Positions 1 to 64,000 of a stretch of DNA of 64,000 nucleotides are shown in pieces. Positions within the stretch are counted from its first letter, which is position 1; each line of letters opens with the position of its first letter. The stretch covers positions 62,001 through 126,000 of the forward strand of contig NZ_JABEND010000007.1 in assembly GCF_013002705.1 (NCBI RefSeq), written 5' to 3'. The notes below the pieces were generated by a model. The model saw only the letters and a program-made list of their open reading frames with translations. It did not search any database and was not told the DNA's origin. The stretch comes from Nakamurella aerolata (GTDB lineage: Bacteria; Actinomycetota; Actinomycetes; Mycobacteriales; Nakamurellaceae). Made by a program: the position numbers and the translations under genes.

Positions 1-318
1 CCCGAGCGTCAACCGGTGCCGCGCGAACGAGCCGGCATACCGCGCGACCAGTTGCTGCTGCCCCACCGACGCGGCTGCCTGCTGGGTCGCGAGATCCCTT
101 GGGCGCCGGCGCAATCCGAGCGGCGCCAACCCCGCGGCGATCGCCCCGGACGACACCAGCACCACCTGGGTGCCGGACAACCGACGGGAGGCGACCGCGT
201 CGACCAGGGCATCCAGCCGCGCCGGGTCCAGCCCGCCGGCGGCGGTGGTCAACGACGACGACCCGACCTTGACCACCAATCGGCGGGCGGCGCCGACCGC
301 CTCTCTGGCCCGGCTCAC
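1..318 (-). CDS. proB: Glutamate 5-kinase, N-terminal part (cut by window edge)
   Basis: First enzyme of proline synthesis: phosphorylates glutamate to glutamyl 5-phosphate in the cytoplasm. The 106 visible residues carry the amino-acid-kinase start VVKVGSSSLTT and the family motif VLVSSGAIAAG, followed by a GQQQLV segment as in other ProB proteins. The start is GTG at 318; an in-frame TGA at 327-325 excludes anything further upstream. It lies 63 bases after obg on the same strand, the common obg-proB order, so it is probably the last or next gene of the rplU-rpmA-obg operon. The C-terminal two thirds, including any PUA domain, is outside the window. Confidence 0.9.
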   Translation of the reverse strand, partial: MSRAREAVGAARRLVVKVGSSSLTTAAGGLDPARLDALVDAVASRRLSGTQVVLVSSGAIAAGLAPLGLRRRPRDLATQQAAASVGQQQLVARYAGSFARHRLTLG

Positions 319-381
319 CGCCGATCACCGTCGCCGACCGAAACCCGTTGGCTGGAGAAGGGTCTCACCGAGTGCTCGCCG

Positions 382-1905
382 TCACCGTTCGGGCTCGCTG
401 TCGCTCACCTGCGCCGTATCGGCGCCGCTGCCGTAGCTGTCGTCCCATTCGTGATCCTCCACCGGCAGCCCGCGGCGCAACCGGTGCATGGCTTTGCGCT
501 CGGCCGCGCCCACCCGCTGGTTGTTGTGCAGCCGCTCGTCGGTGCCCCTGCTGCCCAGCGGCGTGCCGGCGGTGCCGTCGGAGGCATCGATACCCATCGG
601 CGTCATCGGCTCGAAGTCGAAGGTGACATCGCCGATGGTGACGGCCGCACCCGGAACCGCGCCCTGCTTGGCCAGCTCGTCCTCGACGCCGAGCCGGTAC
701 AGCCGATCCGCCAGGTAGCCAACGGCTTCCTCGTTGGTGAAGTCGGTCTGCCTGATCCAGCGTTCCGGTCGGGTACCCCTGACCACGAAGCCGCCGTCGA
801 CCTCGGGATCGGGTCGCACCGTGAACTGCGCCTCGTCAACCGCCTTGGGCCGCACCACGATCCGGGCCGGCTGCGCGGCCGGACGCCGCTCCCGATCGGC
901 CGCCACCAGCTCGGCCAGCGCAAATCGCAAGGGCCGCAACCCCTCGTGGGTGGCGGTGGACACCTCGAACACCGGGTAGCCGGCCGCTTCGAGGTCGGGA
1001 CGGACCAGCTCGGCCAGTTCCTTGGCCTCGGGCACGTCCATCTTGTTGAGCACCACCAGCCGCGGCTTGTCGGCCAGATCGCCGGCCAACGACGGGGTGT
1101 ACTGCGCCAGTTCACTTTCCAGCGCTTCGATGTCGCTGAGCGGGTCGCGCCCTGGTTCGTAGGTGGCGCAGTCGACCACATGGCACAACACCGAGCAACG
1201 TTCGATGTGCCGCAGGAACTCAAGGCCAAGCCCCTTGCCCTGGCTGGCGCCGGGGATCAGACCGGGGACGTCGGCGATGGTGAACGTCTCGTCGCCGGCC
1301 TCCACCACTCCCAGATTGGGCTGCAGGGTGGTGAACGGGTAGTCGGCGATCTTCGGCTTGGCGGCCGACAACACTGACACCAGCGACGATTTGCCGGCGC
1401 TGGGAAAGCCGACGAGACCGACGTCGGCGACCGACTTGAGCTCAAGGGTCAGCTCGGCGTTCTGGCCGGGCTCTCCCAACAGCGCGAACCCGGGGGCCTT
1501 GCGGGCCTTGGACGCCAGTGCGGCGTTGCCGAGACCGCCGCGACCACCGTGTGCGGCAACGTATTCGGTGCCGGCGCCGATCAGATCGGCCACCAGATGT
1601 CCGCCGGCGTCCAGCACCACGGTGCCGTCCGGCACCTTCAACACCAGATCGGCGCCGGCGGCGCCGTCCTTGTTGTCGCCCTGGCCGGGCTTGCCGCTGC
1701 CGGCCTTGGCGTGCGGGCGGAAGTGGAAGTCGAGCAGGGTGTGCACACCGGGGTCGACGCGCAGGATCACGTCGCCGCCGTTGCCGCCGTTGCCACCGTC
1801 CGGGCCGCCGAGCGGCTTGAACTTCTCCCGATGGACGCTGGCGCAGCCGCGACCACCATCACCGGCCTGCAGGTGCAGGACGGCGCGGTCAACGAATCTG
1901 GCCAT
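382..1905 (-). CDS. obg: Obg family GTPase
   Basis: Essential ribosome-associated GTPase linked to 50S assembly and stringent-response control. The 507 residues show the glycine-rich Obg fold (residues 1 to about 159, [12 protein letters not shown]), then the G domain with G1 GFPSAGKSS (166-174), the switch segment with [20 protein letters not shown], and NKMD as G4. A C-terminal OCT domain follows ([19 protein letters not shown]), then a non-conserved acidic tail of about 60 residues, so it is longer than the roughly 430-480 usual for the family. It follows rpmA and rplU in the conserved order; a strong hairpin sits in the 137-base gap before it. Confidence 0.97.
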
Positions 1906-1956
1906 CTGAGTTCCTTCGGTTGCCGGCAGCTGTTCAAGGTGCCGTGGCTGTCAACG

Positions 1957-1996
1957 CCAGCAGGGGCGGACCGGAGTTCCGGCCCGCCCCTGCTGG
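1957..1996 (-). terminator. Hairpin between rpmA and obg
   Basis: The arms CCAGCAGGGGCG (1957-1968) and CGCCCCTGCTGG (1985-1996) are perfectly complementary, and further pairing continues inward after one mismatch. It begins 47 bases after the rpmA stop on the minus strand. There is no U-tract, so it may act as a partial terminator or processing site that lowers obg expression relative to the ribosomal proteins, rather than as a full stop. Confidence 0.55.
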
Positions 1997-2042
1997 TGGC
2001 TGATGGTGTGCTGCGTGGCTGTTGGTGCTGCTGCCGTCGAGC

Positions 2043-2327
2043 TCAGACCTGGGCGGGCTGAGCCTGCGGAGCAGCATCCGCGGCCACAATGTTCACGGTC
2101 TTGCGACCGCGCTTGGTGCCGAACTCGACGGCGCCGGGGATCAGCGCGAACAGGGTGTCGTCCTTGCCGCGGCCGACGCCGGCACCAGGGTGGAACTTGG
2201 TGCCGCGCTGGCGAACCAGGATCTCGCCGGCCGAGACGACCTGCCCGCCGAAGCGCTTGACGCCCAGGTACTGCGCGTTGGAGTCGCGCCCGTTACGGGA
2301 GCTGGAGGCGCCCTTCTTGTGTGCCAT
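2043..2327 (-). CDS. rpmA: 50S ribosomal protein L27
   Basis: Large-subunit ribosomal protein whose N-terminal arm reaches the peptidyl-transferase centre. The 94 residues begin [17 protein letters not shown] with no leading extension, so no N-terminal processing is needed, and contain the family stretch [21 protein letters not shown] and [18 protein letters not shown] short Ala/Gln-rich tail ([10 protein letters not shown]) extends the C-terminus. It lies 35 bases after rplU and is co-directional with obg and proB. Identification is secure. Confidence 0.98.
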
Positions 2328-2362
2328 GACTGTTGTCCTTCAATCCGTTACGGCTGGCCGGG

Positions 2363-2674
2363 TTACTTGACCGAGATGCTCTTGACGCGGACCTTGGTCA
2401 GCTTCTGACGGTGGCCCTGGCGCTTGTGGTAGCCGGTCTTGTTCTTGAACTTGTGGATGACGATCTTCGGGCCCTTGGTCTGCTCGACCACCTCGCCGGC
2501 GACGGCGACCTTGGCCAGATCGGCTGCCGCCGAGGTGACGGACGAGCCGTCGACCAGCAGCACCGGGGCGAGCTCGACAGCGCCGCCGACCTCGGCCGGG
2601 AGCTTCTCGACCTCGATGACGTCACCTTCGGCGACCTTGTACTGCTTGCCGCCGGTGGAGATGATCGCGTACAT
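2363..2674 (-). CDS. rplU: 50S ribosomal protein L21
   Basis: Large-subunit protein that binds 23S rRNA. The 103 residues start [14 protein letters not shown], the canonical L21 start, and end in the conserved basic segment [13 protein letters not shown]. The frame stays open upstream to a TTG at 2755, but family length and the MYAI start support 2674. It is the first gene of rplU-rpmA-obg-proB; the promoter must lie in the gap upstream (2675-2860). That gap holds a short direct repeat of ATCCGTTGAG near 2700. Confidence 0.97.
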
Positions 2675-2843
2675 CGGGTTGGGCCTTCCGTTGTGAATCC
2701 GTTGAGTTGAATCCGTTGAGCTTGTGTTGCTGGTCTGTCGGTGACGCCTCGGCAAGCCGCCTGGCCACCGCCTGCTGGTTTGCCGGCCGCCGGGCGCCTG
2801 GGCGGGGCACGAGGTACCAGGGCGTTGCTACCGGCCTGGGCAC

Positions 2844-2878
2844 CGAAGACAGACAACAGCCCGCCGCACGTGCGGCGG
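2844..2878 (-). terminator. Intrinsic terminator after the glycosyltransferase gene
   Basis: A perfect 18-base palindrome (2861-2878, core GCCGCACGTGCGGC) is followed on the minus strand by the U-rich run GCTGTTGTCTGTCTTC. It lies about 90 bases after the stop of the glycosyltransferase gene and before rplU, separating the two transcription units. Confidence 0.6.
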
Positions 2879-2968
2879 ACCGGTTCTCAAGCATACGCCA
2901 GGTGCCCTGGCGTGGCCAAACCGCGCGGCCGCTCGGGTTGCCGGTGCGCCTCGGTCGTCTGTGCCGGC

Positions 2969-4561
2969 TCAGTCCTGCGGCTTGGCCGGGCGCCCTGCAG
3001 GGGTGAGCCTTGCCACGAACTGGTAGCCGAACAGCGTCGGCCGCAGCCGCACAAGCCCGCGGTCGATGGCCGAGGCGACCCGGCCCACCGGCCCCGGCTT
3101 GGCCTCGCTCACCACCGAGAACGGCAGACCCGAGTAGTTCAGCTCGACCAGCTTCAGCCCGGCCCTGTCGAACAGCCGGCGCAACCCGCGGCGCATGAAG
3201 AACCGCAGGTGGGTAGCGTCCAGGATGCCGCGGCGGTCGTAGTCGAACAGGCCGAGCGCGACCCGGCCGCGGGAGTACCAGTGCCCGAAGTTGGGGGTGG
3301 AGATGATGACCTCGCCGCCCGGCCGCACCACCTGCGCCATCTCCGACAGCAGCTGCTGCGGGTCGCTGACGTGCTCGATGACGTCGGCGGCGACCACCAC
3401 GTCGTAGCCGGTGCCCACCTGGTCGACGAGGCCCTTCTCCAGATCGGCCAGCACGAACTCGGCGACCGTGTCGCGCACCCCTGGGATCTCCACCACGTCG
3501 AGCCCGGTGACCTTGTGCCCGGCCTCGGTGATCAGCTTGGAGAGCTGGCCGCCTGAGCAGCCGACGTCGAGCACCCGCGACGGCGGCAGCTCACCGAACA
3601 TCGCGGTGATGATCTTGTGGGAGCTGCCCTCGCTCTCTTTGAGGCCGTACTCGGCGTCGGTGGGCACCCAGCTGTTGGTGCCGAAGCCGGCCTTGGTGAG
3701 CCGATAGCTGACCACGTCCTTGATGACGTCCCTTGCGTACTTCACGCCGTTGACGTAGCAGATCTCGTCGCCGTAGTAGGTGGGGATGGGGATCTCGACG
3801 ATCCGGGCGCCGGTGGCGACCAGCTGCACGATGATCTGGGTGTCGAAGTCGAAATCGTTGGTGTTCTGCTGGATCGGCAGGTCTTTGAGCACCGACACCC
3901 GGTAGGCCCGGTAACCGGAGTGGAACTCGGTGAGATCCGAGCCGAGCAGCTTGTTCTCGGCGGTGGTGAGAATGCGGTTGCCGACGTACTTGTACAGCGG
4001 CATGCCGCCCTCGCGGGCCGCACCCTTGCGCATCATCCTTGAGCCGAACACCGCGTCGGCCTCGTCGTCCAGCAGCGGCTGCACCATCTCACCGAGGCAC
4101 TCCGGGGCGTACTGGCCGTCGCCGTGCAGCAGCACAACGATGTCGAGACCGTGCTCGATGGCCGCCGCGTAGCCGGCCTTCTGGTTGCCGCCGTAGCCGA
4201 GGTTGTCCAGGTGCTTGACAACGACGGTCTTGGTCTCCGGGTGCGAGTCGCGCCACTTCCTGGCCACGTCGAGGGTGGCGTCCTTGCTGGCGTCGTCGAA
4301 GATCATGATCTCCGCGAGCCGGGCGCGGACGTCTTCCGGAATGCGGTCGAGGGTCTCGGCCAGCGTGGTCTCTGCGTTGTAGGCGACCACCAGCACACCG
4401 ATGCGCGGGGTGGGCTTGACGGTGGGTGCCGGCCGGTCGGCGGGCTCAGCTGCTGCCGGTGACGCGGTTCCTGACGGTGACGCGGTTCCTGACGGTGACG
4501 CGGGGGTGTCCGCGGGAGCTGCCGGGGTGGTCGGCGCCGCCGGGGTCACAGACTGACTCAT
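2969..4561 (-). CDS. Glycosyltransferase family 2 / methyltransferase fusion
   Basis: Predicted bifunctional cytoplasmic protein of 530 residues. After a Pro/Ala/Thr/Ser-rich N-terminus of about 50 residues comes a GT-A glycosyltransferase of the dolichyl-phosphate-sugar synthase type (GVLVVAYNAETTLAETLDRI, FDDASKDAT, the metal-site-like HGDGQYAPE, then FHSGYRAYRV). The C-terminal half is a class I SAM methyltransferase (VLDVGCSGGQLSKLI, later ADVIEHVSDP). The ATG at 4561 is preferred because residues upstream of it look non-coding. The divergent neighbour is a multi-pass protein of the flippase-like type, so the pair may make and move a polyprenyl-linked sugar. The substrate is unknown. Confidence 0.85.
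   Translation of the reverse strand: MSQSVTPAAPTTPAAPADTPASPSGTASPSGTASPAAAEPADRPAPTVKPTPRIGVLVVAYNAETTLAETLDRIPEDVRARLAEIMIFDDASKDATLDVARKWRDSHPETKTVVVKHLDNLGYGGNQKAGYAAAIEHGLDIVVLLHGDGQYAPECLGEMVQPLLDDEADAVFGSRMMRKGAAREGGMPLYKYVGNRILTTAENKLLGSDLTEFHSGYRAYRVSVLKDLPIQQNTNDFDFDTQIIVQLVATGARIVEIPIPTYYGDEICYVNGVKYARDVIKDVVSYRLTKAGFGTNSWVPTDAEYGLKESEGSSHKIITAMFGELPPSRVLDVGCSGGQLSKLITEAGHKVTGLDVVEIPGVRDTVAEFVLADLEKGLVDQVGTGYDVVVAADVIEHVSDPQQLLSEMAQVVRPGGEVIISTPNFGHWYSRGRVALGLFDYDRRGILDATHLRFFMRRGLRRLFDRAGLKLVELNYSGLPFSVVSEAKPGPVGRVASAIDRGLVRLRPTLFGYQFVARLTPAGRPAKPQD
4457..4502. repeat. 18-bp tandem repeat inside the glycosyltransferase N-terminus
   Basis: About 2.5 copies of CGGTGACGCGGTTCCTGA. 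On the coding strand it makes the peptide repeat PSGTAS within the disordered N-terminal segment. The period is a multiple of three, so copy-number change would preserve frame. Confidence 0.8.
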
Positions 4562-4829
4562 ACATTTCACGCTAGCAGCGCGCGAGCGGCAGCTCTGCCG
4601 CCCGGCGGCCTCGTGATCGCGTAGCGTGACCTGGGTTTGCCCGGCGCCGGCGACGGTGGCCCCAACTGCGGACAACCGCCCCACAACAGCACGCATGCTG
4701 GTGTCGGGTCGGTTTTACCGGCCGACGTCTCGGGTGCGGGCCGTCGGGAGCGACCAATGACATACGGCACATTGGTAACCAGCACATCGGTAGGGCAGCA
4801 CCTGGGTAGCAGCGCATCGGGACCGCGCG

Positions 4830-5870
4830 TTGCTGGAGCGAGTCGGAACGGCGATCGGACGGGAAGGACGGCGGTTGGTGACCGGGCAACGGCAAGTGCA
4901 ACAGCCGCAGCAGCACCACACCCGGCGGTTGCTGCATCGACTGCTCACCGCCGCCGGCAGCCCCTGGGTACGAATCGGCTTTCTGGTGGCCGCTGTCGCC
5001 CTTGCCGTTTACGCCGTCGGTAGCCGCTGGGACGACGTTTCCGCCGACCTGCAACGCATCGGCTGGGGCAGCGCACTGCTGTCGTTGGTGCCGATGGTGG
5101 CCGGCCTCGGCACCGGCATGCTGTCCTGGCGGTCGGTACTGGCCGGGCTGGGATCGCCACTGCCGCTTCGAGTTTCGGCGCAGATCTACTTTCTCGGTCA
5201 GCTCGGCAAGTACCTGCCGGGCGCGGTGTGGCCGGTGGTCAGCCAGATGGAGTTGGGCAGCGACCACGACGTGCCGCGCCGCCGCTCGGTTGCGGCGCTG
5301 CTGATCGCCGTGCTGGTGAGTCTGGCCACCGGGTTGGTGGTGGGCGGGCTGATCGCGGCGATTCGACTGGGCGGACGGCACGGCTGGCTGTGGCTGCTGC
5401 CCGCCGCCGGGCTGGCGATCGGGGTGCTCATCCTGCCCCCGGTACTGCTGGCACTGCTGCGCCGGCTGCCGAAGGTGACATTCGAGGGCAACTTCGGCTG
5501 GGAACCGCTGCTGCGGGCACTGGCCTGGAGCACGCTCGGCTGGGGGCTGTACGGGCTGCATGCCGCGGTGCTCGGCGCCGCCGCCGACGACAGCTCGATC
5601 GGCCGCACCCTGCTGCTGTCCATCGGCGCCTACGCGGTGGCCTGGTGCGCGGGCATGGTGGCGTTCCTGCTGCCGGCCGGGGCGGGCGCTCGGGACGGCG
5701 TCTTGGTGCTGATCCTGTCATCGGCCACCACATCCAGCGCCGCCATCGCCGTCGCGGTGGTGTCCCGAGTGGTCACCACCGTCGCCGATCTGGGGCTGGC
5801 CGGCTGGGCGGCCGCCTACACCGCCAGCCATCGGCCGAACCGGCAACCGAGATCACCCGCCGCCGACTGA
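4830..5870 (+). CDS. Flippase-like multi-pass membrane protein (lysyl-PG synthase TM / AglD type)
   Basis: Integral membrane protein of up to 346 residues with about eight hydrophobic segments (for example VRIGFLVAAVALAVYAVGS and SVAALLIAVLVSLATGLVV). The sequence QIYFLGQLGKYLPGAVWPV resembles the conserved GKY-P-G segment of the UPF0104/lysylphosphatidylglycerol-synthase transmembrane family, often encoded beside polyprenol-phosphate glycosyltransferases. No catalytic MprF-like domain is present. The TTG at 4830 is the longest start; a GTG at 4878 preceded by GGAAGG at some distance is also possible. It is divergent from the glycosyltransferase gene. Transport of a lipid-linked sugar is an inference. 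Confidence 0.75.
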   Translation: MLERVGTAIGREGRRLVTGQRQVQQPQQHHTRRLLHRLLTAAGSPWVRIGFLVAAVALAVYAVGSRWDDVSADLQRIGWGSALLSLVPMVAGLGTGMLSWRSVLAGLGSPLPLRVSAQIYFLGQLGKYLPGAVWPVVSQMELGSDHDVPRRRSVAALLIAVLVSLATGLVVGGLIAAIRLGGRHGWLWLLPAAGLAIGVLILPPVLLALLRRLPKVTFEGNFGWEPLLRALAWSTLGWGLYGLHAAVLGAAADDSSIGRTLLLSIGAYAVAWCAGMVAFLLPAGAGARDGVLVLILSSATTSSAAIAVAVVSRVVTTVADLGLAGWAAAYTASHRPNRQPRSPAAD

Positions 5871-5943
5871 ACCTCCGCGCTACCTGGCCGGCGGCCGCGC
5901 TGCGCGGGTCAGCCGGGGCGTGGTCGCCGGGCGTGGGTGAGCC

Positions 5944-5988
5944 GGGCGCTGGTCAGTCGGGCGCTGGTCAGTCGGGCGCTGGTCAGTC
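5944..5988. repeat. 15-bp tandem repeat containing the rne stop codon
   Basis: Three exact copies of GGGCGCTGGTCAGTC. The last copy contains the RNase E stop codon (TGA at 5985-5983 on the minus strand), and a degenerate copy lies just left of the array. No gene is read through it. Confidence 0.85.
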
Positions 5989-8900
5989 GGTGGAGCCCGC
6001 CGTGGACGAGGCATGCACCGGATCGGCCGGTCCGGCCGCCCTCGTGGCCGCGCGGCGACGGCGCTTGGGTCGCGGCGCCGCAGCGTTGTCGCCAACAGCG
6101 TTGCTGTCGCGAGCAGCGTTGTCCGCCGCACCGTTGGCCACCGCACCGCCCTCCACAGTCCCGTTCTGCACAGTCCCGTTCTCCGCGGCTCGGTGCTCCC
6201 CCGCCGTGTTACCCGCCGCGGCTGCGGTCGACGCGCCGGTGACGGCGGCCACCACTTCGCGCACCTCGGCACTGACCTCTGCGGGGTCGCTGACCTGTTC
6301 GCTGGCTTCGGTCAGCCGCTCGCTGATCACCGCGGGATCGTCCGGAGCTTCGGCCGACGTCGAACCGGCCCCGGCCGCCGTCACCGCAGCGGCCTCCTCG
6401 AGGGTGGGCAACTCGTCAAGGGTGCGCACCGGGGCGCCGGGACGCAGCGGCGGTTTCGGGCCGCGCGGATCGGCGCGCACCGAGGTGATCCGCAGCGGCT
6501 CGACGTCGTCGGTCTCCGCGGAACTCGAGGCATCGGCGTTGCCGCGGTCGGCCTTGGTGTTGCGCCGCTCCCTGCGCTTCTTACCCGGCTTGTTATCGCC
6601 GGCCGGTTCGTGGTCGTGGTCCTCAGGGGCGTCCAGCAGCACGATGCCGCGGCCGTGGCAGTGCTCGCAGGGCTGCGAGAACGCTTCTACCAGACCGGTT
6701 CCCATGCGTTTGCGGGTCATCTGCACAAGGCCGAGCGATGTCACCTCGGCCACCTGGTGCCTGGTGCGGTCGCGGCCGAGGCATTCGGTGAGCCGGCGCA
6801 GCACCAGATCCCGGTTCGACTCCAGCACCATGTCGATGAAGTCGACAACGATGATGCCGCCGATGTCCCGCAGCCGCAGCTGCCTGACGATCTCCTCTGC
6901 CGCCTCCAGGTTGTTCTTGGTGACGGTCTCCTCGAGGTTGCCGCCGGAACCGGTGTACTTGCCGGTGTTGACGTCGATCACCGTCATCGCTTCGGTGCGG
7001 TCGATCACCAGCGACCCACCGGAGGGCAGATGAACCTTGCGCTCCAACGCTTTTGCGATCTGCTCGTCGATCCGATAGGCGGTGAACACATCGACGGCAC
7101 CGTTGTTCTTGGCGGCGTCCGACTTCTTGCCGCGGCCACGCTTGCCGGTCTTGGCCGGTGCCGGCGCCTGCTCAGGATCGAACTTGCTGACCCGGTCGGC
7201 CAGTTCAGGGGCCACCTGCTGCACGTAACCGCTGACGGCCTGATAGGCGCTGTCACCGTCGATCACCAGTGCGGCGATGTCGGAGTTGAACAGATCGCGG
7301 ACCACCTTGATCAGGGTGTCCGGCTCAGCCGAAAGCTGCTGCGGCGCCGAGGCTTTGCTGCCACCGTCGGCGGCCTGCTTGATCTGTTCCCACTGGTTCT
7401 TCAACCGCTCGACGTCCGATGCCAGCTCGGACTCCGGTACTCCCTCGGCCGCGGTGCGGATGATCACCCCGGCATCGTCGGGGACGATCTTGTCGAGAAT
7501 CTTCTTGAGCCGCTTGCGCTCGGTGTCGGGCAGTTTCCGGGAGATGCCGGTGGCTCCGCCGCCGGGCACGTACACCAAAAAGCGTCCAGGCAAAGAGATC
7601 TGCGTTGTCAGCCGGGCACCCTTGTGCCCCACAGGGTCCTTGGACACCTGCACCAGCACGATGTCGCCGGAGTTCAGTGCTGTCTCGATCCGGCGGGCCT
7701 TGCCGGACAGGCCGGTGGCGTCCCAGTTGACCTCGCCGGCGTAGAGCACGGCGTTGCGGCCGCGTCCGATGTCGATGAACGCGGCCTCCATGCTGGGCAG
7801 CACGTTCTGCACCTTGCCCAGATAGATGTTGCCGATCATCGACTCGGAGCCGGCCTGGGAGACGAAGTGCTCGACCAGGACGTCGTCCTCCAGCAGCGCC
7901 ACCTGGGCGAGGCCAGCGCGCTGGCGCACCGCCATCACCCGGTTGACGGACTCCCGGCGGGCCAGGAACTCGGCCTCCGACAGGATGTGCGGGCGGCGGC
8001 TGCTCTCCCGGGAATCGCGGCGCCGCTGGCGCTTCGCCTCAAGCCGGGTCGAGCCCTTGATGCCCTGCACCTCGTCGTCGGAGCCGGAGGTGTCGCCGCC
8101 GTTGTCCCTGCGGCTGTCCGATCCGTTGGCGGCGCCGGCGTCGTCGCCGGAGCCACCGCCGCGGCGCCGGCGACGCCGGCGGCGGCGGGAGCCCGAGCCG
8201 GTGCCGTCGGTCTCGTCGTCACTGTCGTCGTTGTCGGCGTCCGCCGGGTCGGCGCCGGTGTCGGCCTGCGCAGCGTCTTTGGCGTCTCTGGCGTCTCTGC
8301 CGTCCTTGTCTCCGGCGTCCCTGCCACCAGATCGCCGGCCCTTGTCCGAAGGCTCCCGGTCCGAGCTGCCGGTGTCCTGGCCGGAGTCGGAACGCGATTC
8401 GGAGTCGGCCGCGGCGGCGTCCTGCTGGCCGTCGGCGGCGTCGGTCTCGCCGGATTCGTCGGCGGCACGGCCACGCCCGCGGCGTCCCCGGCGGCGCCGG
8501 CGACGGCCGTCCGACGAGTCACCCTCGTCGCCGGCGGAGTCGGCAGTGCTGGCGCTGTCGGTGCCGGTCGACTGGTCGCCGGAGCCTGACGCGTCGGTCG
8601 CGGAGCTATCCGGTGTCTCGGCGGACGCATCCGCTTGGTCCGGGTCAGCTGCCTTCTTGCCCCGGCGGCCGCGGCCGCGGCGGCCGGTCGGCTTGGCGTC
8701 GTCGGCAGCCGTGCCGCCATCGGCAGTTCCGGCATCCTCCGCTGCGGCATCGTCAACGCTCCCGGCGGCGCTGGTGTCGGCCGGCTCGACCTCGGACGCG
8801 GCGGCGGCCCGGCGCCGGCGGGAGCGGGACGCGGCCGACGCGGGCGCCGGCTCCAGGAACATCGGGCTGGTCCCGGCGCCGCGCGCGGCAGTGTCCGTGC

Positions 8901-9585
8901 CGGTGTCTGTGTCTGTGTCTGGAGCGTCGGCGTCCTGAGCTGCCTGCTGCGCTGCGGGCACGGCGGCACCGAGGCCGGCGCTACCGGATGGCGTCAGCTC
9001 GGCGATCAGCTCGAGGGCGACGGCACGGTCCACCGTCGAGTTGGCAGCCTTGACGGTCACACCGCGATCGGCGAGCGCGCTGATGAGTTCCTTGCTGGAC
9101 AGCCCGGTGCGCTTGGCCAGCTCGTGCACGCGCGGCCGGGCCGGCAGGTCTGCGGCGGGGTCGGCCGCGGAGTTCCCGGCCGGGGCGGCCTCCGGAGCGC
9201 CTTCGGGTGCCGATCCCGGCACGGTGTCGGCGGCCGGCGTCTGCCGGCCGGCCGAGTTCGCGGACCGCTTCTTGGCGCCGCGCCGCGGCTTGTCGGTCGC
9301 GGAGGTGCCGGCTGCTTCGCCGGTCGCCGAGTCGTCGGGCTCCGGCTCGGCCACGGTGTTGGGGGAACCAGTGTTGGTGGACCCGGTGGTGGGAGACCCG
9401 GCGGACCCGGTGCTGGCGGACCCCGATGTGCCGGTGGTGCGGCGGCGGTTGCCGGACGAGCGGCGCCGCGCGCCGGCCGCCGGCTGGGTGGTTGCTGCTT
9501 CGCCCGTTCGCGGTGTTTCCCCGGCGGCGTCGTGCGTTTCGGCGCCGGATGCGCCCGCGGTGTCGTTGGCGTTCTGGTCGGTCAT
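5983..9585 (-). CDS. rne: Ribonuclease E/G family endoribonuclease
   Basis: Single-strand endoribonuclease for mRNA decay and rRNA/tRNA processing. Of 1200 residues, the first 580 are mostly acidic/basic low-complexity sequence with RRRRRR-type blocks. The exception is an IF2_N-like domain at about 145-190 (VHELAKRTGLSSKELISALADRG). The catalytic core follows: S1 domain near 585 (GNIYLGKVQNVLPSMEAAFI), the active-site region DVNTGKYTGSGGNLEETV near 870 with IIVVDFIDM, and the zinc-link CEHCHGRG near 975. A disordered C-terminal arm ends the protein. It is a monocistronic gene with a long upstream gap. Confidence 0.95.
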   Translation of the reverse strand: MTDQNANDTAGASGAETHDAAGETPRTGEAATTQPAAGARRRSSGNRRRTTGTSGSASTGSAGSPTTGSTNTGSPNTVAEPEPDDSATGEAAGTSATDKPRRGAKKRSANSAGRQTPAADTVPGSAPEGAPEAAPAGNSAADPAADLPARPRVHELAKRTGLSSKELISALADRGVTVKAANSTVDRAVALELIAELTPSGSAGLGAAVPAAQQAAQDADAPDTDTDTGTDTAARGAGTSPMFLEPAPASAASRSRRRRAAAASEVEPADTSAAGSVDDAAAEDAGTADGGTAADDAKPTGRRGRGRRGKKAADPDQADASAETPDSSATDASGSGDQSTGTDSASTADSAGDEGDSSDGRRRRRRGRRGRGRAADESGETDAADGQQDAAAADSESRSDSGQDTGSSDREPSDKGRRSGGRDAGDKDGRDARDAKDAAQADTGADPADADNDDSDDETDGTGSGSRRRRRRRRRGGGSGDDAGAANGSDSRRDNGGDTSGSDDEVQGIKGSTRLEAKRQRRRDSRESSRRPHILSEAEFLARRESVNRVMAVRQRAGLAQVALLEDDVLVEHFVSQAGSESMIGNIYLGKVQNVLPSMEAAFIDIGRGRNAVLYAGEVNWDATGLSGKARRIETALNSGDIVLVQVSKDPVGHKGARLTTQISLPGRFLVYVPGGGATGISRKLPDTERKRLKKILDKIVPDDAGVIIRTAAEGVPESELASDVERLKNQWEQIKQAADGGSKASAPQQLSAEPDTLIKVVRDLFNSDIAALVIDGDSAYQAVSGYVQQVAPELADRVSKFDPEQAPAPAKTGKRGRGKKSDAAKNNGAVDVFTAYRIDEQIAKALERKVHLPSGGSLVIDRTEAMTVIDVNTGKYTGSGGNLEETVTKNNLEAAEEIVRQLRLRDIGGIIVVDFIDMVLESNRDLVLRRLTECLGRDRTRHQVAEVTSLGLVQMTRKRMGTGLVEAFSQPCEHCHGRGIVLLDAPEDHDHEPAGDNKPGKKRRERRNTKADRGNADASSSAETDDVEPLRITSVRADPRGPKPPLRPGAPVRTLDELPTLEEAAAVTAAGAGSTSAEAPDDPAVISERLTEASEQVSDPAEVSAEVREVVAAVTGASTAAAAGNTAGEHRAAENGTVQNGTVEGGAVANGAADNAARDSNAVGDNAAAPRPKRRRRAATRAAGPADPVHASSTAGSTD

Positions 9586-10141
9586 TCAGTTGGTTCCTCT
9601 CGACGGCCCCCGGGCGCGTGTGAACGCGTCCGCGCAGGGACCGATATGTGTCACGTGCCGTGACGCGCCCGAAGCGATCCGGGGAGCCGGATCGGCGTTC
9701 GACTGCGCGTCACGCAAGTCTGGGTAGTACCTCTCGGAGCGGTGCCGGGTCGACGCTCATGCCGGCCGGAGTGACTCTCACCCACCCCGCCGTTGGCCCC
9801 TCGGGCCTCGCAGCGCGCCGCCGGAATCGGCAGCGGTTCCGCTGGAAGTATCCCACAGCCGGGTCGAAGTCCGGTCCGCGCTCGGCCCACCGGTGCGTCG
9901 GCCCGGTGACCAGTCGACATGCTCGCCCGGGCGCCCCCTGGCGCGCCGACGGCGACTGACCGCTCACCTTCACCAACCCGGCCCTTGCGCCTGGCATTCC
10001 CTGCCGCATTCCCAGTACCGCATTCCCACTACTGCATTCCCCCACCCGGCTGCGTGGTGTCTGGTTACGCTGCGATCACCCAACGATGATCGATCCGGCG
10101 GTGCCGACGCCCGGCGCCGGCCAGAACCCAGGGGTGTGCCG
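9586..10141. other. Intergenic gap upstream of rne and the DCC gene
   Basis: This 556-base stretch has several open frames but none with recognisable protein features; they have arginine/proline-rich shadow composition. It must hold the divergent promoters for rne and the DCC gene. At 10004-10044 there are three degenerate copies of a 14-base unit (CCGCATTCCCAGTA type). I see no RNA gene. Confidence 0.5.
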
Positions 10142-10729
10142 GTGGCTGATGCAGTGTTGTTGTTCGACGGTGACTGTGGCTTCTGCACCACCAGCGCTCA
10201 GTTCACCCGCCGCTGGATCGACCGCAAGCACCGCTTCGACATCGAGCCGTTCCAGAACTTCTCCCCGGCGCAACTCGCCGGGTGGAATCTTGACTACCAG
10301 CGCTGCGGCGAGTCGTTGCACTTCGTCGCCGGCACCGGTCACCGCCGGAGCGGACAGCCCGAGCGGCAGCACCCCGACCGACCTGACACCGACCGGGCGA
10401 CCGTCGACGCGACGGGGGCTGGCACGGGGCGGTCCGGCCGGACGAAGACATATGCCGGCGCCGCGGCGGTGGCGGCCACCCTGCGGGCCGGCGCGGTCGG
10501 CTGGCGTCCGGCTGGGCTGGTGCTGGCGGCACCCGGGATCAGCTGGTTGGCCGAACGCGGCTACCGGTGGGTCGCCGCGCACCGCTACCGACTGCCGGGC
10601 GGCACCCCGGCCTGCGCCGTTGATCTGTCGGCACGGAACTCGGCATCGCGGCCGCAACCGCCGCCGACCGGAACCGGGCAGCCGACCGGAGGCCAGCTCC
10701 GGGCCGACACTCAGCCGCCGACCGGCTGA
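10142..10729 (+). CDS. DCC family thiol-disulfide oxidoreductase-like protein (DUF393)
   Basis: Small protein of 195 residues starting ADAVLLFDGDCGFC, the DCC-family signature with a CxxC pair next to the DGDC motif. The central part (GTGHRRSGQPERQHPDRP onward) is a polar insert of about 40 residues not typical of the family; the C-terminal core (YAGAAAVAATLRAGAVGWRP) resumes the fold. The GTG at 10142 lies 7 bases after AGGGG; a GTG at 10136 is too close to that ribosome site. The C-terminal tail is Pro/Thr/Gln-rich. The 3' end overlaps the convergent MFS gene by 19 bases. Function in the family is uncertain; redox activity is inferred from CxxC. Confidence 0.8.
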   Translation: MADAVLLFDGDCGFCTTSAQFTRRWIDRKHRFDIEPFQNFSPAQLAGWNLDYQRCGESLHFVAGTGHRRSGQPERQHPDRPDTDRATVDATGAGTGRSGRTKTYAGAAAVAATLRAGAVGWRPAGLVLAAPGISWLAERGYRWVAAHRYRLPGGTPACAVDLSARNSASRPQPPPTGTGQPTGGQLRADTQPPTG

Positions 10730-12042
10730 CCGGCCCGCTCGGGCCGACGCCGGTCCGACCCGCGCCGGTGCCTGCGGTACCAGCTGAGCGCGAGGCCGAC
10801 GCCGCCGGCCATTACCCCAACGGCACCGGCGGCGACGAAGCCGCTCGGCGCTCCGGCGCGGTCGATCACGAAGCCAACCACCGGGGCGCCGAGCCCGGTA
10901 CCCGCGGTAAGGGCGGCGCCGTGCCACCCGAGGGCCTCGCCGCGCACCTGCTCGGGCACCAGCCGGGTGAGCGCGTCGATGCTGGCGGTGATCGCCGGCG
11001 CACAGAACATGCCGGCGATCACCAACAACACCGCCATCGTCCAGCGCTGATCGGCCAGTGCCACCGGAATGGTGGCGGCGCCCAGCAGCAGGGTCAACAC
11101 GAACGCGGAGGGATGCCGGCGCAGCGCGCCGTAGATCAGCCCCCCGATGGCGGAGCCGAGACCCCACAGGGTCAGCACCCAGCCGATGGAGCTCTCGTAC
11201 CCCCACTGCCGCAGCATCGCCACCACAGCGACGTCGGTGCCGGTGAGCACGACGGTGCAGGCCGCGGTAGCGCCGAGCACCGCCAACAGCATCGGGCCGA
11301 CCCAGTCGCGCCGGGACACCGCGGCGGGCCGGGTCCCTGCCTGCTGTGGGTCGTCATGTTGCGGGACGGGTGCCACCCCGGTGCTCTGCGCGGCGATCTC
11401 GCCGGACGGCTGGGCGGCGGCTTCAGCGGTGGGCGGTTCCGCCTCCGCGGCGACGCTGCCCTGGCTGCTGATCGCCGGGTTTCGCAGCCACAGCAGCGCT
11501 CCCCCGGCCACATCGAGCAGACCGAAAAGCAGTAGCGCACCTGGGGTTTGCCAGCTGGTGGCCAGCCACACCCCGAGTGCGGGGCCGGCCATGAACGACA
11601 GTTCCACCGCCACCGAATCGATGGCAAGGGCGCTCTTGCGGTGTGCCTGCGGGACCGACACCAGCAGCACCTGGCGGACGATCGAGAACGTCGGCAGCGT
11701 GAACAGTCCGCCGGCGAACACCAGCGGCAGCAGCACCCAGTACCCCGCCCACGGGCCGATCGCCCAGCAGACGGTCAGCACCACCAACGACGGAAAAACG
11801 GTGCGGCGCAAGCCGATCCGGTCCAGCAGCCGACCTCGCCACGGCGCGCTCACCGCCTGCGCGACGGTGGCGGCGGTGGTGATGAGCCCGGCCATCGTGT
11901 AAGAGAGCCCCAGGTGCTTGACCACGTGCAGGGTCAGCGCCACGTTCAGCGCCCACATCGGGATCCGGATCAGCAGCCCGAGCAGCAGGATCGATCGAGC
12001 CTGCTGCACTCGGAGAACAGCCGCATATCCCTGCAGTGCCAT
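10711..12042 (-). CDS. MFS transporter
   Basis: Major facilitator superfamily permease of 443 residues with about twelve hydrophobic segments in two halves. A cytoplasmic loop between the halves is Ala/Glu/Pro-rich. The N-terminal half carries APWRGRLLDRIGLRR, the MFS loop 2-3 motif, followed by the hydrophobic stretch VVLTVCWAIGPWAGYW. It follows a three-gene ABC exporter after a 93-base gap with a 15-bp repeat, so it may belong to the same drug- or metabolite-export unit. The substrate cannot be read from sequence. Confidence 0.85.
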   Translation of the reverse strand: MALQGYAAVLRVQQARSILLLGLLIRIPMWALNVALTLHVVKHLGLSYTMAGLITTAATVAQAVSAPWRGRLLDRIGLRRTVFPSLVVLTVCWAIGPWAGYWVLLPLVFAGGLFTLPTFSIVRQVLLVSVPQAHRKSALAIDSVAVELSFMAGPALGVWLATSWQTPGALLLFGLLDVAGGALLWLRNPAISSQGSVAAEAEPPTAEAAAQPSGEIAAQSTGVAPVPQHDDPQQAGTRPAAVSRRDWVGPMLLAVLGATAACTVVLTGTDVAVVAMLRQWGYESSIGWVLTLWGLGSAIGGLIYGALRRHPSAFVLTLLLGAATIPVALADQRWTMAVLLVIAGMFCAPAITASIDALTRLVPEQVRGEALGWHGAALTAGTGLGAPVVGFVIDRAGAPSGFVAAGAVGVMAGGVGLALSWYRRHRRGSDRRRPERAGQPVGG

Positions 12043-12078
12043 GATCTTCCCGCTGTGAGGTGTGGTGGGTGGTGGGGT

Positions 12079-12108
12079 GCTCGAAGCTGGTGGGCTCGAA
12101 GCTGGTGG
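12079..12108. repeat. 15-bp direct repeat between exporter genes
   Basis: Two exact adjacent copies of GCTCGAAGCTGGTGG in the gap between the ABC permease stop and the MFS start, flanked by related GGTGGGGTGCTCG segments on both sides. Confidence 0.75.
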
Positions 12109-12135
12109 GCTGGATGGTGGGGTGCTCGGTCGCGG

Positions 12136-12993
12136 TCAGCTGAGCAGCAGCTTGGTGAGCCGGCGGGCGGCGACCAGCACCCCGACGACGATCATCACCA
12201 GGAAGTAGCTGGCGTGCCCGAGGGTTGCCCACCCGACCCCGCCGAGGCTGAGCGCCCGCATGATCTCGATGCCGTGGTACAGCGGAAATGCTTCCACCAG
12301 CAATTGAATGGCCCGCGGATAGATCGCCAACGGGTAGAACGTGGTGGAGAACAACATCATCGGCATCACCAACCACATGATCCAGTCCAGGTGCTGGAAC
12401 GTCTTGCAGAAGGTGGTGATCGCCATGCCGCAGGCGGCGAAGCCGGCGGCGATGAGCAGGGCGGCCGGCACCACCAGCAGCGCCCACGGCGAGTCGATGA
12501 GCCCCATCGCCAGCATCACCACTTCGAACGCGGTGGCATAGATGGCACCACGCAGCAGCGCCCAGCCGATCTCGCCGAGCGCCACGTCCATCGGCCCGAG
12601 CGAGGTGGCCAGCATCGCGTCGTACACCTTGGCGTACCGCAGCTTGAAGAACACGTTCATGGTCGAGTCGAAGACCGCACCGTTCATCGCCGATGTCGCC
12701 AACAGACCAGGAGCGATGTAGGCCGCATAGCTGACCGGGCCGTTCGGGCCGTCCATCGAGCCGACCAGCGCACCCAGCCCTGCACCCATCGCCAGCAGGT
12801 AGAACACCGGCTCGAAGAACCCGGAGATCAGCGTCCAGCGGATCGACTTGCTGGTGCGCAACGACCGTTCCAGCACCACCTGCGGGCGCCCGGCATACAG
12901 GTGCAGCGGAATGATGCGCAGCAGCGGCGCGCCACCGCGCTGCCGCCCGGCGGAGCGGGTCACGGCCGTGGCCGGGCCGAGTTCGGTTGCCAT
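12136..12993 (-). CDS. ABC-2 type permease (second permease of the exporter)
   Basis: Membrane subunit of 285 residues in the NodJ/DrrB ABC-2 family, with about six hydrophobic segments. Family-like features include RSLRTSKSIRWTLISGFFEP near the N-terminus and PLYHGIEIMRALSLG near the C-terminus. The ATG at 12993 immediately follows the TGA of the upstream permease (TGAGATG arrangement), indicating translational coupling; the frame is open further upstream but only through the other gene. With the ATPase and the first permease it would form an efflux complex. Confidence 0.85.
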   Translation of the reverse strand: MATELGPATAVTRSAGRQRGGAPLLRIIPLHLYAGRPQVVLERSLRTSKSIRWTLISGFFEPVFYLLAMGAGLGALVGSMDGPNGPVSYAAYIAPGLLATSAMNGAVFDSTMNVFFKLRYAKVYDAMLATSLGPMDVALGEIGWALLRGAIYATAFEVVMLAMGLIDSPWALLVVPAALLIAAGFAACGMAITTFCKTFQHLDWIMWLVMPMMLFSTTFYPLAIYPRAIQLLVEAFPLYHGIEIMRALSLGGVGWATLGHASYFLVMIVVGVLVAARRLTKLLLS

Positions 12994-12994
12994 C

Positions 12995-13840
12995 TCAGAA
13001 CTCCAACCTGCGCCGGAACCGTTGCCGGGCAACGGCAAAGCCGACGACGACGATCACCGTCAGCACCACAAGGTGCAGCCCGACCTGCCACCAGGGCAGC
13101 CCGCCGATGGCGGCATCCCGCGCCAACTCGTTGGCGTGCCACAACGGCGAGATCCAGGCGAGCGGCCGCAGGTAACCGGGCAGCTGGTCGAGCGGGAAGT
13201 ACGAGGCCGAGAACAGCGTTGCCGGTACGACGCCGAACCGCAGCACCAGGTTGAAGTAGCCGGGAGCGTCTTCGTCGAGGCTGGCGGAGAGCACCAGCAC
13301 CCAGGTCGCCACCCCGACGCCCATCAAGGTCGCGATCGGCACCATCAACAGGCCCCAGGGGCCACCGGCGGCACCGAACAGCAGCAGAATCAGGTAGTAC
13401 GCCGTCCCGGACAGCAACAGCCGGGTGGCGATGAACATCACGGTGCCGTCGAGCACCATGGCCGGTGTCACCGGGGTGGCCGTCATGGCAAAGGCGGTGC
13501 GGCGCCACTTGAATCGGTCGAACGCCGCGTAGGAGCTCTCGCTGAACGCCGCCTGCAGCGCGGCGGCGCAGAGCAGCGCTGGAGCGATGAACTGCAGATA
13601 GCTGACCCCGCCGAGCGCCTCGGTGCCGCGCCGGTCCACCAACGAGCCCAGCCCGACTCCCAGCGCCAGCAGCAGGGCCAGCGGAGCCGCGATCGATTCT
13701 CCCAGCGTCGACCAGAAGTAGGGCCGCCAGGTGCGCATCAGGGCTTCCCACACCCGCACCCGGTAGGTCCAGCCGGACCGCCGGGGCTGCTCCGCCCCTG
13801 AGCCGCGCCGGGCCGGAGTTCCGGTCAGTGCACCACTCAT
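12995..13840 (-). CDS. ABC-2 type permease (first permease of the exporter)
   Basis: Membrane protein of 281 residues with six predicted transmembrane segments. It has the ABC-2 pattern near the N-terminus (WEALMRTWRPYFWSTLGES) and SPLWHANELARDAAIG near the C-terminus, the position of the conserved P-L-x-H segment of NodJ-like permeases. Its start overlaps the ATPase stop by a few bases, so the three genes are translated as one unit. Two different permeases with one ATPase suggests a heterodimeric channel. The export substrate is unknown. Confidence 0.85.
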   Translation of the reverse strand: MSGALTGTPARRGSGAEQPRRSGWTYRVRVWEALMRTWRPYFWSTLGESIAAPLALLLALGVGLGSLVDRRGTEALGGVSYLQFIAPALLCAAALQAAFSESSYAAFDRFKWRRTAFAMTATPVTPAMVLDGTVMFIATRLLLSGTAYYLILLLFGAAGGPWGLLMVPIATLMGVGVATWVLVLSASLDEDAPGYFNLVLRFGVVPATLFSASYFPLDQLPGYLRPLAWISPLWHANELARDAAIGGLPWWQVGLHLVVLTVIVVVGFAVARQRFRRRLEF

Positions 13841-14817
13841 CAGTCCACCAACGAACGGCCGGTGAGGGTCAGGAAGACGTCCTCGAGAGTGGACCGGCGC
13901 ACCAACGACGAACTGGCCGGGATCCCGGCCTGATGCACGGCTTCGACGGTGCTGTCGCCGTCGGTGGTGTACAGCAGCAGCCGGTCGGGCAACACCTCGA
14001 CCCGTTCCACCAGCGCGGTCGCGGCCGCCTCGTGCTGACGCTGGGCACCGGGGGTGAAGCGCAGCTCGACCACCTCCCTGGTGCAGTACTGGGCGATCAG
14101 CTGCGCCGGCGACCCCTCAGCGACGATCCGGCCGCCGTCCACCACCACCAACCGGTCGCAGAGCTGCTCGGCCTCGTCCATGTAGTGGGTGGTGAGGATC
14201 AGCGTGACGCCCTGCTGCTTCAACCGGAACAGCCTGTCCCACAACACGTGCCGGGCCTGCGGGTCGAGCCCGGTGGTCGGCTCGTCGAGCAGCACCATGT
14301 CGGGTTCGTTGACCAGCGCCCTGGCAATCGTCAGGCGCCGCTTCATGCCACCGGACAGCGCCGACACCCGCGCGGAGGCCTTGGCGGTGAGCTGCGCGAA
14401 CTCCAGCAGTTCGTCCGCCTTGGCGGCGCAGTACTTGCGGGAGAAGCCGAAGTACCTGCCGTAGACGATCAGGTTCTCCCGGCAGCTGAGCTCCTCGTCG
14501 AGGTTGCCCTCCTGCGGCACCACCCCCAGCCGGTCGCGGATGGCGATGCCGTCGAGATTCGGGTCCATGCCGAGGATCTGCAACTCGCCGCCGGTGCGCG
14601 GCGACACGCAGGCAATCATCCGCATGGTGGTCGACTTGCCGGCCCCGTTAGGGCCGAGCAGACCGAAGGCCTCACCCTGCGGCACCCGCAGGTCGATGCC
14701 GCGCACCGCGTGCACCGGCTCACCCTTCTTGTTCGGGAAGGTCTTCTGCAGGTCGCTGGCCACGATCAGATCGGCCACCGCGCTGGACGGGGTCGCGGTG
14801 CTGGCGGCTGTGGTCAC
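13840..14817 (-). CDS. ABC transporter ATP-binding protein (NodI/DrrA type)
   Basis: Cytoplasmic ATPase of 325 residues that powers the two adjacent permeases. It shows Walker A GLLGPNGAGKSTT, Q-loop region VVPQEGNLDEELSCREN, signature LSGGMKRR, Walker B MVLLDEPTTGLD and the switch histidine in ILTTHYMDEAEQL. The C-terminal 90 residues form the extra domain typical of drug-resistance ATPases of the daunorubicin type. It is the first gene of the operon and its stop overlaps the start of the next gene. A polyketide, lipid or drug substrate is possible but not shown. Confidence 0.92.
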   Translation of the reverse strand: MTTAASTATPSSAVADLIVASDLQKTFPNKKGEPVHAVRGIDLRVPQGEAFGLLGPNGAGKSTTMRMIACVSPRTGGELQILGMDPNLDGIAIRDRLGVVPQEGNLDEELSCRENLIVYGRYFGFSRKYCAAKADELLEFAQLTAKASARVSALSGGMKRRLTIARALVNEPDMVLLDEPTTGLDPQARHVLWDRLFRLKQQGVTLILTTHYMDEAEQLCDRLVVVDGGRIVAEGSPAQLIAQYCTREVVELRFTPGAQRQHEAAATALVERVEVLPDRLLLYTTDGDSTVEAVHQAGIPASSSLVRRSTLEDVFLTLTGRSLVD

Positions 14818-14920
14818 GGAGCAGAACGCTATCGCGGGATACCGACAGGATTAAACAGCTTTCCGCCGCCGCCCCGGTGCGCCCTCGACGTCAGCGCGAG
14901 CGCCGCGGCCGACGGTGGGC

Positions 14921-15319
14921 TCAGCGGAGCAGACAGAAGGGATGCCCGGCCGGGTCGAGGTAGACCCGGAACCCGCCGTCCTTGGACGGTTGGTGCTGAT
15001 GAACCCTGGCGCCGAGCTTGCGCACCAGCGCCTCGGCCGCGTCGATGTCGCCGGTGGCGAAGTCGAGGTGGAACTGCTGTGGGTGTGCGCCGCCGGGCCA
15101 GGTCGGCTCCTGATAGTCGTCGATCCGCTGGAACGCCAAGGTGGCATGGCCGTTGGGATTCTCGGGCGAGAGCCCGCCGCCAGGAGGGGCCAGCGTCGCC
15201 CAGTCTCGGTCGGCCCCGTCCTCCAGCGGCCAGTCGAGCAGCCCGGCGTAGAACTGCGCCAGTGCCAAGGCGTCCGGGCAGTCGATCACGATCAGCTCCA
15301 GCTTGGGCGTCAGGTTCAT
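14921..15319 (-). CDS. VOC superfamily (glyoxalase-like) protein
   Basis: Compact protein of 132 residues with two beta-alpha-beta-beta-beta halves of the vicinal-oxygen-chelate fold. The first half has LELIVIDCPDALALAQFYAGLL, the second FHLDFATGDIDAAEALVRKLGA, ending GFRVYLDPAGHPFCLL, a pattern common in uncharacterised glyoxalase-like proteins. A GTG at 15328 would add three residues. The family includes lyases, dioxygenases and drug-binding proteins, so no function is assigned. It is preceded by a tandem-repeat array. Confidence 0.8.
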   Translation of the reverse strand: MNLTPKLELIVIDCPDALALAQFYAGLLDWPLEDGADRDWATLAPPGGGLSPENPNGHATLAFQRIDDYQEPTWPGGAHPQQFHLDFATGDIDAAEALVRKLGARVHQHQPSKDGGFRVYLDPAGHPFCLLR

Positions 15320-15379
15320 GCGGCGCACCCTATCGCCGAAGGCGGACGATTTCCGTCCGCCTTTCTGCAGCGGTCGCTT

Positions 15380-15473
15380 CAGCTGCCCAGGGCGTCAGTT
15401 GCCCAGGGCGTCAGTTGCCCAGGCCGTCAGTTGCCCCAGTCAGTTGCCCAGGGCGTCAGCTGCCCCGGAGCGT
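15380..15473. repeat. 16-bp degenerate tandem repeat array
   Basis: About six copies of a unit near CAGTTGCCCAGGGCGT fill most of the gap between the GNAT gene stop (15482) and the VOC gene start. Copies 1-3 are contiguous at 16 bases; the fourth is shortened to 13. There is no spacer structure, so it is not a CRISPR array. Confidence 0.8.
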
Positions 15474-15481
15474 CGGTGACG

Positions 15482-16138
15482 TCAGCTGCGCAGGTCGATC
15501 CGCAACAGCAGCAGGTCGACCAATCGCGGGGCGGACGCGCCGGCGTCGGCCGGGTCGGTGAGGTTGATCCACTCCGGCAGCCGGCCGTATTCGGTGGCGC
15601 CGAACCTGCGGTAGAAGTCTTCCAGCCGGTGCCCATCGCGGACGGCGAGCCGAAGCTGTTGCAGGCCAAGCGCTCTCGCCCGGTCGATCAGCTCGGTCAG
15701 CAGTCGGGTGCCCAGACCGTTGCCCTGCTGCAGCGGCGCGATCATCAGCTCGGACAGCTCACCGGTGTGGGCGTCGACGCCGCGGCCGGGGGTGAGTTTG
15801 CCGAAGCCGACAAGGCTGCGGTCGGGCGCGACCAGCGCGAGCCCGAGGGCCCGGCCGGAGCGCAGCTGCTCGACCGTTGCGGCGGCCGCCTTGGCGATGT
15901 CCGAGCGGGGTGAGCCGGCCAGGAACCCGGCCGGTGCACCGGTGCTGGAGACGTCGTGCCACAGCGTGGTGAGGGCGACGCCGAACTGGCTGTCGGCTGC
16001 CATCGAGCCGTTCGGGCCGACCCAGTGCGACTGGACGGCCTTCTCGGTGCCCGCTTCGGGCCGTCCGGGTCCGGTCGAGCCGGACGACGCGGATGACGCG
16101 GATGACGCGGATGACGCAGGTTGGTCGGCAGCGCTCAC
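15482..16138 (-). CDS. GNAT family N-acetyltransferase
   Basis: Predicted acetyl-CoA-dependent acetyltransferase of 218 residues. The core shows [21 protein letters not shown], the acetyl-CoA binding Q/R-x-x-G-x-G/A-type loop (QQGNGLG), and [20 protein letters not shown] near the end. The GTG at 16138 overlaps the ndk stop by four bases (GTGA), which is why I prefer it over an ATG at 16153. The N-terminus contains a repeated ASS tripeptide encoded by 9-bp units. It is the last gene of the valS-folC-DUF4233-ndk group; the substrate is unknown. Confidence 0.8.
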
Positions 16139-16692
16139 TTGCTGCCGAACCACAGCTCGATCTCGCGGGCGGCCGACTCGGCCGAGTCGCTGCCGTGCAC
16201 CAGGTTGTACTGGGTTTCCAGGCCGAAGTCGCCGCGGATGGTGCCTGGCGTCGCCTTCTCCACCGGGTCGGTGCCGCCGGCCAGCTGCCGGAACGCGGCG
16301 ATCGCGCGGGGGCCCTGCACCACGGCCACGACCAGCGGGCCCGAGGTGATGAACTCGACAAGGTCGCCGAAGAACGGCTTGCCCTCGTGCTCGGCGTAGT
16401 GCCGTTTCGCCAGCTCGGCGTCGATGGTGCGCAGCTGCAGCGCGGCAAGGGAAAGGCCCTTGCGCTCAATGCGGGCCAGCACCTCGCCGACCAGCCGCCG
16501 CTGGACGCCGTCAGGCTTCACCAGCACCAGGGTTCGCTCGGCCCCGCTGTTGTCGGACGCGCTGTTGTCGGACGCGCTGTTGTCGGACGCGCTGTTGTCG
16601 GACGCGCTGTTGTCGGACACGGTCTGTTCAGGCACGGCGTCGTACTCCTTCTCGGCGCTGTTGCGCGGCATGCTCGGCTGTTGGTCGCTCAC
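16135..16692 (-). CDS. ndk: Nucleoside diphosphate kinase with repeat-containing N-terminal extension
   Basis: Balances NTP and dNTP pools by phosphotransfer through a histidine. The catalytic core (from [20 protein letters not shown]) is standard, with the active-site histidine in [14 protein letters not shown] and the usual C-terminal length. The protein is 185 residues instead of about 137 because of a 51-residue N-terminal extension. That extension contains five tandem [10 protein letters not shown] pentapeptides (residues 26-50). An internal start just before the core is not obvious, so the extension is probably translated. It sits between DUF4233 and a coupled GNAT gene. Confidence 0.95.
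16543..16617. repeat. 15-bp tandem repeat encoding SDNSA in Ndk
   Basis: Five copies of a 15-base unit (GTTGTCGGACGCGCT on the plus strand, last copies slightly diverged) encode the pentapeptide repeat in the Ndk N-terminus. Near-identity at the DNA level suggests recent expansion. Confidence 0.85.
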
Positions 16693-16783
16693 GGCCAGAG
16701 CTCGGGCAGCGAACCGGTGTGAGCTGCGGGTTCGCCGTCAGCAGCCTACCCAGCGGCGCGGGTGGTGCGTCCGCAGGACGCCG

Positions 16784-17179
16784 TCAGCCGCGGAAGTTGG
16801 GCTGGCCCGGCAGCAGGCCGGCGCGGTCGCGGCGGCGGTATTCGAAGCGCAGCCCGTAGATCACCGCGAACACCAGGGTGAAGATGATGCCGACGACGCC
16901 GAGGGAGGCGTTCACCCACCAGCCGGCGACAGCCGCCACCTGCAGCCCGGCCACCAGCCACGGGTGCCAGCTGCGCTTGACGTAGACGCACGCGCCGATC
17001 AGCGCCAGCGCGAGCACCACGATGTAGCCGACGCCGGCGGCACCGGTGCCGCTGCCGGTGTTCTGGGCCACCGCGATGGCCAGCAGCACCGCGATGGCCT
17101 CGAGCACCAGCGCAGCCGAGATCGCGCCCCGCAGACCGCGTTCCGGGTCGGCCGGCCGCTGTGGCTGGGCAGCGGTCAC
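16784..17179 (-). CDS. DUF4233 small membrane protein
   Basis: Protein of 131 residues with four hydrophobic segments (ISAALVLEAIAVLLAIAVA, VGYIVVLALALIGACVYV, HPWLVAGLQVAAVAGWWVN, GVVGIIFTLVFAVIYGLRF) and a basic C-terminus. It matches the DUF4233 family, which in actinobacteria typically lies between folC and ndk as here. Its start overlaps the folC stop by four bases (ATGA), so the two are translationally coupled. The family has no established function. Confidence 0.85.
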   Translation of the reverse strand: MTAAQPQRPADPERGLRGAISAALVLEAIAVLLAIAVAQNTGSGTGAAGVGYIVVLALALIGACVYVKRSWHPWLVAGLQVAAVAGWWVNASLGVVGIIFTLVFAVIYGLRFEYRRRDRAGLLPGQPNFRG

Positions 17180-18966
17180 TGCGGCGCCAGACCGGCCAGC
17201 GTCCTGGCGTCGCCGGCGGTCACCACCGAACCTGTCACCAAAACCCCGGTGCCGTAAGGAGTATCGCCCGCGCCGTTGTCGTCGCTCGGGTCCGCGGTCA
17301 CCGTATCCGCCGCCGAGCCGCCGGTTTCGGCGATATCCACCGCCATCGCGATGGCCTCGTCCATCCGCGGCGCCGGGTGCACCCGGTGGTCGCCGAAGAT
17401 GCCGGCGGCGATATCGGTGAGCTCGTCGAGCGGCATCGACCGCGGGCTGGAGTTCACCGTCACCACCACCTCGTCGAGGGTGTCGACCAGCGCGGTCAGG
17501 ATGCCGTCGGCGTCCTTGTCCGCCATCACCGCGACCACCCCGACCAGCCGGGTGAAGTGGTACTGGTCGGCGATCGCCGCGGCCAAAGCCTTGGCGCCGT
17601 CGGGGTTGTGGGCCGCGTCGATCAGAATGGTCGGCGAGGTGCGGATGCGTTCCAGCCGGCCAGGCGAGGCCACCGCAGCGAACCCGTCGCGGACCGCCTC
17701 GGCGTTCAGTTCGCGGCTGCGTCCGGCGCCGAGGAAGGCCTCGGTGGCGGCGAGCGCGGTCGCGGCGTTCTGCGCCTGGTGTTCACCGAACAGCGGCAGG
17801 AAGATCTCGTCGTACTCGGCGCTCAGGCCCTGCAGCGACAGTTGCTGTCCGCCGACCGCCGGATCGCGTTGCAGCACCATGAATTCGCTGCCGTACCGGG
17901 CGACGACGGCACCGACGTCGACGGCCCTGCGCATCAGGACATCGAGCGCCGCCTCCGGCTGCGGCCCGATGATGGCGGTGGTGTCCGGCTTGATGATGCC
18001 GGCCTTGTTCTCGGCGACCTCGGCCAGGGTTTCGCCGAGATAGTCCTGATGGTCCATGCCGATCGGGGTGACGACGGCCACCGCAGGCTGCACCACGTTG
18101 GTGGAGTCCCAGGTACCGCCGAGTCCGACCTCGACGATGGCAACGTCGACCGGCGCGTCGGCGAACGCGGAGAACGCCATCGCGGTCAACACTTCGAACT
18201 TGCTCAGCGGAACTCCGCCGTCGCGGGCGCTGGCGGCATCCACCATGTCGACGTACGGCGCGATGTCGGTGTAGGCCGACACGTATGCGTCGGGGCTGAT
18301 CGGTGCGTTGTCGAGGCTGATCCGTTCGGTCACCAACTGCAGGTGCGGCGAGGTGAACCGACCGGTGCGAAGCCCCAGCGAGCTGAGCAGCGCATCGATT
18401 ATCCGCGCAGTCGAGGTCTTGCCGTTGGTGCCGGCGACGTGGATCACCGGGTAGGCCCGCTGCGGGTTGCCCAGCAGATCCAGCAGCGCCGTCATCCGCT
18501 CCAGCGACGGCTCGATCTTGGTCTCCGGCCAGCGCGCGTTCAGCAGCGCCTCCACCGACGGCAAGTCCATCGGCGGCGCATCCGGGATGATCACCCAGGA
18601 CGAGTCGCCGGTGTCCGCTGCGTCGGCGCCGCCCTCGTCGAGGCCCCCGTCATCGGCAGCGTCGGCGGTGTCGGCGGCCGTATCAGCACCGCCCACCGAC
18701 TCGAGGTCACCGAGGTCGGCGGCCGTCGGGAAGGGCCCGAGAATGCCTGCGCCACCGGCACTGTGGTGCGCTCGGCCGTCGCCGTTCGGCTGCCGAGCGG
18801 CGTCGGCGGAATCGGTGGGGCCGGCGGAATCGGTGGGGCCGGCGGAATCGGCGCGGTCGGCCGATTTGCCCGGGTCGGCCGAGTTGCCCGGGTCAGCCGA
18901 GTTGCCCGGGTCGGCTGGGTCGGTTGGGTTCTCCGGCTCAGGACGGCCGTTGTCGCGTCCGCTCAT
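17176..18966 (-). CDS. folC: Bifunctional folylpolyglutamate synthase / dihydrofolate synthase
   Basis: Adds glutamates to folates and, in many bacteria, makes dihydrofolate from dihydropteroate. The core begins near residue 135 ([20 protein letters not shown]). It has the Mur-ligase P-loop [12 protein letters not shown] (GTNGKTST at 179-186), [12 protein letters not shown], the [15 protein letters not shown] segment and the C-terminal domain ([12 protein letters not shown]). At 596 residues it exceeds the family's 430-490 because of an acidic, Gly/Ala/Asp-rich N-terminal extension of about 125 residues with repeated NSADPG and TDSAGP units. The ATG overlaps the valS stop by four bases; an internal start could shorten it. 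Confidence 0.92.
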
Positions 18967-21761
18967 CGTGCGGCACCTTCCTGGCTGGGCTGGTCCTGCT
19001 GGGGTTGCCGGCCCTGGCGGCCGGCCGCATCGAGCGCGTCGAGCCTGGCGGTGATGCGGTCCTTCTCGGCGGTGGCCGCCTGCTGGCGCGACCGCAGCTT
19101 GGTCACCACCTTCTCGGGGGCCTTGGCCAGCAGTTGCTGGTTGCCGAGCTTGGCCGTTGTCTGCTCGATCTCCTTCTCGGCGGCGGCGAGATCCTTACGC
19201 AGCCTTGCGGTTTCGGCGGCCACGTCGATGCTGCCGGAGGTGTCCAGTTCGACCGTCACCACCCCGCCGGACAGGGTCACGTCCAGCGCCGCGCTGGCGG
19301 TGAAGGTGTCGTCGGCCGCGGTCAGCCTGGTCAACGCCGCGGCCGGCGTCACCACGCCCGCCAGCTGCCCGTCGGAGGCCACGTCGCCGTCGGCCGAGCG
19401 GATCCGCCCGGCAACGGACACATTGGAAGCGATGCCCTGATCGGCGCGGAAACGCCGGATCTCGGTCACCAGCTTGTCGACGTCGGTGATGAAAGTCTTG
19501 GCGCCTGCCCGCTTTTCCCGACCAGATGGCTGCGGCCAGGCGGCGATCACCAGGCTGTCGCCGCCGGTCAGCGTCGTCCACAGGGTTTCGGTGACGAACG
19601 GCACGAAGGGGTGCAGCAGCCGCAGCAAACCGTCGAGCGCGGTGCCGAGCACCGCCCTGGTGCTGTCGATGCGCTGCTGGTCGCCGGCCTGTTCGGCCGC
19701 GCGCAGCTGCACCTTGGCCAACTCCACGTACCAGTCGCAGAACTCGTCCCAGGCGTAGTGATACAGGCCCTCGGCGGCCTTGGCGAACTGGTAGTCGGCC
19801 AACAGCGCTGTGGTGCGCTGCACGGTCTCGTCCAGCCGCTCAAGGATCCAGGCGTCGGCGTCGGTCAACTGCTCGCCGGCCGGCGGCTGCTGCGGCACCG
19901 CTGCCCCGTTGAGCAACGCAAACTTGGTGGCGTTGAACAACTTCGAGCAGAAGTTTCGCGAGCCGGCCACCCAGTCGGTGGCCAGCGACTGGTCGGTGCC
20001 AGGGTTGGCGCCGCGGGCCAGGGTGAAGCGCAGCGCATCGGCGCCGTAGCTGTCGATCAGCTCGAGCGGATCGATGCCGTTGCCCTTGGACTTGGACATC
20101 TTCTTGCCGAACTGGTCGCGGACCAGGCCGTGCAGCGCCACCACGTCGAACGGCTGCGAGCCCGGCCGCAGGTCAAGGGTGCCCTCGCTCATCGCATAGA
20201 GCCCGAGCATGCTCATCCGCGCCACCCAGAAGAACAGGATGTCGTACCCGGTCACCAGCACGCTGGTCGGATAGAACGCCTTCAGGGTGTCGGTGTGCTC
20301 GGGCCAGCCCATGGTGGAGAACGGCCACAGCCCGGACGAGAACCAGGTGTCGAGCACGTCAGGGTCCTGGGTCCAACCCTCGCCCGGCGGTTGCTCATCC
20401 GGTCCGACGCAACGCATCTCGCCGTCCGGTCCGTACCAGACCGGGATCCGGTGCCCCCACCAGAGCTGGCGCGAGATGGTCCAGTCGTGCATGTTGTCGA
20501 CCCAGTCGAAGAACCGGGCGGCCAACTCGGGTGGGTGGATGGTGGTCAGTCCCTGCCGCACCGAGTCACCTGCCGCCTTGGCCAGCGGCCCCACCTTGAC
20601 GAACCACTGCTTGCTCAGCCGCGGCTCGATCACGTCACCCGACCGCGAGCAGTGCCCCACCGAGTGCAGGTACGGCGTCTTCTCGGCAACGATCCGGCCC
20701 TGCTCGCGCAGCGCCTGCTTGATGGCGGCCCTGGCCTGGAACCGGTCCATCCCGTCGAAAGGTGTTCCGGTACCGGTGATCTGGGCGTCGTCGGTGAAGA
20801 TGTTGATGGCCGGCAGATGGTGCCGGCGACCGATCTCGAAGTCGTTGGGATCGTGCGCGGGCGTCACCTTGACCATCCCGGTGCCGAACGAAGGATCGAC
20901 GTGGCTGTCGCCGACGATGGGAATCTGCCTGCCCACCAGCGGCAGCTCGACGGTGGTGCCGATCAGTTGCCGATAACGCTCGTCGTCCGGATGCACGGCG
21001 ATCGCGGTGTCACCCAGCATGGTCTCCACCCGGGTGGTGGCGATCACCACCGGCGAATCCGGTGCGCCGTAACGGATCGAGACCAGCTCGCCCTCGTCCT
21101 CGGAGTGGTCCACCTCGATGTCGGAGATCGCCGTCAGGCAGCCGGGGCACCAGTTGGTGATGCGCTCGGCGCGGTAGATCAGCCCGGCGTCGTAGAGCTG
21201 CTTGAAGATGGTCTGCACCGCGGCGGACAGCCCGTCGTCAAGGGTGAACCGCTCGCGCTGCCAATCGATGGAGTCGCCGAGCCGGCGCATCTGCCCCAGA
21301 ATCGCGCCACCTGACTCGCGTTTCCAGTCCCACACCTTCTCGATGAACAGCTCCCGGCCGAAGTCGTGGCGGGTCTTGCCGTCCACGGCGAGCTGCTTCT
21401 CCACCACGTTCTGGGTGGCGATACCGGCGTGGTCCATGCCGGGCAGCCACATCACCTCGTCACCGGACATCCGGTGCCAGCGGGCCAGCACGTCCATCAG
21501 GGTGTGATCGAGCGCGTGTCCGATGTGCAGATCGCCGGTGACGTTCGGCGGCGGCAGCACGATGGAGAACGGCCGCTTCTCGCCGGAGAGCACCTTGGCC
21601 TCGTCGCCGTGGAAGTACCCGGCGTCGACCCAGCGCTGGTACAGCGCTACCTCTACCGCCGCCGGGTCGTAGCTCTTGGGCAGCTCGGGCCGGGAGCCGG
21701 TCGGCTCCAGGTCCGGCCGCGACCCGGATGCGGTCGGCGAGGTGTCTGTCGAGGTCACCAC
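18963..21761 (-). CDS. valS: Valine-tRNA ligase
   Basis: Class I aminoacyl-tRNA synthetase that charges tRNA-Val and edits threonine. The 932 residues show [20 protein letters not shown] (HIGH at 79-82), the CP1 editing domain, the KMSKS loop ([13 protein letters not shown] near 556), the anticodon-binding domain with WTLISRQLWW-type tryptophans, and a C-terminal coiled coil (from [20 protein letters not shown]). The GTG at 21761 is followed by a second GTG. The first 20 or so residues are repetitive ([12 protein letters not shown]). It heads valS-folC-DUF4233-ndk-GNAT. The 96-base gap to divergent dut is too short for a T-box, and I see none. Confidence 0.96.
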
Positions 21762-21857
21762 TCCAGTTTAGGTGCGGGCCGCCAGCCGGTTGACCGACGC
21801 CGACGCGGCTGCCGAGCCGGCAACCGGCCGGCGGGCGAGCGCACGTACGGTGAGCCG

Positions 21858-22427
21858 ATGGAAGGCAGCGACCAGGTAACTCCAGCGGCGGCGGCCACCG
21901 AGCCCGACGGCGACCCCGGCGACACCGGCAGCAGCTGGCCGGCGGTGGCCGGCGGCAGCCCGGATGTCTTGGGCCAACCGGAGATTCGGGTGCAAAGGCT
22001 TGACCCCGAGCTGCCACTGCCGCGCTACGCCATGCCGGGCGACGCCGGTGCCGACATCGTCACCGCCGAGGACTGCATGCTGCTGCCGGGTGCCCGAGCG
22101 GTGCTGCCCACCGGTCTTGCCATCGCCCTGCCGCCTGGGTTCGCCGCCTTCGTGCACCCGCGGTCGGGGCTGGCCGCCAGGGCCGGCATGTCGCTGGTCA
22201 ACACCCCCGGCACCATCGACGCCGGCTACCGGGGCGAGCTCAAGGTGATCGTCATCAACCACGACCCGCGCAACCCGATCGTGCTGCACCGCGGTGACCG
22301 GATCGCCCAGTTGGTGATCCAGCGGGTGGAGTCGGCGCGGTTCGTCGAGGTGGACGCGCTGGACGTCACCGAGCGCGGCGCCGGCGGGCACGGCTCCACC
22401 GGCGGCGCCGCGGCGCTGGGGTCCTGA
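21858..22427 (+). CDS. dut: Deoxyuridine 5'-triphosphate nucleotidohydrolase
   Basis: Hydrolyses dUTP to dUMP, keeping uracil out of DNA. All five trimeric dUTPase motifs are visible: [54 protein letters not shown] and the C-terminal arm [11 protein letters not shown]. The protein is 189 residues; the first 35 are Ala/Gly/Asp-rich and not conserved, so a later start is possible. It is divergent from valS. It pairs functionally with ung elsewhere in the window, but the genes are not linked. Confidence 0.95.
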
Positions 22428-22430
22428 CCC

Positions 22431-22473
22431 GCTGCTGATCGGCTGCTGAGTCGCGGCTGATCGGCTGCTGATC
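22431..22473. repeat. Direct repeat after the dut stop
   Basis: Two copies of GGCTGATCGGCTGCTGA-type sequence (about 18-19 bases each, separated by four bases) start a few bases after the dut stop codon. No terminator-like hairpin is evident here. Confidence 0.6.
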
Positions 22474-22529
22474 CATGCGGCCGATCGTGGGCCGGGGGCA
22501 AGACTGTTGTGCTGGCATATCATCGCGCG

Positions 22530-24131
22530 GTGCCCCGGCAGACCCAGCGAATCCTGTTCCGCCACCGCCGCATCCATGCGGTGCCGGGTCAGCAGCCGGT
22601 GACAGGGCTGTTGGTCGACGGCGAGCGCATCGTCGCCGCCGGCGACGCCACCCGGCTCGCCGACGACGCCGCTACCGTTGTGGACCTGCCGGGTGTCGCC
22701 GTGATCCCCGGGCTGCACGATGCGCACCTGCACACCGCCGGTTACGCCCGCAGTCTGACCGAGGTGGATCTGCGCGACGCCGACAGCCTTGACGAGGTGC
22801 TGCGACGGGTCGCCGCGCACGCCGCCACGTTGCCGCCCGGCGCTCCGCTGACCGGCGGCGGCTGGTACGCCGACAGCTGGCAGCAACGGACACTGCCGCA
22901 CCGCACCCAGCTGGACGCGCTGCTCGGCGACCGGCCGGTGCTGTTGTCGAGCAAGGACGAGCACTCGGTCTGGGCGAACTCCGCGATGCTGCGGCTGGCC
23001 GGGATCGACGCTGCCACCCCGGATCCGCCCGGTGGCAGCATCGACCGGGACGAGGCCGGGCAGCCGACCGGCATTCTGCGCGAGCATGCCAGCCGGTTGG
23101 GCTGGGACGCCCTGTCGGCCACCTATTCCGAATCCAGCCAGGCCCTGACCGAGGCTGTCGGCGGAGCGCTGGACCGGCTGTTGTCGTTGGGCCTCACCGC
23201 CATCCACGACATCGACGGTGAAGACGCCAGGGCCGCGTTCGCCGCGTTGCATGCCGACGGGCGGCTGCCGCTGCGGGTGCACAAGGCGATCAGGGTGGAG
23301 CACCTCGACGCCGCGATTGCCGAGGGGCGCCGGTCCGGTGACGGCGACGGCTGGCTGTCCACCGGCCCGGTGAAGATGTTCGCCGACGGTGCCCTCGGTT
23401 CGCACACCTGCGACATGACAACGGATTTCGTCGGTGACCCCGGCAACTCGGGAATGGCGGTGACCGAGACGGCCGAGCTGGCGCAGCGGGCCGGAGCCGC
23501 GCTGGACGCCGGCATCTCGGTGGCAACCCACGCCATCGGCGACCACGCGGCCCAGCGGGTGCTCGATGCCTACCAGCAGGTACTCGGCGACCGCGGTGGC
23601 GCGCTCCCGCCCGGGAAGAAACTGCGCATCGAGCATGCCCAGTACCTGCGGCGGCAGGATCTCGCCAGGATGGCAGGGCTCGGGGTGATCGCCTCGATGC
23701 AGCCAACGCACTGCACCACCGACTTCGAACTCACCGACCAGCTGCTGGCCGGCCACCAGCTGGTGGCCTACGGGTGGAAAACCTTGCTGGACAACGGCAT
23801 CGCGTTGGCGTTCGGATCGGACGCCCCGGTCGAATCACCCGATCCGCTGCCGGGCCTAGCCGCCGCCGTCGGCCGGGTGCGCAGGGACGGTCGGCCCAGC
23901 GGCGGCTGGCAGCCGGCCGAACGACTCACCGCGGCCCACGCGGTTGACGCCTACACCCGCGGCCCGGCGTTCGCCGCCGGCCGCGAGCACGAACTGGGGC
24001 TGCTGCAACCCGGCTACCTCGCCGATCTCGTTGCGCTGGACGTCGATCCGCTCACCGCGGGACCGGACGAGCTGTACGCCGGCCGGGCGGAGGCGACCGT
24101 CGTCGGTGGTGTGCTCCGCTGGCAACGCTGA
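22530..24131 (+). CDS. Amidohydrolase family protein (YtcJ-like)
   Basis: Metal-dependent hydrolase of 533 residues. Family metal ligands and catalytic residues are in order: IPGLHDAHLHTAGY (HxH), GPVKMFADGALGSHT, SVATHAIGDHAAQ, LRIEHAQYL and LAFGSDAPVESPDP, with C-terminal YLADLVALDVDPL. This matches the amidohydrolase_3 group, which includes exoenzyme regulatory protein-like and N-substituted formamide deformylase-like enzymes; the substrate is unknown. The GTG at 22530 is chosen. TATCAT (22518-22523) lies six bases before it, so the mRNA may be leaderless; a GTG at 22509 is the alternative. Confidence 0.88.
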   Translation: MPRQTQRILFRHRRIHAVPGQQPVTGLLVDGERIVAAGDATRLADDAATVVDLPGVAVIPGLHDAHLHTAGYARSLTEVDLRDADSLDEVLRRVAAHAATLPPGAPLTGGGWYADSWQQRTLPHRTQLDALLGDRPVLLSSKDEHSVWANSAMLRLAGIDAATPDPPGGSIDRDEAGQPTGILREHASRLGWDALSATYSESSQALTEAVGGALDRLLSLGLTAIHDIDGEDARAAFAALHADGRLPLRVHKAIRVEHLDAAIAEGRRSGDGDGWLSTGPVKMFADGALGSHTCDMTTDFVGDPGNSGMAVTETAELAQRAGAALDAGISVATHAIGDHAAQRVLDAYQQVLGDRGGALPPGKKLRIEHAQYLRRQDLARMAGLGVIASMQPTHCTTDFELTDQLLAGHQLVAYGWKTLLDNGIALAFGSDAPVESPDPLPGLAAAVGRVRRDGRPSGGWQPAERLTAAHAVDAYTRGPAFAAGREHELGLLQPGYLADLVALDVDPLTAGPDELYAGRAEATVVGGVLRWQR

Positions 24132-24177
24132 ACGAACGCTGAACAACGCTGAACAACGCTGAACAACGCTGAACAAA
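24124..24177. repeat. Tandem repeat at the amidohydrolase 3' end
   Basis: Five near-identical copies of an AACGCTGAAC(A/G) unit begin in the last codons of the amidohydrolase and continue past its stop. A second degenerate family of ATCGCCCAACCGCAG-like copies follows to about 24245. Confidence 0.8.
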
Positions 24178-24251
24178 CCCAGTACTACCGAACCGCAGGA
24201 TCGCCCAGCCGAGGAATCGCCCAACCGCAGAATCACTGAACCGCGGGAGTC

Positions 24252-25475
24252 TCAGTACGACCGCGGCAGTTTCAGGGTGTGCTGTGCCACGTAGTTCAGC
24301 ACCATCTCCTTGCTGACCGGCGCGATGCGCAGCAGCCGGGCCATGCCGTAGAGCTGCATCAGCCCGTACTCCTGCGCGAGTCCGTTGCCGCCGTGCGCCT
24401 GGATGGCGGCGTCGACGGCTGCCACCGCCGCGTCGGCTGCCGCGGCCTTGGCCATGTTGCAGGCCTCCGCCGCGTCCAGCTTGTTGTCGTGCAACCAGGC
24501 GGCACGGCTGAGCGCCAGCGCGGCGAGCTCAACGTTGATCTTGGCCTGCGCCAACGGATGCGAGACGCCCTGGTGCGCACCGATGGGGGTGCCCCACACC
24601 TGACGGTTGCGGGCGTAGTCGGCGGCGGCGTCCAGCGCGTAGCGGCCGATGCCGACGCACAGCGCCGCGCTGGCAATGCGTTCCGGGTTCAGCCCGTCGA
24701 ACAGCGGGCGGAATCCGGTCCCGATTCCGCCGACGGCGGCCGACGCCGGCACCCGTACGTCGTCGTAGAACAGCGTGAACTGCCGGTCAGGGATCTGCGC
24801 CGCCACGTCGATCCGGTGCGCCGTCAGCTGGTCGGCGTCCACCGGGACGAGGAAGAGGGTCATTTCGGCGCGGCCACGCTCGTCGGTGCCGGTGCGGGTC
24901 ACCGTCAGGATGGCGTCGGACTCGTCGACGCCGGAGATGTAGTACTTCTGACCGGAGATCAGCCAGTCCCCCGCCGGATCGCCCGGGTCGACGGGCTTGG
25001 CGGTGGTGGCGATCTGGTGCGAGTTGCTGCCCGCGTCGGGTTCGGTGATCGCGAAGGCGAGCTTGCGACCCGCCGCCAACTTCGGCAGCCATTCCTGTTG
25101 CTGCTCGGCCGATCCGTGCCTGGCCAGGATCTCCACGTTGATGGCGCACGACACCAGGGTGAGCAGCAGCGGGCAGCCGACCGACGCGGCGCCCTCGGCG
25201 ACGACGGCCAGTTCGCTCATGCCCATTCCGCCGCCACCGAATTGTTCGGGCACGTTGACGCCGAGGAACCCGGCGTCGGCCAGCTCTGCCCACAACTGCG
25301 TCTGTGGCGCTGATTTCCGGCCTCGTGCTGCGTATTCGGTGATCCCGTGCCCTGCGCTGATCTGCCGGACGGCGGCGCGGATCTCGGCGTGCTCCGGCGG
25401 CGGCAGGAACTGGTAGCCGGATGAGCTGGGCCCGGCGGAGCCGGCTGGCTGAGCTGGCCCGGAAGGTGCCGACAC
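24252..25475 (-). CDS. Acyl-CoA dehydrogenase family protein
   Basis: FAD enzyme that introduces a 2,3 double bond into an acyl-CoA, probably for fatty-acid, branched-chain or xenobiotic breakdown. The 407 residues show the N-terminal helical domain, the FAD-binding AFAITEPDAGSNSHQIATTA and GQKYYISGVDESDA, and the C-terminal NRQVWGTPIGAHQGVSHPLA and AIQAHGGNGLAQEYGLMQLY. The GTG at 25475 follows GAGGAG and is preferred over a start at 25517. It is the only catabolic enzyme here, downstream of a two-component system on the same strand. Substrate class cannot be told from sequence. Confidence 0.88.
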   Translation of the reverse strand: MSAPSGPAQPAGSAGPSSSGYQFLPPPEHAEIRAAVRQISAGHGITEYAARGRKSAPQTQLWAELADAGFLGVNVPEQFGGGGMGMSELAVVAEGAASVGCPLLLTLVSCAINVEILARHGSAEQQQEWLPKLAAGRKLAFAITEPDAGSNSHQIATTAKPVDPGDPAGDWLISGQKYYISGVDESDAILTVTRTGTDERGRAEMTLFLVPVDADQLTAHRIDVAAQIPDRQFTLFYDDVRVPASAAVGGIGTGFRPLFDGLNPERIASAALCVGIGRYALDAAADYARNRQVWGTPIGAHQGVSHPLAQAKINVELAALALSRAAWLHDNKLDAAEACNMAKAAAADAAVAAVDAAIQAHGGNGLAQEYGLMQLYGMARLLRIAPVSKEMVLNYVAQHTLKLPRSY

Positions 25476-25603
25476 GGTGTCTCCTCGTCGAGTGCGGTGA
25501 ACCGCGCTCGGCCGCATCGGCCGGTCACGCGTTCGAGCGTCTCCGGCGATGTTAACCGCGATTAACGTCGGCTGCCAACCACCTCGCGGGCCAGCAGCGC
25601 AGC

Positions 25604-26383
25604 CTACACCCGTGAGTTCAGGTCGAGTTTGTCGAGCACCCGCGAGACGTGGGTCTTCACCGTGGTGATGCCGATGTGCAGGCTGGCCGCGATCTCGCCG
25701 TTCGACAGCCCCAACCCCAACGCCCGCAATACTTCCCGTTCCCGTTCGGTGAGTTCGGCCAGCCGCCTGGCCAGATCCGGCGGCACCACTCCCGGCTCAC
25801 CAGCGCCGGCGGGAACACCGACAGCCGCGGAACGTACCTGCGTGGCACCGGCCGCGGGCGCCGCGGGCCCCGAGTGTTCTGAACGTGCGGCCGCGCCGGC
25901 TCCGCCGGTCCGCAGTGCGGCGACCACCTGGTTGGTGACGGCCGGGTCGAGCACCGCATCGCCGGCTGCCGCCGCCTTCACCGCCGACAGGATCTGGGTC
26001 GCCGAGCTGGTTTTCAGCAGGAATCCGGCCGCGCCGGCGGCGAGCGTCCGGTGCACCACATCGCCGTCGTCGTAGGTGGTCAGCACTACAACGGCGGGCG
26101 CCGCGCCGCGCCGACCCCGGTCACCGCCGGAACCGAACAGTTCGGCGAGCACCCCGACGCCGTCGAGCTGCGGCATCCTGATGTCCAGCAGCAGCACGTC
26201 GGGCCGGTGTTCGGCCACCAATCGCAGCGCCTGGCGGCCGTCGGCGGCCTCGGCCACCACCGTGATGCCGGGGTCGCTGCCGAGGATCAGGCTGAGGCCG
26301 GCGCGGACCGCCTCGTGGTCGTCGGCGATCAGCACCCGCACCTGGCCGGAGGTGGCAGCGGCAGTGTCGGTGGGATCGGTCAT
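25604..26383 (-). CDS. LuxR/NarL family response regulator, ending at an early TAG
   Basis: DNA-binding regulator paired with the upstream histidine kinase. The receiver domain has ADDHEAVRAGL and the phospho-acceptor in VLLLDIRMPQLDG. A Gly/Ala/Pro-rich linker of about 60 residues follows, then the LuxR helix-turn-helix LTEREREVLRALGLGLSNGE and TVKTHVSRVLDKLDLNSRV. Translation stops at TAG (25606-25604). In the same frame the next codons read AALLAREVVGSRR and then TAA at 25564-25562, exactly the usual last helix of the family with Gln replaced by a stop. The HTH may still work, or the gene may be impaired. Its start overlaps the kinase stop by four bases. Confidence 0.85.
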   Translation of the reverse strand: MTDPTDTAAATSGQVRVLIADDHEAVRAGLSLILGSDPGITVVAEAADGRQALRLVAEHRPDVLLLDIRMPQLDGVGVLAELFGSGGDRGRRGAAPAVVVLTTYDDGDVVHRTLAAGAAGFLLKTSSATQILSAVKAAAAGDAVLDPAVTNQVVAALRTGGAGAAARSEHSGPAAPAAGATQVRSAAVGVPAGAGEPGVVPPDLARRLAELTEREREVLRALGLGLSNGEIAASLHIGITTVKTHVSRVLDKLDLNSRV

Positions 26384-27699
26384 CGCAGCGGGCTCAGGGT
26401 CGGGACAGTCTCGCCGCCGGGAGCGGCGGGCTCTGCACCATCGGTGCCATCGGTGCCATCGGCGGCATCGGTGGCAAAGCCTTGCCCGCCAACGGATTCC
26501 GCCGCTGGCACCGGAACTGCCACGGCAACCCGCCAGACCCGAGCGCCCGAATCCCCGCGCTTGCCGCCATCGCCGGCAGGTCCGATGCTCACGGTGCCGC
26601 CCAGAGCCGCCACCCGAGCAGCAATGTTCGCCACTCCCCAGCGGTGCCGATCGCCCGCCGGCTTGGGCGCATTGTCGCCGATCGGGTTCTGCACCGACAG
26701 CTGCAGCGTGCCACCGGCGTGCGTCACGTCCACTCGAATCGGTTGCCCAGGAGCATGTTCGGCGGCGTTGCCGACGGCCGGAAGCACGATCCGGACCAGT
26801 TGCCTACCCAGTTCGGCTCCCAGCTGCGGCAGCGGATCGGGGTGCCGGTGCACCACCGCCCGGTCCGGCAACCGATCCAGCACCTGCGGCCAGCCGGGAG
26901 CGCTCTCCCACCGCTGCGTATCGGAATCGTGCTGCGGTTGCTGCAGCATGTCGATCATCGAGCGCATCGCGGTCAGCGCCTGCAGGCTCTGGGTGCGCAC
27001 CACCTCGAGAGCGGGAGCAGTCGGCGGCTCGCCGCCGCTGCCCGGTCGACTGAGCTCGAGGGCCGCCGACGATCGCAGAGCAATCGCCGACAGATGCCCC
27101 GAGATCACGTCGTGCAGTTCCCTGGCGACCTCGTTACGTTGCGCCGCAACGGCTGCGGCCCGATCCAGCTCGGCCATCCGGTGCAGATCGTCGGCCCGGC
27201 GGCGTTCCAGATCCGCGCGGTCGCGGTGCGCGCCCAAGGTCAGCGCCCACTGCACCGGTGTCACGATCACCACGATCAGGGTCAGCGCGATCAGTACTCC
27301 GACGCGCAGATCGTCCGCCTGCAGCGCGAGCAGCACCGCGGCCACCAGGGTTGCACCGATCAACCACCTGGCCAGCAGCTGACTGCCACGACCGCCGTAC
27401 AGCACCGCGGCGTACACCAGGTCGGTCAGGACGATCAGCGGGCCGATGGTGAAACCGAAGGCCGCGTCGATCACGATCGGCACCGCGCCGAGTGCGAGAG
27501 CCACCATCGGGAAACGCCGCCGCTGGGTTTGCGCCGCGCACGCCAGCAGCAGCAACAACAACCGCACCCAGAACGGCAGGTTGTGATTGCCCACGATGTC
27601 CAGCGCCAGCAGCAGCGTCCCGGTGGCTCCGCAGGTGAGCGCGATGATCAGGTCCTGCGTACCGGTGCTGAGCGCGTGCCAACGGTCGAGCAACCACAT
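26380..27699 (-). CDS. Two-component sensor histidine kinase (NarL-partner type)
   Basis: Membrane sensor kinase of 439 residues. The N-terminal half has five to six hydrophobic segments and no large extracellular domain. The dimerisation/phospho-acceptor motif is RNEVARELHDVISGHLSAIALR (HisKA_3 type). The ATPase domain is weakly conserved: LPAVGNAAEHAPGQPIRV for the N-box and RWGVANIAARVAALGGTVSI for the G-box. The C-terminal 50 residues are low-complexity with a DGTDGTDG repeat. The ATG is at 27699. It is coupled to the response regulator; the signal is unknown. Confidence 0.88.
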   Translation of the reverse strand: MWLLDRWHALSTGTQDLIIALTCGATGTLLLALDIVGNHNLPFWVRLLLLLLACAAQTQRRRFPMVALALGAVPIVIDAAFGFTIGPLIVLTDLVYAAVLYGGRGSQLLARWLIGATLVAAVLLALQADDLRVGVLIALTLIVVIVTPVQWALTLGAHRDRADLERRRADDLHRMAELDRAAAVAAQRNEVARELHDVISGHLSAIALRSSAALELSRPGSGGEPPTAPALEVVRTQSLQALTAMRSMIDMLQQPQHDSDTQRWESAPGWPQVLDRLPDRAVVHRHPDPLPQLGAELGRQLVRIVLPAVGNAAEHAPGQPIRVDVTHAGGTLQLSVQNPIGDNAPKPAGDRHRWGVANIAARVAALGGTVSIGPAGDGGKRGDSGARVWRVAVAVPVPAAESVGGQGFATDAADGTDGTDGAEPAAPGGETVPTLSPLR

Positions 27700-27840
27700 C
27701 GGCCCATCACATCACGGGTGGCACCGGCCGCAGGTCATCCTTTCGTCGGACCTTGCGATCCGCTGCCGCGACGAACGGCGCTGCACAATCGCACCAAAGC
27801 CCGATGTACTCGGCTCCGGCCTGGCGCAAACATCAACGGC

Positions 27841-28482
27841 ATGATCTCGACGAACGTCTGGCGGCATGCCACCGATGTGTGGGCAGCGCTGCGTGACAAC
27901 CCCATCGCCCTCGCCATCGTCGCCTGCGAGATCGGCTTCTGGGTGCTGCTTGGGCTTGGCTTGCTGGCCCGCTATGTGCTCAGGGCCCGCCGGCTGTCTG
28001 CGGTGCTGCTGATCGGGGTACCCGTTGTGGACGTGGTGCTGTTGATCGTGACGGCGCTTGACCTGCGGCGCGGCGCCGAGGTCACCGCCTTCCACGGGCT
28101 CGCCGCGATCTATCTCGGCGTCTCGGTGGCGCTCGGTCACCGGATGGTGCGGTGGGCGGACCGCTGGGCCGCCTATCGGTTTGCCGGCGGGCCTCGCCCG
28201 GTGAAGCCACCGAAGACGGGGCCGATCCGCCGGGCGCACGAGTGGAAGTTGTTCGGATTGGCGCTGATCGGCGGGGTGCTGGCCGCCGGGGTGCTGCTGG
28301 CACTTGGTCAGTTCGCGACGGTGAACGACGCGCAACGCGACGGACTGTTGTCGCGAATCCCGTTGATCGGCGCGGTGATCGGCATCTGGTTCGTCACCGG
28401 CCCGCTGTGGGTGAGCCTTTCCGGTGACGACAGCAGCGCCGACGACGCGCGGCGCGGCAGCGATGCCGACGCCCGCCACTGA
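27841..28482 (+). CDS. Five-segment membrane protein of unknown function
   Basis: Protein of 213 residues with five predicted transmembrane segments (FWVLLGLGLLARYVL, LLIGVPVVDVVLLIVTALDL, AIYLGVSVALGHRMV, FGLALIGGVLAAGVLLALG, IGAVIGIWFVTGPLWVSL) and a charged C-terminus. RWADRWAAYRFAGGPRPVKPP lies on the probable cytoplasmic side between segments 3 and 4. I recognise no catalytic motif. The ATG at 27841 has no strong ribosome site, but GC3 and hydrophobicity support the frame. It is divergent from the histidine kinase by 141 bases, so co-regulation is possible. Confidence 0.7.
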   Translation: MISTNVWRHATDVWAALRDNPIALAIVACEIGFWVLLGLGLLARYVLRARRLSAVLLIGVPVVDVVLLIVTALDLRRGAEVTAFHGLAAIYLGVSVALGHRMVRWADRWAAYRFAGGPRPVKPPKTGPIRRAHEWKLFGLALIGGVLAAGVLLALGQFATVNDAQRDGLLSRIPLIGAVIGIWFVTGPLWVSLSGDDSSADDARRGSDADARH

Positions 28483-28497
28483 GCCCAACCACTGAGC

Positions 28498-28758
28498 TCA
28501 GCGCGGCCGGGGCAGCCGCCCGGAATCGCGGTGGCTCAACGGCATCGGCCCGTAGATCACCGACTCGCCGTCCGAGAGGCTGACCGCATCGGTCCCCTCG
28601 GACAACAGCTGCTCGGCGTTCTCCGCCAGCCACTGTTCGGCGGCGGCCTGGCTGTCGAACGCGAGGGCGGGGCCGTCGGTGATCTGCCCAGCCGCGTTGG
28701 CGTAGCGCCACGCGTACGACGACGCGGCCTGGGGCCGCACATCGATGTGTTCGCTCAT
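28498..28758 (-). CDS. Small conserved-looking protein, 86 residues
   Basis: Soluble protein with PQAASSYAWRYANAAGQITD, AFDSQAAAEQWLAENAEQLL, GTDAVSLSDGESVIYGPMPL and a short basic tail. It looks like one compact alpha/beta unit with an aromatic-rich N-terminal part. The ATG at 28758 is well supported by a strong ribosome site (GAGGGG about 6 bases upstream). I do not recognise a characterised family. It stands alone between the membrane protein and the CobT-like gene. Confidence 0.7.
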   Translation of the reverse strand: MSEHIDVRPQAASSYAWRYANAAGQITDGPALAFDSQAAAEQWLAENAEQLLSEGTDAVSLSDGESVIYGPMPLSHRDSGRLPRPR

Positions 28759-29045
28759 GGTCCCCTCCTGTTCGGGTGTGGATTCGGGTCGGCGTTCGGT
28801 CCCGGTCGGTGGTCCGGCGCGACCGACGCTGTTGCCACCCATCTTCCCTCTTGCATGGCCGCAGGCACAGCTCCACACGGATGATCCGGTCCAGTGTCAT
28901 CCTGCCGGATGAGCGTGGAATGTCAGCGCGCTGTCGCCCGCACGCGAGTCGCGGCGCCGGGAACGCCAAGAGCTGAACGGAACCACCGGAAACCACTGGG
29001 ATCCACCGGGAACCGCCCGCAGGCCAGGCAGGTAGCGTCGCCGGA

Positions 29046-30317
29046 ATGAGCACGGAAAGCCACCCGAGCGAGCCCGAACGGATCGACCCGGCAACCGTTC
29101 CAGCGACAGATCCAGCGTCAGTACCGGCGTCAGGTCCAGCACCGGCTCCGGCGTCGCCGGCAGCACCGGCAGCGGCACCCGCACCGGCTCCGCCGTCGCC
29201 CGCAGCGGCACCCGCACCGGCGCCGGCGGCAGCGGGCCTCACCGTCCCAGCACTGCGCACCGAGCTGCTGCCCAGCCCGTCCGAACAAGTCAGGTTCACC
29301 CCGCCCGGCGGCCTCGGCGAGCTGCAGTTGGCGGCCCTGGCGCTCGCGGCCTACCGCAGGCAGCCGTCCGATCCGCTCGCGCTGCCGCAGCCGACCGCTG
29401 TGGTGTTTGCCGGCGAGCACGCCATCGCCGAGAGCGTCTGTCGCAACGAGCCCACCGGCGAGCCACCCGACCAATCCACCGATCAGCCCGCAGCCACCGG
29501 TGCGGGCGCACGTCGTCCGACGCCGGCCGCCGAGATCGCATCCGGCGCCGGACCCTGGGGGGTGGCGCTGGCGGCGGCGGGTGCCACCGCTGTTGTGCAC
29601 CAGGTCGGTCCCAAGGCTGCCGCCATCGACCGGCAGGACGCGCTCACGCTCGACGAGGTTGCGGCGGCGCTGCAACTCGGCCGCGACGCCGCCGATGCCG
29701 CCATCGACGCCGGCGCGCACATCCTGATCGGCGCGGTGTGCGCTCCGGGCGCGGCCATCGCGGCCGCCGCGATCGGCAGCCATCTCACCGGGTTGGAACC
29801 GGTCGATGCGGTCGCGGTCGCCGGGCCCAACGCCACGGCGGGGCCGGCGGCAACGGCGGACCCGGCCGCTGATTGGCGCGGCAGTTGGTCCCGTCAGGTG
29901 GCTGCGGTGCGCGACGCCAGATATCGGTTGAGCTGCGACTCCCCGGACGCCGCCAGCCTGCTCAGGGTGGCCGGTGGTGCCGATCTGGCGGCGCTGACCG
30001 GTCTGTTGCTGCAGGCCGCCCTGCGCGGCGTGCCGGTGTTGCTGGACGACGTGCCAGGGCTGGTCGCTGCTCTGCTGGCGCGGCGGTTCGCACCCGGCGC
30101 CGAACGCTTCCTGCTGCCGGCCGGCCGGCCGCCGGCCAGCGCGAGTCGGCTGCAGCAGCGGCTTCTCGATCTGCTCGACGGATCAGCGCTGCTGCCATGG
30201 GATCTGGGCGCCGGCCCGCTGTTCGGGTCGCTGGCCGCGCTGGGCGCGGTGACGGTGGCAGCGCACACCATGGATGCCACGGCGATGAGCGCACCGGCGG
30301 CCACCGGCGGTCAGTGA
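29046..30317 (+). CDS. CobT-like protein lacking the catalytic motifs
   Basis: The protein aligns by eye to nicotinate-nucleotide:dimethylbenzimidazole phosphoribosyltransferase (CobT) in several places: [30 protein letters not shown], the alpha/beta stretch around [36 protein letters not shown] and [19 protein letters not shown]. However, the GEMGIxNTT loop is replaced by GAVCAPGAA, and the C-terminal LGEGxGA, which carries the catalytic glutamate, reads LGAGPLF. The N-terminal 65 residues are Pro/Ala repeats. It is 423 residues versus about 350 usual. It may bind a related nucleotide without transferase activity. It converges on ung with a 7-base overlap. Confidence 0.6.
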
Positions 30318-31006
30318 CCGCCGCCCGCCCAATCGATCGGCTCGGCACCCTGCTGCGCCAACAGCTCGTTGGCACTGGAGAACGGCCGGGAGCCGAAGAA
30401 CCCGCGATCGGCCGACATCGGTGACGGATGCGCCGAGGCGATCACCGGCACCGGGTGATCGCCGGCAGACAGCATGGGCCGCAAGGTTTGTGCGTCGCGG
30501 CCCCACAGAATGGCGACCAGTGGGCCGCCGCGATCGACCAGCGCCCTGATGGCGTGTTCGGTGACCTGCTCCCAACCTTTGCCGCGATGCGATCCGGGTG
30601 CAGAGGGAGCCACCGTGAGCACTCGGTTGAGCAACAGAACGCCGGAGTCCGCCCAGCCGGAGAGGTCGCCGGTGGGCGGCGGCTCGACCCCAAGGTCTGA
30701 TCGCAGCTCTCGGTAGATGTTCTGCAGCGACCGCGGCAGCGGACGGACGTGCGCGTCGACGGCGAAGGAGAGCCCGATCGGATGCCCCGGCGTCGGATAC
30801 GGGTCTTGCCCGACAATCAGCACCCGCACCCGCTCGAACGGAAAGGTGAAGGCGCGCAACACGTTCTCGCCGGCCGGCAGATAAGACCTACCGCCGGCCA
30901 CCTCCTGGCGCAGGAACTCCCCCATGCCGCGGATGGTGCCGGTGACGGGTTCCAGCGCCCTGGCCCAGCCGGGGTCGATCACCTGCTCCAGCGGCGCCGG
31001 GGTCAT
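30311..31006 (-). CDS. ung: Uracil-DNA glycosylase (family 1)
   Basis: Excises uracil from DNA at the start of base-excision repair. The 231 residues show the water-activating loop [20 protein letters not shown], the [11 protein letters not shown] segment, ILWGRDAQ and the DNA-intercalation loop [19 protein letters not shown]. The ATG at 31006 gives normal family length; the open frame continues upstream through sequence without family similarity. It lies downstream of thiL on the same strand and overlaps the convergent CobT-like gene at the 3' end. Confidence 0.97.
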
Positions 31007-31106
31007 GACCGCCCACCGCCGCAGGTCGCCTCGGTGGCTGCGTCGGCGCGCGGCACCGTGCTGCCGGCGTTCCAGCTGATGCCGGGGTTCCAGCTCATCG
31101 ATCGGC

Positions 31107-32222
31107 TCATTCGCCGGCTCGCGGAAAGTGATCCCAACCCGCAGGCCCCTCGTACTCAGCGCCATCCACCGTCACGGCGGGTTCGCTCTGGCCGGGGGCA
31201 GGGCCGACGGTTCCGATCGGAGTCCAGCCCTCCGGCGGCTCGGTCCCGGAAGGGAAGGTCGCGGCCAGCGCGTGGTCCTCACCGCCGGTCAGCAGCCAGC
31301 TCATCGGATCCTTGCCGAGCGCCGAGGCCACCTCCGCCAACCGCGGCGGCACCTGCAGAGCGGCGGTCAACACCGACATGCTGACGCCCGACGCGGCGGC
31401 GATGTGCCCGAGATCGGCCAACAGCCCATCGGACACGTCCACCATCGCGGTCGCCCCGGCGGCCGCCGCCACCGGCCCGGCCGCCAACGGCGGCTCCGGC
31501 ACCCGGAAGGCGGCCACCGCCTGCGCCGGCGACCGAAAGCCGCGACTGAGCACCGTGAAGCCCGCTGCCGCCCAACCGATCCGGCCGCAGACCGCGATCA
31601 GATCGCCCGGCTTCGCGCCCGACCGCAGCACCGGCTCCCGACCGTCGAGATCGCCGAGCACCGTCACCGCGATGGAGATCGCCAGCGCGGAGGTCAGGTC
31701 GCCGCCGACCACCCCGGCACCGGCCTCGGCGGCCGCCGCGTGCAGACCATCACCGATCTGCCGCACCAGCGACACCGGGGTCTGCGGCGGCGCGCCCAGC
31801 GCCACCAGCAGGGCCGTAGGGCGGGCGCCCATGGCTGCCACGTCGGCCATCGCCGCCAGCGCGGCGCGACGCCCGATCTGCTCACCCTCGGACCAGTCGG
31901 TGCGGAAATGCACGCCCTCGACAGCCATGTCGACGGTGCTCACCACCCTGCCGTCGGACGTCCGCACCACCGCGGCGTCGTCGCCGGGGCCGAGCAGGGT
32001 GCTGACCGGCTGCATCCGCCCAGCCGTCACCGCGTCGATGACGGCGAACTCCCCGGTGGCGCCAAGGGTCTCGCCCTGACCGGGACGCGCTGAACCCCGA
32101 CCTGCCGGACCGGAGGCGGCTGCGCCGGTGCGGGCGGAACCCGGGGTGGACGAACGGGCCGGCGTGCTGGCGATGACGGACTCCCCAAGACTCGAAGCGG
32201 AGGCCGGCCGGCCGCCGAGCAC
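31107..32222 (-). CDS. thiL: Thiamine-monophosphate kinase
   Basis: Phosphorylates thiamine phosphate to thiamine diphosphate. Family motifs are clear: [82 protein letters not shown] and [14 protein letters not shown]. The conserved part starts about 50 residues after the GTG at 32222. The start is uncertain: TTG at 32264 and a start at 32453 stay in frame, and the residues between are Ala/Gly/Arg-rich. No TPP riboswitch is seen upstream. It precedes ung on the same strand and is divergent from the Lrp-type gene. Confidence 0.9.
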
Positions 32223-32498
32223 CGAGCGCGCTCGGCACCAGCGGTCAGCCGACCAGACGGCCAAACAGGCGGTGCGGCAATCGTTCCGCCGGCTGCCCGG
32301 CGCCGCCGCACCCGCCGCAATCGATCCGCGGGCGGGTGGCCGACCGCCGGGACGACACCGGAGCCAGCCTAACCGGCGGTCCCGGATACCCTGGGAGGCA
32401 GCGAACGGGACGGCCACGCGCCGCGGCAACCGCTCCCGGTGGCTACCCGACACAGTTCAGCAACGCGGGCACTGCCCGCCCGGCGAAAGGGGCACACC

Positions 32499-32732
32499 GT
32501 GGTGCAGTCCTTCATCCTCATCCAGACCGAGGTCGGCCAGGCCGCCTCGGTGGCCGCCGCCATCTCCCAGATCCCCGGGGTGACCTCGGCGGAGGACGTC
32601 ACCGGGCCGTACGACGTGATCGTGCGCGCCGAGGCCGAGTCGGTCGACGAGCTCGGCCAGCTGGTGGTCGCCAGGGTGCAGGGCGTCGAGGGCATCACCC
32701 GTACCCTGACCTGCCCGGTGGTGCGCCTCTAA
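32499..32732 (+). CDS. Lrp/AsnC ligand-binding (RAM) domain protein without HTH
   Basis: Single-domain protein of 77 residues matching the C-terminal sensor domain of Lrp/AsnC regulators: SFILIQTEVGQAASVAAAIS, PGVTSAEDVTGPYDVIV and GITRTLTCPVV. There is no DNA-binding domain. Stand-alone RAM proteins can form ligand-binding oligomers. The GTG at 32499 is followed by another GTG; GAAAGGGG lies six to nine bases upstream. The DUF3515 gene begins immediately after its stop. This placement between thiL and the DUF3515 gene is also seen in other actinobacteria. The ligand is unknown. Confidence 0.85.
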   Translation: MVQSFILIQTEVGQAASVAAAISQIPGVTSAEDVTGPYDVIVRAEAESVDELGQLVVARVQGVEGITRTLTCPVVRL

Positions 32733-33428
32733 GTGCCAGCAGAACCCACCGACCCGGCCGACCGGCCAGACTCCGACGGCGCCGAAAGTTCCGCCCGCGC
32801 CGCTGCCGAGCCCGAGACCGGTTCACCCGGCCGCCGCACCGGCAAGGAGGACAGCAGCCGCCGACAGCCGCCAAAAGCCGGCCTGATCGCGGCGCTGTCG
32901 CTGCCGGTGGTGGTGATCATCGCCGTCATCGTCGGCGGATTGGTCTGGTCCAAACAAGACCCGGCCCCGGACACCTCACCGGTTGCGGTGGGCGCCGTCG
33001 AGGCTCCGGCGGCCAGCAGCAAGTACTGCACCGACCTGATGTCGGCACTGCCGGACAAGCTCGGCGAGGACGTCAGGCGCGAGGTGATCGGCAACCCGCA
33101 GGGCATCGCGGTCTGGGGTGGCCAGGAGATCACGCTGCGCTGCGGGCTCGGCACCCCGGCGGAACTCACCTGCAGCTCCGCCCTCAACCGGGTCGACAAC
33201 CCGAACGGGCTGCCAGGGGTGATGTGGCTGCAGGTGCGCGGGCAGGGCGCGACGTCGTACTTCGCCGCCGACCGCCCGGTGCGGATCGCGCTGACCCTGC
33301 CGGACGGCAGCGGAACCGAAGCCATTCAAGAGATCTCGGCCATCGTCACCGGGGTGATGCCCTCAACGGCCAACGCCGACGGCACGCTGTGCACCGGCGG
33401 GAAGCTGCCGCCGGTCGCCGGTGCGTGA
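32733..33428 (+). CDS. DUF3515 membrane-anchored protein
   Basis: 231 residues: a charged, Pro/Arg-rich cytoplasmic N-terminus of about 48, one transmembrane helix (LIAALSLPVVVIIAVIVGGL) and an exported domain with cysteines at KYCTDLMS, LRCGLG, LTCSS and LCTGG that could form disulfides. The pattern RCGLGTPAEL is typical of DUF3515, an actinobacterial family of unknown function. The GTG start directly abuts the stop of the Lrp-type gene, so they are co-translated. It is convergent with ddl, with a weak 7-bp hairpin (33431-33460) between them. Confidence 0.85.
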   Translation: MPAEPTDPADRPDSDGAESSARAAAEPETGSPGRRTGKEDSSRRQPPKAGLIAALSLPVVVIIAVIVGGLVWSKQDPAPDTSPVAVGAVEAPAASSKYCTDLMSALPDKLGEDVRREVIGNPQGIAVWGGQEITLRCGLGTPAELTCSSALNRVDNPNGLPGVMWLQVRGQGATSYFAADRPVRIALTLPDGSGTEAIQEISAIVTGVMPSTANADGTLCTGGKLPPVAGA

Positions 33429-33485
33429 GCCTGCGGCGGGGTACACCGGGGCTGCCGCAGCATGCCTCGAACCGACCGGCGCCGG

Positions 33486-34571
33486 TCAGCGCAGGCCGAT
33501 GCCCCGGGCCAGCGCGGTCCGCACCAAGATGGTCAGCAGCTGTGTGTAGTCGATCCCCGCGGCAGCGAACATCTTGGGGTACATCGAGATCGGGGTGAAA
33601 CCCGGCATGGTGTTGACCTCGTTGAGAACCGGTCGGCCCTTGTCCGTCACAAAAAAGTCGACCCTGGCCAGACCCTGCGCGTCCAGCGCGCGGAAGGCGC
33701 GCAGCGCCAGCTCACCGATCTCCTCGGCCAAACCTTCCGGAAGCTGCGCCGGGATGGAGATCTCGGCGACGTCGTCGAGGTACTTGGCTTCGAAATCGTA
33801 GAAGCTGCGCTCACCGACCAGGGTGATCTCCGAGGTCGGCGAGTACTGCAGGGTGCCGTCCGGGTGTTCAAGGACGCCGATCTCGATCTCCCGGCCCAGC
33901 ACCGCTGCCTCCACCAACACCTTCGGATCCGATTGCCTGGCAAGGTGGATCGCCGCGTCCAGCTGGTCCCAGTCGTCCACCCTGCTGACCCCGACGGACG
34001 AGCCGGCGCGGGCGGGCTTCACGAAAACCGGAAGCCCGAGCCGCTGCCGCTGCGGCAGCGACAACGCGTCATGGCCAGGCCGGAGCACCACGTACTCGCC
34101 GACCGGGAGCCCCTCCGCCGCCAGCAGCTTCTTGGTGAACTCCTTGTCCATGGCGGCGGCGGAGGCCAGCACTCCATTGCCGACGTAAGGGATTCCGGCC
34201 ATCTCGAGCAGGCCCTGGATGGTGCCGTCCTCGCCCATCGGCCCGTGCAGCACCGGAAACACGACATCCACCCTGGCGCCCAGGTCCGCGCCGTCGGCGC
34301 CGATGGTGCTCAGCTCGGCGGCCGCCGCCGGCTGCGGCAGCAATTGCACCGGCTCCCCCGCCGTCACCTCCGGCAGCGTCCCTGCCTCGATACCGCGCAG
34401 CCCGGACGGGTCGACCTGCAGCCACTGACCCTGCGGCGAGATACCGACCGCAACCACGTCGAAGAGTTCAGGATCAAGGTGCTGCAGCACCCCGGCGGCC
34501 GACACGCAGGAAACCGCATGCTCACTGCTGCGCCCGCCGAAGACCACTGCGACCCTGATCCGTTCTGCCAT
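33486..34571 (-). CDS. ddl: D-alanine-D-alanine ligase
   Basis: Makes the D-Ala-D-Ala dipeptide of peptidoglycan; an ATP-grasp enzyme. The 361 residues show [73 protein letters not shown], and [20 protein letters not shown] followed by [14 protein letters not shown], including the substrate- and Mg-binding residues. The ATG at 34571 gives normal family length. It follows gpsA on the same strand after a 156-base gap, the usual actinobacterial neighbourhood. Confidence 0.97.
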
Positions 34572-34727
34572 GGCAGCAACTGTAGGGGGTGCGCCGGCCC
34601 GGTCCGGACGACGACGCCGAGCGGGCGCTCCGGTTCAGCAGGCTCCCAGTCAGCCGGAATCTCGGGGGCAGCCAGACCCTTCGGTTTCTTCAGGTTCGGC
34701 ACGACGGAGCGCAGCAGGCCCCGGCCG

Positions 34728-35852
34728 TTACTCCGGGGTCGGCGGCCGGTCCATCAACGAGCGGATCATCTGTTCCGGCGCGGCATGCTGGTGGCACACC
34801 GCGAAGACGGCCTCGGTGATCGGCATGCTGATTCCGTGGCGGTGCGCCAGATCTCTTGTCGACCGGCAGCTCACCACTCCCTCGGCGAGCGCGCCGGTGG
34901 TTTCGGTTGCCTGCTGCAGGCTCTGCCCCTTCCCCAGCAGCACCCCGAGAGACCTGTTGCGGGACAGCGGCGATGAGCAGGTTGCCACCAGATCGCCGAG
35001 GCCGGCGAGGCCCGCGAACGTCTGCGCTGACGCCCCGAGCGCCACCCCGAGCCCGGTCATCTCGTTCAGCCCCCGCGCGATCAGCGAGGCCGAGGTGTTC
35101 AGTCCGAGCCCGAGCCCTTCGGCGATGCCGGTGGCCAGCGCAATGATGTTCTTGGTGGTGCCGGCGATCTCGGTGCCGATCACATCGGTGATGGTGTACG
35201 GGCGAAAATAGCCGCCGGCACAAGCCAATTGCACCGCAACCGCCGCCGCGTGGTCGGTACACGCCAGCACCGTAGCGGTGGGCTGGCCGGCCGCGATCTC
35301 TGCGGCGAGATTCGGCCCGGAGAGCACAACGATGCGTTCCGGCGCGATCCGGCCGACCCCGGCGATCAACTCGCTCATCCGCAGGCCGGTGCCGACCTCG
35401 ACGCCCTTGGCGAGGGAGATCACCGGCCCGGCGCCGGGCAGCACCTGCCGGAACACGGTGAGGTTCTCCCGCAGACTCTGGCTGGGCACCGCAAGGGCAA
35501 CCGCCTGGCTGTCGGTGAGCGCCTCGTCCAGATCGTCGGTGGCCGTGACGTTCTCGCCCAGCTCGATGCCCGGCAGGTACTCCTCGTTGCGGCCGGTGGC
35601 GTTGATCCGGTCAACCTGCGAGGTCCGCCTGGCCCAGAGCTTGACCTCGCGACCGGCGTCGGCGAGCACCTTGGCGAAGGTGCTGCCCCAGGCGCCGGCA
35701 CCCAGCACGGCAAAGCGCTGCAAGGGTTCTGCGGTCCCGGCGGTCCCGGCGGTCCCGGCAGTGCCGGCGGTGTCGGCGGTGTCGGCGGTGTCGGAGTTGC
35801 CGGCGGTGCCGGAAGGGCTGCCGCTGCCGTTGGCTGGTTCGGTTGTGGTCAC
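34728..35852 (-). CDS. gpsA: Glycerol-3-phosphate dehydrogenase, NAD(P)-dependent
   Basis: Reduces dihydroxyacetone phosphate to glycerol 3-phosphate for phospholipid synthesis. After an N-terminal 45-residue low-complexity stretch with TAG/TAD tripeptide repeats come the nucleotide-binding FAVLGAGAWGSTFAKVLA, the AVPSQSLR segment, SLAKGVEVGTGLRMS, VLSGPNLAAEIA, the catalytic-lysine region GTTKNIIALATGIAEGLGLG and ARGLNEMTGLGVALGA. The GTG at 35852 follows the plsC stop by about ten bases and is near AGGTGA; the frame is open further upstream inside plsC. It pairs logically with the adjacent acyltransferase. Confidence 0.95.
   Translation of the reverse strand: MTTTEPANGSGSPSGTAGNSDTADTADTAGTAGTAGTAGTAEPLQRFAVLGAGAWGSTFAKVLADAGREVKLWARRTSQVDRINATGRNEEYLPGIELGENVTATDDLDEALTDSQAVALAVPSQSLRENLTVFRQVLPGAGPVISLAKGVEVGTGLRMSELIAGVGRIAPERIVVLSGPNLAAEIAAGQPTATVLACTDHAAAVAVQLACAGGYFRPYTITDVIGTEIAGTTKNIIALATGIAEGLGLGLNTSASLIARGLNEMTGLGVALGASAQTFAGLAGLGDLVATCSSPLSRNRSLGVLLGKGQSLQQATETTGALAEGVVSCRSTRDLAHRHGISMPITEAVFAVCHQHAAPEQMIRSLMDRPPTPE
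35731..35793. repeat. 9-bp tandem repeat in the gpsA N-terminus
   Basis: About seven copies of a 9-base unit (CGGTCCCGG and CGGTGTCGG variants) encode a TAG/TAD tripeptide repeat ahead of the GpsA nucleotide-binding domain. Confidence 0.75.
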
Positions 35853-35862
35853 GACGGCAGGC

Positions 35863-36690
35863 TCACCTGCCCGCTCCGGTGCTGCCGGTGTTGCCGTTGC
35901 TGCCATTGCTGCCGGAGCTGTCGGTCTTGCCGTTACGGCCATCGGCCTTGGCCGGCTTGAACAGTGCCGCCGGCGGCTGTTCGCCGCGGATCTGCCCGAG
36001 CTGATCCTTGATGCTGTTCATGATCTGCAGCGAGGCGCCGAGCACCGCCTTGGCGTCCAGCTGGGAACCGGCGGCCACCCCGCCGGCGGACCGGAACCGG
36101 CTGAGATCGATGTCGTCGCCGACGGCCACGACCACGTCCTGCCGAGGCCACAGCCGCAGCTTCCGGCCGCCCGCGGTGCGGTAGGAGTTGTAGACCCGCT
36201 GCGTGCCCCAGTGCACCACCGGGACCACCGGGTAATCGCCGGACAGCGCCAGCGCGGCGACACCGGGGCGCGGGCGCATCGGCCAGAAATCGGGTTCCCT
36301 GGTGACCGTGCCCTCCGGGTAGATCAGCACCACTCCGCCGGCGGCCAGCACCTCCCGCGCGGCGTCGACGGCCGACGGACCGTCCTCGCCGGCCCGGTAC
36401 ACCGGCACCTGGCCGGTGCCGCGCAACGCCGCCCCGACAACGGGAAGCTTCCACAAGCTGGCCTTGGCCATGATGCGCGGCAGCCGGCCGGCCTTGTCGA
36501 TCAGCACCGCGTCGTAGATCGGGTCGAGATGCGAGATGTGGTTGGCCACCACGATCATCGGGCCGGAGCGGTTGAGCTTGTCGACGCCGAGAAAGGTGCG
36601 GCGGCCGAGCAGGCGGGTCAACGGATAGAGCACCACGCGGCAGATCCACACCCAGGCGTTGTTCGACTCGTAGCGGCGCCGTCGCGGCAT
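35863..36690 (-). CDS. 1-acyl-sn-glycerol-3-phosphate acyltransferase family
   Basis: Membrane-associated acyltransferase of the PlsC/LPLAT family, expected to make phosphatidic acid from lysophosphatidate. The 275 residues show the catalytic [19 protein letters not shown] (H-x4-D), the substrate motif region [20 protein letters not shown] and [13 protein letters not shown]. The C-terminus is a Ser/Gly/Asn-rich tail. The ATG at 36690 has GGAAGGA about eight bases upstream. Its stop is ten bases before gpsA, so G3P and phosphatidate synthesis are probably co-expressed. In mycobacteria cofC/fbiD occupies the corresponding place near ppk. Confidence 0.88.
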
Positions 36691-36880
36691 GCATCCGTCC
36701 TTCCGTCCGGACCCGGCTGTCGCGGCTCTCGCCCGGGCCCCCAAGCACGGCAGATCGCCGCGAATCCTGTCGCCGGCGTTGCTGCCGCCAGCAGCTGAAA
36801 GACTAGTCGCCCCGCAGCGGTCACTTGATGTTTGCCGTCTCCGCAGACCAGATCGGCGGCGGGTACGGGACAATGGCGGG

Positions 36881-39226
36881 GTGACCGACACCGCCAACAG
36901 CACCGAGACCGCGACCAGCACCGGATCCACCGACAGCGCCGGATCCCCGGACGGCGCAGACAGCGCTGACAGCGCTGATCGCACCGTCAGCGCTGATCGC
37001 ACCGCCAGCGCAACCAGCACCGGGGCTGCGACACGTACCGCGGCCGGTGCCGGCAGCGGGGCCGGCGGCGGAACCGGCGACGACGCGTCCGACGGGGCTG
37101 GCGAGCACAACGGGGCAGGGGTCTTCGAGCCCTTTCATGCGCGGCGCTCCGAGGCCGCCGATCAGGCCCAGGCGGCGCGCCCGGACACCGACCCGCTGCC
37201 GGCGGACCGGTTCCACAACAGGGAGTTGAGCTGGCTGGAGTTCAACGAACGCGTGCTGGCGCTGGCCGAACGCACCGACATTCCGCTGCTGGAGCGCGCC
37301 AAGTTCCTCGCCATCTTCTCCTCGAACCTCGACGAGTTCTACATGGTGCGGGTGGCCGGGTTGAAGCGCCGCCGGGAGATGGGACTGTCGGTGCTGTCCG
37401 CCGACGGGCTCACCGCCGGTGAGCAACTGCGGTTGATCAGCCGGCGCGCCCAGGAGCTGATCGTGCGTCAGGGCAGAGTGTTCGTTGACGAGGTGCAGCC
37501 GGCGCTGGAGGCGGCCGGCATCAAGATCGTGCACTGGAACGACATCGCCGAGCCGGACCGGCAGCGGTTGCACGAATACTTCTCCGCGCAGATCTTCCCG
37601 GTGCTGACGCCGTTGGCGGTGGACCCGGCCCACCCGTTCCCGTACATCTCAGGGCTGAGCCTGTCGATGGCCGTCATCGTCCGCGACCCGCAGTCGGGGG
37701 TGGAGCGCTTCGCGCGGGTCAAGGTGCCCAACAACGTCGACCGGTTCGTCAGGGTGCGGCCGGACCTCGAGGAGTTCCTGCCGCTGGAAGATCTGCTTGC
37801 CGCGCATCTGCGCGAGCTGTTCCCCGGCATGGAAGTGGTGGAGTACCAAGTCTTCCGGGTCACCAGGAACGAAGACCTCGAGGTGGACGAGGACCGTGAC
37901 GAAGATCTGTTGAAGACCCTTGAGCGCGAGCTGGCCAGGCGTCGATTCGGCCCTCCGGTGCGCTTGGAGATCACCGACAACACCAGCCAGCGGGTGCTCG
38001 ATCTGCTGCTCGGCGAACTCGGGGTCGACCCGTCGGAAGCGGTCGAGGTGCCTGGGCTGCTTGATCTTTCGTCCCTGTGGCAGCTGCACGGGCTGGACCG
38101 CCCCGAGCTGAAGGACGCCCCGTTCGTGCCTGCCACCAACCCGGCGTTCGCCGAGCGGGAGACGCCCAAGAGCGTCTTCGCCAGGCTGCGGGAAACCGAT
38201 GTGCTGCTGCACCACCCCTACGAGTCGTTCGCCACAACGGCACAGCGGTTCATCCAGCAGGCCGCGGCCGACCCGAACGTGTTGGCCATCAAGCAGACCC
38301 TGTACCGGACCTCGGGCGACTCCCCGATCGTCGACGCGTTGATCGAGGCGGCGGCCGCCGGCAAACAGGTGGTGGCCGTCGTCGAGATCAAGGCACGGTT
38401 CGACGAGCTGGCGAACATCAGCTGGGCCAAGGCACTTGAGCAGGCCGGCGTGCATGTCGTCTACGGGCTGGTGGGGCTGAAGACCCACTGCAAGGCGGCG
38501 CTGGTGGTGCGGCAGGAGGGATCGGTGCTGCGCCGCTACTGCCACGTCGGCACCGGCAACTACAACTGGAAGACCGCGCGCATCTACGAAGACCTCGGCC
38601 TGCTCACCGCCGACCCGGACATCGGCGCCGACCTGACCGACCTGTTCAACGTGCTCACCGGCTACTCGCGGCAGACCGAGTACCGCAACCTGCTGGTCGC
38701 CCCGCACTCCATCCGCTCCGGCATCATCGAGCGGATCGACGCCGAGATCGCCCACCAGCAGGCCGGCCGGCCCTCCGGCATCCAGCTCAAGATGAACTCC
38801 ATCGTCGACGAGCGGGTGATCGACGCGCTGTACCAGGCGTCAAGGGCAGGGGTGCCGGTAGACCTGACGGTGCGCGGTATCTGCGCGCTCCGCGCCGGCG
38901 TGCCGGGGCTGAGCGAGAACATCACCGTCCGATCGATCGTCGGCCGTTTCCTTGAGCACTCAAGGGTGTTCGCCTTCGCCGGTGGCGGCAATCCTGAGCT
39001 GTGGATCGGCAGCGCCGACATGATGCACCGCAACCTTGATCGCCGGGTTGAGGCGTTGGTGCAGCTGAAAGATCCAGCGACAACAGCGCCGTTGCGCGGC
39101 CTGTTGGACATGCTGCGGGCCGACGACATCGCTTGCTGGCTCCTCGGTCCGGACGGTTGGAGTTACCGCGAGGGAGTCGACCTGCAGGAGCGGCTGCTGC
39201 GCGACGGGATTGCCGGTGGCGAGTGA
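36881..39226 (+). CDS. ppk1: Polyphosphate kinase 1
   Basis: Polymerises inorganic polyphosphate from ATP. After about 100 residues of Ser/Thr/Ala/Gly low-complexity sequence the N domain begins ([20 protein letters not shown]). The catalytic domains follow: [51 protein letters not shown], the phospho-histidine region [33 protein letters not shown] and the second histidine region. The protein is 781 residues, longer than the usual 690-740. The GTG at 36881 is the start that matches the low-complexity segment; GACAAT lies seven bases upstream, so leaderless transcription is possible. It overlaps the mutT1-like gene by a few bases. Confidence 0.96.
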
Positions 39227-40124
39227 GCCAAAGGTCCGCGCCGCCGGTGCGGTGTTGTGGAAACCAGCTGCCCAGCACGGCGTTCGGGTCGCGCTGGTGC
39301 ACCGCCCGCGGTACCGCGACTGGTCGTTGCCCAAGGGCAAGGCCGACGGCGGCGAGTCCGCGCAGCAGACCGCTGAGCGGGAAGTGCTGGAGGAGACCGG
39401 AAGCACGGCCGCTATCGGGCGGGCGCTCACCCAGGTCAGCTACGAGGTGTCGGCCGGTCTGAAGACGGTGCAGTACTTCGCGGCCAGGGCCACCGGCGGG
39501 CGCTTCACCCCGAACAAGGAGGTCGACAAGATCGAGTGGCTACCGATCGAAGCGGCCAGGGATCGGTTGAGCTACGAGTTCGATCTGGCCGTGCTCGACA
39601 CCTTCGCGGTGCAGCCGGCCGAGTTGGCCACCGTGGTGCTGGTCCGGCACGCCAAGGCCGGGCACCGCGAGTCCTACGACGGTGACGACGCCGGCCGGCC
39701 GCTTGATGCCAAGGGCCGCAAGCAGGCAAAGGCGTTGGTGGGTCAGCTTCTCCCGTTCGGTGTCAACCGCATCGTCAGTGCGCCGGTGACCCGCTGCGTG
39801 CAAACCGTGCAGCCGACAGCGGATGCCAGGCAACTGCCGGTGCAGCTGCAGGTGGTGTTCGGCGAAGAGGTGTACCGCGACGATCCGGCCGCCGCCCGCC
39901 GCACCATCGCAGGGCTGGCCGGCGGCTGCGACGCCGAGCAGGCCGCCGGCGCGGTGGTGGTGGCCAGTCAGGGTGGGGTGATCCCTGGTGTGGTGAAGAG
40001 TTTGGCGGCAAGGGCAGGGGTGTCGATCCCTGATGCCGGCACCCCGAAGGCTTCGTTCTGGGTGTTGTCGTTCGACCGCGAGCAGCTGGTTCAGGCCGAT
40101 CCCTATCCACCACCGGAGATCTGA
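39216..40124 (+). CDS. Nudix hydrolase / histidine phosphatase fusion (MutT1-like)
   Basis: 302 residues with two domains. The Nudix domain (1-140) carries the box [20 protein letters not shown] followed by TG. The C-terminal domain is a histidine phosphatase with [11 protein letters not shown] and [15 protein letters not shown]. This is the arrangement of mycobacterial MutT1, which degrades 8-oxo-GTP/8-oxo-dGTP and diadenosine polyphosphates. The GTG at 39216 sits six bases after GGGA and overlaps the ppk1 end by eleven bases; TTG at 39210 is an alternative. It is co-directional with ppk1, as in mycobacteria. Confidence 0.9.
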
Positions 40125-40205
40125 GCACAGGCGCTCACTCGGCCTTCAGCAGTGCCGCTGCCCGGCAACTGTTTCCGCGGCGGGAACACCGCGGACCCGG
40201 ACGCG

Positions 40206-40243
40206 CTTCGGCCCGGCGCCGCGGGTGCAGCGCCGGGCCGAAG
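40206..40243. terminator. Bidirectional-looking terminator between the mutT1-like gene and hup
   Basis: A perfect 14-bp stem (CTTCGGCCCGGCGC at 40206-40219 with GCGCCGGGCCGAAG at 40230-40243) has a 10-base loop, 82 bases after the MutT1-like stop and 135 before the hup stop. There is no U-tract on either side. The rest of the 40125-40377 gap holds imperfect repeats of CAGGCATTTCAGGTAC and ACTTCGCGAGGC type, and no gene. Confidence 0.65.
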
Positions 40244-40377
40244 GCTACTCACTGTGGTACTACAGGCATCTCAGGTACTGCAGGCATTTCAGGTACGACA
40301 GCATTTCAGTGACGGCAGGCCTCACGAGACTTCGCGAGGCTTCGCGTGACGCTGGCGCGGCGTGGGCCGCGCACGGA

Positions 40378-41100
40378 TCACTTCTTCTTGGCGCCCCGCT
40401 TGGCTGCGGTCTTCTTCGCCGCCTTCGGCGCGGCCTTGGCGGCCTTGGGGGCTGCCTTTGCTGCCTTGGTGGCGGGCTTGGCCGCGGCCTTGGTGGTGCG
40501 TGCGGCCGGCTTGGCTGCGGTGGTCTTGGCCTTGGTGGCGGGCTTGGCGGCAGCGGCGCGGGTGGTGGCCGGCTTGGCGGCGGCGGTCCGGGTCCGGGTG
40601 GCGGCCGGCTTGGCGGCAGCGGTGCGGGTGGTGGCCGGCTTAGCCGCGGCGCGGGTCCGGGTGGTGGCCGGAGCCGTTGCGGCACTGCGAGTCCGGGTAC
40701 CGGTGGTGGCGCGGGTGCCGGTGGCGCGGGTCCGGGTGGTGCCGGTGCTCCGGGTCGAGGCGGTGGTCGTTGTGGTGGCCCGGCTGCTGGCGGCCCTGGT
40801 GCCGGTGGCCTTGGGCAGCTTGACCGCGCCGGCCAGCACATCCTTGAAGTACTTGCCCGGGCGGAACGCGGGAACGGTGGTGCGCTTGACCTTCACGGCC
40901 TCGCCGGTGCGCGGGTTGCGGGCGGTACGCGCGGCGCGGGCCCGCTTCTCGAACACGCCGAAGCCGGAGATCGAGACGTTCTCGCCGCTCTGCACCGCGC
41001 GCTGAACGATGTCGATGAAGCCCTCGATGGCGTCGGAGGCAACCTTCTTGTTGCCGTCCAAGCGATCAGCAAGGCTGTTGATCATGTCAGTCTTGTTCAT
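40378..41100 (-). CDS. hup: HU-family nucleoid protein with Ala/Lys/Pro tail
   Basis: Histone-like DNA-bending protein. The first 90 residues are classical HU (MNKTDMINSLADRLDG, SISGFGVFEKRARAARTARN, and the DNA-binding arm). From about 95 to 240 follows a tail of repeated AAKPATT/RTAAAK units ending in KKTAAKRGAKKK, as in mycobacterial HupB and eukaryotic H1. The ATG at 41100 has a strong ribosome site (GGGAGGACACCTG). The tail is typically target of acetylation in related species. The 3' end is 135 bases from a terminator. Confidence 0.96.
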   Translation of the reverse strand: MNKTDMINSLADRLDGNKKVASDAIEGFIDIVQRAVQSGENVSISGFGVFEKRARAARTARNPRTGEAVKVKRTTVPAFRPGKYFKDVLAGAVKLPKATGTRAASSRATTTTTASTRSTGTTRTRATGTRATTGTRTRSAATAPATTRTRAAAKPATTRTAAAKPAATRTRTAAAKPATTRAAAAKPATKAKTTAAKPAARTTKAAAKPATKAAKAAPKAAKAAPKAAKKTAAKRGAKKK

Positions 41101-41431
41101 CAGGTGTCCTCCCAGGACATGTCCCGACCCGGGCTGGGCCGACTGGGTGACACGGTAGGCGTGCGAACGCGCAAATGCCAACTCGCCACGCGGCGCAACC
41201 TGCTGTCTTCCAAGCGTTCTCGCCGGGCAGCGGCACCACGTGCTAGGGGGTTCCTCGACCGGATTCGGCACCAGGCCCGGGCCGGCCGGCCGCCGGCAAG
41301 AATCCGATGAGCGTCCGCCGGGGCCGATCAGATGAGCGTCATACCTGTTGTCCCGTAACGACTTTCAGATTCCATACGGCCGTAGCTGGCGTCGCCGCGG
41401 CGCACCCGATAGGGCGCCGATTCAACTCGGC
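41101..41431. promoter_or_regulatory. hup upstream region with candidate promoter
   Basis: 331 bases between leuD and hup without a supported gene. On the minus strand TTGGCA (41181-41176) and TACCGT (41157-41152) are 18 bases apart and make a plausible housekeeping promoter for hup. A GATGAGCGTC direct repeat occurs at about 41305 and 41331. There is no clear leuD terminator. Confidence 0.45.
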
Positions 41432-42058
41432 TCACCGACTCGGCGTCCGCGCCGCAGTGCCGGCGCCGGGGGCCGGAGTGCTCGGCAAGAATTTCTTCCG
41501 GGATTTTTCGAATTCGTCGATCTGATCGGCGTGCCGCAGGGTCAACGAGATGTCGTCAAGCCCTTCCAGCAACCGCCACCGGACGTAGGGATCGATCTGA
41601 AACGAGACCGTCAGCGAGCCGGCCGAGATGGTCTGCGCGGCAAGATCTACCGTCACCTCGGTGCCCGGCGCGTTCTCCAATTCCTTCCACAGCAGTTCGA
41701 CGTCGTCCTGCGCCGCCTGCGCGGCGACCAGACCACCCTTGCCGGCATTGCCGCGGAAGATGTCGGCGAAGCGCGAGGACACCACCACCTTGATGCCGTA
41801 GTCCAGCAACGCCCAGACCGCGTGCTCCCGTGAGGATCCGGTGCCGAAGTCGGGGCCGGCCACCAACACCGACCCGGCGGCGAACACCGGCTGGTTGAGC
41901 ACGAAGCTGGGGTCGGCGCGCCACGCGGCGAACAAGCCGTCCTCGAATCCGGTGCGGGTCACCCGCTTCAGGTAGACGGCCGGGATGATCTGGTCGGTGT
42001 CGACATTGCTGCGCCGCAGCGGGATTCCGACGCCGGTGTGGGTGTTGAACGCTTGCAT
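41432..42058 (-). CDS. leuD: 3-isopropylmalate dehydratase small subunit
   Basis: Forms the aconitase-like isomerase with LeuC, converting 2- to 3-isopropylmalate, and citramalate in the CimA route. The 208 residues show [58 protein letters not shown] and the C-terminal domain region ending [18 protein letters not shown]. The ATG at 42058 matches family length; the open frame upstream is shadow of leuC's downstream gap. leuC lies 100 bases upstream on the same strand. Confidence 0.97.
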
Positions 42059-42158
42059 GACGGGCCTTTCGGGGCTGCTGGTCCGGCTGAGTGCCGGCGA
42101 GATCGGTCGGTTCGATGACGGGCTGCGACTGCGCCCCCGGGGGCGGCGGGCGCTGCGG

Positions 42159-43577
42159 TCAGCCGGCGACCACCGGCTGGCGCAGGTCGCCCGGCTCAGA
42201 CAGCGTGCCGCGCACCGCGGTGGCGGCCGCCACGGCCGGCGAGACCAGATGGGTGCGACCGCCTTTGCCCTGCCTCCCCTCGAAATTGCGGTTGGAGGTG
42301 GAGGCACTGCGCTCCCCCGGTGCCAGTTGATCCGGGTTCATGCCAAGGCACATCGAGCATCCGGCGCTGCGCCACTCGGCACCGGAAGCCACAAAGATCT
42401 GGTCGAGTCCCTCGGCCTCGGCCTGCTGCTTGACCCTCATGGAACCGGGAACCACCAGCAGCCTGACCTGCTCGGCAACCCGCCGGCCGTCCAGAATCTC
42501 CGCGGCCACCCGCAAGTCCTCGATCCGGCCGTTGGTGCATGACCCGAGAAAGACGGTGTCCACCGCAATGTCCTTCAGCGGGGTACCCGCCGTCAGATCC
42601 ATGTACTGCAACGCCTTCTCGGCGGCAACCCGCTCCGCCTCGTCGGTGATCAGCTCAGGATCGGGCACCCGGCCGGCCAGCGGCAGCCCCTGACCGGGGT
42701 TGGTGCCCCAGGTGACGAAGGGGCTCAGCTCGGCGGCGTCGATCACCACCTCTGCGTCGAAAACCGCGTCGTCGTCGGACGTCAGCGACTTCCAGTACTG
42801 CACTGCCTCGTCCCATTCGGCACCGCTGGGCGCCTGCTGTCTGCCCTTCAGGTACTCGAAGGTGGTCTCGTCGGGAGCGATCATGCCGGCGCGGGCGCCG
42901 GCCTCGATGCTCATGTTGGCGATCGTCATCCTGGCTTCCATCGACAGCGCCCTGATCGCCGATCCGCGGTACTCCAACACGTATCCCTGGCCGCCGCCGG
43001 TGCCGATCTTGGCGATCACGGCAAGGATCAGGTCTTTGGCGCTGACCCCTTGCGGCAGTTCACCGTCCACCGTGATGGCCATGGTCTTGAACGGCTTCAA
43101 CGGCAGCGTCTGGGTGGCCAGCACATGCTCCACCTCACTGGTTCCGATCCCGAAGGCGAGCGCGCCGAACGCGCCGTGGGTTGAGGTGTGCGAGTCGCCG
43201 CAGACAATCGTCATGCCCGGCTGGGTGAGCCCGCGCTGCGGCCCGACAACGTGCACGATGCCCTGCTCGGCGTCGCCCATCGGATAAAGGGTGACACCGA
43301 ACTCGTCGCAGTTTCGCCGCAGCGTCTCCACCTGCGTGCGGGAGACCTCGTCGGCGATCGGAAGATTGATGCCCTTGGTCGGCACGTTGTGGTCTTCGGT
43401 GGCAACCGTCAGGTCGGGGCGCCGCACCCCGCGGCCGGCCTGCCGGAGTCCGTCGAAGGCCTGCGGGCTGGTGACCTCGTGGACCAGATGCAGATCGATG
43501 TAGAGCAGATCGGGTTCCCCCTCGGCGCGATGCACCACATGCGCATCCCAGACCTTTTCCGCCATCGTCCGGCCCAT
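42159..43577 (-). CDS. leuC: 3-isopropylmalate dehydratase large subunit
   Basis: Iron-sulfur subunit of isopropylmalate isomerase. The 472 residues show [38 protein letters not shown] followed by [36 protein letters not shown], and the cluster cysteines in [15 protein letters not shown] and [12 protein letters not shown]. The ATG at 43577 is close to a GGAAG ribosome site; ATG at 43565 is also possible. It is divergent from the IclR-type regulator gene, with an operator-like dyad between. Paired with leuD. Confidence 0.97.
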
Positions 43578-43641
43578 AGTCTTCCAACCCTTTCCAGATC
43601 GGTTGATCCGGCGACGTCGGCCGCCGGAAACGCCGCGAGAC

Positions 43642-43671
43642 TGGACTTCTCACTATTCGAGAATCTAGTAT
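43642..43671 (+). promoter_or_regulatory. Candidate promoter and operator of the IclR gene
   Basis: TGGACT (43642-43647) and TAGTAT (43666-43671) are 18 bases apart; the -10 ends six bases before the ATG at 43678, so transcription would start on or next to it (leaderless). Between them lies the imperfect dyad ACTATTCGAGAATCTAGT (43652-43669), with inner arms ATTC and GAAT, an obvious place for a dimeric repressor controlling this gene and divergent leuC. Confidence 0.5.
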
Positions 43672-43677
43672 CGCTAC

Positions 43678-44379
43678 ATGGGACAGTCTAGCGGCATCGG
43701 AGTTCTCGACAAAGCCGTGCAGGTGTTGCGGGCGACCGCGGCCGCGCCGATGGGACTTGCGGATCTGTGTGCCGCCACCCGACTGCCCCGCGCCACCGCA
43801 CACCGGTTGGCCGTCGGCCTCGAGACGCACGGGCTGCTGGCTCGCGACGGACACGGCCGCTGGCATCCGGGGCCAACGCTTGCGGTGCTCGCCTCGGCCG
43901 CGCCGGATCCACTGATCACGGCCGCTGCCGAGGTACTGCCCCGGCTCCGCGACCTCACCGGGGAGAGCGTGCAGGTGTACCGGCAGGACGGGATGAGCCG
44001 GGTGTGCATCGCAGTGTCGGAACGTGCCGCCGGCCTGCGCGACACGGTGCCGCTCGGCGCCAGACTGCCGATGACGGCCGGCTCGGCCGCGAAGGTGCTC
44101 GCCTGCTGGGCCGATCCGGTGGTGCAGCGCGCGGTGGTCAACGACGGTCACATCACCGAGCGGATGCTGGCGGAGGTGCGGCGCCGCGGCTGGGCGCAGT
44201 CGGTCGCCGAGCGCGAGCCGGGGGTGGCCTCGGTATCGGCGCCGATCCGTGATCCCAAGGGCGCGGTGATCGCCGCTGTCTCGGTCTCCGGCCCGGTGGA
44301 CCGGATCGGGCGGCGACCTGGGGCCCGCTGGGCCGGCGACCTGGTGCAGGCCGCGGATGCGCTGACCGCCAGGCTCTGA
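43678..44379 (+). CDS. IclR family regulator, probable leucine-biosynthesis regulator (NdgR/LtbR type)
   Basis: 233 residues: an N-terminal winged HTH (GIGVLDKAVQVLRATAAAPM, TRLPRATAHRLAVGLETHGL) and a C-terminal IclR effector domain (LRDLTGESVQVYRQDGMSRV, LGARLPMTAGSAAKVLACWA, SVSAPIRDPKGAVIAAVSVSG). Position divergent from leuCD matches the NdgR/LtbR/AmdR group of actinobacteria, which controls leu and related genes. The ATG at 43678 has no ribosome site but a -10-like box six bases before it. A tandem repeat follows its stop. Confidence 0.9.
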   Translation: MGQSSGIGVLDKAVQVLRATAAAPMGLADLCAATRLPRATAHRLAVGLETHGLLARDGHGRWHPGPTLAVLASAAPDPLITAAAEVLPRLRDLTGESVQVYRQDGMSRVCIAVSERAAGLRDTVPLGARLPMTAGSAAKVLACWADPVVQRAVVNDGHITERMLAEVRRRGWAQSVAEREPGVASVSAPIRDPKGAVIAAVSVSGPVDRIGRRPGARWAGDLVQAADALTARL

Positions 44380-44391
44380 TCCGCAGGCGCC

Positions 44392-44461
44392 GTCGCTCTC
44401 GGTGGACACTGTCGCTCGCGGTGGACACTGTCGCGCGCCGGCACTGTCGCGCGCCGGCGCC
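44392..44461. repeat. Tandem repeat after the IclR gene
   Basis: Two copies of a 19-base unit (GTCGCTCGCGGTGGACACT, 44392-44429) are followed by two copies of a shorter 16-base variant (GTCGCGCGCCGGCACT). It lies between the IclR stop and tRNA-Glu. Confidence 0.75.
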
Positions 44462-44526
44462 GTTGCTCCCGCGGGCGTCGACAGCGCAAAGGCCCGACCG
44501 CTCAAGGCGATCGGGCCTGCTGCTGG

Positions 44527-44602
44527 TGGTACCCCCGAAGGGATTCGAACCCTCGCTACCGCCGTGAGAGGGCGGCGTCCTAGGCCGCTAGACGACGGGG
44601 GC
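44527..44602 (-). tRNA. tRNA-Glu (CUC)
   Basis: 76 bases with encoded CCA. The acceptor strand GCCCCCG pairs with CGGGGGU (G-U first pair), the anticodon stem-loop is CCGCC-CUCUCAC-GGCGG giving anticodon CUC, and the T-arm is AGGGTTCGAATCCCT. It reads GAG codons, frequent in this GC-rich sequence. Confidence 0.95.
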
Positions 44603-44686
44603 AGGACGTGCGGCGCCGCCCTGACGAGCGCACCGCTGCTGAAATTGTGCTGGGATTCGGCAACCGAACAACTGTTTCCGAAACCG

Positions 44687-44758
44687 CTGGGGTACTAGGA
44701 CTCGAACCTAGAATGGCTGAACCAGAATCAGCTGTGTTGCCAATTACACCATACCCCA
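44687..44758 (-). tRNA. tRNA-Gln (CUG)
   Basis: 72 bases; acceptor TGGGGTA pairs with TACCCCA, discriminator G, and CCA is not encoded. The anticodon loop TTCTGGT gives CUG. The T-arm is CTAGGTTCGAGTCCTAG. It lies 84 bases upstream of tRNA-Glu on the same strand, so the two may be co-transcribed. Confidence 0.95.
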
Positions 44759-44868
44759 CCGGGCTGAACCGACCGCCGGAGCGGCGACCAACACCGAGAA
44801 GCAATCTTACAGGCCGCCGCGGCTAACCCGAAATCGGCCGAGCCGGGCGGCCGGGCGCCCTGCTCGGC

Positions 44869-45675
44869 TCAGCGCACCGGATTCGACAGCGTGCCGATGC
44901 CCTCGACACTGATGCTGGCTTGCTGCCCCGACTCGAGCAGGCCGACGCCCTGCGGGGTGCCGGTCAGGATCACGTCGCCGGGCAGCAGTGTCATGGCCGC
45001 CGAGATCCACTCGATCAGCTCGCCGATGGTGAAGACCATGTCAGCGGTGGTGCCGTCCTGCCGCACCTCGCCGTCGATCTCGGTACGGATGGTCAGCGCC
45101 GCCGAGTCCAGGTCGGTCTCGATCCATGGGCCGAGCGGGCAGAAGGTGTCGAAACCCTTTGCCCTTGCCCATTGTCCGTCGGTGGTCTGCAGATCGCGTG
45201 CGGTGACGTCGTTGCCGACGGTGTAGCCCAGAATCACCGAGGCGACGTCTTCGGCCGGGACGTCCTTGCAGGGACGCCCGATCACCACGGCCAGCTCACC
45301 CTCGTAGCTGACCTGCTTGCTCTGCGGGGGCAGCACGATGGCAGCGCCCGGCCCGATCACCGCGGTGGACGGCTTCAGAAAGCACAGCGGCTGGTCGGGC
45401 ACCTGGTTGCCCAGCTCGGCCGCGTGATCGGCATAGGTGCGACCGAATGCGATGATCTTCGACGGCAGAATCGGTGCGAGCAAACGACTCTCGCCGAGCT
45501 TCCACTCCCGGCCGCTGTACTCGGGGGTACCGAACGGGTGCGCCAGGATTTCCCGCAGGTTAGTCTGCGGGTCGAGCCCGCCGGTGGCGGCGTGCGCCGG
45601 ATCCTGCTCCTCAACGGAATCGACGGTGACGAACGCCACCCCGTGCTCGGGATGGGCCACCCTTGCCAGTCGCAT
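44869..45675 (-). CDS. Fumarylacetoacetate hydrolase family protein
   Basis: 268 residues of the FAH/HpcE fold: IIAFGRTYADHAAELG, PLCFLKPSTAVIGPG, the metal ligands in SYEGELAVVIGRPCKDV and YTVGNDVTARDLQ, and LLPGDVILTGTPQGVGLL. The family includes acylpyruvases and oxaloacetate decarboxylases/tautomerases, so an activity on a 2-oxo acid is likely but unspecified. It starts 15 bases after cimA and is co-directional with leuB-cimA. In mycobacteria the same protein type lies between leuB and gltX; here tRNA-Gln and tRNA-Glu follow and gltX is missing from the slot. Confidence 0.88.
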   Translation of the reverse strand: MRLARVAHPEHGVAFVTVDSVEEQDPAHAATGGLDPQTNLREILAHPFGTPEYSGREWKLGESRLLAPILPSKIIAFGRTYADHAAELGNQVPDQPLCFLKPSTAVIGPGAAIVLPPQSKQVSYEGELAVVIGRPCKDVPAEDVASVILGYTVGNDVTARDLQTTDGQWARAKGFDTFCPLGPWIETDLDSAALTIRTEIDGEVRQDGTTADMVFTIGELIEWISAAMTLLPGDVILTGTPQGVGLLESGQQASISVEGIGTLSNPVR

Positions 45676-45690
45676 CGCGGGCTCCTTCGG

Positions 45691-47409
45691 TTACTCGGTG
45701 GGCTGCATCTGCTGGTCGCTCGCCGATGCCGGCTGGTCGGCGCTCTGCACCGCGTACACCACGGAGTCGACCAGCGCCTGCCACGATGCTTCCACCACGT
45801 TGGCGTGCACGCCCACCGTTGTCCAATCGCGCTCACCGTCGGTGGAGGTCACCAGCACCCTGGTGATCGAGTCGGTGCCGGCATGCCCGGCCAGAATCCG
45901 CACCTTGTAGTCGGTCAGCTCCACCGACCGCAGCGGCGGGAACTGCGGTTCCAGCGCCAGTCGAAGTGCCGAGTCCAGCGCGTGCACCGGCCCGTTGCCC
46001 TCGCCGGTGGCCACCACTCTGGTGTTCCCCACCCAGATCTTGACGGTGGCCTCACTGGTCACCTCACTGGAGGATGGCCCGGCCACCGCCTTGCCGTTCT
46101 TCGGGCTCTCGACGATCACCCGGTACGACTCCAGCCGGAACGGCAGCCGCTCCGGTTCGGCAGCGTCGGCACCGGCCAGCGCCGACCGGATCAACAACTC
46201 GAACGAGGCGTCAGCGGCTTCGTACGAAAATCCTTGTGCCTCACGGTTCTTGACCGTGTCGACCACCGTCTGCACCACCTCGGGCCGCTGGCTAAGGTCG
46301 AGTCCAAGCTCCTTCGCCTTGAGTTCGACGGAGGCCCGGCCGGCCATCTCGGTGATCAGGATGTGCATGTCGTTGCCGACCGCGTCAGGGTCGAGGTGGT
46401 TGTACAGGTCGGGGTCGACCTTGATGGCAGAGGCGTGCAGCCCGGCCTTGTGCGAGAACGCCGACGAGCCGACATATGCCTGGTGGGTGTTCGGGGCGAT
46501 GTTGGCCAGTTCGGCGATGGCGTGCGACACCCTGGTCAGATCGGCCAGCCGTCCCGGCGGCAACACCGGCAATTCCAGCTTGGTGATCAGGTTGCCGAGT
46601 ACCGCGAACAGATCGGCGTTGCCGGCGCGTTCCCCGTAGCCATTGGCCGTGCACTGCACATGGGTGGCACCGGCCTGCACGGCGGCGATGCTGTTGGCCA
46701 CCGCGCAGCCGGTGTCGTCCTGGCAGTGGATCCCAACCCGGAATCCGCCGCGCCGCAACACCTCTGCCACCGTGTCCGACAGCGGTCCCGGCAGTTGCCC
46801 ACCGTTGGTGTCGCACAGCACCACGACGTCGGCGCCGGCGGCGACGGCGGCCTCGCCGACCCGCAGCCCGTAGTCGGCGTCGGCGGCGAACCCGTCGAAG
46901 AAGTGTTCGCAGTCGATGAACACCCTGCGGCCGTTGTCGGTGAGATACCTGACGGTGTCGGCGACCATCGCCAGGTTCTCCTCAAGGGTGGTCCGCAATG
47001 CGCGTTCCACATGCCGCACATCGGATTTCGCGACCAGCGTCACCACCGGCGCCTGCGAATCCAGCAGCGCCTTGACCTGTGGGTCGTCCTGCACCGCGAG
47101 CCCGGCCCTCCGGGTGCTGCCGAAGGCCACCAGTTGCGCGGTGCGCAGGGGTAGCTCGCCGGCGGCCGCCCTTGCGAAGAACTCGGTGTCCTTCGGCAAC
47201 GCGCCAGGCCAGCCACCCTCGATGAAGCCGACCCCCAACTCGTCGAGCAGCGCCGCCACCGCCAGCTTGTCGGTGACCGAGTAGCTGATGCCCTCGCGCT
47301 GCGCTCCGTCCCGCAGCGTCGTGTCGAAGACGTGGAAGGTGTCGCCCAGCGGCAGTCCGGTGTCGGCCGGGACGTCCGAAGCGGCTGACGGCAAGGGGTT
47401 CGACGACAC
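45691..47409 (-). CDS. cimA: Citramalate synthase
   Basis: Condenses pyruvate and acetyl-CoA to citramalate, opening a threonine-independent route to isoleucine. The 572 residues show VFDTTLRDGAQREGISYSVT (catalytic R-D), GFIEGGWPGALPKDTEFF, HVQCTANGYGERAGNADLFA, SAFSHKAGLHASAI and the C-terminal LeuA-type regulatory domain (VELTDYKVRILAGHAGT). The GGWPG/TEFF pattern and length are of the CimA rather than LeuA type. It sits 10 bases after leuB and 15 before the FAH gene. leuA is not in the window. Confidence 0.93.
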   Translation of the reverse strand: MSSNPLPSAASDVPADTGLPLGDTFHVFDTTLRDGAQREGISYSVTDKLAVAALLDELGVGFIEGGWPGALPKDTEFFARAAAGELPLRTAQLVAFGSTRRAGLAVQDDPQVKALLDSQAPVVTLVAKSDVRHVERALRTTLEENLAMVADTVRYLTDNGRRVFIDCEHFFDGFAADADYGLRVGEAAVAAGADVVVLCDTNGGQLPGPLSDTVAEVLRRGGFRVGIHCQDDTGCAVANSIAAVQAGATHVQCTANGYGERAGNADLFAVLGNLITKLELPVLPPGRLADLTRVSHAIAELANIAPNTHQAYVGSSAFSHKAGLHASAIKVDPDLYNHLDPDAVGNDMHILITEMAGRASVELKAKELGLDLSQRPEVVQTVVDTVKNREAQGFSYEAADASFELLIRSALAGADAAEPERLPFRLESYRVIVESPKNGKAVAGPSSSEVTSEATVKIWVGNTRVVATGEGNGPVHALDSALRLALEPQFPPLRSVELTDYKVRILAGHAGTDSITRVLVTSTDGERDWTTVGVHANVVEASWQALVDSVVYAVQSADQPASASDQQMQPTE

Positions 47410-47419
47410 CGGCAGGTCC

Positions 47420-48442
47420 CTAGCTCGAGGCCAGCGCGGCCAGCCGGTCGCCGATGGCCTGGGTGCGGCCCGGCGAACCGGCCTGCCTGGTGGCCAGGTC
47501 GAAGGCCACCGCCGCCTCGACGCGGCGGGCGGCGTCCGTCATCCCGACGTGGTCAAGCAGCAGCGCGACGCTCAACACCGTCGCCGTCGGGTCGGCGGTG
47601 CCGCTGCCGGCGATGTCCGGCGCGGAGCCGTGCACCGGCTCGAACATGCTGGGGTTGGTGCGCGAGACGTCCAGGTTGCCGGAAGCGGCCAGCCCGATAC
47701 CGCCGGACACCGCGGCGGCCAGATCGGTGATGATGTCGCCGAAAAGGTTGTCGGTGACGATGATGTCGAACCGGGCCGGGTCGGTGACGAGGTGGATCAT
47801 CGCAGCGTCGACGTGTTCATAGGAGACCGATACGTCCGGGTACTCCATCGACACCTCCTCCACGACGCGGCTCCAGAGCTGCCCGGCATGGGTGAGGACG
47901 TTGGTCTTGTGCACCAGCGTCAGGTGCTTGCGGGGCCGCGCCGCGGCCCGGGCGAACGCATCCCGCACCACTCGCTCGATGCCGAAGTACGTGTTCACCG
48001 ACACCTCGGTGGCGATCTCCTGCGGAGTGTCCTTGCGCAGCAGCCCGCCGTTGCCCGCGTACGGCCCCTCGGTGCCCTCGCGCAGCACCACAAGATCGAC
48101 GGCTTTCTCTCCGGCCAGCGGGCCCGGTACGCCCGGATACAGCCGCGCCGGCCTCAGGTTCACGTGGTGGTCCAGCTCGAAGCGCAGCCGCAACAGCAAC
48201 CCGCGTTCCAGAATCCCGGAGGGAACGGTCGGATCACCAACGGCGCCAAGCAGAATCGCGTCATGCGCCCGCAATTCGCGCAGCACCGAGTCCGGCAACA
48301 GCTCGCCGGTGCGATGCCAGCGCGCGGCGCCGAGATCGTAGGAGTTGGTCTCGATGCCGGGCACGACACCGTCCAGCACCTTCAGGCCCTCGGCCACCAC
48401 CTCGGGACCGATGCCATCGCCTGGGATGACGGCCAGCTTCAT
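47420..48442 (-). CDS. leuB: 3-isopropylmalate dehydrogenase
   Basis: Oxidises and decarboxylates 3-isopropylmalate (and methylmalate made from citramalate). The 340 residues show [56 protein letters not shown], the [20 protein letters not shown] metal site and [20 protein letters not shown]. The ATG at 48442 gives the [10 protein letters not shown] start; upstream frame is low-complexity. It heads leuB-cimA-FAH. No leader peptide is evident upstream. Confidence 0.97.
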
Positions 48443-48572
48443 CGTCTGCAGTACCAATCTGTCTCGGGGCGGTCGGGGCGGTCTCGGGACGGTCGGGGCA
48501 CGCACCGCGCCGGAAGGTCGCTGGCTGCTCAGCGTAGTCGTACCAGTTGGTGGGATGCCGAACGGTGGTGGT

Positions 48573-48651
48573 GCCGGCCCCGCACGAACGCCGAAACGGC
48601 CCGGCGCAGGATTCGCTCCTGCGCCGGGCCGTTTCGGCGTTCGGGGCCGGC
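48573..48651 (-). terminator. Long hairpin after the subtilase gene
   Basis: Arms of 26 bp (48586-48611 with 48617-48642, loop TTCGC) plus a further 9 bp (GCCGGCCCC with GGGGCCGGC) pair perfectly around a four-base bulge. It starts about 45 bases after the subtilase stop and has no U-tract. Very stable; also covers transcription approaching leuB. Confidence 0.75.
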
Positions 48652-48695
48652 GCGGGCTGCGCCGGCGTCGCCGTCAGCGTTGCCCGCCCCCGGCG

Positions 48696-51600
48696 CTACT
48701 TGACGGTGATCACCTCGGACCTGGCCCCTGGCTTGCCGTTCAGGTGCAGTACCAGCACCGAGGTCTTACGCGGTGCGTTGTATCCCATGGTGTACGGGAT
48801 CGCCGACTTGCCCTCGTCGATGTACAGCGGCGCCTCGAACGACACGGCGGGCTTCAGCGGGTTGAAGGCCACCGGACCGACGGTGTCGATGTCCTCGCCG
48901 GTCCACGCCGAGTACACGCCGGTGGTGTACGTCATCGGGAAGTCCTTGGTCTGCGCGGTGATCCCGATGACGGCCGGGTCGATCGGCAGCAGGATCACGT
49001 TGCTGTCGAACGCCCCGGTGTCGACGTCGCCGTAGTTGAAGTTGATCGGCGTGACGCTCAGCGCCCGACCGGTTCGCAGGTCGACGGTGATGGCCTCAAT
49101 CAGGTCGAGTTGATCGCCGCTGGCGTTCTGCATCGCCTGTGCGTACACCTCGAACTCGGGCCGGCCATCGCCATTGGTGTCGATGTCGACGTACGGCAGG
49201 GTGATGTGCCCGACGTTGACCCAGTCCTGATAGGCACTGACCCCGAACCAGAGGAAGCCGTCGCTGACGCCGGTGGCACCCTTGCTGACGCCGGCACCGA
49301 CCTCCTTGATGTCGCCGGCGCCGTCGAAGCGCGCCGTGGTGCAGCCGCTGGTCTGAGTACCGGTGCAGGTGGGCAGCTTCGGGCTGGTGGCGCCCAGCTC
49401 CAGCGCGGACACCAGCGAGGTGTAGCCGTCGTTGAAGCCCTTGCCGTTCAACTGGATGACCTTCTGCCGCCCCATCTGACCCTTGGTGGCCTTGGTGGTG
49501 GAGTACGGCTTGGCGACACCGTAGACCGGCACCCGCAGGGCGTCCTTGCCGGCCTGGCTCAGCAGGATCCGTCCGGACGCGTCGGTGACGTACTGCCTGG
49601 CTTCGTCCATTCCGGTGAGCGGGTTGGTCTGGGTGACGCTCATGGTCGGGTCGATGGTGTGCGCCAGTTGCGCGGTGGTCACCGACATGGTGACGGTGAC
49701 GGTCGCCTTACCCCGCGGCGGCAGGTACAGCGACGCCGGCGACACCGAATAGTTGACGCCTGGCGTCTGCACCACCGGGTCGTAGCTGACCTTCATGGTG
49801 GCGCCGGTACGGGCGGTGTTCTCCACCGTGACCTTCTGGGTCTTGGTGACCGACTTCTTGTTCGCCGGCACCATCACCACACCGAACGAGGCGGACACCG
49901 CCCCGGCGCGGCCGGCCGAGTAGGCAAGCACCGTGTTGTTGACGGCGTTCAGGGCGTCGACCCGTCCGGCGCCGACACGCGCCGGCCCGTACTTGTTGCC
50001 CTTCTGCCCCTGCTGGTCGAAGACGTCGTGAGCGGCCGTGTTCATGATGTCGGCCTTGAGCTGCTCGGTGGTCCAGCCCGGGTTCCGCTGCTTCACCAGG
50101 GCGGCGATGCCCGCGGTGTGCGGGGTCGCCATCGAGGTGCCCGAGTTGCTCGCCCCGGCATCGCCGGTGCCGACAGCTGCCGAGACGATGGTGTCACCGG
50201 GGGCGGCGACGTCCGGCTTGATCGGGTTGATCGAGTTGTGCGGGCCGCGCGAGGTGAACGACGACGGCATGTCGCCGATCGCCGAGTTCACCTTGGCGAT
50301 GCTGCCCTCAAGCGACCCGTCGAAGGTCACCTGCAGCGTCCCGGCCTCCATGGCGGGCCGCAGCGCCTCGGTGCCGTCCCGGTAGAGCTGGAACACCGGG
50401 ATGGTCGCGGAACCGGTGATGCCGGCGCCGAACACATCGAGCTGCGAGGTGAAGATCGCGCCGATGGCGCCGGCGGCGGCGACGTTGTTGGAACGTCCCG
50501 CTGAGCCGCAACGCCGGGTGGCGTCGTTGTCGTCCCACTCCAGCCAGGCGACCTTGCCGGCCACCCTGGCCTTGTCGGCGGCCGACAACGGGTCACACCC
50601 GTCGGCGTTCGCGCCGGGGATGTTGACCACGGTTCCGCTCACCGGCGGCTTGCTGGCCCACGGGTAAGCGACCGACATCTGCCCTGCGTAGTTCTTGGCC
50701 AGGTTGGCCGGCGCCGTCGCCTTGAGCGCGTCGGCCCTGATGTAGGGGTCGACGACGGACGCAACGGCCAGCGAACGGACCGCGTTGCCAGGGGTGCCAC
50801 CGGCATCGGTGTTGTCGCCGGCGTTGCCCATCGCCAGTACCGGCAGCACACCGTTCTCGGCGAGCACGTCGATCAGGGCGTTGTCCGGGTCGTCCTCCGG
50901 CCCGAAGTCGCTGCCCAGCGAGAGGTTCACGATGTCGAGATGATCGGAGAAGTCACCGTCGCCGTTCGGGTCGAGGGACCAGTCCAGCGCGGCACCGGTG
51001 AGGTCGGTGGAGCCGCCGCAGCCGAAGACCCGCAGCCCGTACAGCTTGGCGGCCGGAGCCATGCCGGGGCCGACCTTCATCTTGTACAGCGCATCGGCGT
51101 TCAGCGCCGAGTAGTCGCCCTTGAAGGTGGATCCGTCGGCATTGACGCCGTAGCCGGCGACCGTGCCGGCGACGTGGCTGCCGTGGCCCTGGCAATCCAG
51201 CGGATTGGGATCGGGCTTCGGGACCGGCTGATAGCTCGGTGAGGAGGGGTCGGCGTTGTAGTCGTCGCCGGCGAAGTCGTAGCCGCCGACGACCTTCTCG
51301 TTCGGCGTCCACGGGCCGGCCGAGTTGGCCTGCGCCTTCTCGAAGGCTGCGGTGGTGCCGGGGCCGCCGAAGTCGGCGTGGGTGTAGTCGATGCCGGTGT
51401 CGATGATGCCGACCCTGACGCCGTCACCCAGCAGCCCGGTGCTCTGCCAGGCGTTCAGCACCTTGGTGAACTGAGCGGCGCCGGCGTTGTTCGGCTTCTT
51501 GGAGACGATGCGGGACACCTTCACCACATCGGGCCGGGCGGCGATCGCATCGATGGCGGCGGCATTGGCCGTGACGGCGACGCCGGGCAGCGAGTTGACC

Positions 51601-52043
51601 GTGGTGTAGAGCGGCTTGATGGCAGCGGCGCTGCGGCCCGCCGCCTTCCGGCCGACGCCGACGATGTTGTCAGCGGTCTTCTTGATGGCGGCCCTGCGGG
51701 TCTTCGCCGACGCCTTCTGCGCGGCGGACGCCTTGACCTTCTCCTTGCTCTGGGGATCTTCCGGGGCGGCGGCGACCGCGCCGTCACCGGCGAACTGCAC
51801 ATAGACCGCCGCGGTCTTGCTGGCGTCCTTGCGCAGGTCCTGCAGCGTCGAGGCGATCTTCGCGCCTGCGGCTGGAACCGAGTAGCCGGTCTTGGTTGGT
51901 GCCTTCTGTGCCGGCTGATACCCCTGGTCCGGGGCGGCCGGTGCGGCGCTGGCGGATGGCGCCAGAACAAGACCGCTGACCAGCGCGACGGCCGAGGCAG
52001 CCGCGAGGGTCCGACGAAGGGTCGGGTGACGACCTGGTGACAT
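48696..52043 (-). CDS. Secreted subtilisin-like serine protease (S8) with PA domain
   Basis: 1115 residues. A Sec signal peptide (RRTLAAASAVALVSGLVLAP, cleavage near ASA-AP) precedes an inhibitor-like prodomain. The catalytic domain has Asp near 216 (RVGIIDTGIDYTHADFGG), His near 290 (DCQGHGSHVAGTVAG), an inserted protease-associated segment around IPVFQLYRDGTEAL, and Ser near 635 (SNSGTSMATPHTAGIAAL). The C-terminal 440 residues form beta-rich, Fn3-like extracellular domains with calcium-type DTNGDGRPEFEV. It stands alone between leuB and ilvC, where serA lies in mycobacteria. The ATG/GTG-type start at 52043 is fixed by the signal peptide. Role: extracellular protein degradation, inferred. 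Confidence 0.95.
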   Translation of the reverse strand: MSPGRHPTLRRTLAAASAVALVSGLVLAPSASAAPAAPDQGYQPAQKAPTKTGYSVPAAGAKIASTLQDLRKDASKTAAVYVQFAGDGAVAAAPEDPQSKEKVKASAAQKASAKTRRAAIKKTADNIVGVGRKAAGRSAAAIKPLYTTVNSLPGVAVTANAAAIDAIAARPDVVKVSRIVSKKPNNAGAAQFTKVLNAWQSTGLLGDGVRVGIIDTGIDYTHADFGGPGTTAAFEKAQANSAGPWTPNEKVVGGYDFAGDDYNADPSSPSYQPVPKPDPNPLDCQGHGSHVAGTVAGYGVNADGSTFKGDYSALNADALYKMKVGPGMAPAAKLYGLRVFGCGGSTDLTGAALDWSLDPNGDGDFSDHLDIVNLSLGSDFGPEDDPDNALIDVLAENGVLPVLAMGNAGDNTDAGGTPGNAVRSLAVASVVDPYIRADALKATAPANLAKNYAGQMSVAYPWASKPPVSGTVVNIPGANADGCDPLSAADKARVAGKVAWLEWDDNDATRRCGSAGRSNNVAAAGAIGAIFTSQLDVFGAGITGSATIPVFQLYRDGTEALRPAMEAGTLQVTFDGSLEGSIAKVNSAIGDMPSSFTSRGPHNSINPIKPDVAAPGDTIVSAAVGTGDAGASNSGTSMATPHTAGIAALVKQRNPGWTTEQLKADIMNTAAHDVFDQQGQKGNKYGPARVGAGRVDALNAVNNTVLAYSAGRAGAVSASFGVVMVPANKKSVTKTQKVTVENTARTGATMKVSYDPVVQTPGVNYSVSPASLYLPPRGKATVTVTMSVTTAQLAHTIDPTMSVTQTNPLTGMDEARQYVTDASGRILLSQAGKDALRVPVYGVAKPYSTTKATKGQMGRQKVIQLNGKGFNDGYTSLVSALELGATSPKLPTCTGTQTSGCTTARFDGAGDIKEVGAGVSKGATGVSDGFLWFGVSAYQDWVNVGHITLPYVDIDTNGDGRPEFEVYAQAMQNASGDQLDLIEAITVDLRTGRALSVTPINFNYGDVDTGAFDSNVILLPIDPAVIGITAQTKDFPMTYTTGVYSAWTGEDIDTVGPVAFNPLKPAVSFEAPLYIDEGKSAIPYTMGYNAPRKTSVLVLHLNGKPGARSEVITVK

Positions 52044-52470
52044 GGACTAATCCCCTTTCGAGCCGCGGCCGGATTGACGCCGCCGCGACGGATGCCGAGA
52101 GTCGGGTATCGGTCTCGGGGGCCGAACGCCCGGCGTGCGGCGCCACCGACCAGAACCCCAGGGAACATCCCCCGAGGCCCGAGAATCAGGACCCGACGTT
52201 CCCGGCACAGTGACACGACACACAGACGCGCCCTGCAACGCTATGTCGTCACGGTGGGGTTTGACCAGGGGTTGCGACGTCCGTCAGCCTAAGTAGCGCA
52301 GCGTCACCTGGTCATCACCCCCAGCCAGCCGTCGCTGCGATGACGCTGAGCGGGAATCCACTGCTGCCCAGGCAGTGATTCATCCGATCGGATGAGCGAC
52401 GAGGCCGCGCGGTCACTCAGTCAGCCTCTTGCTCTCCACCGGACAGCTTGTTGCTCTCCTACTGACAGGC

Positions 52471-52506
52471 GAAACGGCCGCCCGGATTGCTCCGGACGGC
52501 CGTTTC
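52471..52506 (-). terminator. Terminator-like hairpin downstream of ilvC
   Basis: GAAACGGCCG and CGGCCGTTTC arms (with a further CCGGA/TCCGG after one mismatch) pair around TTGC. It lies about 155 bases after the ilvC stop. It shares the GAAACGGCC motif with the stem after the subtilase gene, suggesting a family of similar stems in this genome. Confidence 0.6.
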
Positions 52507-52605
52507 TGGGGTTTTGCGGTGTTGCTGCTGATAATTCGGGTGTCGTCAGCTTGCCGAATCCCGGCAGTTCCGATCCCGGTCTATCCCGTCAGTGGTCAGT
52601 GCGGG

Positions 52606-53736
<1,131 letters not shown>

Positions 53737-53846
53737 CTACTGATGCTGCTGATGCGGGTACTGCCGGCGGTCCGGAGATTTCCGGAGAGTTGTTGCGCCA
53801 CCGTCGATCTCGTCGACCTGGACGGCGGGTGAGCGGGAGGGTCGGA

Positions 53847-54362
53847 TCAGTCGCCACGCCCTCCCGTCGAGGTGATGGCGCGCGGCCCGCGGCCCAGCGC
53901 CACCATTCCGGACTGGACCAGTTCGCGGATGCCGTAGGGCTCCAACAACCGTACAAGTGCCTCCAGTTTGTCGGAGGTTCCGGTGGCCTCGACCGTCACC
54001 GATTCCGGCGCGACGTCGATCACCTTGGCGCGGAACATGTCCACCACGGTAGTCAGCTGGCCGCGGGTGGCCGCGTCGGCCCGCAGCTTGATCAGCAGCA
54101 GCTCCCTGGTGACCGAGGCATCGCCGGGCAGCTCAACGATCTTCAGCACGTTGACGAGTTTGTTGAGCTGCTTGGTGACCTGTTCGAGCGGCAGGTCGTC
54201 CACCGTCACCACGATCGTCATCCTGGATACCGTCGGGCTCTCCGTCGGGCCGACGGCGAGCGAGTGGATGTTGAACCCACGGCGGGAGAACAGTGCCGAA
54301 ACCCGTGCCAGCACACCGGGTTTGTTCTCGACCAGCACCGACAGGGTGTGACGCGATGTCAT
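53847..54362 (-). CDS. ilvN: Acetolactate synthase regulatory subunit
   Basis: Small subunit carrying feedback inhibition by valine. The 171 residues begin SRHTLSVLVENKPGVLARVS, an ACT domain with FSRRGFNIHSLAVGPTE, and continue into the second ACT-like domain (RELLLIKLRADAATRGQL, KLEALVRLLEPYGIRELVQS). The ATG at 54362 fits the family; the frame is open upstream only into a basic stretch. It lies 109 bases after ilvB. Confidence 0.97.
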   Translation of the reverse strand: MTSRHTLSVLVENKPGVLARVSALFSRRGFNIHSLAVGPTESPTVSRMTIVVTVDDLPLEQVTKQLNKLVNVLKIVELPGDASVTRELLLIKLRADAATRGQLTTVVDMFRAKVIDVAPESVTVEATGTSDKLEALVRLLEPYGIRELVQSGMVALGRGPRAITSTGGRGD

Positions 54363-54471
54363 CTGCGTTGATCTTCTCTCGTGCCTCGTTGGTGCATTGG
54401 TGACGTGCGTGCCGCGGTGGGTGCGCACCGTCCTGCGGTATCGGAGCGCGGTGCCGCGGTGCGGGCGGGTG

Positions 54472-56421
54472 TCATTCTTCGTCGAACAGTGGACGGATGT
54501 TCCTGGCAGCCATGATCTGGTCGTTACCGGTCCCGGCTGCCACCATCGGCCACACCTGTGCGTCCTTGCCGACGACGAAGTCCACCACCACCGGCCGGTC
54601 GTTGATCTGCATCGCCTGCTCGATGGTGCTGTCGACGTCTTCCTTGCTCTCGCAACGCAACCCGACGCAACCCATGGCCTCGGCCAGCAGCTTGAAATCA
54701 GGAATGCGCAGCTTGTGGGTGCCCAGATCGGTGTTCGAGTAGCGCTCGCCGTAGAACAGGGTCTGCCACTGACGCACCATGCCGAGGTTGCCGTTGTTGA
54801 TCACCGCGACCTTGATCGGGATGTTCTCGATGGCACAGGTGGCGAGTTCCTGATTGGTCATCTGGAAACAGCCGTCGCCGTCGATGCACCACACCGTGGT
54901 GTCCGGCATACCGGCCTTCGCGCCCATCGCCGCCGGCACCGAGAAGCCCATGGTGCCAAGGCCTCCGGAGTTGATCCAGGTGCGCGGATTCTCATAGTTG
55001 ATGAACTGTGCCGCCCACATCTGGTGCTGGCCGACCCCTGAGGTGAAGATCGTCTCAGGGCCGGAGATCGCGCCGAGCCGGGAGAGCACGTACTGCGGCG
55101 ACAGCGTGCCGTCGGCCGGTTCCTCGTAGCCGAGCGGGAACGACTCGCGGAGTTGGTCGAGTTCGGCCCACCAGGCGAACAGGTCCGACACCCTGCCGTC
55201 GCTCTTGATCCCTTCGATGGCCGTGATCAGTTGCCGCATCACGTCTTTGGCGTCACCGACGATGGGGATGTCGGCCACGCGGTTCTTGGAGATCTCGGCA
55301 GGATCGATGTCGGCATGGATCACGCTCGCCCCGGGCGCGAAGGTCCGCAGGTCACCCGTCACTCTGTCGTCGAACCTGGTGCCGATGGCGATCAACACAT
55401 CGGAGCGCTGCATGGCGGCCACCGCAGCGACGGTGCCGTGCATGCCCGGCATGCCGAGGTGTTGGTCGTGCGAATCCGGGAATGCCCCGCGCGCCATCAG
55501 CGTGGTGACCACCGGGATGCCGGTGAGTTCGGCCAGCTGCAACAACTCCGCCGACGCCCCCGACTTGATCACTCCCCCGCCGATGTACAACACCGGACGG
55601 CGGGCCGAGGTGATCAGGTCGGCGGCGGCGGCGATCTGCCCGCTGTGCGGCCGTGCGGTGGGCCGGTAACCGGGCAGTTGGATCTCCGGCGGCCAACGGA
55701 AGGTGGTGTCGGCCTGCAGGATGTCCTTGGGAATGTCCACCAGCACCGGGCCGGGTCGGCCCGTGGACGCAAGGTGGAACGCGGCAGCGATGACCGACGG
55801 GATCTCCTCGGCATCCTGCACCAGGAAGTTGTGTTTGGTGATCGGCATGGTGATGCCGCAGATGTCGGCCTCCTGGAAGCCGTCGGTGCCGAGCAGCGAG
55901 CGGCCGACCTGACCGGTGATGGCCACCAGCGGCACCGAATCCATGTTGGCGTCGGCGATCGGCGTCACCAGGTTGGTGGCACCGGGTCCCGACGTGGCGA
56001 TACAGACCCCGACCCTGCCGGTGGCCTGCGCGTAACCGGTGGCGGCGTGCCCTGCGCCCTGCTCGTGACGCACCAGGATGTGCCGCACCTTGGTGGAGTC
56101 CAACAGCGGGTCGTACACCGGCAGCACCGCACCACCCGGCAGGCCGAAGACCACGTCGACGTCGAGCTCTTCCAGACTGCGCACCACGGACGCCGCTCCG
56201 GTCAGCCGTTCCTGGAGCGGTTCCGGCGTGGCGACCCCGGCCTGCGCCTCATGGTCGCGGCCGCCGGACTCGTGAGCCGCCGGTTCGCCGGTGGCGTCGG
56301 GCCGGACGGCCGGTCGCCGCGGCGGGACCACCGCGCCGACACCGCGGTGGGCGGGGCCGGCGGATCCGGACGCCGCTGGGGCCGCGGCTTGGTTCGCGGC
56401 CACCGGACTTGGCGTTGTCAT
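54472..56421 (-). CDS. ilvB: Acetolactate synthase catalytic subunit
   Basis: Thiamine-diphosphate enzyme making acetolactate and acetohydroxybutyrate. The 649 residues have an Ala/Pro/Gly-rich N-terminus of about 75, then [40 protein letters not shown] (catalytic Glu), FAD-region [13 protein letters not shown] and the ThDP motif [19 protein letters not shown] followed by [11 protein letters not shown]. The ATG at 56421 is the first start downstream of the attenuator. It heads ilvBNC. Confidence 0.97.
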
Positions 56422-56516
56422 GCTTGGTCACCTCGAGGTTCTGGCACGGTGCTGGCGGTTGCGTCGTGCTGGACGGCAGTTGGAAGGCAAACAGTCGGAA
56501 ATCGTTACGGGGCAAC

Positions 56517-56554
56517 AAAAAACCCCTCGTCACCGGTGAGGTGTCCAAGGGGTT
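56517..56554 (-). terminator. Attenuator terminator of ilvBNC
   Basis: On the minus strand AACCCCTT (56554-56547) pairs with AGGGGTT (56527-56521), enclosing the palindrome TCACCGGTGA, and is followed by six Ts (56522-56517) and TGTTGCCCC. It is a textbook intrinsic terminator located between the leader peptide and ilvB, about 95 bases before the ilvB start. Confidence 0.85.
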
Positions 56555-56587
56555 GCGCGTCGTCGCGGCGATGGCCGCATCGACGCG

Positions 56588-56617
56588 CTAGGTGATTACG
56601 AGGAGGAAAGCGTGCAT
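56588..56617 (-). CDS. ilvB leader peptide MHAFLLVIT
   Basis: Nine-codon ORF (ATG at 56617, TAG at 56590-56588) reading Met-His-Ala-Phe-Leu-Leu-Val-Ile-Thr. It has consecutive Leu, Val and Ile codons and sits directly upstream of an 8-bp stem (56588-56555), then the terminator. It has no ribosome site, but the candidate promoter places the transcript start on its ATG, so it is probably translated leaderless. Part of the coding sequence (56603-56591) is complementary to the 3' half of the terminator (GGTGACGAGG). Ribosome stalling at the Leu/Val/Ile codons would control ilvBNC. Confidence 0.75.
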   Translation of the reverse strand: MHAFLLVIT

Positions 56618-56623
56618 GCAGCC

Positions 56624-56653
56624 ACCATAGGGGCGCTTTCTGGCAAGTGTCAA
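56624..56653 (-). promoter_or_regulatory. ilvB promoter
   Basis: TTGACA (56653-56648) and TATGGT (56629-56624), separated by 18 bases, make a strong housekeeping-type promoter. The -10 ends six bases before the leader peptide ATG. Confidence 0.7.
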
Positions 56654-56721
56654 CCAGGCGGGATCGGCGTCTCGCATGTTGGGAGCTGGGCCGGTTGGAC
56701 GTCAAGTGGGACACTGGAGCG

Positions 56722-57222
56722 ATGAGCAGCACCGTTCCCGCTCCCTCGCCCGGCCCGTCGAACAGCGCCGGCGCCGGCGGCCATGATCTCGGCGGCACCG
56801 ACGACGATCTCGAGAGCCTGTCGTCCGGCACCGTCAAGCGGTACCGATTGCCGTGGGTGGCGATCTTGCTGCCGCTGGCGCTGGTACTGGTGGCCGGGCC
56901 ACTGGCGAGCACCGGCGGCCTGCTGACGGTGCTGTGGCTGGTTCCGTTGCTCGCGCTGGTCTGGCTGCTGGTGACGCGTACCGTTGCCGCGCCGACCGGG
57001 CTGACGGTGACGGGCCTGCGGGGCCGGCGCCGGATCTGCTGGGACGGGCTGCGACTGCTGCGCGACGGGCAGCGGTGGGTGGTCGCGATCGAGCCCAACG
57101 ACCGGCGGACCAGGCTGCCGATGGTCACCGCGGTCGACCTCCCGACGCTGGTCGGGCTGTCCGACGAGCGCGCCACCGTGATCACCGGGCCGCTGCCGAC
57201 GGCCAAGCGCAAGCGCCGCTGA
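56722..57222 (+). CDS. PH-domain membrane protein
   Basis: 166 residues: polar N-terminus of about 35, two closely spaced transmembrane helices (AILLPLALVLVAGPLAST, LLTVLWLVPLLALVWLLV) and a C-terminal pleckstrin-homology-like segment (APTGLTVTGLRGRRRICWDG, LRDGQRWVVAIEPNDRRTRL). It resembles the bacterial PH-domain protein that lies next to ilvB in mycobacteria (low-molecular-weight antigen CFP-6). The ATG at 56722 follows GGAGCG. It is divergent from ilvB, whose promoter is in the gap. Function unknown. Confidence 0.75.
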   Translation: MSSTVPAPSPGPSNSAGAGGHDLGGTDDDLESLSSGTVKRYRLPWVAILLPLALVLVAGPLASTGGLLTVLWLVPLLALVWLLVTRTVAAPTGLTVTGLRGRRRICWDGLRLLRDGQRWVVAIEPNDRRTRLPMVTAVDLPTLVGLSDERATVITGPLPTAKRKRR

Positions 57223-57516
57223 GGCGTCGGCTCAGATCACCGCAGGTTCGGCGCACCGGCGCCGGTGCCGCACGGAGTAGCCTGAACCAGACGGCCACGC
57301 CGGCGCAGCGGTACCACGCTGCCCACCGGCCCAACGGACCGAGAACCATGGCACTACCCCGCCACCGCTCCGCCGGTCCATCGGTTGTTGATTCCGGTTG
57401 TTGATTCATCGTGCTGGCCCTGCTGCTTCACCGTCATTGTCATCATCACCGTCGGCAGCAGTCGGTCGCCAGCAATCCCCAGCAGTCAAGCACCTGAAGA
57501 AGTCTCGGGAGTCACA
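57223..57516. promoter_or_regulatory. ilvD upstream region
   Basis: 294 bases. In the frame of ilvD, open from 57385, the codons at about 57427-57455 read F-T-V-I-V-I-I-T-V, then S/P-rich sequence up to the GTG of ilvD. No stop intervenes and no terminator hairpin is seen. It may be a regulatory leader or an extended N-terminus. Confidence 0.4.
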
Positions 57517-59385
57517 GTGCCGCAGTTGCGTTCCAGAACATCGACCCACGGCCGGAACATGGCGGGCGCGCGCTCGCTGTGGCGGGCCACCGGAATGACG
57601 GACTCTGACTTCGGCAAGCCGATTGTGGCGATCGCCAACTCCTACACCCAATTCGTCCCAGGGCATGTGCACCTGAAAGACATGGGCGATCTGGTCGCGG
57701 GTGCGGTCGCGGAGGCCGGCGGGGTGGCCAAGGAGTTCAACACCATCGCGGTGGACGACGGCATCGCCATGGGCCACGCCGGCATGCTCTACTCGCTGCC
57801 CAGCCGCGAGCTGATCGCCGACTCGGTCGAATACATGGTGAATGCGCACACCGCTGATGCCCTGGTGTGCATCAGCAACTGCGACAAGATCACCCCCGGC
57901 ATGCTGATGGCCGCACTGCGGCTGAACATCCCGACGGTGTTTGTTTCCGGCGGCCCGATGGAGGCCGGCAAGGCCGTGGTCGTCGACGGAGTTGCCTCCA
58001 CCCCCACCAACCTGATCTCAGCGATCAACGCATCGGCCGCGCCCGACGTCAGCGACGACGGGCTGGCCGCGCTGGAACGGTCCGCCTGCCCCACCTGCGG
58101 CAGCTGCTCCGGCATGTTCACCGCCAACTCGATGAACTGCCTCACCGAGGCGTTGGGATTGTCGTTGCCGGGCAACGGATCAACCCTGGCCACCCATGCC
58201 GCCCGGCGCGAGCTGTTCCTGCGGGCCGGCGAGTTGGTGGTGGAGCTGGCGCAGCGCTACTACACCGGCGAAGACGGCGACGCGGAGTCGGACGATTCGG
58301 TGTTGCCGCGGTCGATCGCCAACAAGGCGGCGTTCACCAACGCGATGGCGCTGGACGTGGCGATGGGTGGGTCGACCAACACCGTGCTGCACATCTTGGC
58401 CGCGGCGCAGGAGGGTGAGGTCGATTTCACCCTCGCCGACATCGACGCGCTGTCCCGGCGGGTGCCGTGTCTGTCGAAGGTCGCGCCCAACCACCCGCGG
58501 TTCCACATGGAAGACGTGCACAGGGCCGGCGGAATCCCGGCGCTGCTCGGCGAGCTGAACCGGGCCGGCCTGCTGGACGACTCGGTGCACACCGTGCACT
58601 CCCCCGACCTCACCGGCTGGCTGGACGACTGGGATGTGCGCGGCGGCAAGGCCACCGACAAGGCCGTCGAGTTGTTCCACGCGGCTCCCGGAGGGGTGCG
58701 CACCACGCAGGCATTCTCCACCGAAAACCGTTGGGACAGCTTGGATACCGATGCCGAGTCCGGGTGCATCCGCGACGTGGAGCACGCCTACACCGCCGAC
58801 GGCGGACTGGCCGTGCTGTACGGCAACCTGGCCGAGGACGGCGCGGTCATCAAGACCGCCGGCATCGACGAGGAGTTGTTCCACTTCGTCGGCAAAGCCA
58901 TCGTGGTGGAGTCGCAGGAGCAGGCCGTCGACGCAATCCTCGGCAAGAAGGTGCAGCCAGGGCATGTGGTCGTGGTCCGCTACGAGGGGCCGGCCGGCGG
59001 GCCCGGCATGCAGGAGATGCTGCACCCGACGTCGTTCATCAAGGGCATCGGTCTCGGCAAGGTGTGCGCGCTGATCACCGACGGCCGCTTCTCGGGCGGA
59101 TCGTCCGGCATCTCGGTCGGGCACATCTCGCCCGAGGCCGCGTCCGGCGGCAGCATCGGCCTGGTCGAAGACGGCGACGAGATCGAGATCGATGTGCACG
59201 ACAGGCTTTTGCGCCTGAACGTGCCCGATCATGTACTGGCCGAGCGGCGCGCCAAGATGGAGGCCTCGGAAAATCCCTGGCAGCCGGTCGATCGCGACCG
59301 CACCGTCAGCAGGGCGCTGCAGGCCTACGCCAGCATGGCCACCTCGGCCTCCACCGGAGCCGTCCGGCACGTGCCCTCACGCTGA
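57517..59385 (+). CDS. ilvD: Dihydroxy-acid dehydratase
   Basis: Iron-sulfur enzyme making the 2-oxo acid precursors of valine and isoleucine. The 622 residues show [20 protein letters not shown], cluster cysteines in [15 protein letters not shown] and [38 protein letters not shown] and [20 protein letters not shown]. It is of the long corynebacterial/enterobacterial type, not the shorter mycobacterial Rv0189c type. The GTG at 57517 follows GGGAG at five bases and starts the conserved VPQLRSRT. The 3' end is overlapped by a truncated nucleotidyltransferase on the other strand. Confidence 0.97.
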
Positions 59386-59665
59386 GCCTGGGCTGGCACC
59401 GGCTGGCGTCGACCGTGAAGTCTTCCGACCATTCACCTTCGTCCGGCTCGTGGGGCCACAGGGTGGTGACAACGCCGCCGCATCGCTCGACGGACGCGCG
59501 GCGTTCGTCGTCGGAGGGTGAGCGGTTCCAGTAGACATCGATCTCGACGTCGGAGAACGCGTCAGCACGTCCCCGGCCAACGCTCCCGGCGATCACGGTG
59601 GCGCTGGTACGGCCGCTCGCGGCGTAGCCGCCCGCCACCTGTCGGGCGATCGTCGCGAGCCGCAT
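59306..59665 (-). pseudogene. Truncated nucleotidyltransferase-domain gene
   Basis: The first 85 residues carry a clear minimal-nucleotidyltransferase motif (VIAGSVGRGRADAFSDVEID) followed by LTLWPHEPDEGEWSEDFTVD-like family sequence. After that the frame runs antisense through the ilvD 3' end and is basic junk ([16 protein letters not shown]). Homologous proteins continue for 150 or more residues. Upstream GGAAAGG supports the ATG at 59665. The break lies between about 59386 and 59408, immediately after the ilvD stop. Confidence 0.6.
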
Positions 59666-59718
59666 CGGCCTTTCCTTTTAATCCTTTCAGGGGGTCTGCT
59701 CCGCCCGGCAGCTCACCG

Positions 59719-60651
<933 letters not shown>

Positions 60652-60713
60652 CTCTCTACTGTGGCACCGATGTTCGGACGGTCGGCCTCGGGGTCGGGTA
60701 CCCGGTCTGGGCC

Positions 60714-60830
60714 GAGATGTCTCTGGCTGAGATGTCTCGGGCTGAGATGTCTCGGGCTGGTCCGCGATGTGCCGGGCTGGCTGAGATGTGCCGGGCTGGC
60801 TGAGATGTGCCGGGGATGTGCCGGCTGGGC
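60714..60830. repeat. Tandem repeat upstream of the hydroxyacid dehydrogenase
   Basis: Three 15-base copies of GAGATGTCTCGGGCT are followed by 19-base GAGATGTGCCGGGCTGGCT variants. It fills most of the gap between the divergent dehydrogenase and lipoprotein genes. Confidence 0.8.
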
Positions 60831-60885
60831 CGCGATGGTCGGCTGCCGACAACCGCCCGGCTCTCAGGATCGCCCGCTACCGTTG

Positions 60886-62262
60886 ATGGCGATGTCAGCT
60901 CGCACCCGCCGCCGCGCCGCAGTGCCGGTCGCCTTCGTGGCGCTCGGCGGCCTGCTGGCGGGTTGCGCGGACTTCTCGTCGGCGGCACCGCCGTTCTCTG
61001 CGCAACCGTCGTTGACCGCGCCGATGGTGCGGCCGGTCGAACCAGGCGATCCGTCGGCGTTGCAGCCTGCCGAGCCGCCCGGCAGCACGGCCCCACCGTC
61101 GTCCCAACAGCCTTCTTCGGCTGAGCAGTCACCGTCGCCGTCGACCGAGCAGCCGACCCCGCCGTCATCCGCACCGCCCCCGTCGAGTCCCGAGTCGAGC
61201 CCCGATGCGAGCCGTCCGGAGTCGAGCCAGCAGACCCCCCCGAGCCGGCCGAGCTCGGCGCCGCAATCGTCCGCCGCCGAGACCGAACCGTGCATGCCGA
61301 GCGATCCCGCGGTGATCGCCGCCTGCCTCGATGCCCCCTGGGGTCTTGCGGTGCTCCCGGACGGCCAGTCGGCCCTTGTCGGCGAGCGCACGACCGGGCG
61401 GATCCTGTCGATAGCCCAGGGCAAGAAGCCGCAGGAGTATGCGACGGTCGACCGCATCGATGCGTCCGGGACCGGCGGGCTGCTCGGTATTGCGCTTTCG
61501 CCCTCGTACGACGAGGACGGCCTGATCTATCTGTACGCGACCACCAAGACCGACAACCGGGTGCTGCGACTGGCTCAGGGCGATACCCCGAAACCGATCT
61601 TGACCGGGATTCCTAAGGGCGCCAAGAACAATGGTGGTCGCATCGAGTTCGGCCCGGACGATCAGCTGTACATCGCCACCGGCGATACCGGCTCCCCCGC
61701 GGTGGCCTCGCAGCCGGACTCATTGGCCGGAAAGCTGTTGCGAGTGGACGCTTTCGGCAAGCCCTCAAACGGAAACCCTGGCGGCACAGCCGTGTACGCC
61801 GGCGGCTTCAGCGATCCCACCGGCATGTGCGCCCGGCCGTCCGGGGTGGCTGTCGTCGACCACCGCAGCCCCGCCGATGTGGTGGTGGATGCCAAGGCGG
61901 GCAAGAACTATCGCCAGCTCGGTTCGGGAAGCACGCTGTGGAGCTTCAAGGCGTCCGAGGGTGGCGCGAACGATTGTGCACAGTCGGCGCGCGAGCTGGC
62001 ATTCAGCTCGCTCACGGCGCAGCGGGCGGTGGCACTGGGGCTCGACCCGCAGGGTGCAGGGTTTGTCGGCAAGCCGGTTCCGTTGGTGGAGAAGAAGTAT
62101 GGCCGGCTGCTGACCTTGACGGTCGGCGGTGCGACTCCGGACGACCAGTTGTTCTGGGCCACCACCTCCAACAAGGACGGTAAGGGCAAGCCCGTCCCCG
62201 CTGACGACAGGGTAATTGTGATCAAGGCCAACTCGGCTGCGGGTGGGGCGGGCAACGACTGA
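60886..62262 (+). CDS. Lipoprotein with glucose/sorbosone dehydrogenase-like beta-propeller
   Basis: 458 residues: a lipoprotein signal with lipobox LLAGC (about residue 27), a Ser/Pro/Gln linker of about 100 residues and a six-bladed propeller domain (PWGLAVLPDGQSALVGERTT, GLLGIALSPSYDEDGLIYLY, NNGGRIEFGPDDQLYIATGD, VYAGGFSDPTG and a long C-terminal region). This is the PQQ-dependent sugar-dehydrogenase-like family, but the PQQ ligands are not verified by eye. ATGs at 60886 and 60892 are both possible. It would be anchored outside the cell membrane. It converges on the next gene. Confidence 0.85.
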   Translation: MAMSARTRRRAAVPVAFVALGGLLAGCADFSSAAPPFSAQPSLTAPMVRPVEPGDPSALQPAEPPGSTAPPSSQQPSSAEQSPSPSTEQPTPPSSAPPPSSPESSPDASRPESSQQTPPSRPSSAPQSSAAETEPCMPSDPAVIAACLDAPWGLAVLPDGQSALVGERTTGRILSIAQGKKPQEYATVDRIDASGTGGLLGIALSPSYDEDGLIYLYATTKTDNRVLRLAQGDTPKPILTGIPKGAKNNGGRIEFGPDDQLYIATGDTGSPAVASQPDSLAGKLLRVDAFGKPSNGNPGGTAVYAGGFSDPTGMCARPSGVAVVDHRSPADVVVDAKAGKNYRQLGSGSTLWSFKASEGGANDCAQSARELAFSSLTAQRAVALGLDPQGAGFVGKPVPLVEKKYGRLLTLTVGGATPDDQLFWATTSNKDGKGKPVPADDRVIVIKANSAAGGAGND

Positions 62263-62327
62263 GCCGCGCCGAGCGCGTTGTGGTTGCCTTGCCAGGCTCC
62301 TGCTGTCTCGGCCGCTGTCTCCGAGTC

Positions 62328-62678
62328 TCAGCCCTTGTCGCCCAACGGGTCCGTGAACGCGACCGGCTTGCCGGCGGCCGTTGCGTACGTGATCTCTCTA
62401 CGGGTGGATTCCCCGATGTAGCCGCCGGGGTTGACCACCAGAACCCGGTCAGCAAGGTCGATCTTGCGTCGATGCAACTCGTCCAGCGCGGCCTTTTGCT
62501 CGCTGGTTATCGACTTGGCGGCTTCCTCCATCGCGCTTGAACGGCTCTCGGCGTGGGTAAACACACCTGGCGCGACGACGATGGCTCCCGCGAACGTCAG
62601 CTCACGGTTGGCCGCGTGCATCTCGGTCGCGAACCGCGTTGAGCCGCAGATGCAGACAATCTCGGGGCGGTCCGGCAC
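62328..62678 (-). CDS. Nucleoside 2-deoxyribosyltransferase-like protein
   Basis: 116-residue soluble protein with PEIVCICGSTRFATEMHAAN, AIVVAPGVFTHAESRSSAME, LDELHRRKIDLADRVLVVNP and GYIGESTRREITYATAAGKP, a pattern typical of small deoxyribosyltransferase-fold (DUF4406-like) proteins. The GTG at 62678 has AAGGAT six bases upstream; the open frame continues further up only through Arg-rich sequence. No partner gene is adjacent. Enzymatic activity is unproven. Confidence 0.8.
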   Translation of the reverse strand: MPDRPEIVCICGSTRFATEMHAANRELTFAGAIVVAPGVFTHAESRSSAMEEAAKSITSEQKAALDELHRRKIDLADRVLVVNPGGYIGESTRREITYATAAGKPVAFTDPLGDKG

Positions 62679-63199
62679 GGTGTGATCCTTCCGATCGAGT
62701 TGCCCTGCCCTGGTCTCATCGGGCAGGTCGCTCGATTGTGCCCCGTGCGCTGAACGCCGGATCAGCAACCCGGCCCAGGGTGATCGCCTCGATGGGGCGC
62801 TGCGGACGGCACTGGACGTCGACGCCTGGTGCGGCCCGGGCGCGTCCGCTCCGCGCGAGTGTCCGCTCAGCACCGGCACGTCCGGTCGGTGCACGTACAT
62901 TCGGTCGGCCCTTGCCACTGGTACCGCTGGCTCCCCGGACACGGCACGACCGACTCTGCGCTGGAGTTCCGTTGCAGTCCGCTCAGCACGGGCGCGTCCG
63001 TCCGGTCGAGGTCTGCACACGGCGGGGCGCCGGTCACCATTAGATGGTCGGTCAATGTATTTGCCAAGCACCGCCGACCCGGTTGCCCGGATTCGGTTGT
63101 CGCTGTGATGACCTCACGACATTGACTTTCATCCGATCGGTGGATCGAACATGCGTACTAGAAGAGGTAATCTGGGTGTGTCACAAGGGGGTGATGTTG
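62679..63199. other. Gap before the DUF222 gene with SOS-box-like site
   Basis: 521 bases without a supported gene. Imperfect repeats GGCGCGTCCG and GGCACGTCCGG occur near 62840-63000. At 63145-63160 the dyad TCGAAC-ATGC-GTACTA resembles the actinobacterial LexA box; TTGACT (63122-63127) lies 17 bases upstream and could be part of a promoter. Confidence 0.5.
63145..63160 (+). promoter_or_regulatory. Candidate LexA (SOS) box
   Basis: TCGAAC N4 GTACTA: the left half matches the actinobacterial SOS-box consensus TCGAAC exactly and the right half matches GTTCGA at four of six. It is 40 bases upstream of the DUF222 gene start. 13E12-repeat/DUF222 genes of mycobacteria are known to be DNA-damage inducible through such boxes. 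Confidence 0.5.
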
Positions 63200-64000
63200 A
63201 TGCTCAACCGGAAGCCGGTTCGGGTTGGTGCTGTGCGGGTTTCGCACGCGGTGTTCCAGCGGTGGTGTACGGCGTTGGGGGTGCTGCAGCCGGGGTCGGG
63301 TTTGGTTGCGCATCTGGAATCCCGCCCGCCCACGGCGGCCTTGCTGGCCGCGCGGGGTGAGTCGTCTACGGTGCCCACGCCGACCACCGGCGCCACTGGT
63401 ACCGCTCCGTCTCCTCGTGCCAGCGCCGCCGCGGGCGATGTCGATACCGCCGACCCTAGCGCCGCTCCATCCTCCAGTGCCGGCACCGGCGCCCGCAGCA
63501 GCGGCGACTCGGGGAACGCCGACGTCGATAGGCCGCGCGCGGCCGCGCATCGTGCCGAGAGTGCTTCATCCAGCAGTGCCGGTACTGGCGCCCGCAGCGG
63601 CGGCGACTCGGGGAATCCCGAGGTGGATAGCCCGCGCGCTGCGACCCGTAACGCTGAGCCGGTGAGTGCTGAGGCCGATAACCCTGGCGCTGCCAGGTCC
63701 GGCGCCGATGATGCCGACGGTGCCGCTGATGCCGACGGTGCCGCTGATGGTGCTGGTGGTGTTGCGGGGGTGGTGTTGCACGGGAATGTGCTGCTGGATT
63801 CGGTGGTGGCTCGGGAGCGGGTGATTCGGCATTTGCAGGCGCAGAACGCTGCCGACCTTGGCGAGCTGGCCCGGAGCTATGTGGGGGTGCGGGAGTTCCT
63901 GGACACCGAAGTCGCCGGTGCGTTGACGATTTCTGAGCGTGCCGCCGCCACCCAGATCACGATCGCCGAGCAGCTGCGGAAAATTCCGGTCACCTGGGCG
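63200..64000 (+). CDS. DUF222 / 13E12-type protein, N-terminal part (cut by window edge)
   Basis: 267 residues visible, open to the window end. The first 65 residues (VRVGAVRVSHAVFQRWCTAL) are followed by an Ala/Ser/Gly/Asp-rich linker containing a 33-residue direct repeat (around SSAGTGARSSGDSGN). The conserved part begins near residue 200 (VLLDSVVARERVIRHLQAQN and ADLGELARSYVGVREFLDTE, then ALTISERAAATQITIAEQLR), the DUF222 pattern. Full-length members usually carry a C-terminal HNH nuclease-like domain, outside this window. ATG at 63200 is eight bases after AGGGGG; ATG 63194 and GTG 63191 are closer. Likely a mobile, multi-copy family. Confidence 0.75.
   Translation, partial: MLNRKPVRVGAVRVSHAVFQRWCTALGVLQPGSGLVAHLESRPPTAALLAARGESSTVPTPTTGATGTAPSPRASAAAGDVDTADPSAAPSSSAGTGARSSGDSGNADVDRPRAAAHRAESASSSSAGTGARSGGDSGNPEVDSPRAATRNAEPVSAEADNPGAARSGADDADGAADADGAADGAGGVAGVVLHGNVLLDSVVARERVIRHLQAQNAADLGELARSYVGVREFLDTEVAGALTISERAAATQITIAEQLRKIPVTWA

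Follow-up and report, generated by a model that had tools for sequence, protein, structure and literature searches.

In Escherichia coli, the trpL, thrL and ilvL leaders are led by Shine-Dalgarno sequences and the position of the ribosome on their regulatory codons decides whether transcription terminates, as it very probably does at the locus described here. Leaderless attenuators, in which a short ORF senses cysteine, have reportedly been described in mycobacteria by Canestrari in 2020 and are said to be a case of translation attenuation. Leaders with a branched-chain amino acid (BCAA) peptide are known upstream of ilvB in several Actinomycetes. The family was predicted by Seliverstov et al. 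in 2005 (PMC1262725), and the same paper reports codon changes upstream of Streptomyces coelicolor ilvB as having no regulatory effect. The ilvBNC leader of Corynebacterium glutamicum (ilvB-II motif) stands before the same operon as ours and has a BCAA leader peptide and a terminator (PMC11857589, PMC10272879); its transcription starts one nucleotide from the leader start codon (PMC11857589), and a change of Val to Ala loses valine control (Morbach 2000, summarised in PMC11857589). The Corynebacterium leader ORF covers most of the first hairpin, the loop of which has been proposed to pair with the 3' side of the terminator (PMC10272879). In Streptomyces lividans, the ilvL leader preceding ilvBHC likewise combines a leaderless BCAA peptide, hairpins and a U-rich terminator (PMC8079986). 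Mycobacterium tuberculosis ilvB1 has the same kind of BCAA uORF, with GUA as regulatory codon, followed by a hairpin and an intrinsic terminator, and replacement of LVVI by AAAA abolishes its induction (PMC13236596). Finally, in E. coli pyrBI a ribosome too near the terminator blocks its folding with no antiterminator involved (PMC4824070), which resembles what we propose below.

We analysed the region upstream of ilvB in a window of 64,000 nucleotides (the whole stretch of DNA under study) from Nakamurella aerolata. Since leaderless ilv attenuators have already been published, this locus belongs to a known kind, of which it is an ordinary member. Taken as a whole, it very probably functions as a leaderless, ribosome-mediated, codon-sensing transcription attenuator of ilvBNC. 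Its components are the following:

56648..56653, minus strand: -35 element TTGACA, read from the sequence and invariant in 16 aligned genus leaders
56624..56629, minus strand: -10 element TATGGT, read from the sequence, after an 18-nt spacer from the -35
56588..56617, minus strand: leader ORF ATG CAC GCT TTC CTC CTC GTA ATC ACC TAG, encoding MHAFLLVIT
56600..56605, minus strand: two Leu codons, CUC CUC, directly 5' of GUA
56597..56599, minus strand: Val codon GUA, likely the main sensor codon, 11 nt before the first hairpin (H1)
56590-56588, minus strand: leader stop codon TAG, ending the nine-codon ORF
56555..56588, minus strand: hairpin H1, the first base of which is shared with the stop codon UAG
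56521..56554, minus strand: intrinsic terminator hairpin directly 3' of H1, from fold prediction and covariation over 33 sequences
56517..56522, minus strand: U tract of six U, the first two paired inside the terminator stem
56513..56514, minus strand: conserved TG, +9/+10 counted from the final G of the stem, matching the register of the elemental pause consensus
54472..56421, minus strand: ilvB, acetolactate synthase large subunit, the regulated gene (NCBIfam NF005860, 1112 bits)
53847..54428, minus strand: ilvN, acetolactate synthase small subunit (NCBIfam NF008864)
52660..53688, minus strand: ilvC, ketol-acid reductoisomerase (NCBIfam NF004017)

All the elements named in the initial annotation (TTGACA-N18-TATGGT, ATG, MHAFLLVIT, the stem-loop, the terminator and its six Ts) are thus present on the minus strand. 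A short ORF rich in Ile, Leu and Val lies upstream of ilvB, and a GC-rich terminator with a U run separates the two. The ilvB ATG, at 56421, is 95 nt past the terminator on the minus strand and has a Shine-Dalgarno-like GAGGTGA 6 nt upstream. The ilvB promoter sits in the short gap between ilvB and a divergent gene (56722-57222, plus strand) for a bacterial PH-domain protein (Pfam bPH_6, E 1.8e-5); beyond the latter lies ilvD, also divergent, the identity of which was confirmed by NCBIfam.

The promoter is the sole promoter-like site in the 701 bases between 56300 and 57000 (shuffled sequences give 0.0 +/- 0.1), and only six bases, GGCTGC, separate its -10 element from the leader ATG at 56617 (minus strand). 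On the basis of this spacing, transcription is presumed to start at or near 56617; starting at the ATG itself, it would leave the leader no room for a Shine-Dalgarno sequence. The locus has what characterises leaderless genes, a promoter that would place the start of transcription at the start codon together with the lack of a Shine-Dalgarno sequence. This arrangement is widespread: a TAnnnT motif lies 6-7 nt upstream of the leader start codon in all 16 genus loci scanned (5-8 nt were allowed) and, as read by eye, in the 17th genus genome (locus L111), and 32 of the 33 independent named loci have a looser xAnnnT 6-7 nt upstream of an in-frame start codon. The proposal of the initial annotation, a leaderless attenuator controlling ilvBNC, is accordingly well supported by conservation across the genus and the class and by experimentally studied relatives. 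Its leaderless character is not new, having precedents in C. glutamicum ilvBNC and S. lividans IlvL (PMC11857589, PMC8079986).

Our genus search covered 17 genomes, 16 of them with an ilvB match at E <= 1e-250, and a family-level search returned the same genomes. The whole layout is present in all 17 (16 by scan and G002, locus L111, by eye), and each of the 16 scanned loci shows a start codon after TAnnnT and a core of LLVI, ILVL or LLVL, followed by H1 and the terminator. In G002, the smallest of the 17 genomes (3.4 Mb), ilvB appears as two overlapping tblastn pieces (L176/L177), a split that resembles a frameshift or sequencing error; both the leader and the terminator of this genome appear intact. 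A second set consisted of the best 80 of at least 595 named ilvB loci, including some from non-actinobacteria and some with little upstream sequence. A scan of these 80 loci for a BCAA run and a -10 element selected 22, of which 17 were studied and, together with the 16 from the genus, make up our 33 leaders; because they were picked by the BCAA run and the -10, these two features are partly selected in them. The loci left out were L021, L055 and L075, for which the terminator pattern failed or was not tried, L044, with a -10 further off, and L079, an archaeal match lacking the pattern. A covariance model was built from the 33 leaders, to which the window and the genus genomes belong. At E <= 0.01 it had matches in 188 of the 200 order genomes and in 239 of the 296 class genomes (the two sets overlap); at the looser threshold of E <= 0.1 it matched 50 of the 80 named loci. 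Named mycobacterial relatives are among its matches. None of 33 of the 50 matching named loci had been used in building the model, and these constitute our independent set; two of them (L024 and L025) encode, as read by eye, the S. lividans IlvL peptide MRTRILVLGKRVG (PMC8079986), which provides a homologous leader in an experimentally studied relative. In its own genome the leader matches at E 4.8e-19, the window itself being in the model. Rfam at gathering scores detected two tRNAs only in the whole window and nothing at the leader, a permissive Rfam search of 56400-56720 gave no match, and none of the analyses run supported a riboswitch or a T-box.

The 105-nt leader RNA is predicted to fold with -47.7 kcal/mol (z -5.3, with 0 of 200 shuffles as low). 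For H1, 99.1% of the cells of the alignment of 16 genus sequences are paired (a value reached by 0 of 500 shuffles) and six cells are changed on both sides, versus 1.8 in shuffles. H1 and the terminator taken together over the 33 sequences are 96.9% paired, with 45 two-sided cells versus 18.5 in shuffles; the terminator taken alone shows little covariation within the genus. A simple terminator pattern, the rule of which admits loops of 3-8 bases, found 0 hits here and 0.4 in shuffles; the hairpin here includes an internal stem along with unpaired bases. The two helices are nearly adjacent: the distance from the end of H1 to the CCC of the terminator is 1-3 nt in 33/33 studied leaders, and the independent loci show neighbouring helices with a gap of 0-3 nt in 33/33, H1 starting at the expected base in 31. 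A ribosome at GUA masks the first bases of H1, and the gap then amounts to 0-4 nt, a range that holds across all 66 loci. Among the 33 leaders, H1 spans 30-61 nt and the linear distance from GUA to the terminator 38-71 nt, and the single-stranded path between them with H1 folded is 8-10 nt in every one; in the window, the folding of H1 cuts this path from 42 to 8 nt.

The codons upstream of H1 are constrained too. An in-frame GUA occurs in 33/33 leaders, always preceded by CUC or CUU (CU(C/U)GUA), and its distance to the first base of H1 is exactly 11 nt in every case. CUC accounts for 30 of the 35 Leu codons of the genus leaders, in preference to CUG. Within the ilvB genes themselves, GUA is rare, with 3 occurrences among 868 Val codons in the genus (16 genes) and 11 among 870 in the 17 others, so that a codon almost unused elsewhere in ilvB keeps a single, constant distance to a hairpin in different genera. 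It is in this geometry that the value of the locus lies. The independent loci have a Val codon at the -11 place in 30 of 33 (GUA in 23, GUC in 6 and GUU in 1). GTC was read there in L017, which has an additional GTA three bases further upstream, L027, L044, L046, L047 and L051, and GTT in L057. The script misparsed L028, where GUA is found by eye 10 nt before H1. L007 and L008 (Dactylosporangium and Virgisporangium) have CTT at -11 and GTA at -14, and their stop codon is also shifted onto H1, which looks like an independent shortening of the leader with a shifted sensor. GUA is likely the main sensor codon, together with the Leu codon. The role of its rarity as such is not self-evident; Elf and Ehrenberg regard codon rarity alone as an oversimplification and invoke selective tRNA charging. 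As for the Leu-Leu-Val-Ile-Thr run that had been put forward as the sensor, the Leu codon and GUA are invariant in the 33 leaders; the run as a whole does not hold, since the later codons vary and Thr is not conserved.

The front edge of a ribosome lies 12 nt past the first base of its A site. Placed accordingly on the 33 leaders, a ribosome awaiting Leu is predicted to leave H1 free in all of them, one at GUA to cover two H1 bases, one a codon past GUA to cover five, and one at the stop codon to cover the full seven-base 5' arm. From this geometry, H1 should form only with the ribosome waiting at or before GUA; the codon after GUA, often Ile or Leu, falls past the point that permits H1. In 14 of the 16 genus leaders, the last base of the stop codon is also the first of H1 and the peptides have 8-9 residues, whereas the S. 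lividans leader has 13 codons and runs into H1 (PMC8079986). In the other 19 of the 33 leaders the stop codon begins 10-34 nt past the start of H1, and a ribosome terminating at either position should melt the hairpin.

These distances suggest how the attenuator may work. The ribosome would load on the 5' AUG and translate the nine codons behind the polymerase. With Leu- and Val-tRNA charged, it would reach the stop codon, covering the 5' arm of H1 at 33 nt from the terminator in the window, and with H1 melted the terminator would form and transcription would end, a replete state that we infer from the geometry. With Leu or Val scarce, the ribosome would halt at CUC or GUA and leave H1 free, or nearly free, to fold, and the folded H1 would bring the ribosome and itself, across the shortened path, against the terminator and the RNA polymerase. 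In the least certain step, the last terminator pairs would then fail to close, allowing the polymerase to continue into ilvB. Li et al. 2016 reported for E. coli that an intrinsic terminator is repressed by a ribosome at a distance of up to about 27 nt, and compared this effect with pyrBI (PMC4824070). Relative to this range, a ribosome at the stop codon of the window is outside, and a ribosome held at GUA, once H1 has folded, is effectively separated from the terminator by 8 nt plus a helix. Given the constant 8-10 nt path and the 27-nt range in E. coli, we propose that H1 joins the stalled ribosome, itself and the terminator. One difference from pyrBI is that there the moving ribosome itself approaches the terminator (PMC4824070), whereas in our model a hairpin, gated by codons, would reduce the path. 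Stop-to-terminator distances vary between 18 and 49 nt across the 33 leaders and are only 18-26 nt in 13 of them (2 of the 16 in the genus); as this is within the E. coli range, the terminator of these leaders would not be fully free in the replete state.

We therefore put forward, as a tentative reading, that, in much of the Actinomycetes, the leader of ilvB represents an attenuator type of its own, devoid of a base-paired antiterminator, which would combine sensing of the trp type with steric antitermination of the pyrBI type. If this is true, codon-gated attenuation could run on proximity instead of alternative pairing. Neither the GUA-H1 spacing nor a proximity mechanism for ilvB had been described among the matches listed (titles and abstract starts), and the available portions of the papers cited here on the relatives contain neither the invariant GUA-H1-terminator geometry nor the missing competing fold.

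Instead of acting by steric block, H1 might be a polymerase pause hairpin, the position of the ribosome altering pausing or coupling and hence the efficiency of termination, a possibility that we consider serious if somewhat doubtful. H1 is placed where a pause hairpin could stand, pausing sites have been described as setting the coupling in attenuators (Li et al., PMC4824070), and the adjacency of H1 and the terminator could serve pausing or stability rather than a steric block. However, a pause by itself gives no reason for the terminator to fail once H1 has formed, and a gap as short and constant as that of the 66 loci suggests a direct interplay between the two hairpins.

In a classical attenuator of the trp type, the stalled ribosome would allow the formation of an antiterminator that shares bases with the terminator. 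E. coli trp and ilv are explained in this way, and the leader ORF of the window does carry regulatory codons before the terminator. M. tuberculosis ilvB1 and Corynebacterium ulcerans ilvB have likewise been drawn with antiterminators (PMC13236596 and PMC10272879, respectively), in the former case as a structure mutually exclusive with the terminator. Some mycobacterial H1 stems can be extended into the 5' arm of the terminator (L018), and the unmasked terminator probability is as low as 0.41 in L018 and 0.00 in L020; nevertheless, the extension lies beneath a ribosome stalled at GUA. We looked for such a fold with a masking test, in which the secondary structure is predicted for the RNA masked up to the ribosome edge and the engagement of the terminator 5' arm is recorded before its 3' arm exists. 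The test detected the competing fold in the three E. coli leaders used as positive controls, with values of 0.71 stalled versus 0.01 at the stop codon for trpL, 0.29 versus 0.00 for thrL, and 0.78 (0.68 at the last Ile) versus 0.36 for ilvL. By contrast, the window gave 0.17 at GUA, 0.14 at Leu and 0.16 at the stop codon, with no rise in the stalled state. With GUA in the A site, a rise of 0.2 was observed in 0/16 genus and 0/17 other leaders, mycobacterial relatives included, and with Leu in the A site in 0/16 and 1/17, respectively; two genus and six other leaders change in the opposite direction. Moreover, the H1 region is less complementary to the 3' arm of the terminator than shuffled sequences are (mean z +0.72 in the genus and +0.69 in the others), and the complementarity between the P1 loop and the 3' side of the terminator that is a feature of ilvB-II was found neither in the window's genus nor in the others. 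These leaders thus apparently have no competing RNA fold of the usual kind, which makes a classical mechanism unlikely; a tertiary or protein-assisted antiterminator may exist. We also computed the equilibrium probability of the terminator under ribosome masks for 32 leaders. With few exceptions (L018, L020 and L023 under a small mask, L040 at four codons), the terminator formed wherever the ribosome was placed, and this measure was dropped as powerless because the E. coli controls also stay at 0.74 or more.

It is more improbable still that the element consists of a partial terminator and a vestigial leader, with ilvB controlled by a regulator protein or by ppGpp rather than by codons. The S. 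coelicolor codon changes, reportedly devoid of effect (PMC1262725), would fit such a scenario, but codon changes do matter in M. tuberculosis (PMC13236596) and C. glutamicum (PMC11857589), and a rare GUA is preserved at a fixed distance across the class. The geometry recasts this old puzzle of codons that count in Corynebacterium and M. tuberculosis and reportedly not in S. coelicolor.

Lastly, the fold suggested in the initial annotation, in which leader codons pair with the 3' half of the terminator as an antiterminator, can practically be dismissed: the complementarity does exist (CUCCUCGU can form 8 pairs, one of them G-U, with ACGAGGGG, and pairing holds in 90.6% of the cells of the genus alignment), but it shows no sign of selection, with 0 two-sided changes and 500/500 shuffles scoring as high or higher, permutations that swapped leader cores were as low as the own cores in 1813 of 2000 cases for the genus, 666 for the others and 216 for all 33 (33, 0 and 0 of 2000, respectively, for the terminator's own arms as positive control), and any ribosome on the leader covers those very codons. 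Two loci, L092 and L093, had seemed by eye to compensate in this pairing, a reading rejected by the permutation and covariation tests.

The sequence that follows the U tract is also conserved. Counting from the last stem G, T is found at +9 in 33/33 and G at +10 in 30/33 of the studied leaders, and in 30/33 and 25/33 of the independent ones, respectively, as read by a script that misparsed L017 and L037. T9 and G10 are kept in several loci with an imperfect U tract, and +7 and +8 vary. The elemental pause consensus has GG at -11/-10, a pyrimidine at -1 and G at +1. The TG after the U tract is probably a pause that gives time for the decision. A GCAA:UUGC pairing across the U tract appeared compensatory by eye in a few loci; UUGC persists where the pairing is lost, and we therefore took it as a pause register. 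Among 32 other terminator-like sites in 464 kb of the genome, T9G10 occurs in 1 and a pyrimidine before G10 in 3, a weak control inasmuch as most of these sites are unlikely to be genuine terminators. Only one of the 32, L175, carries six consecutive U immediately 3' of the stem (the 464 kb comprise L156-L175 and the window). Strong intrinsic terminators seem to be rare in this genome, among which that of ilvB stands out.
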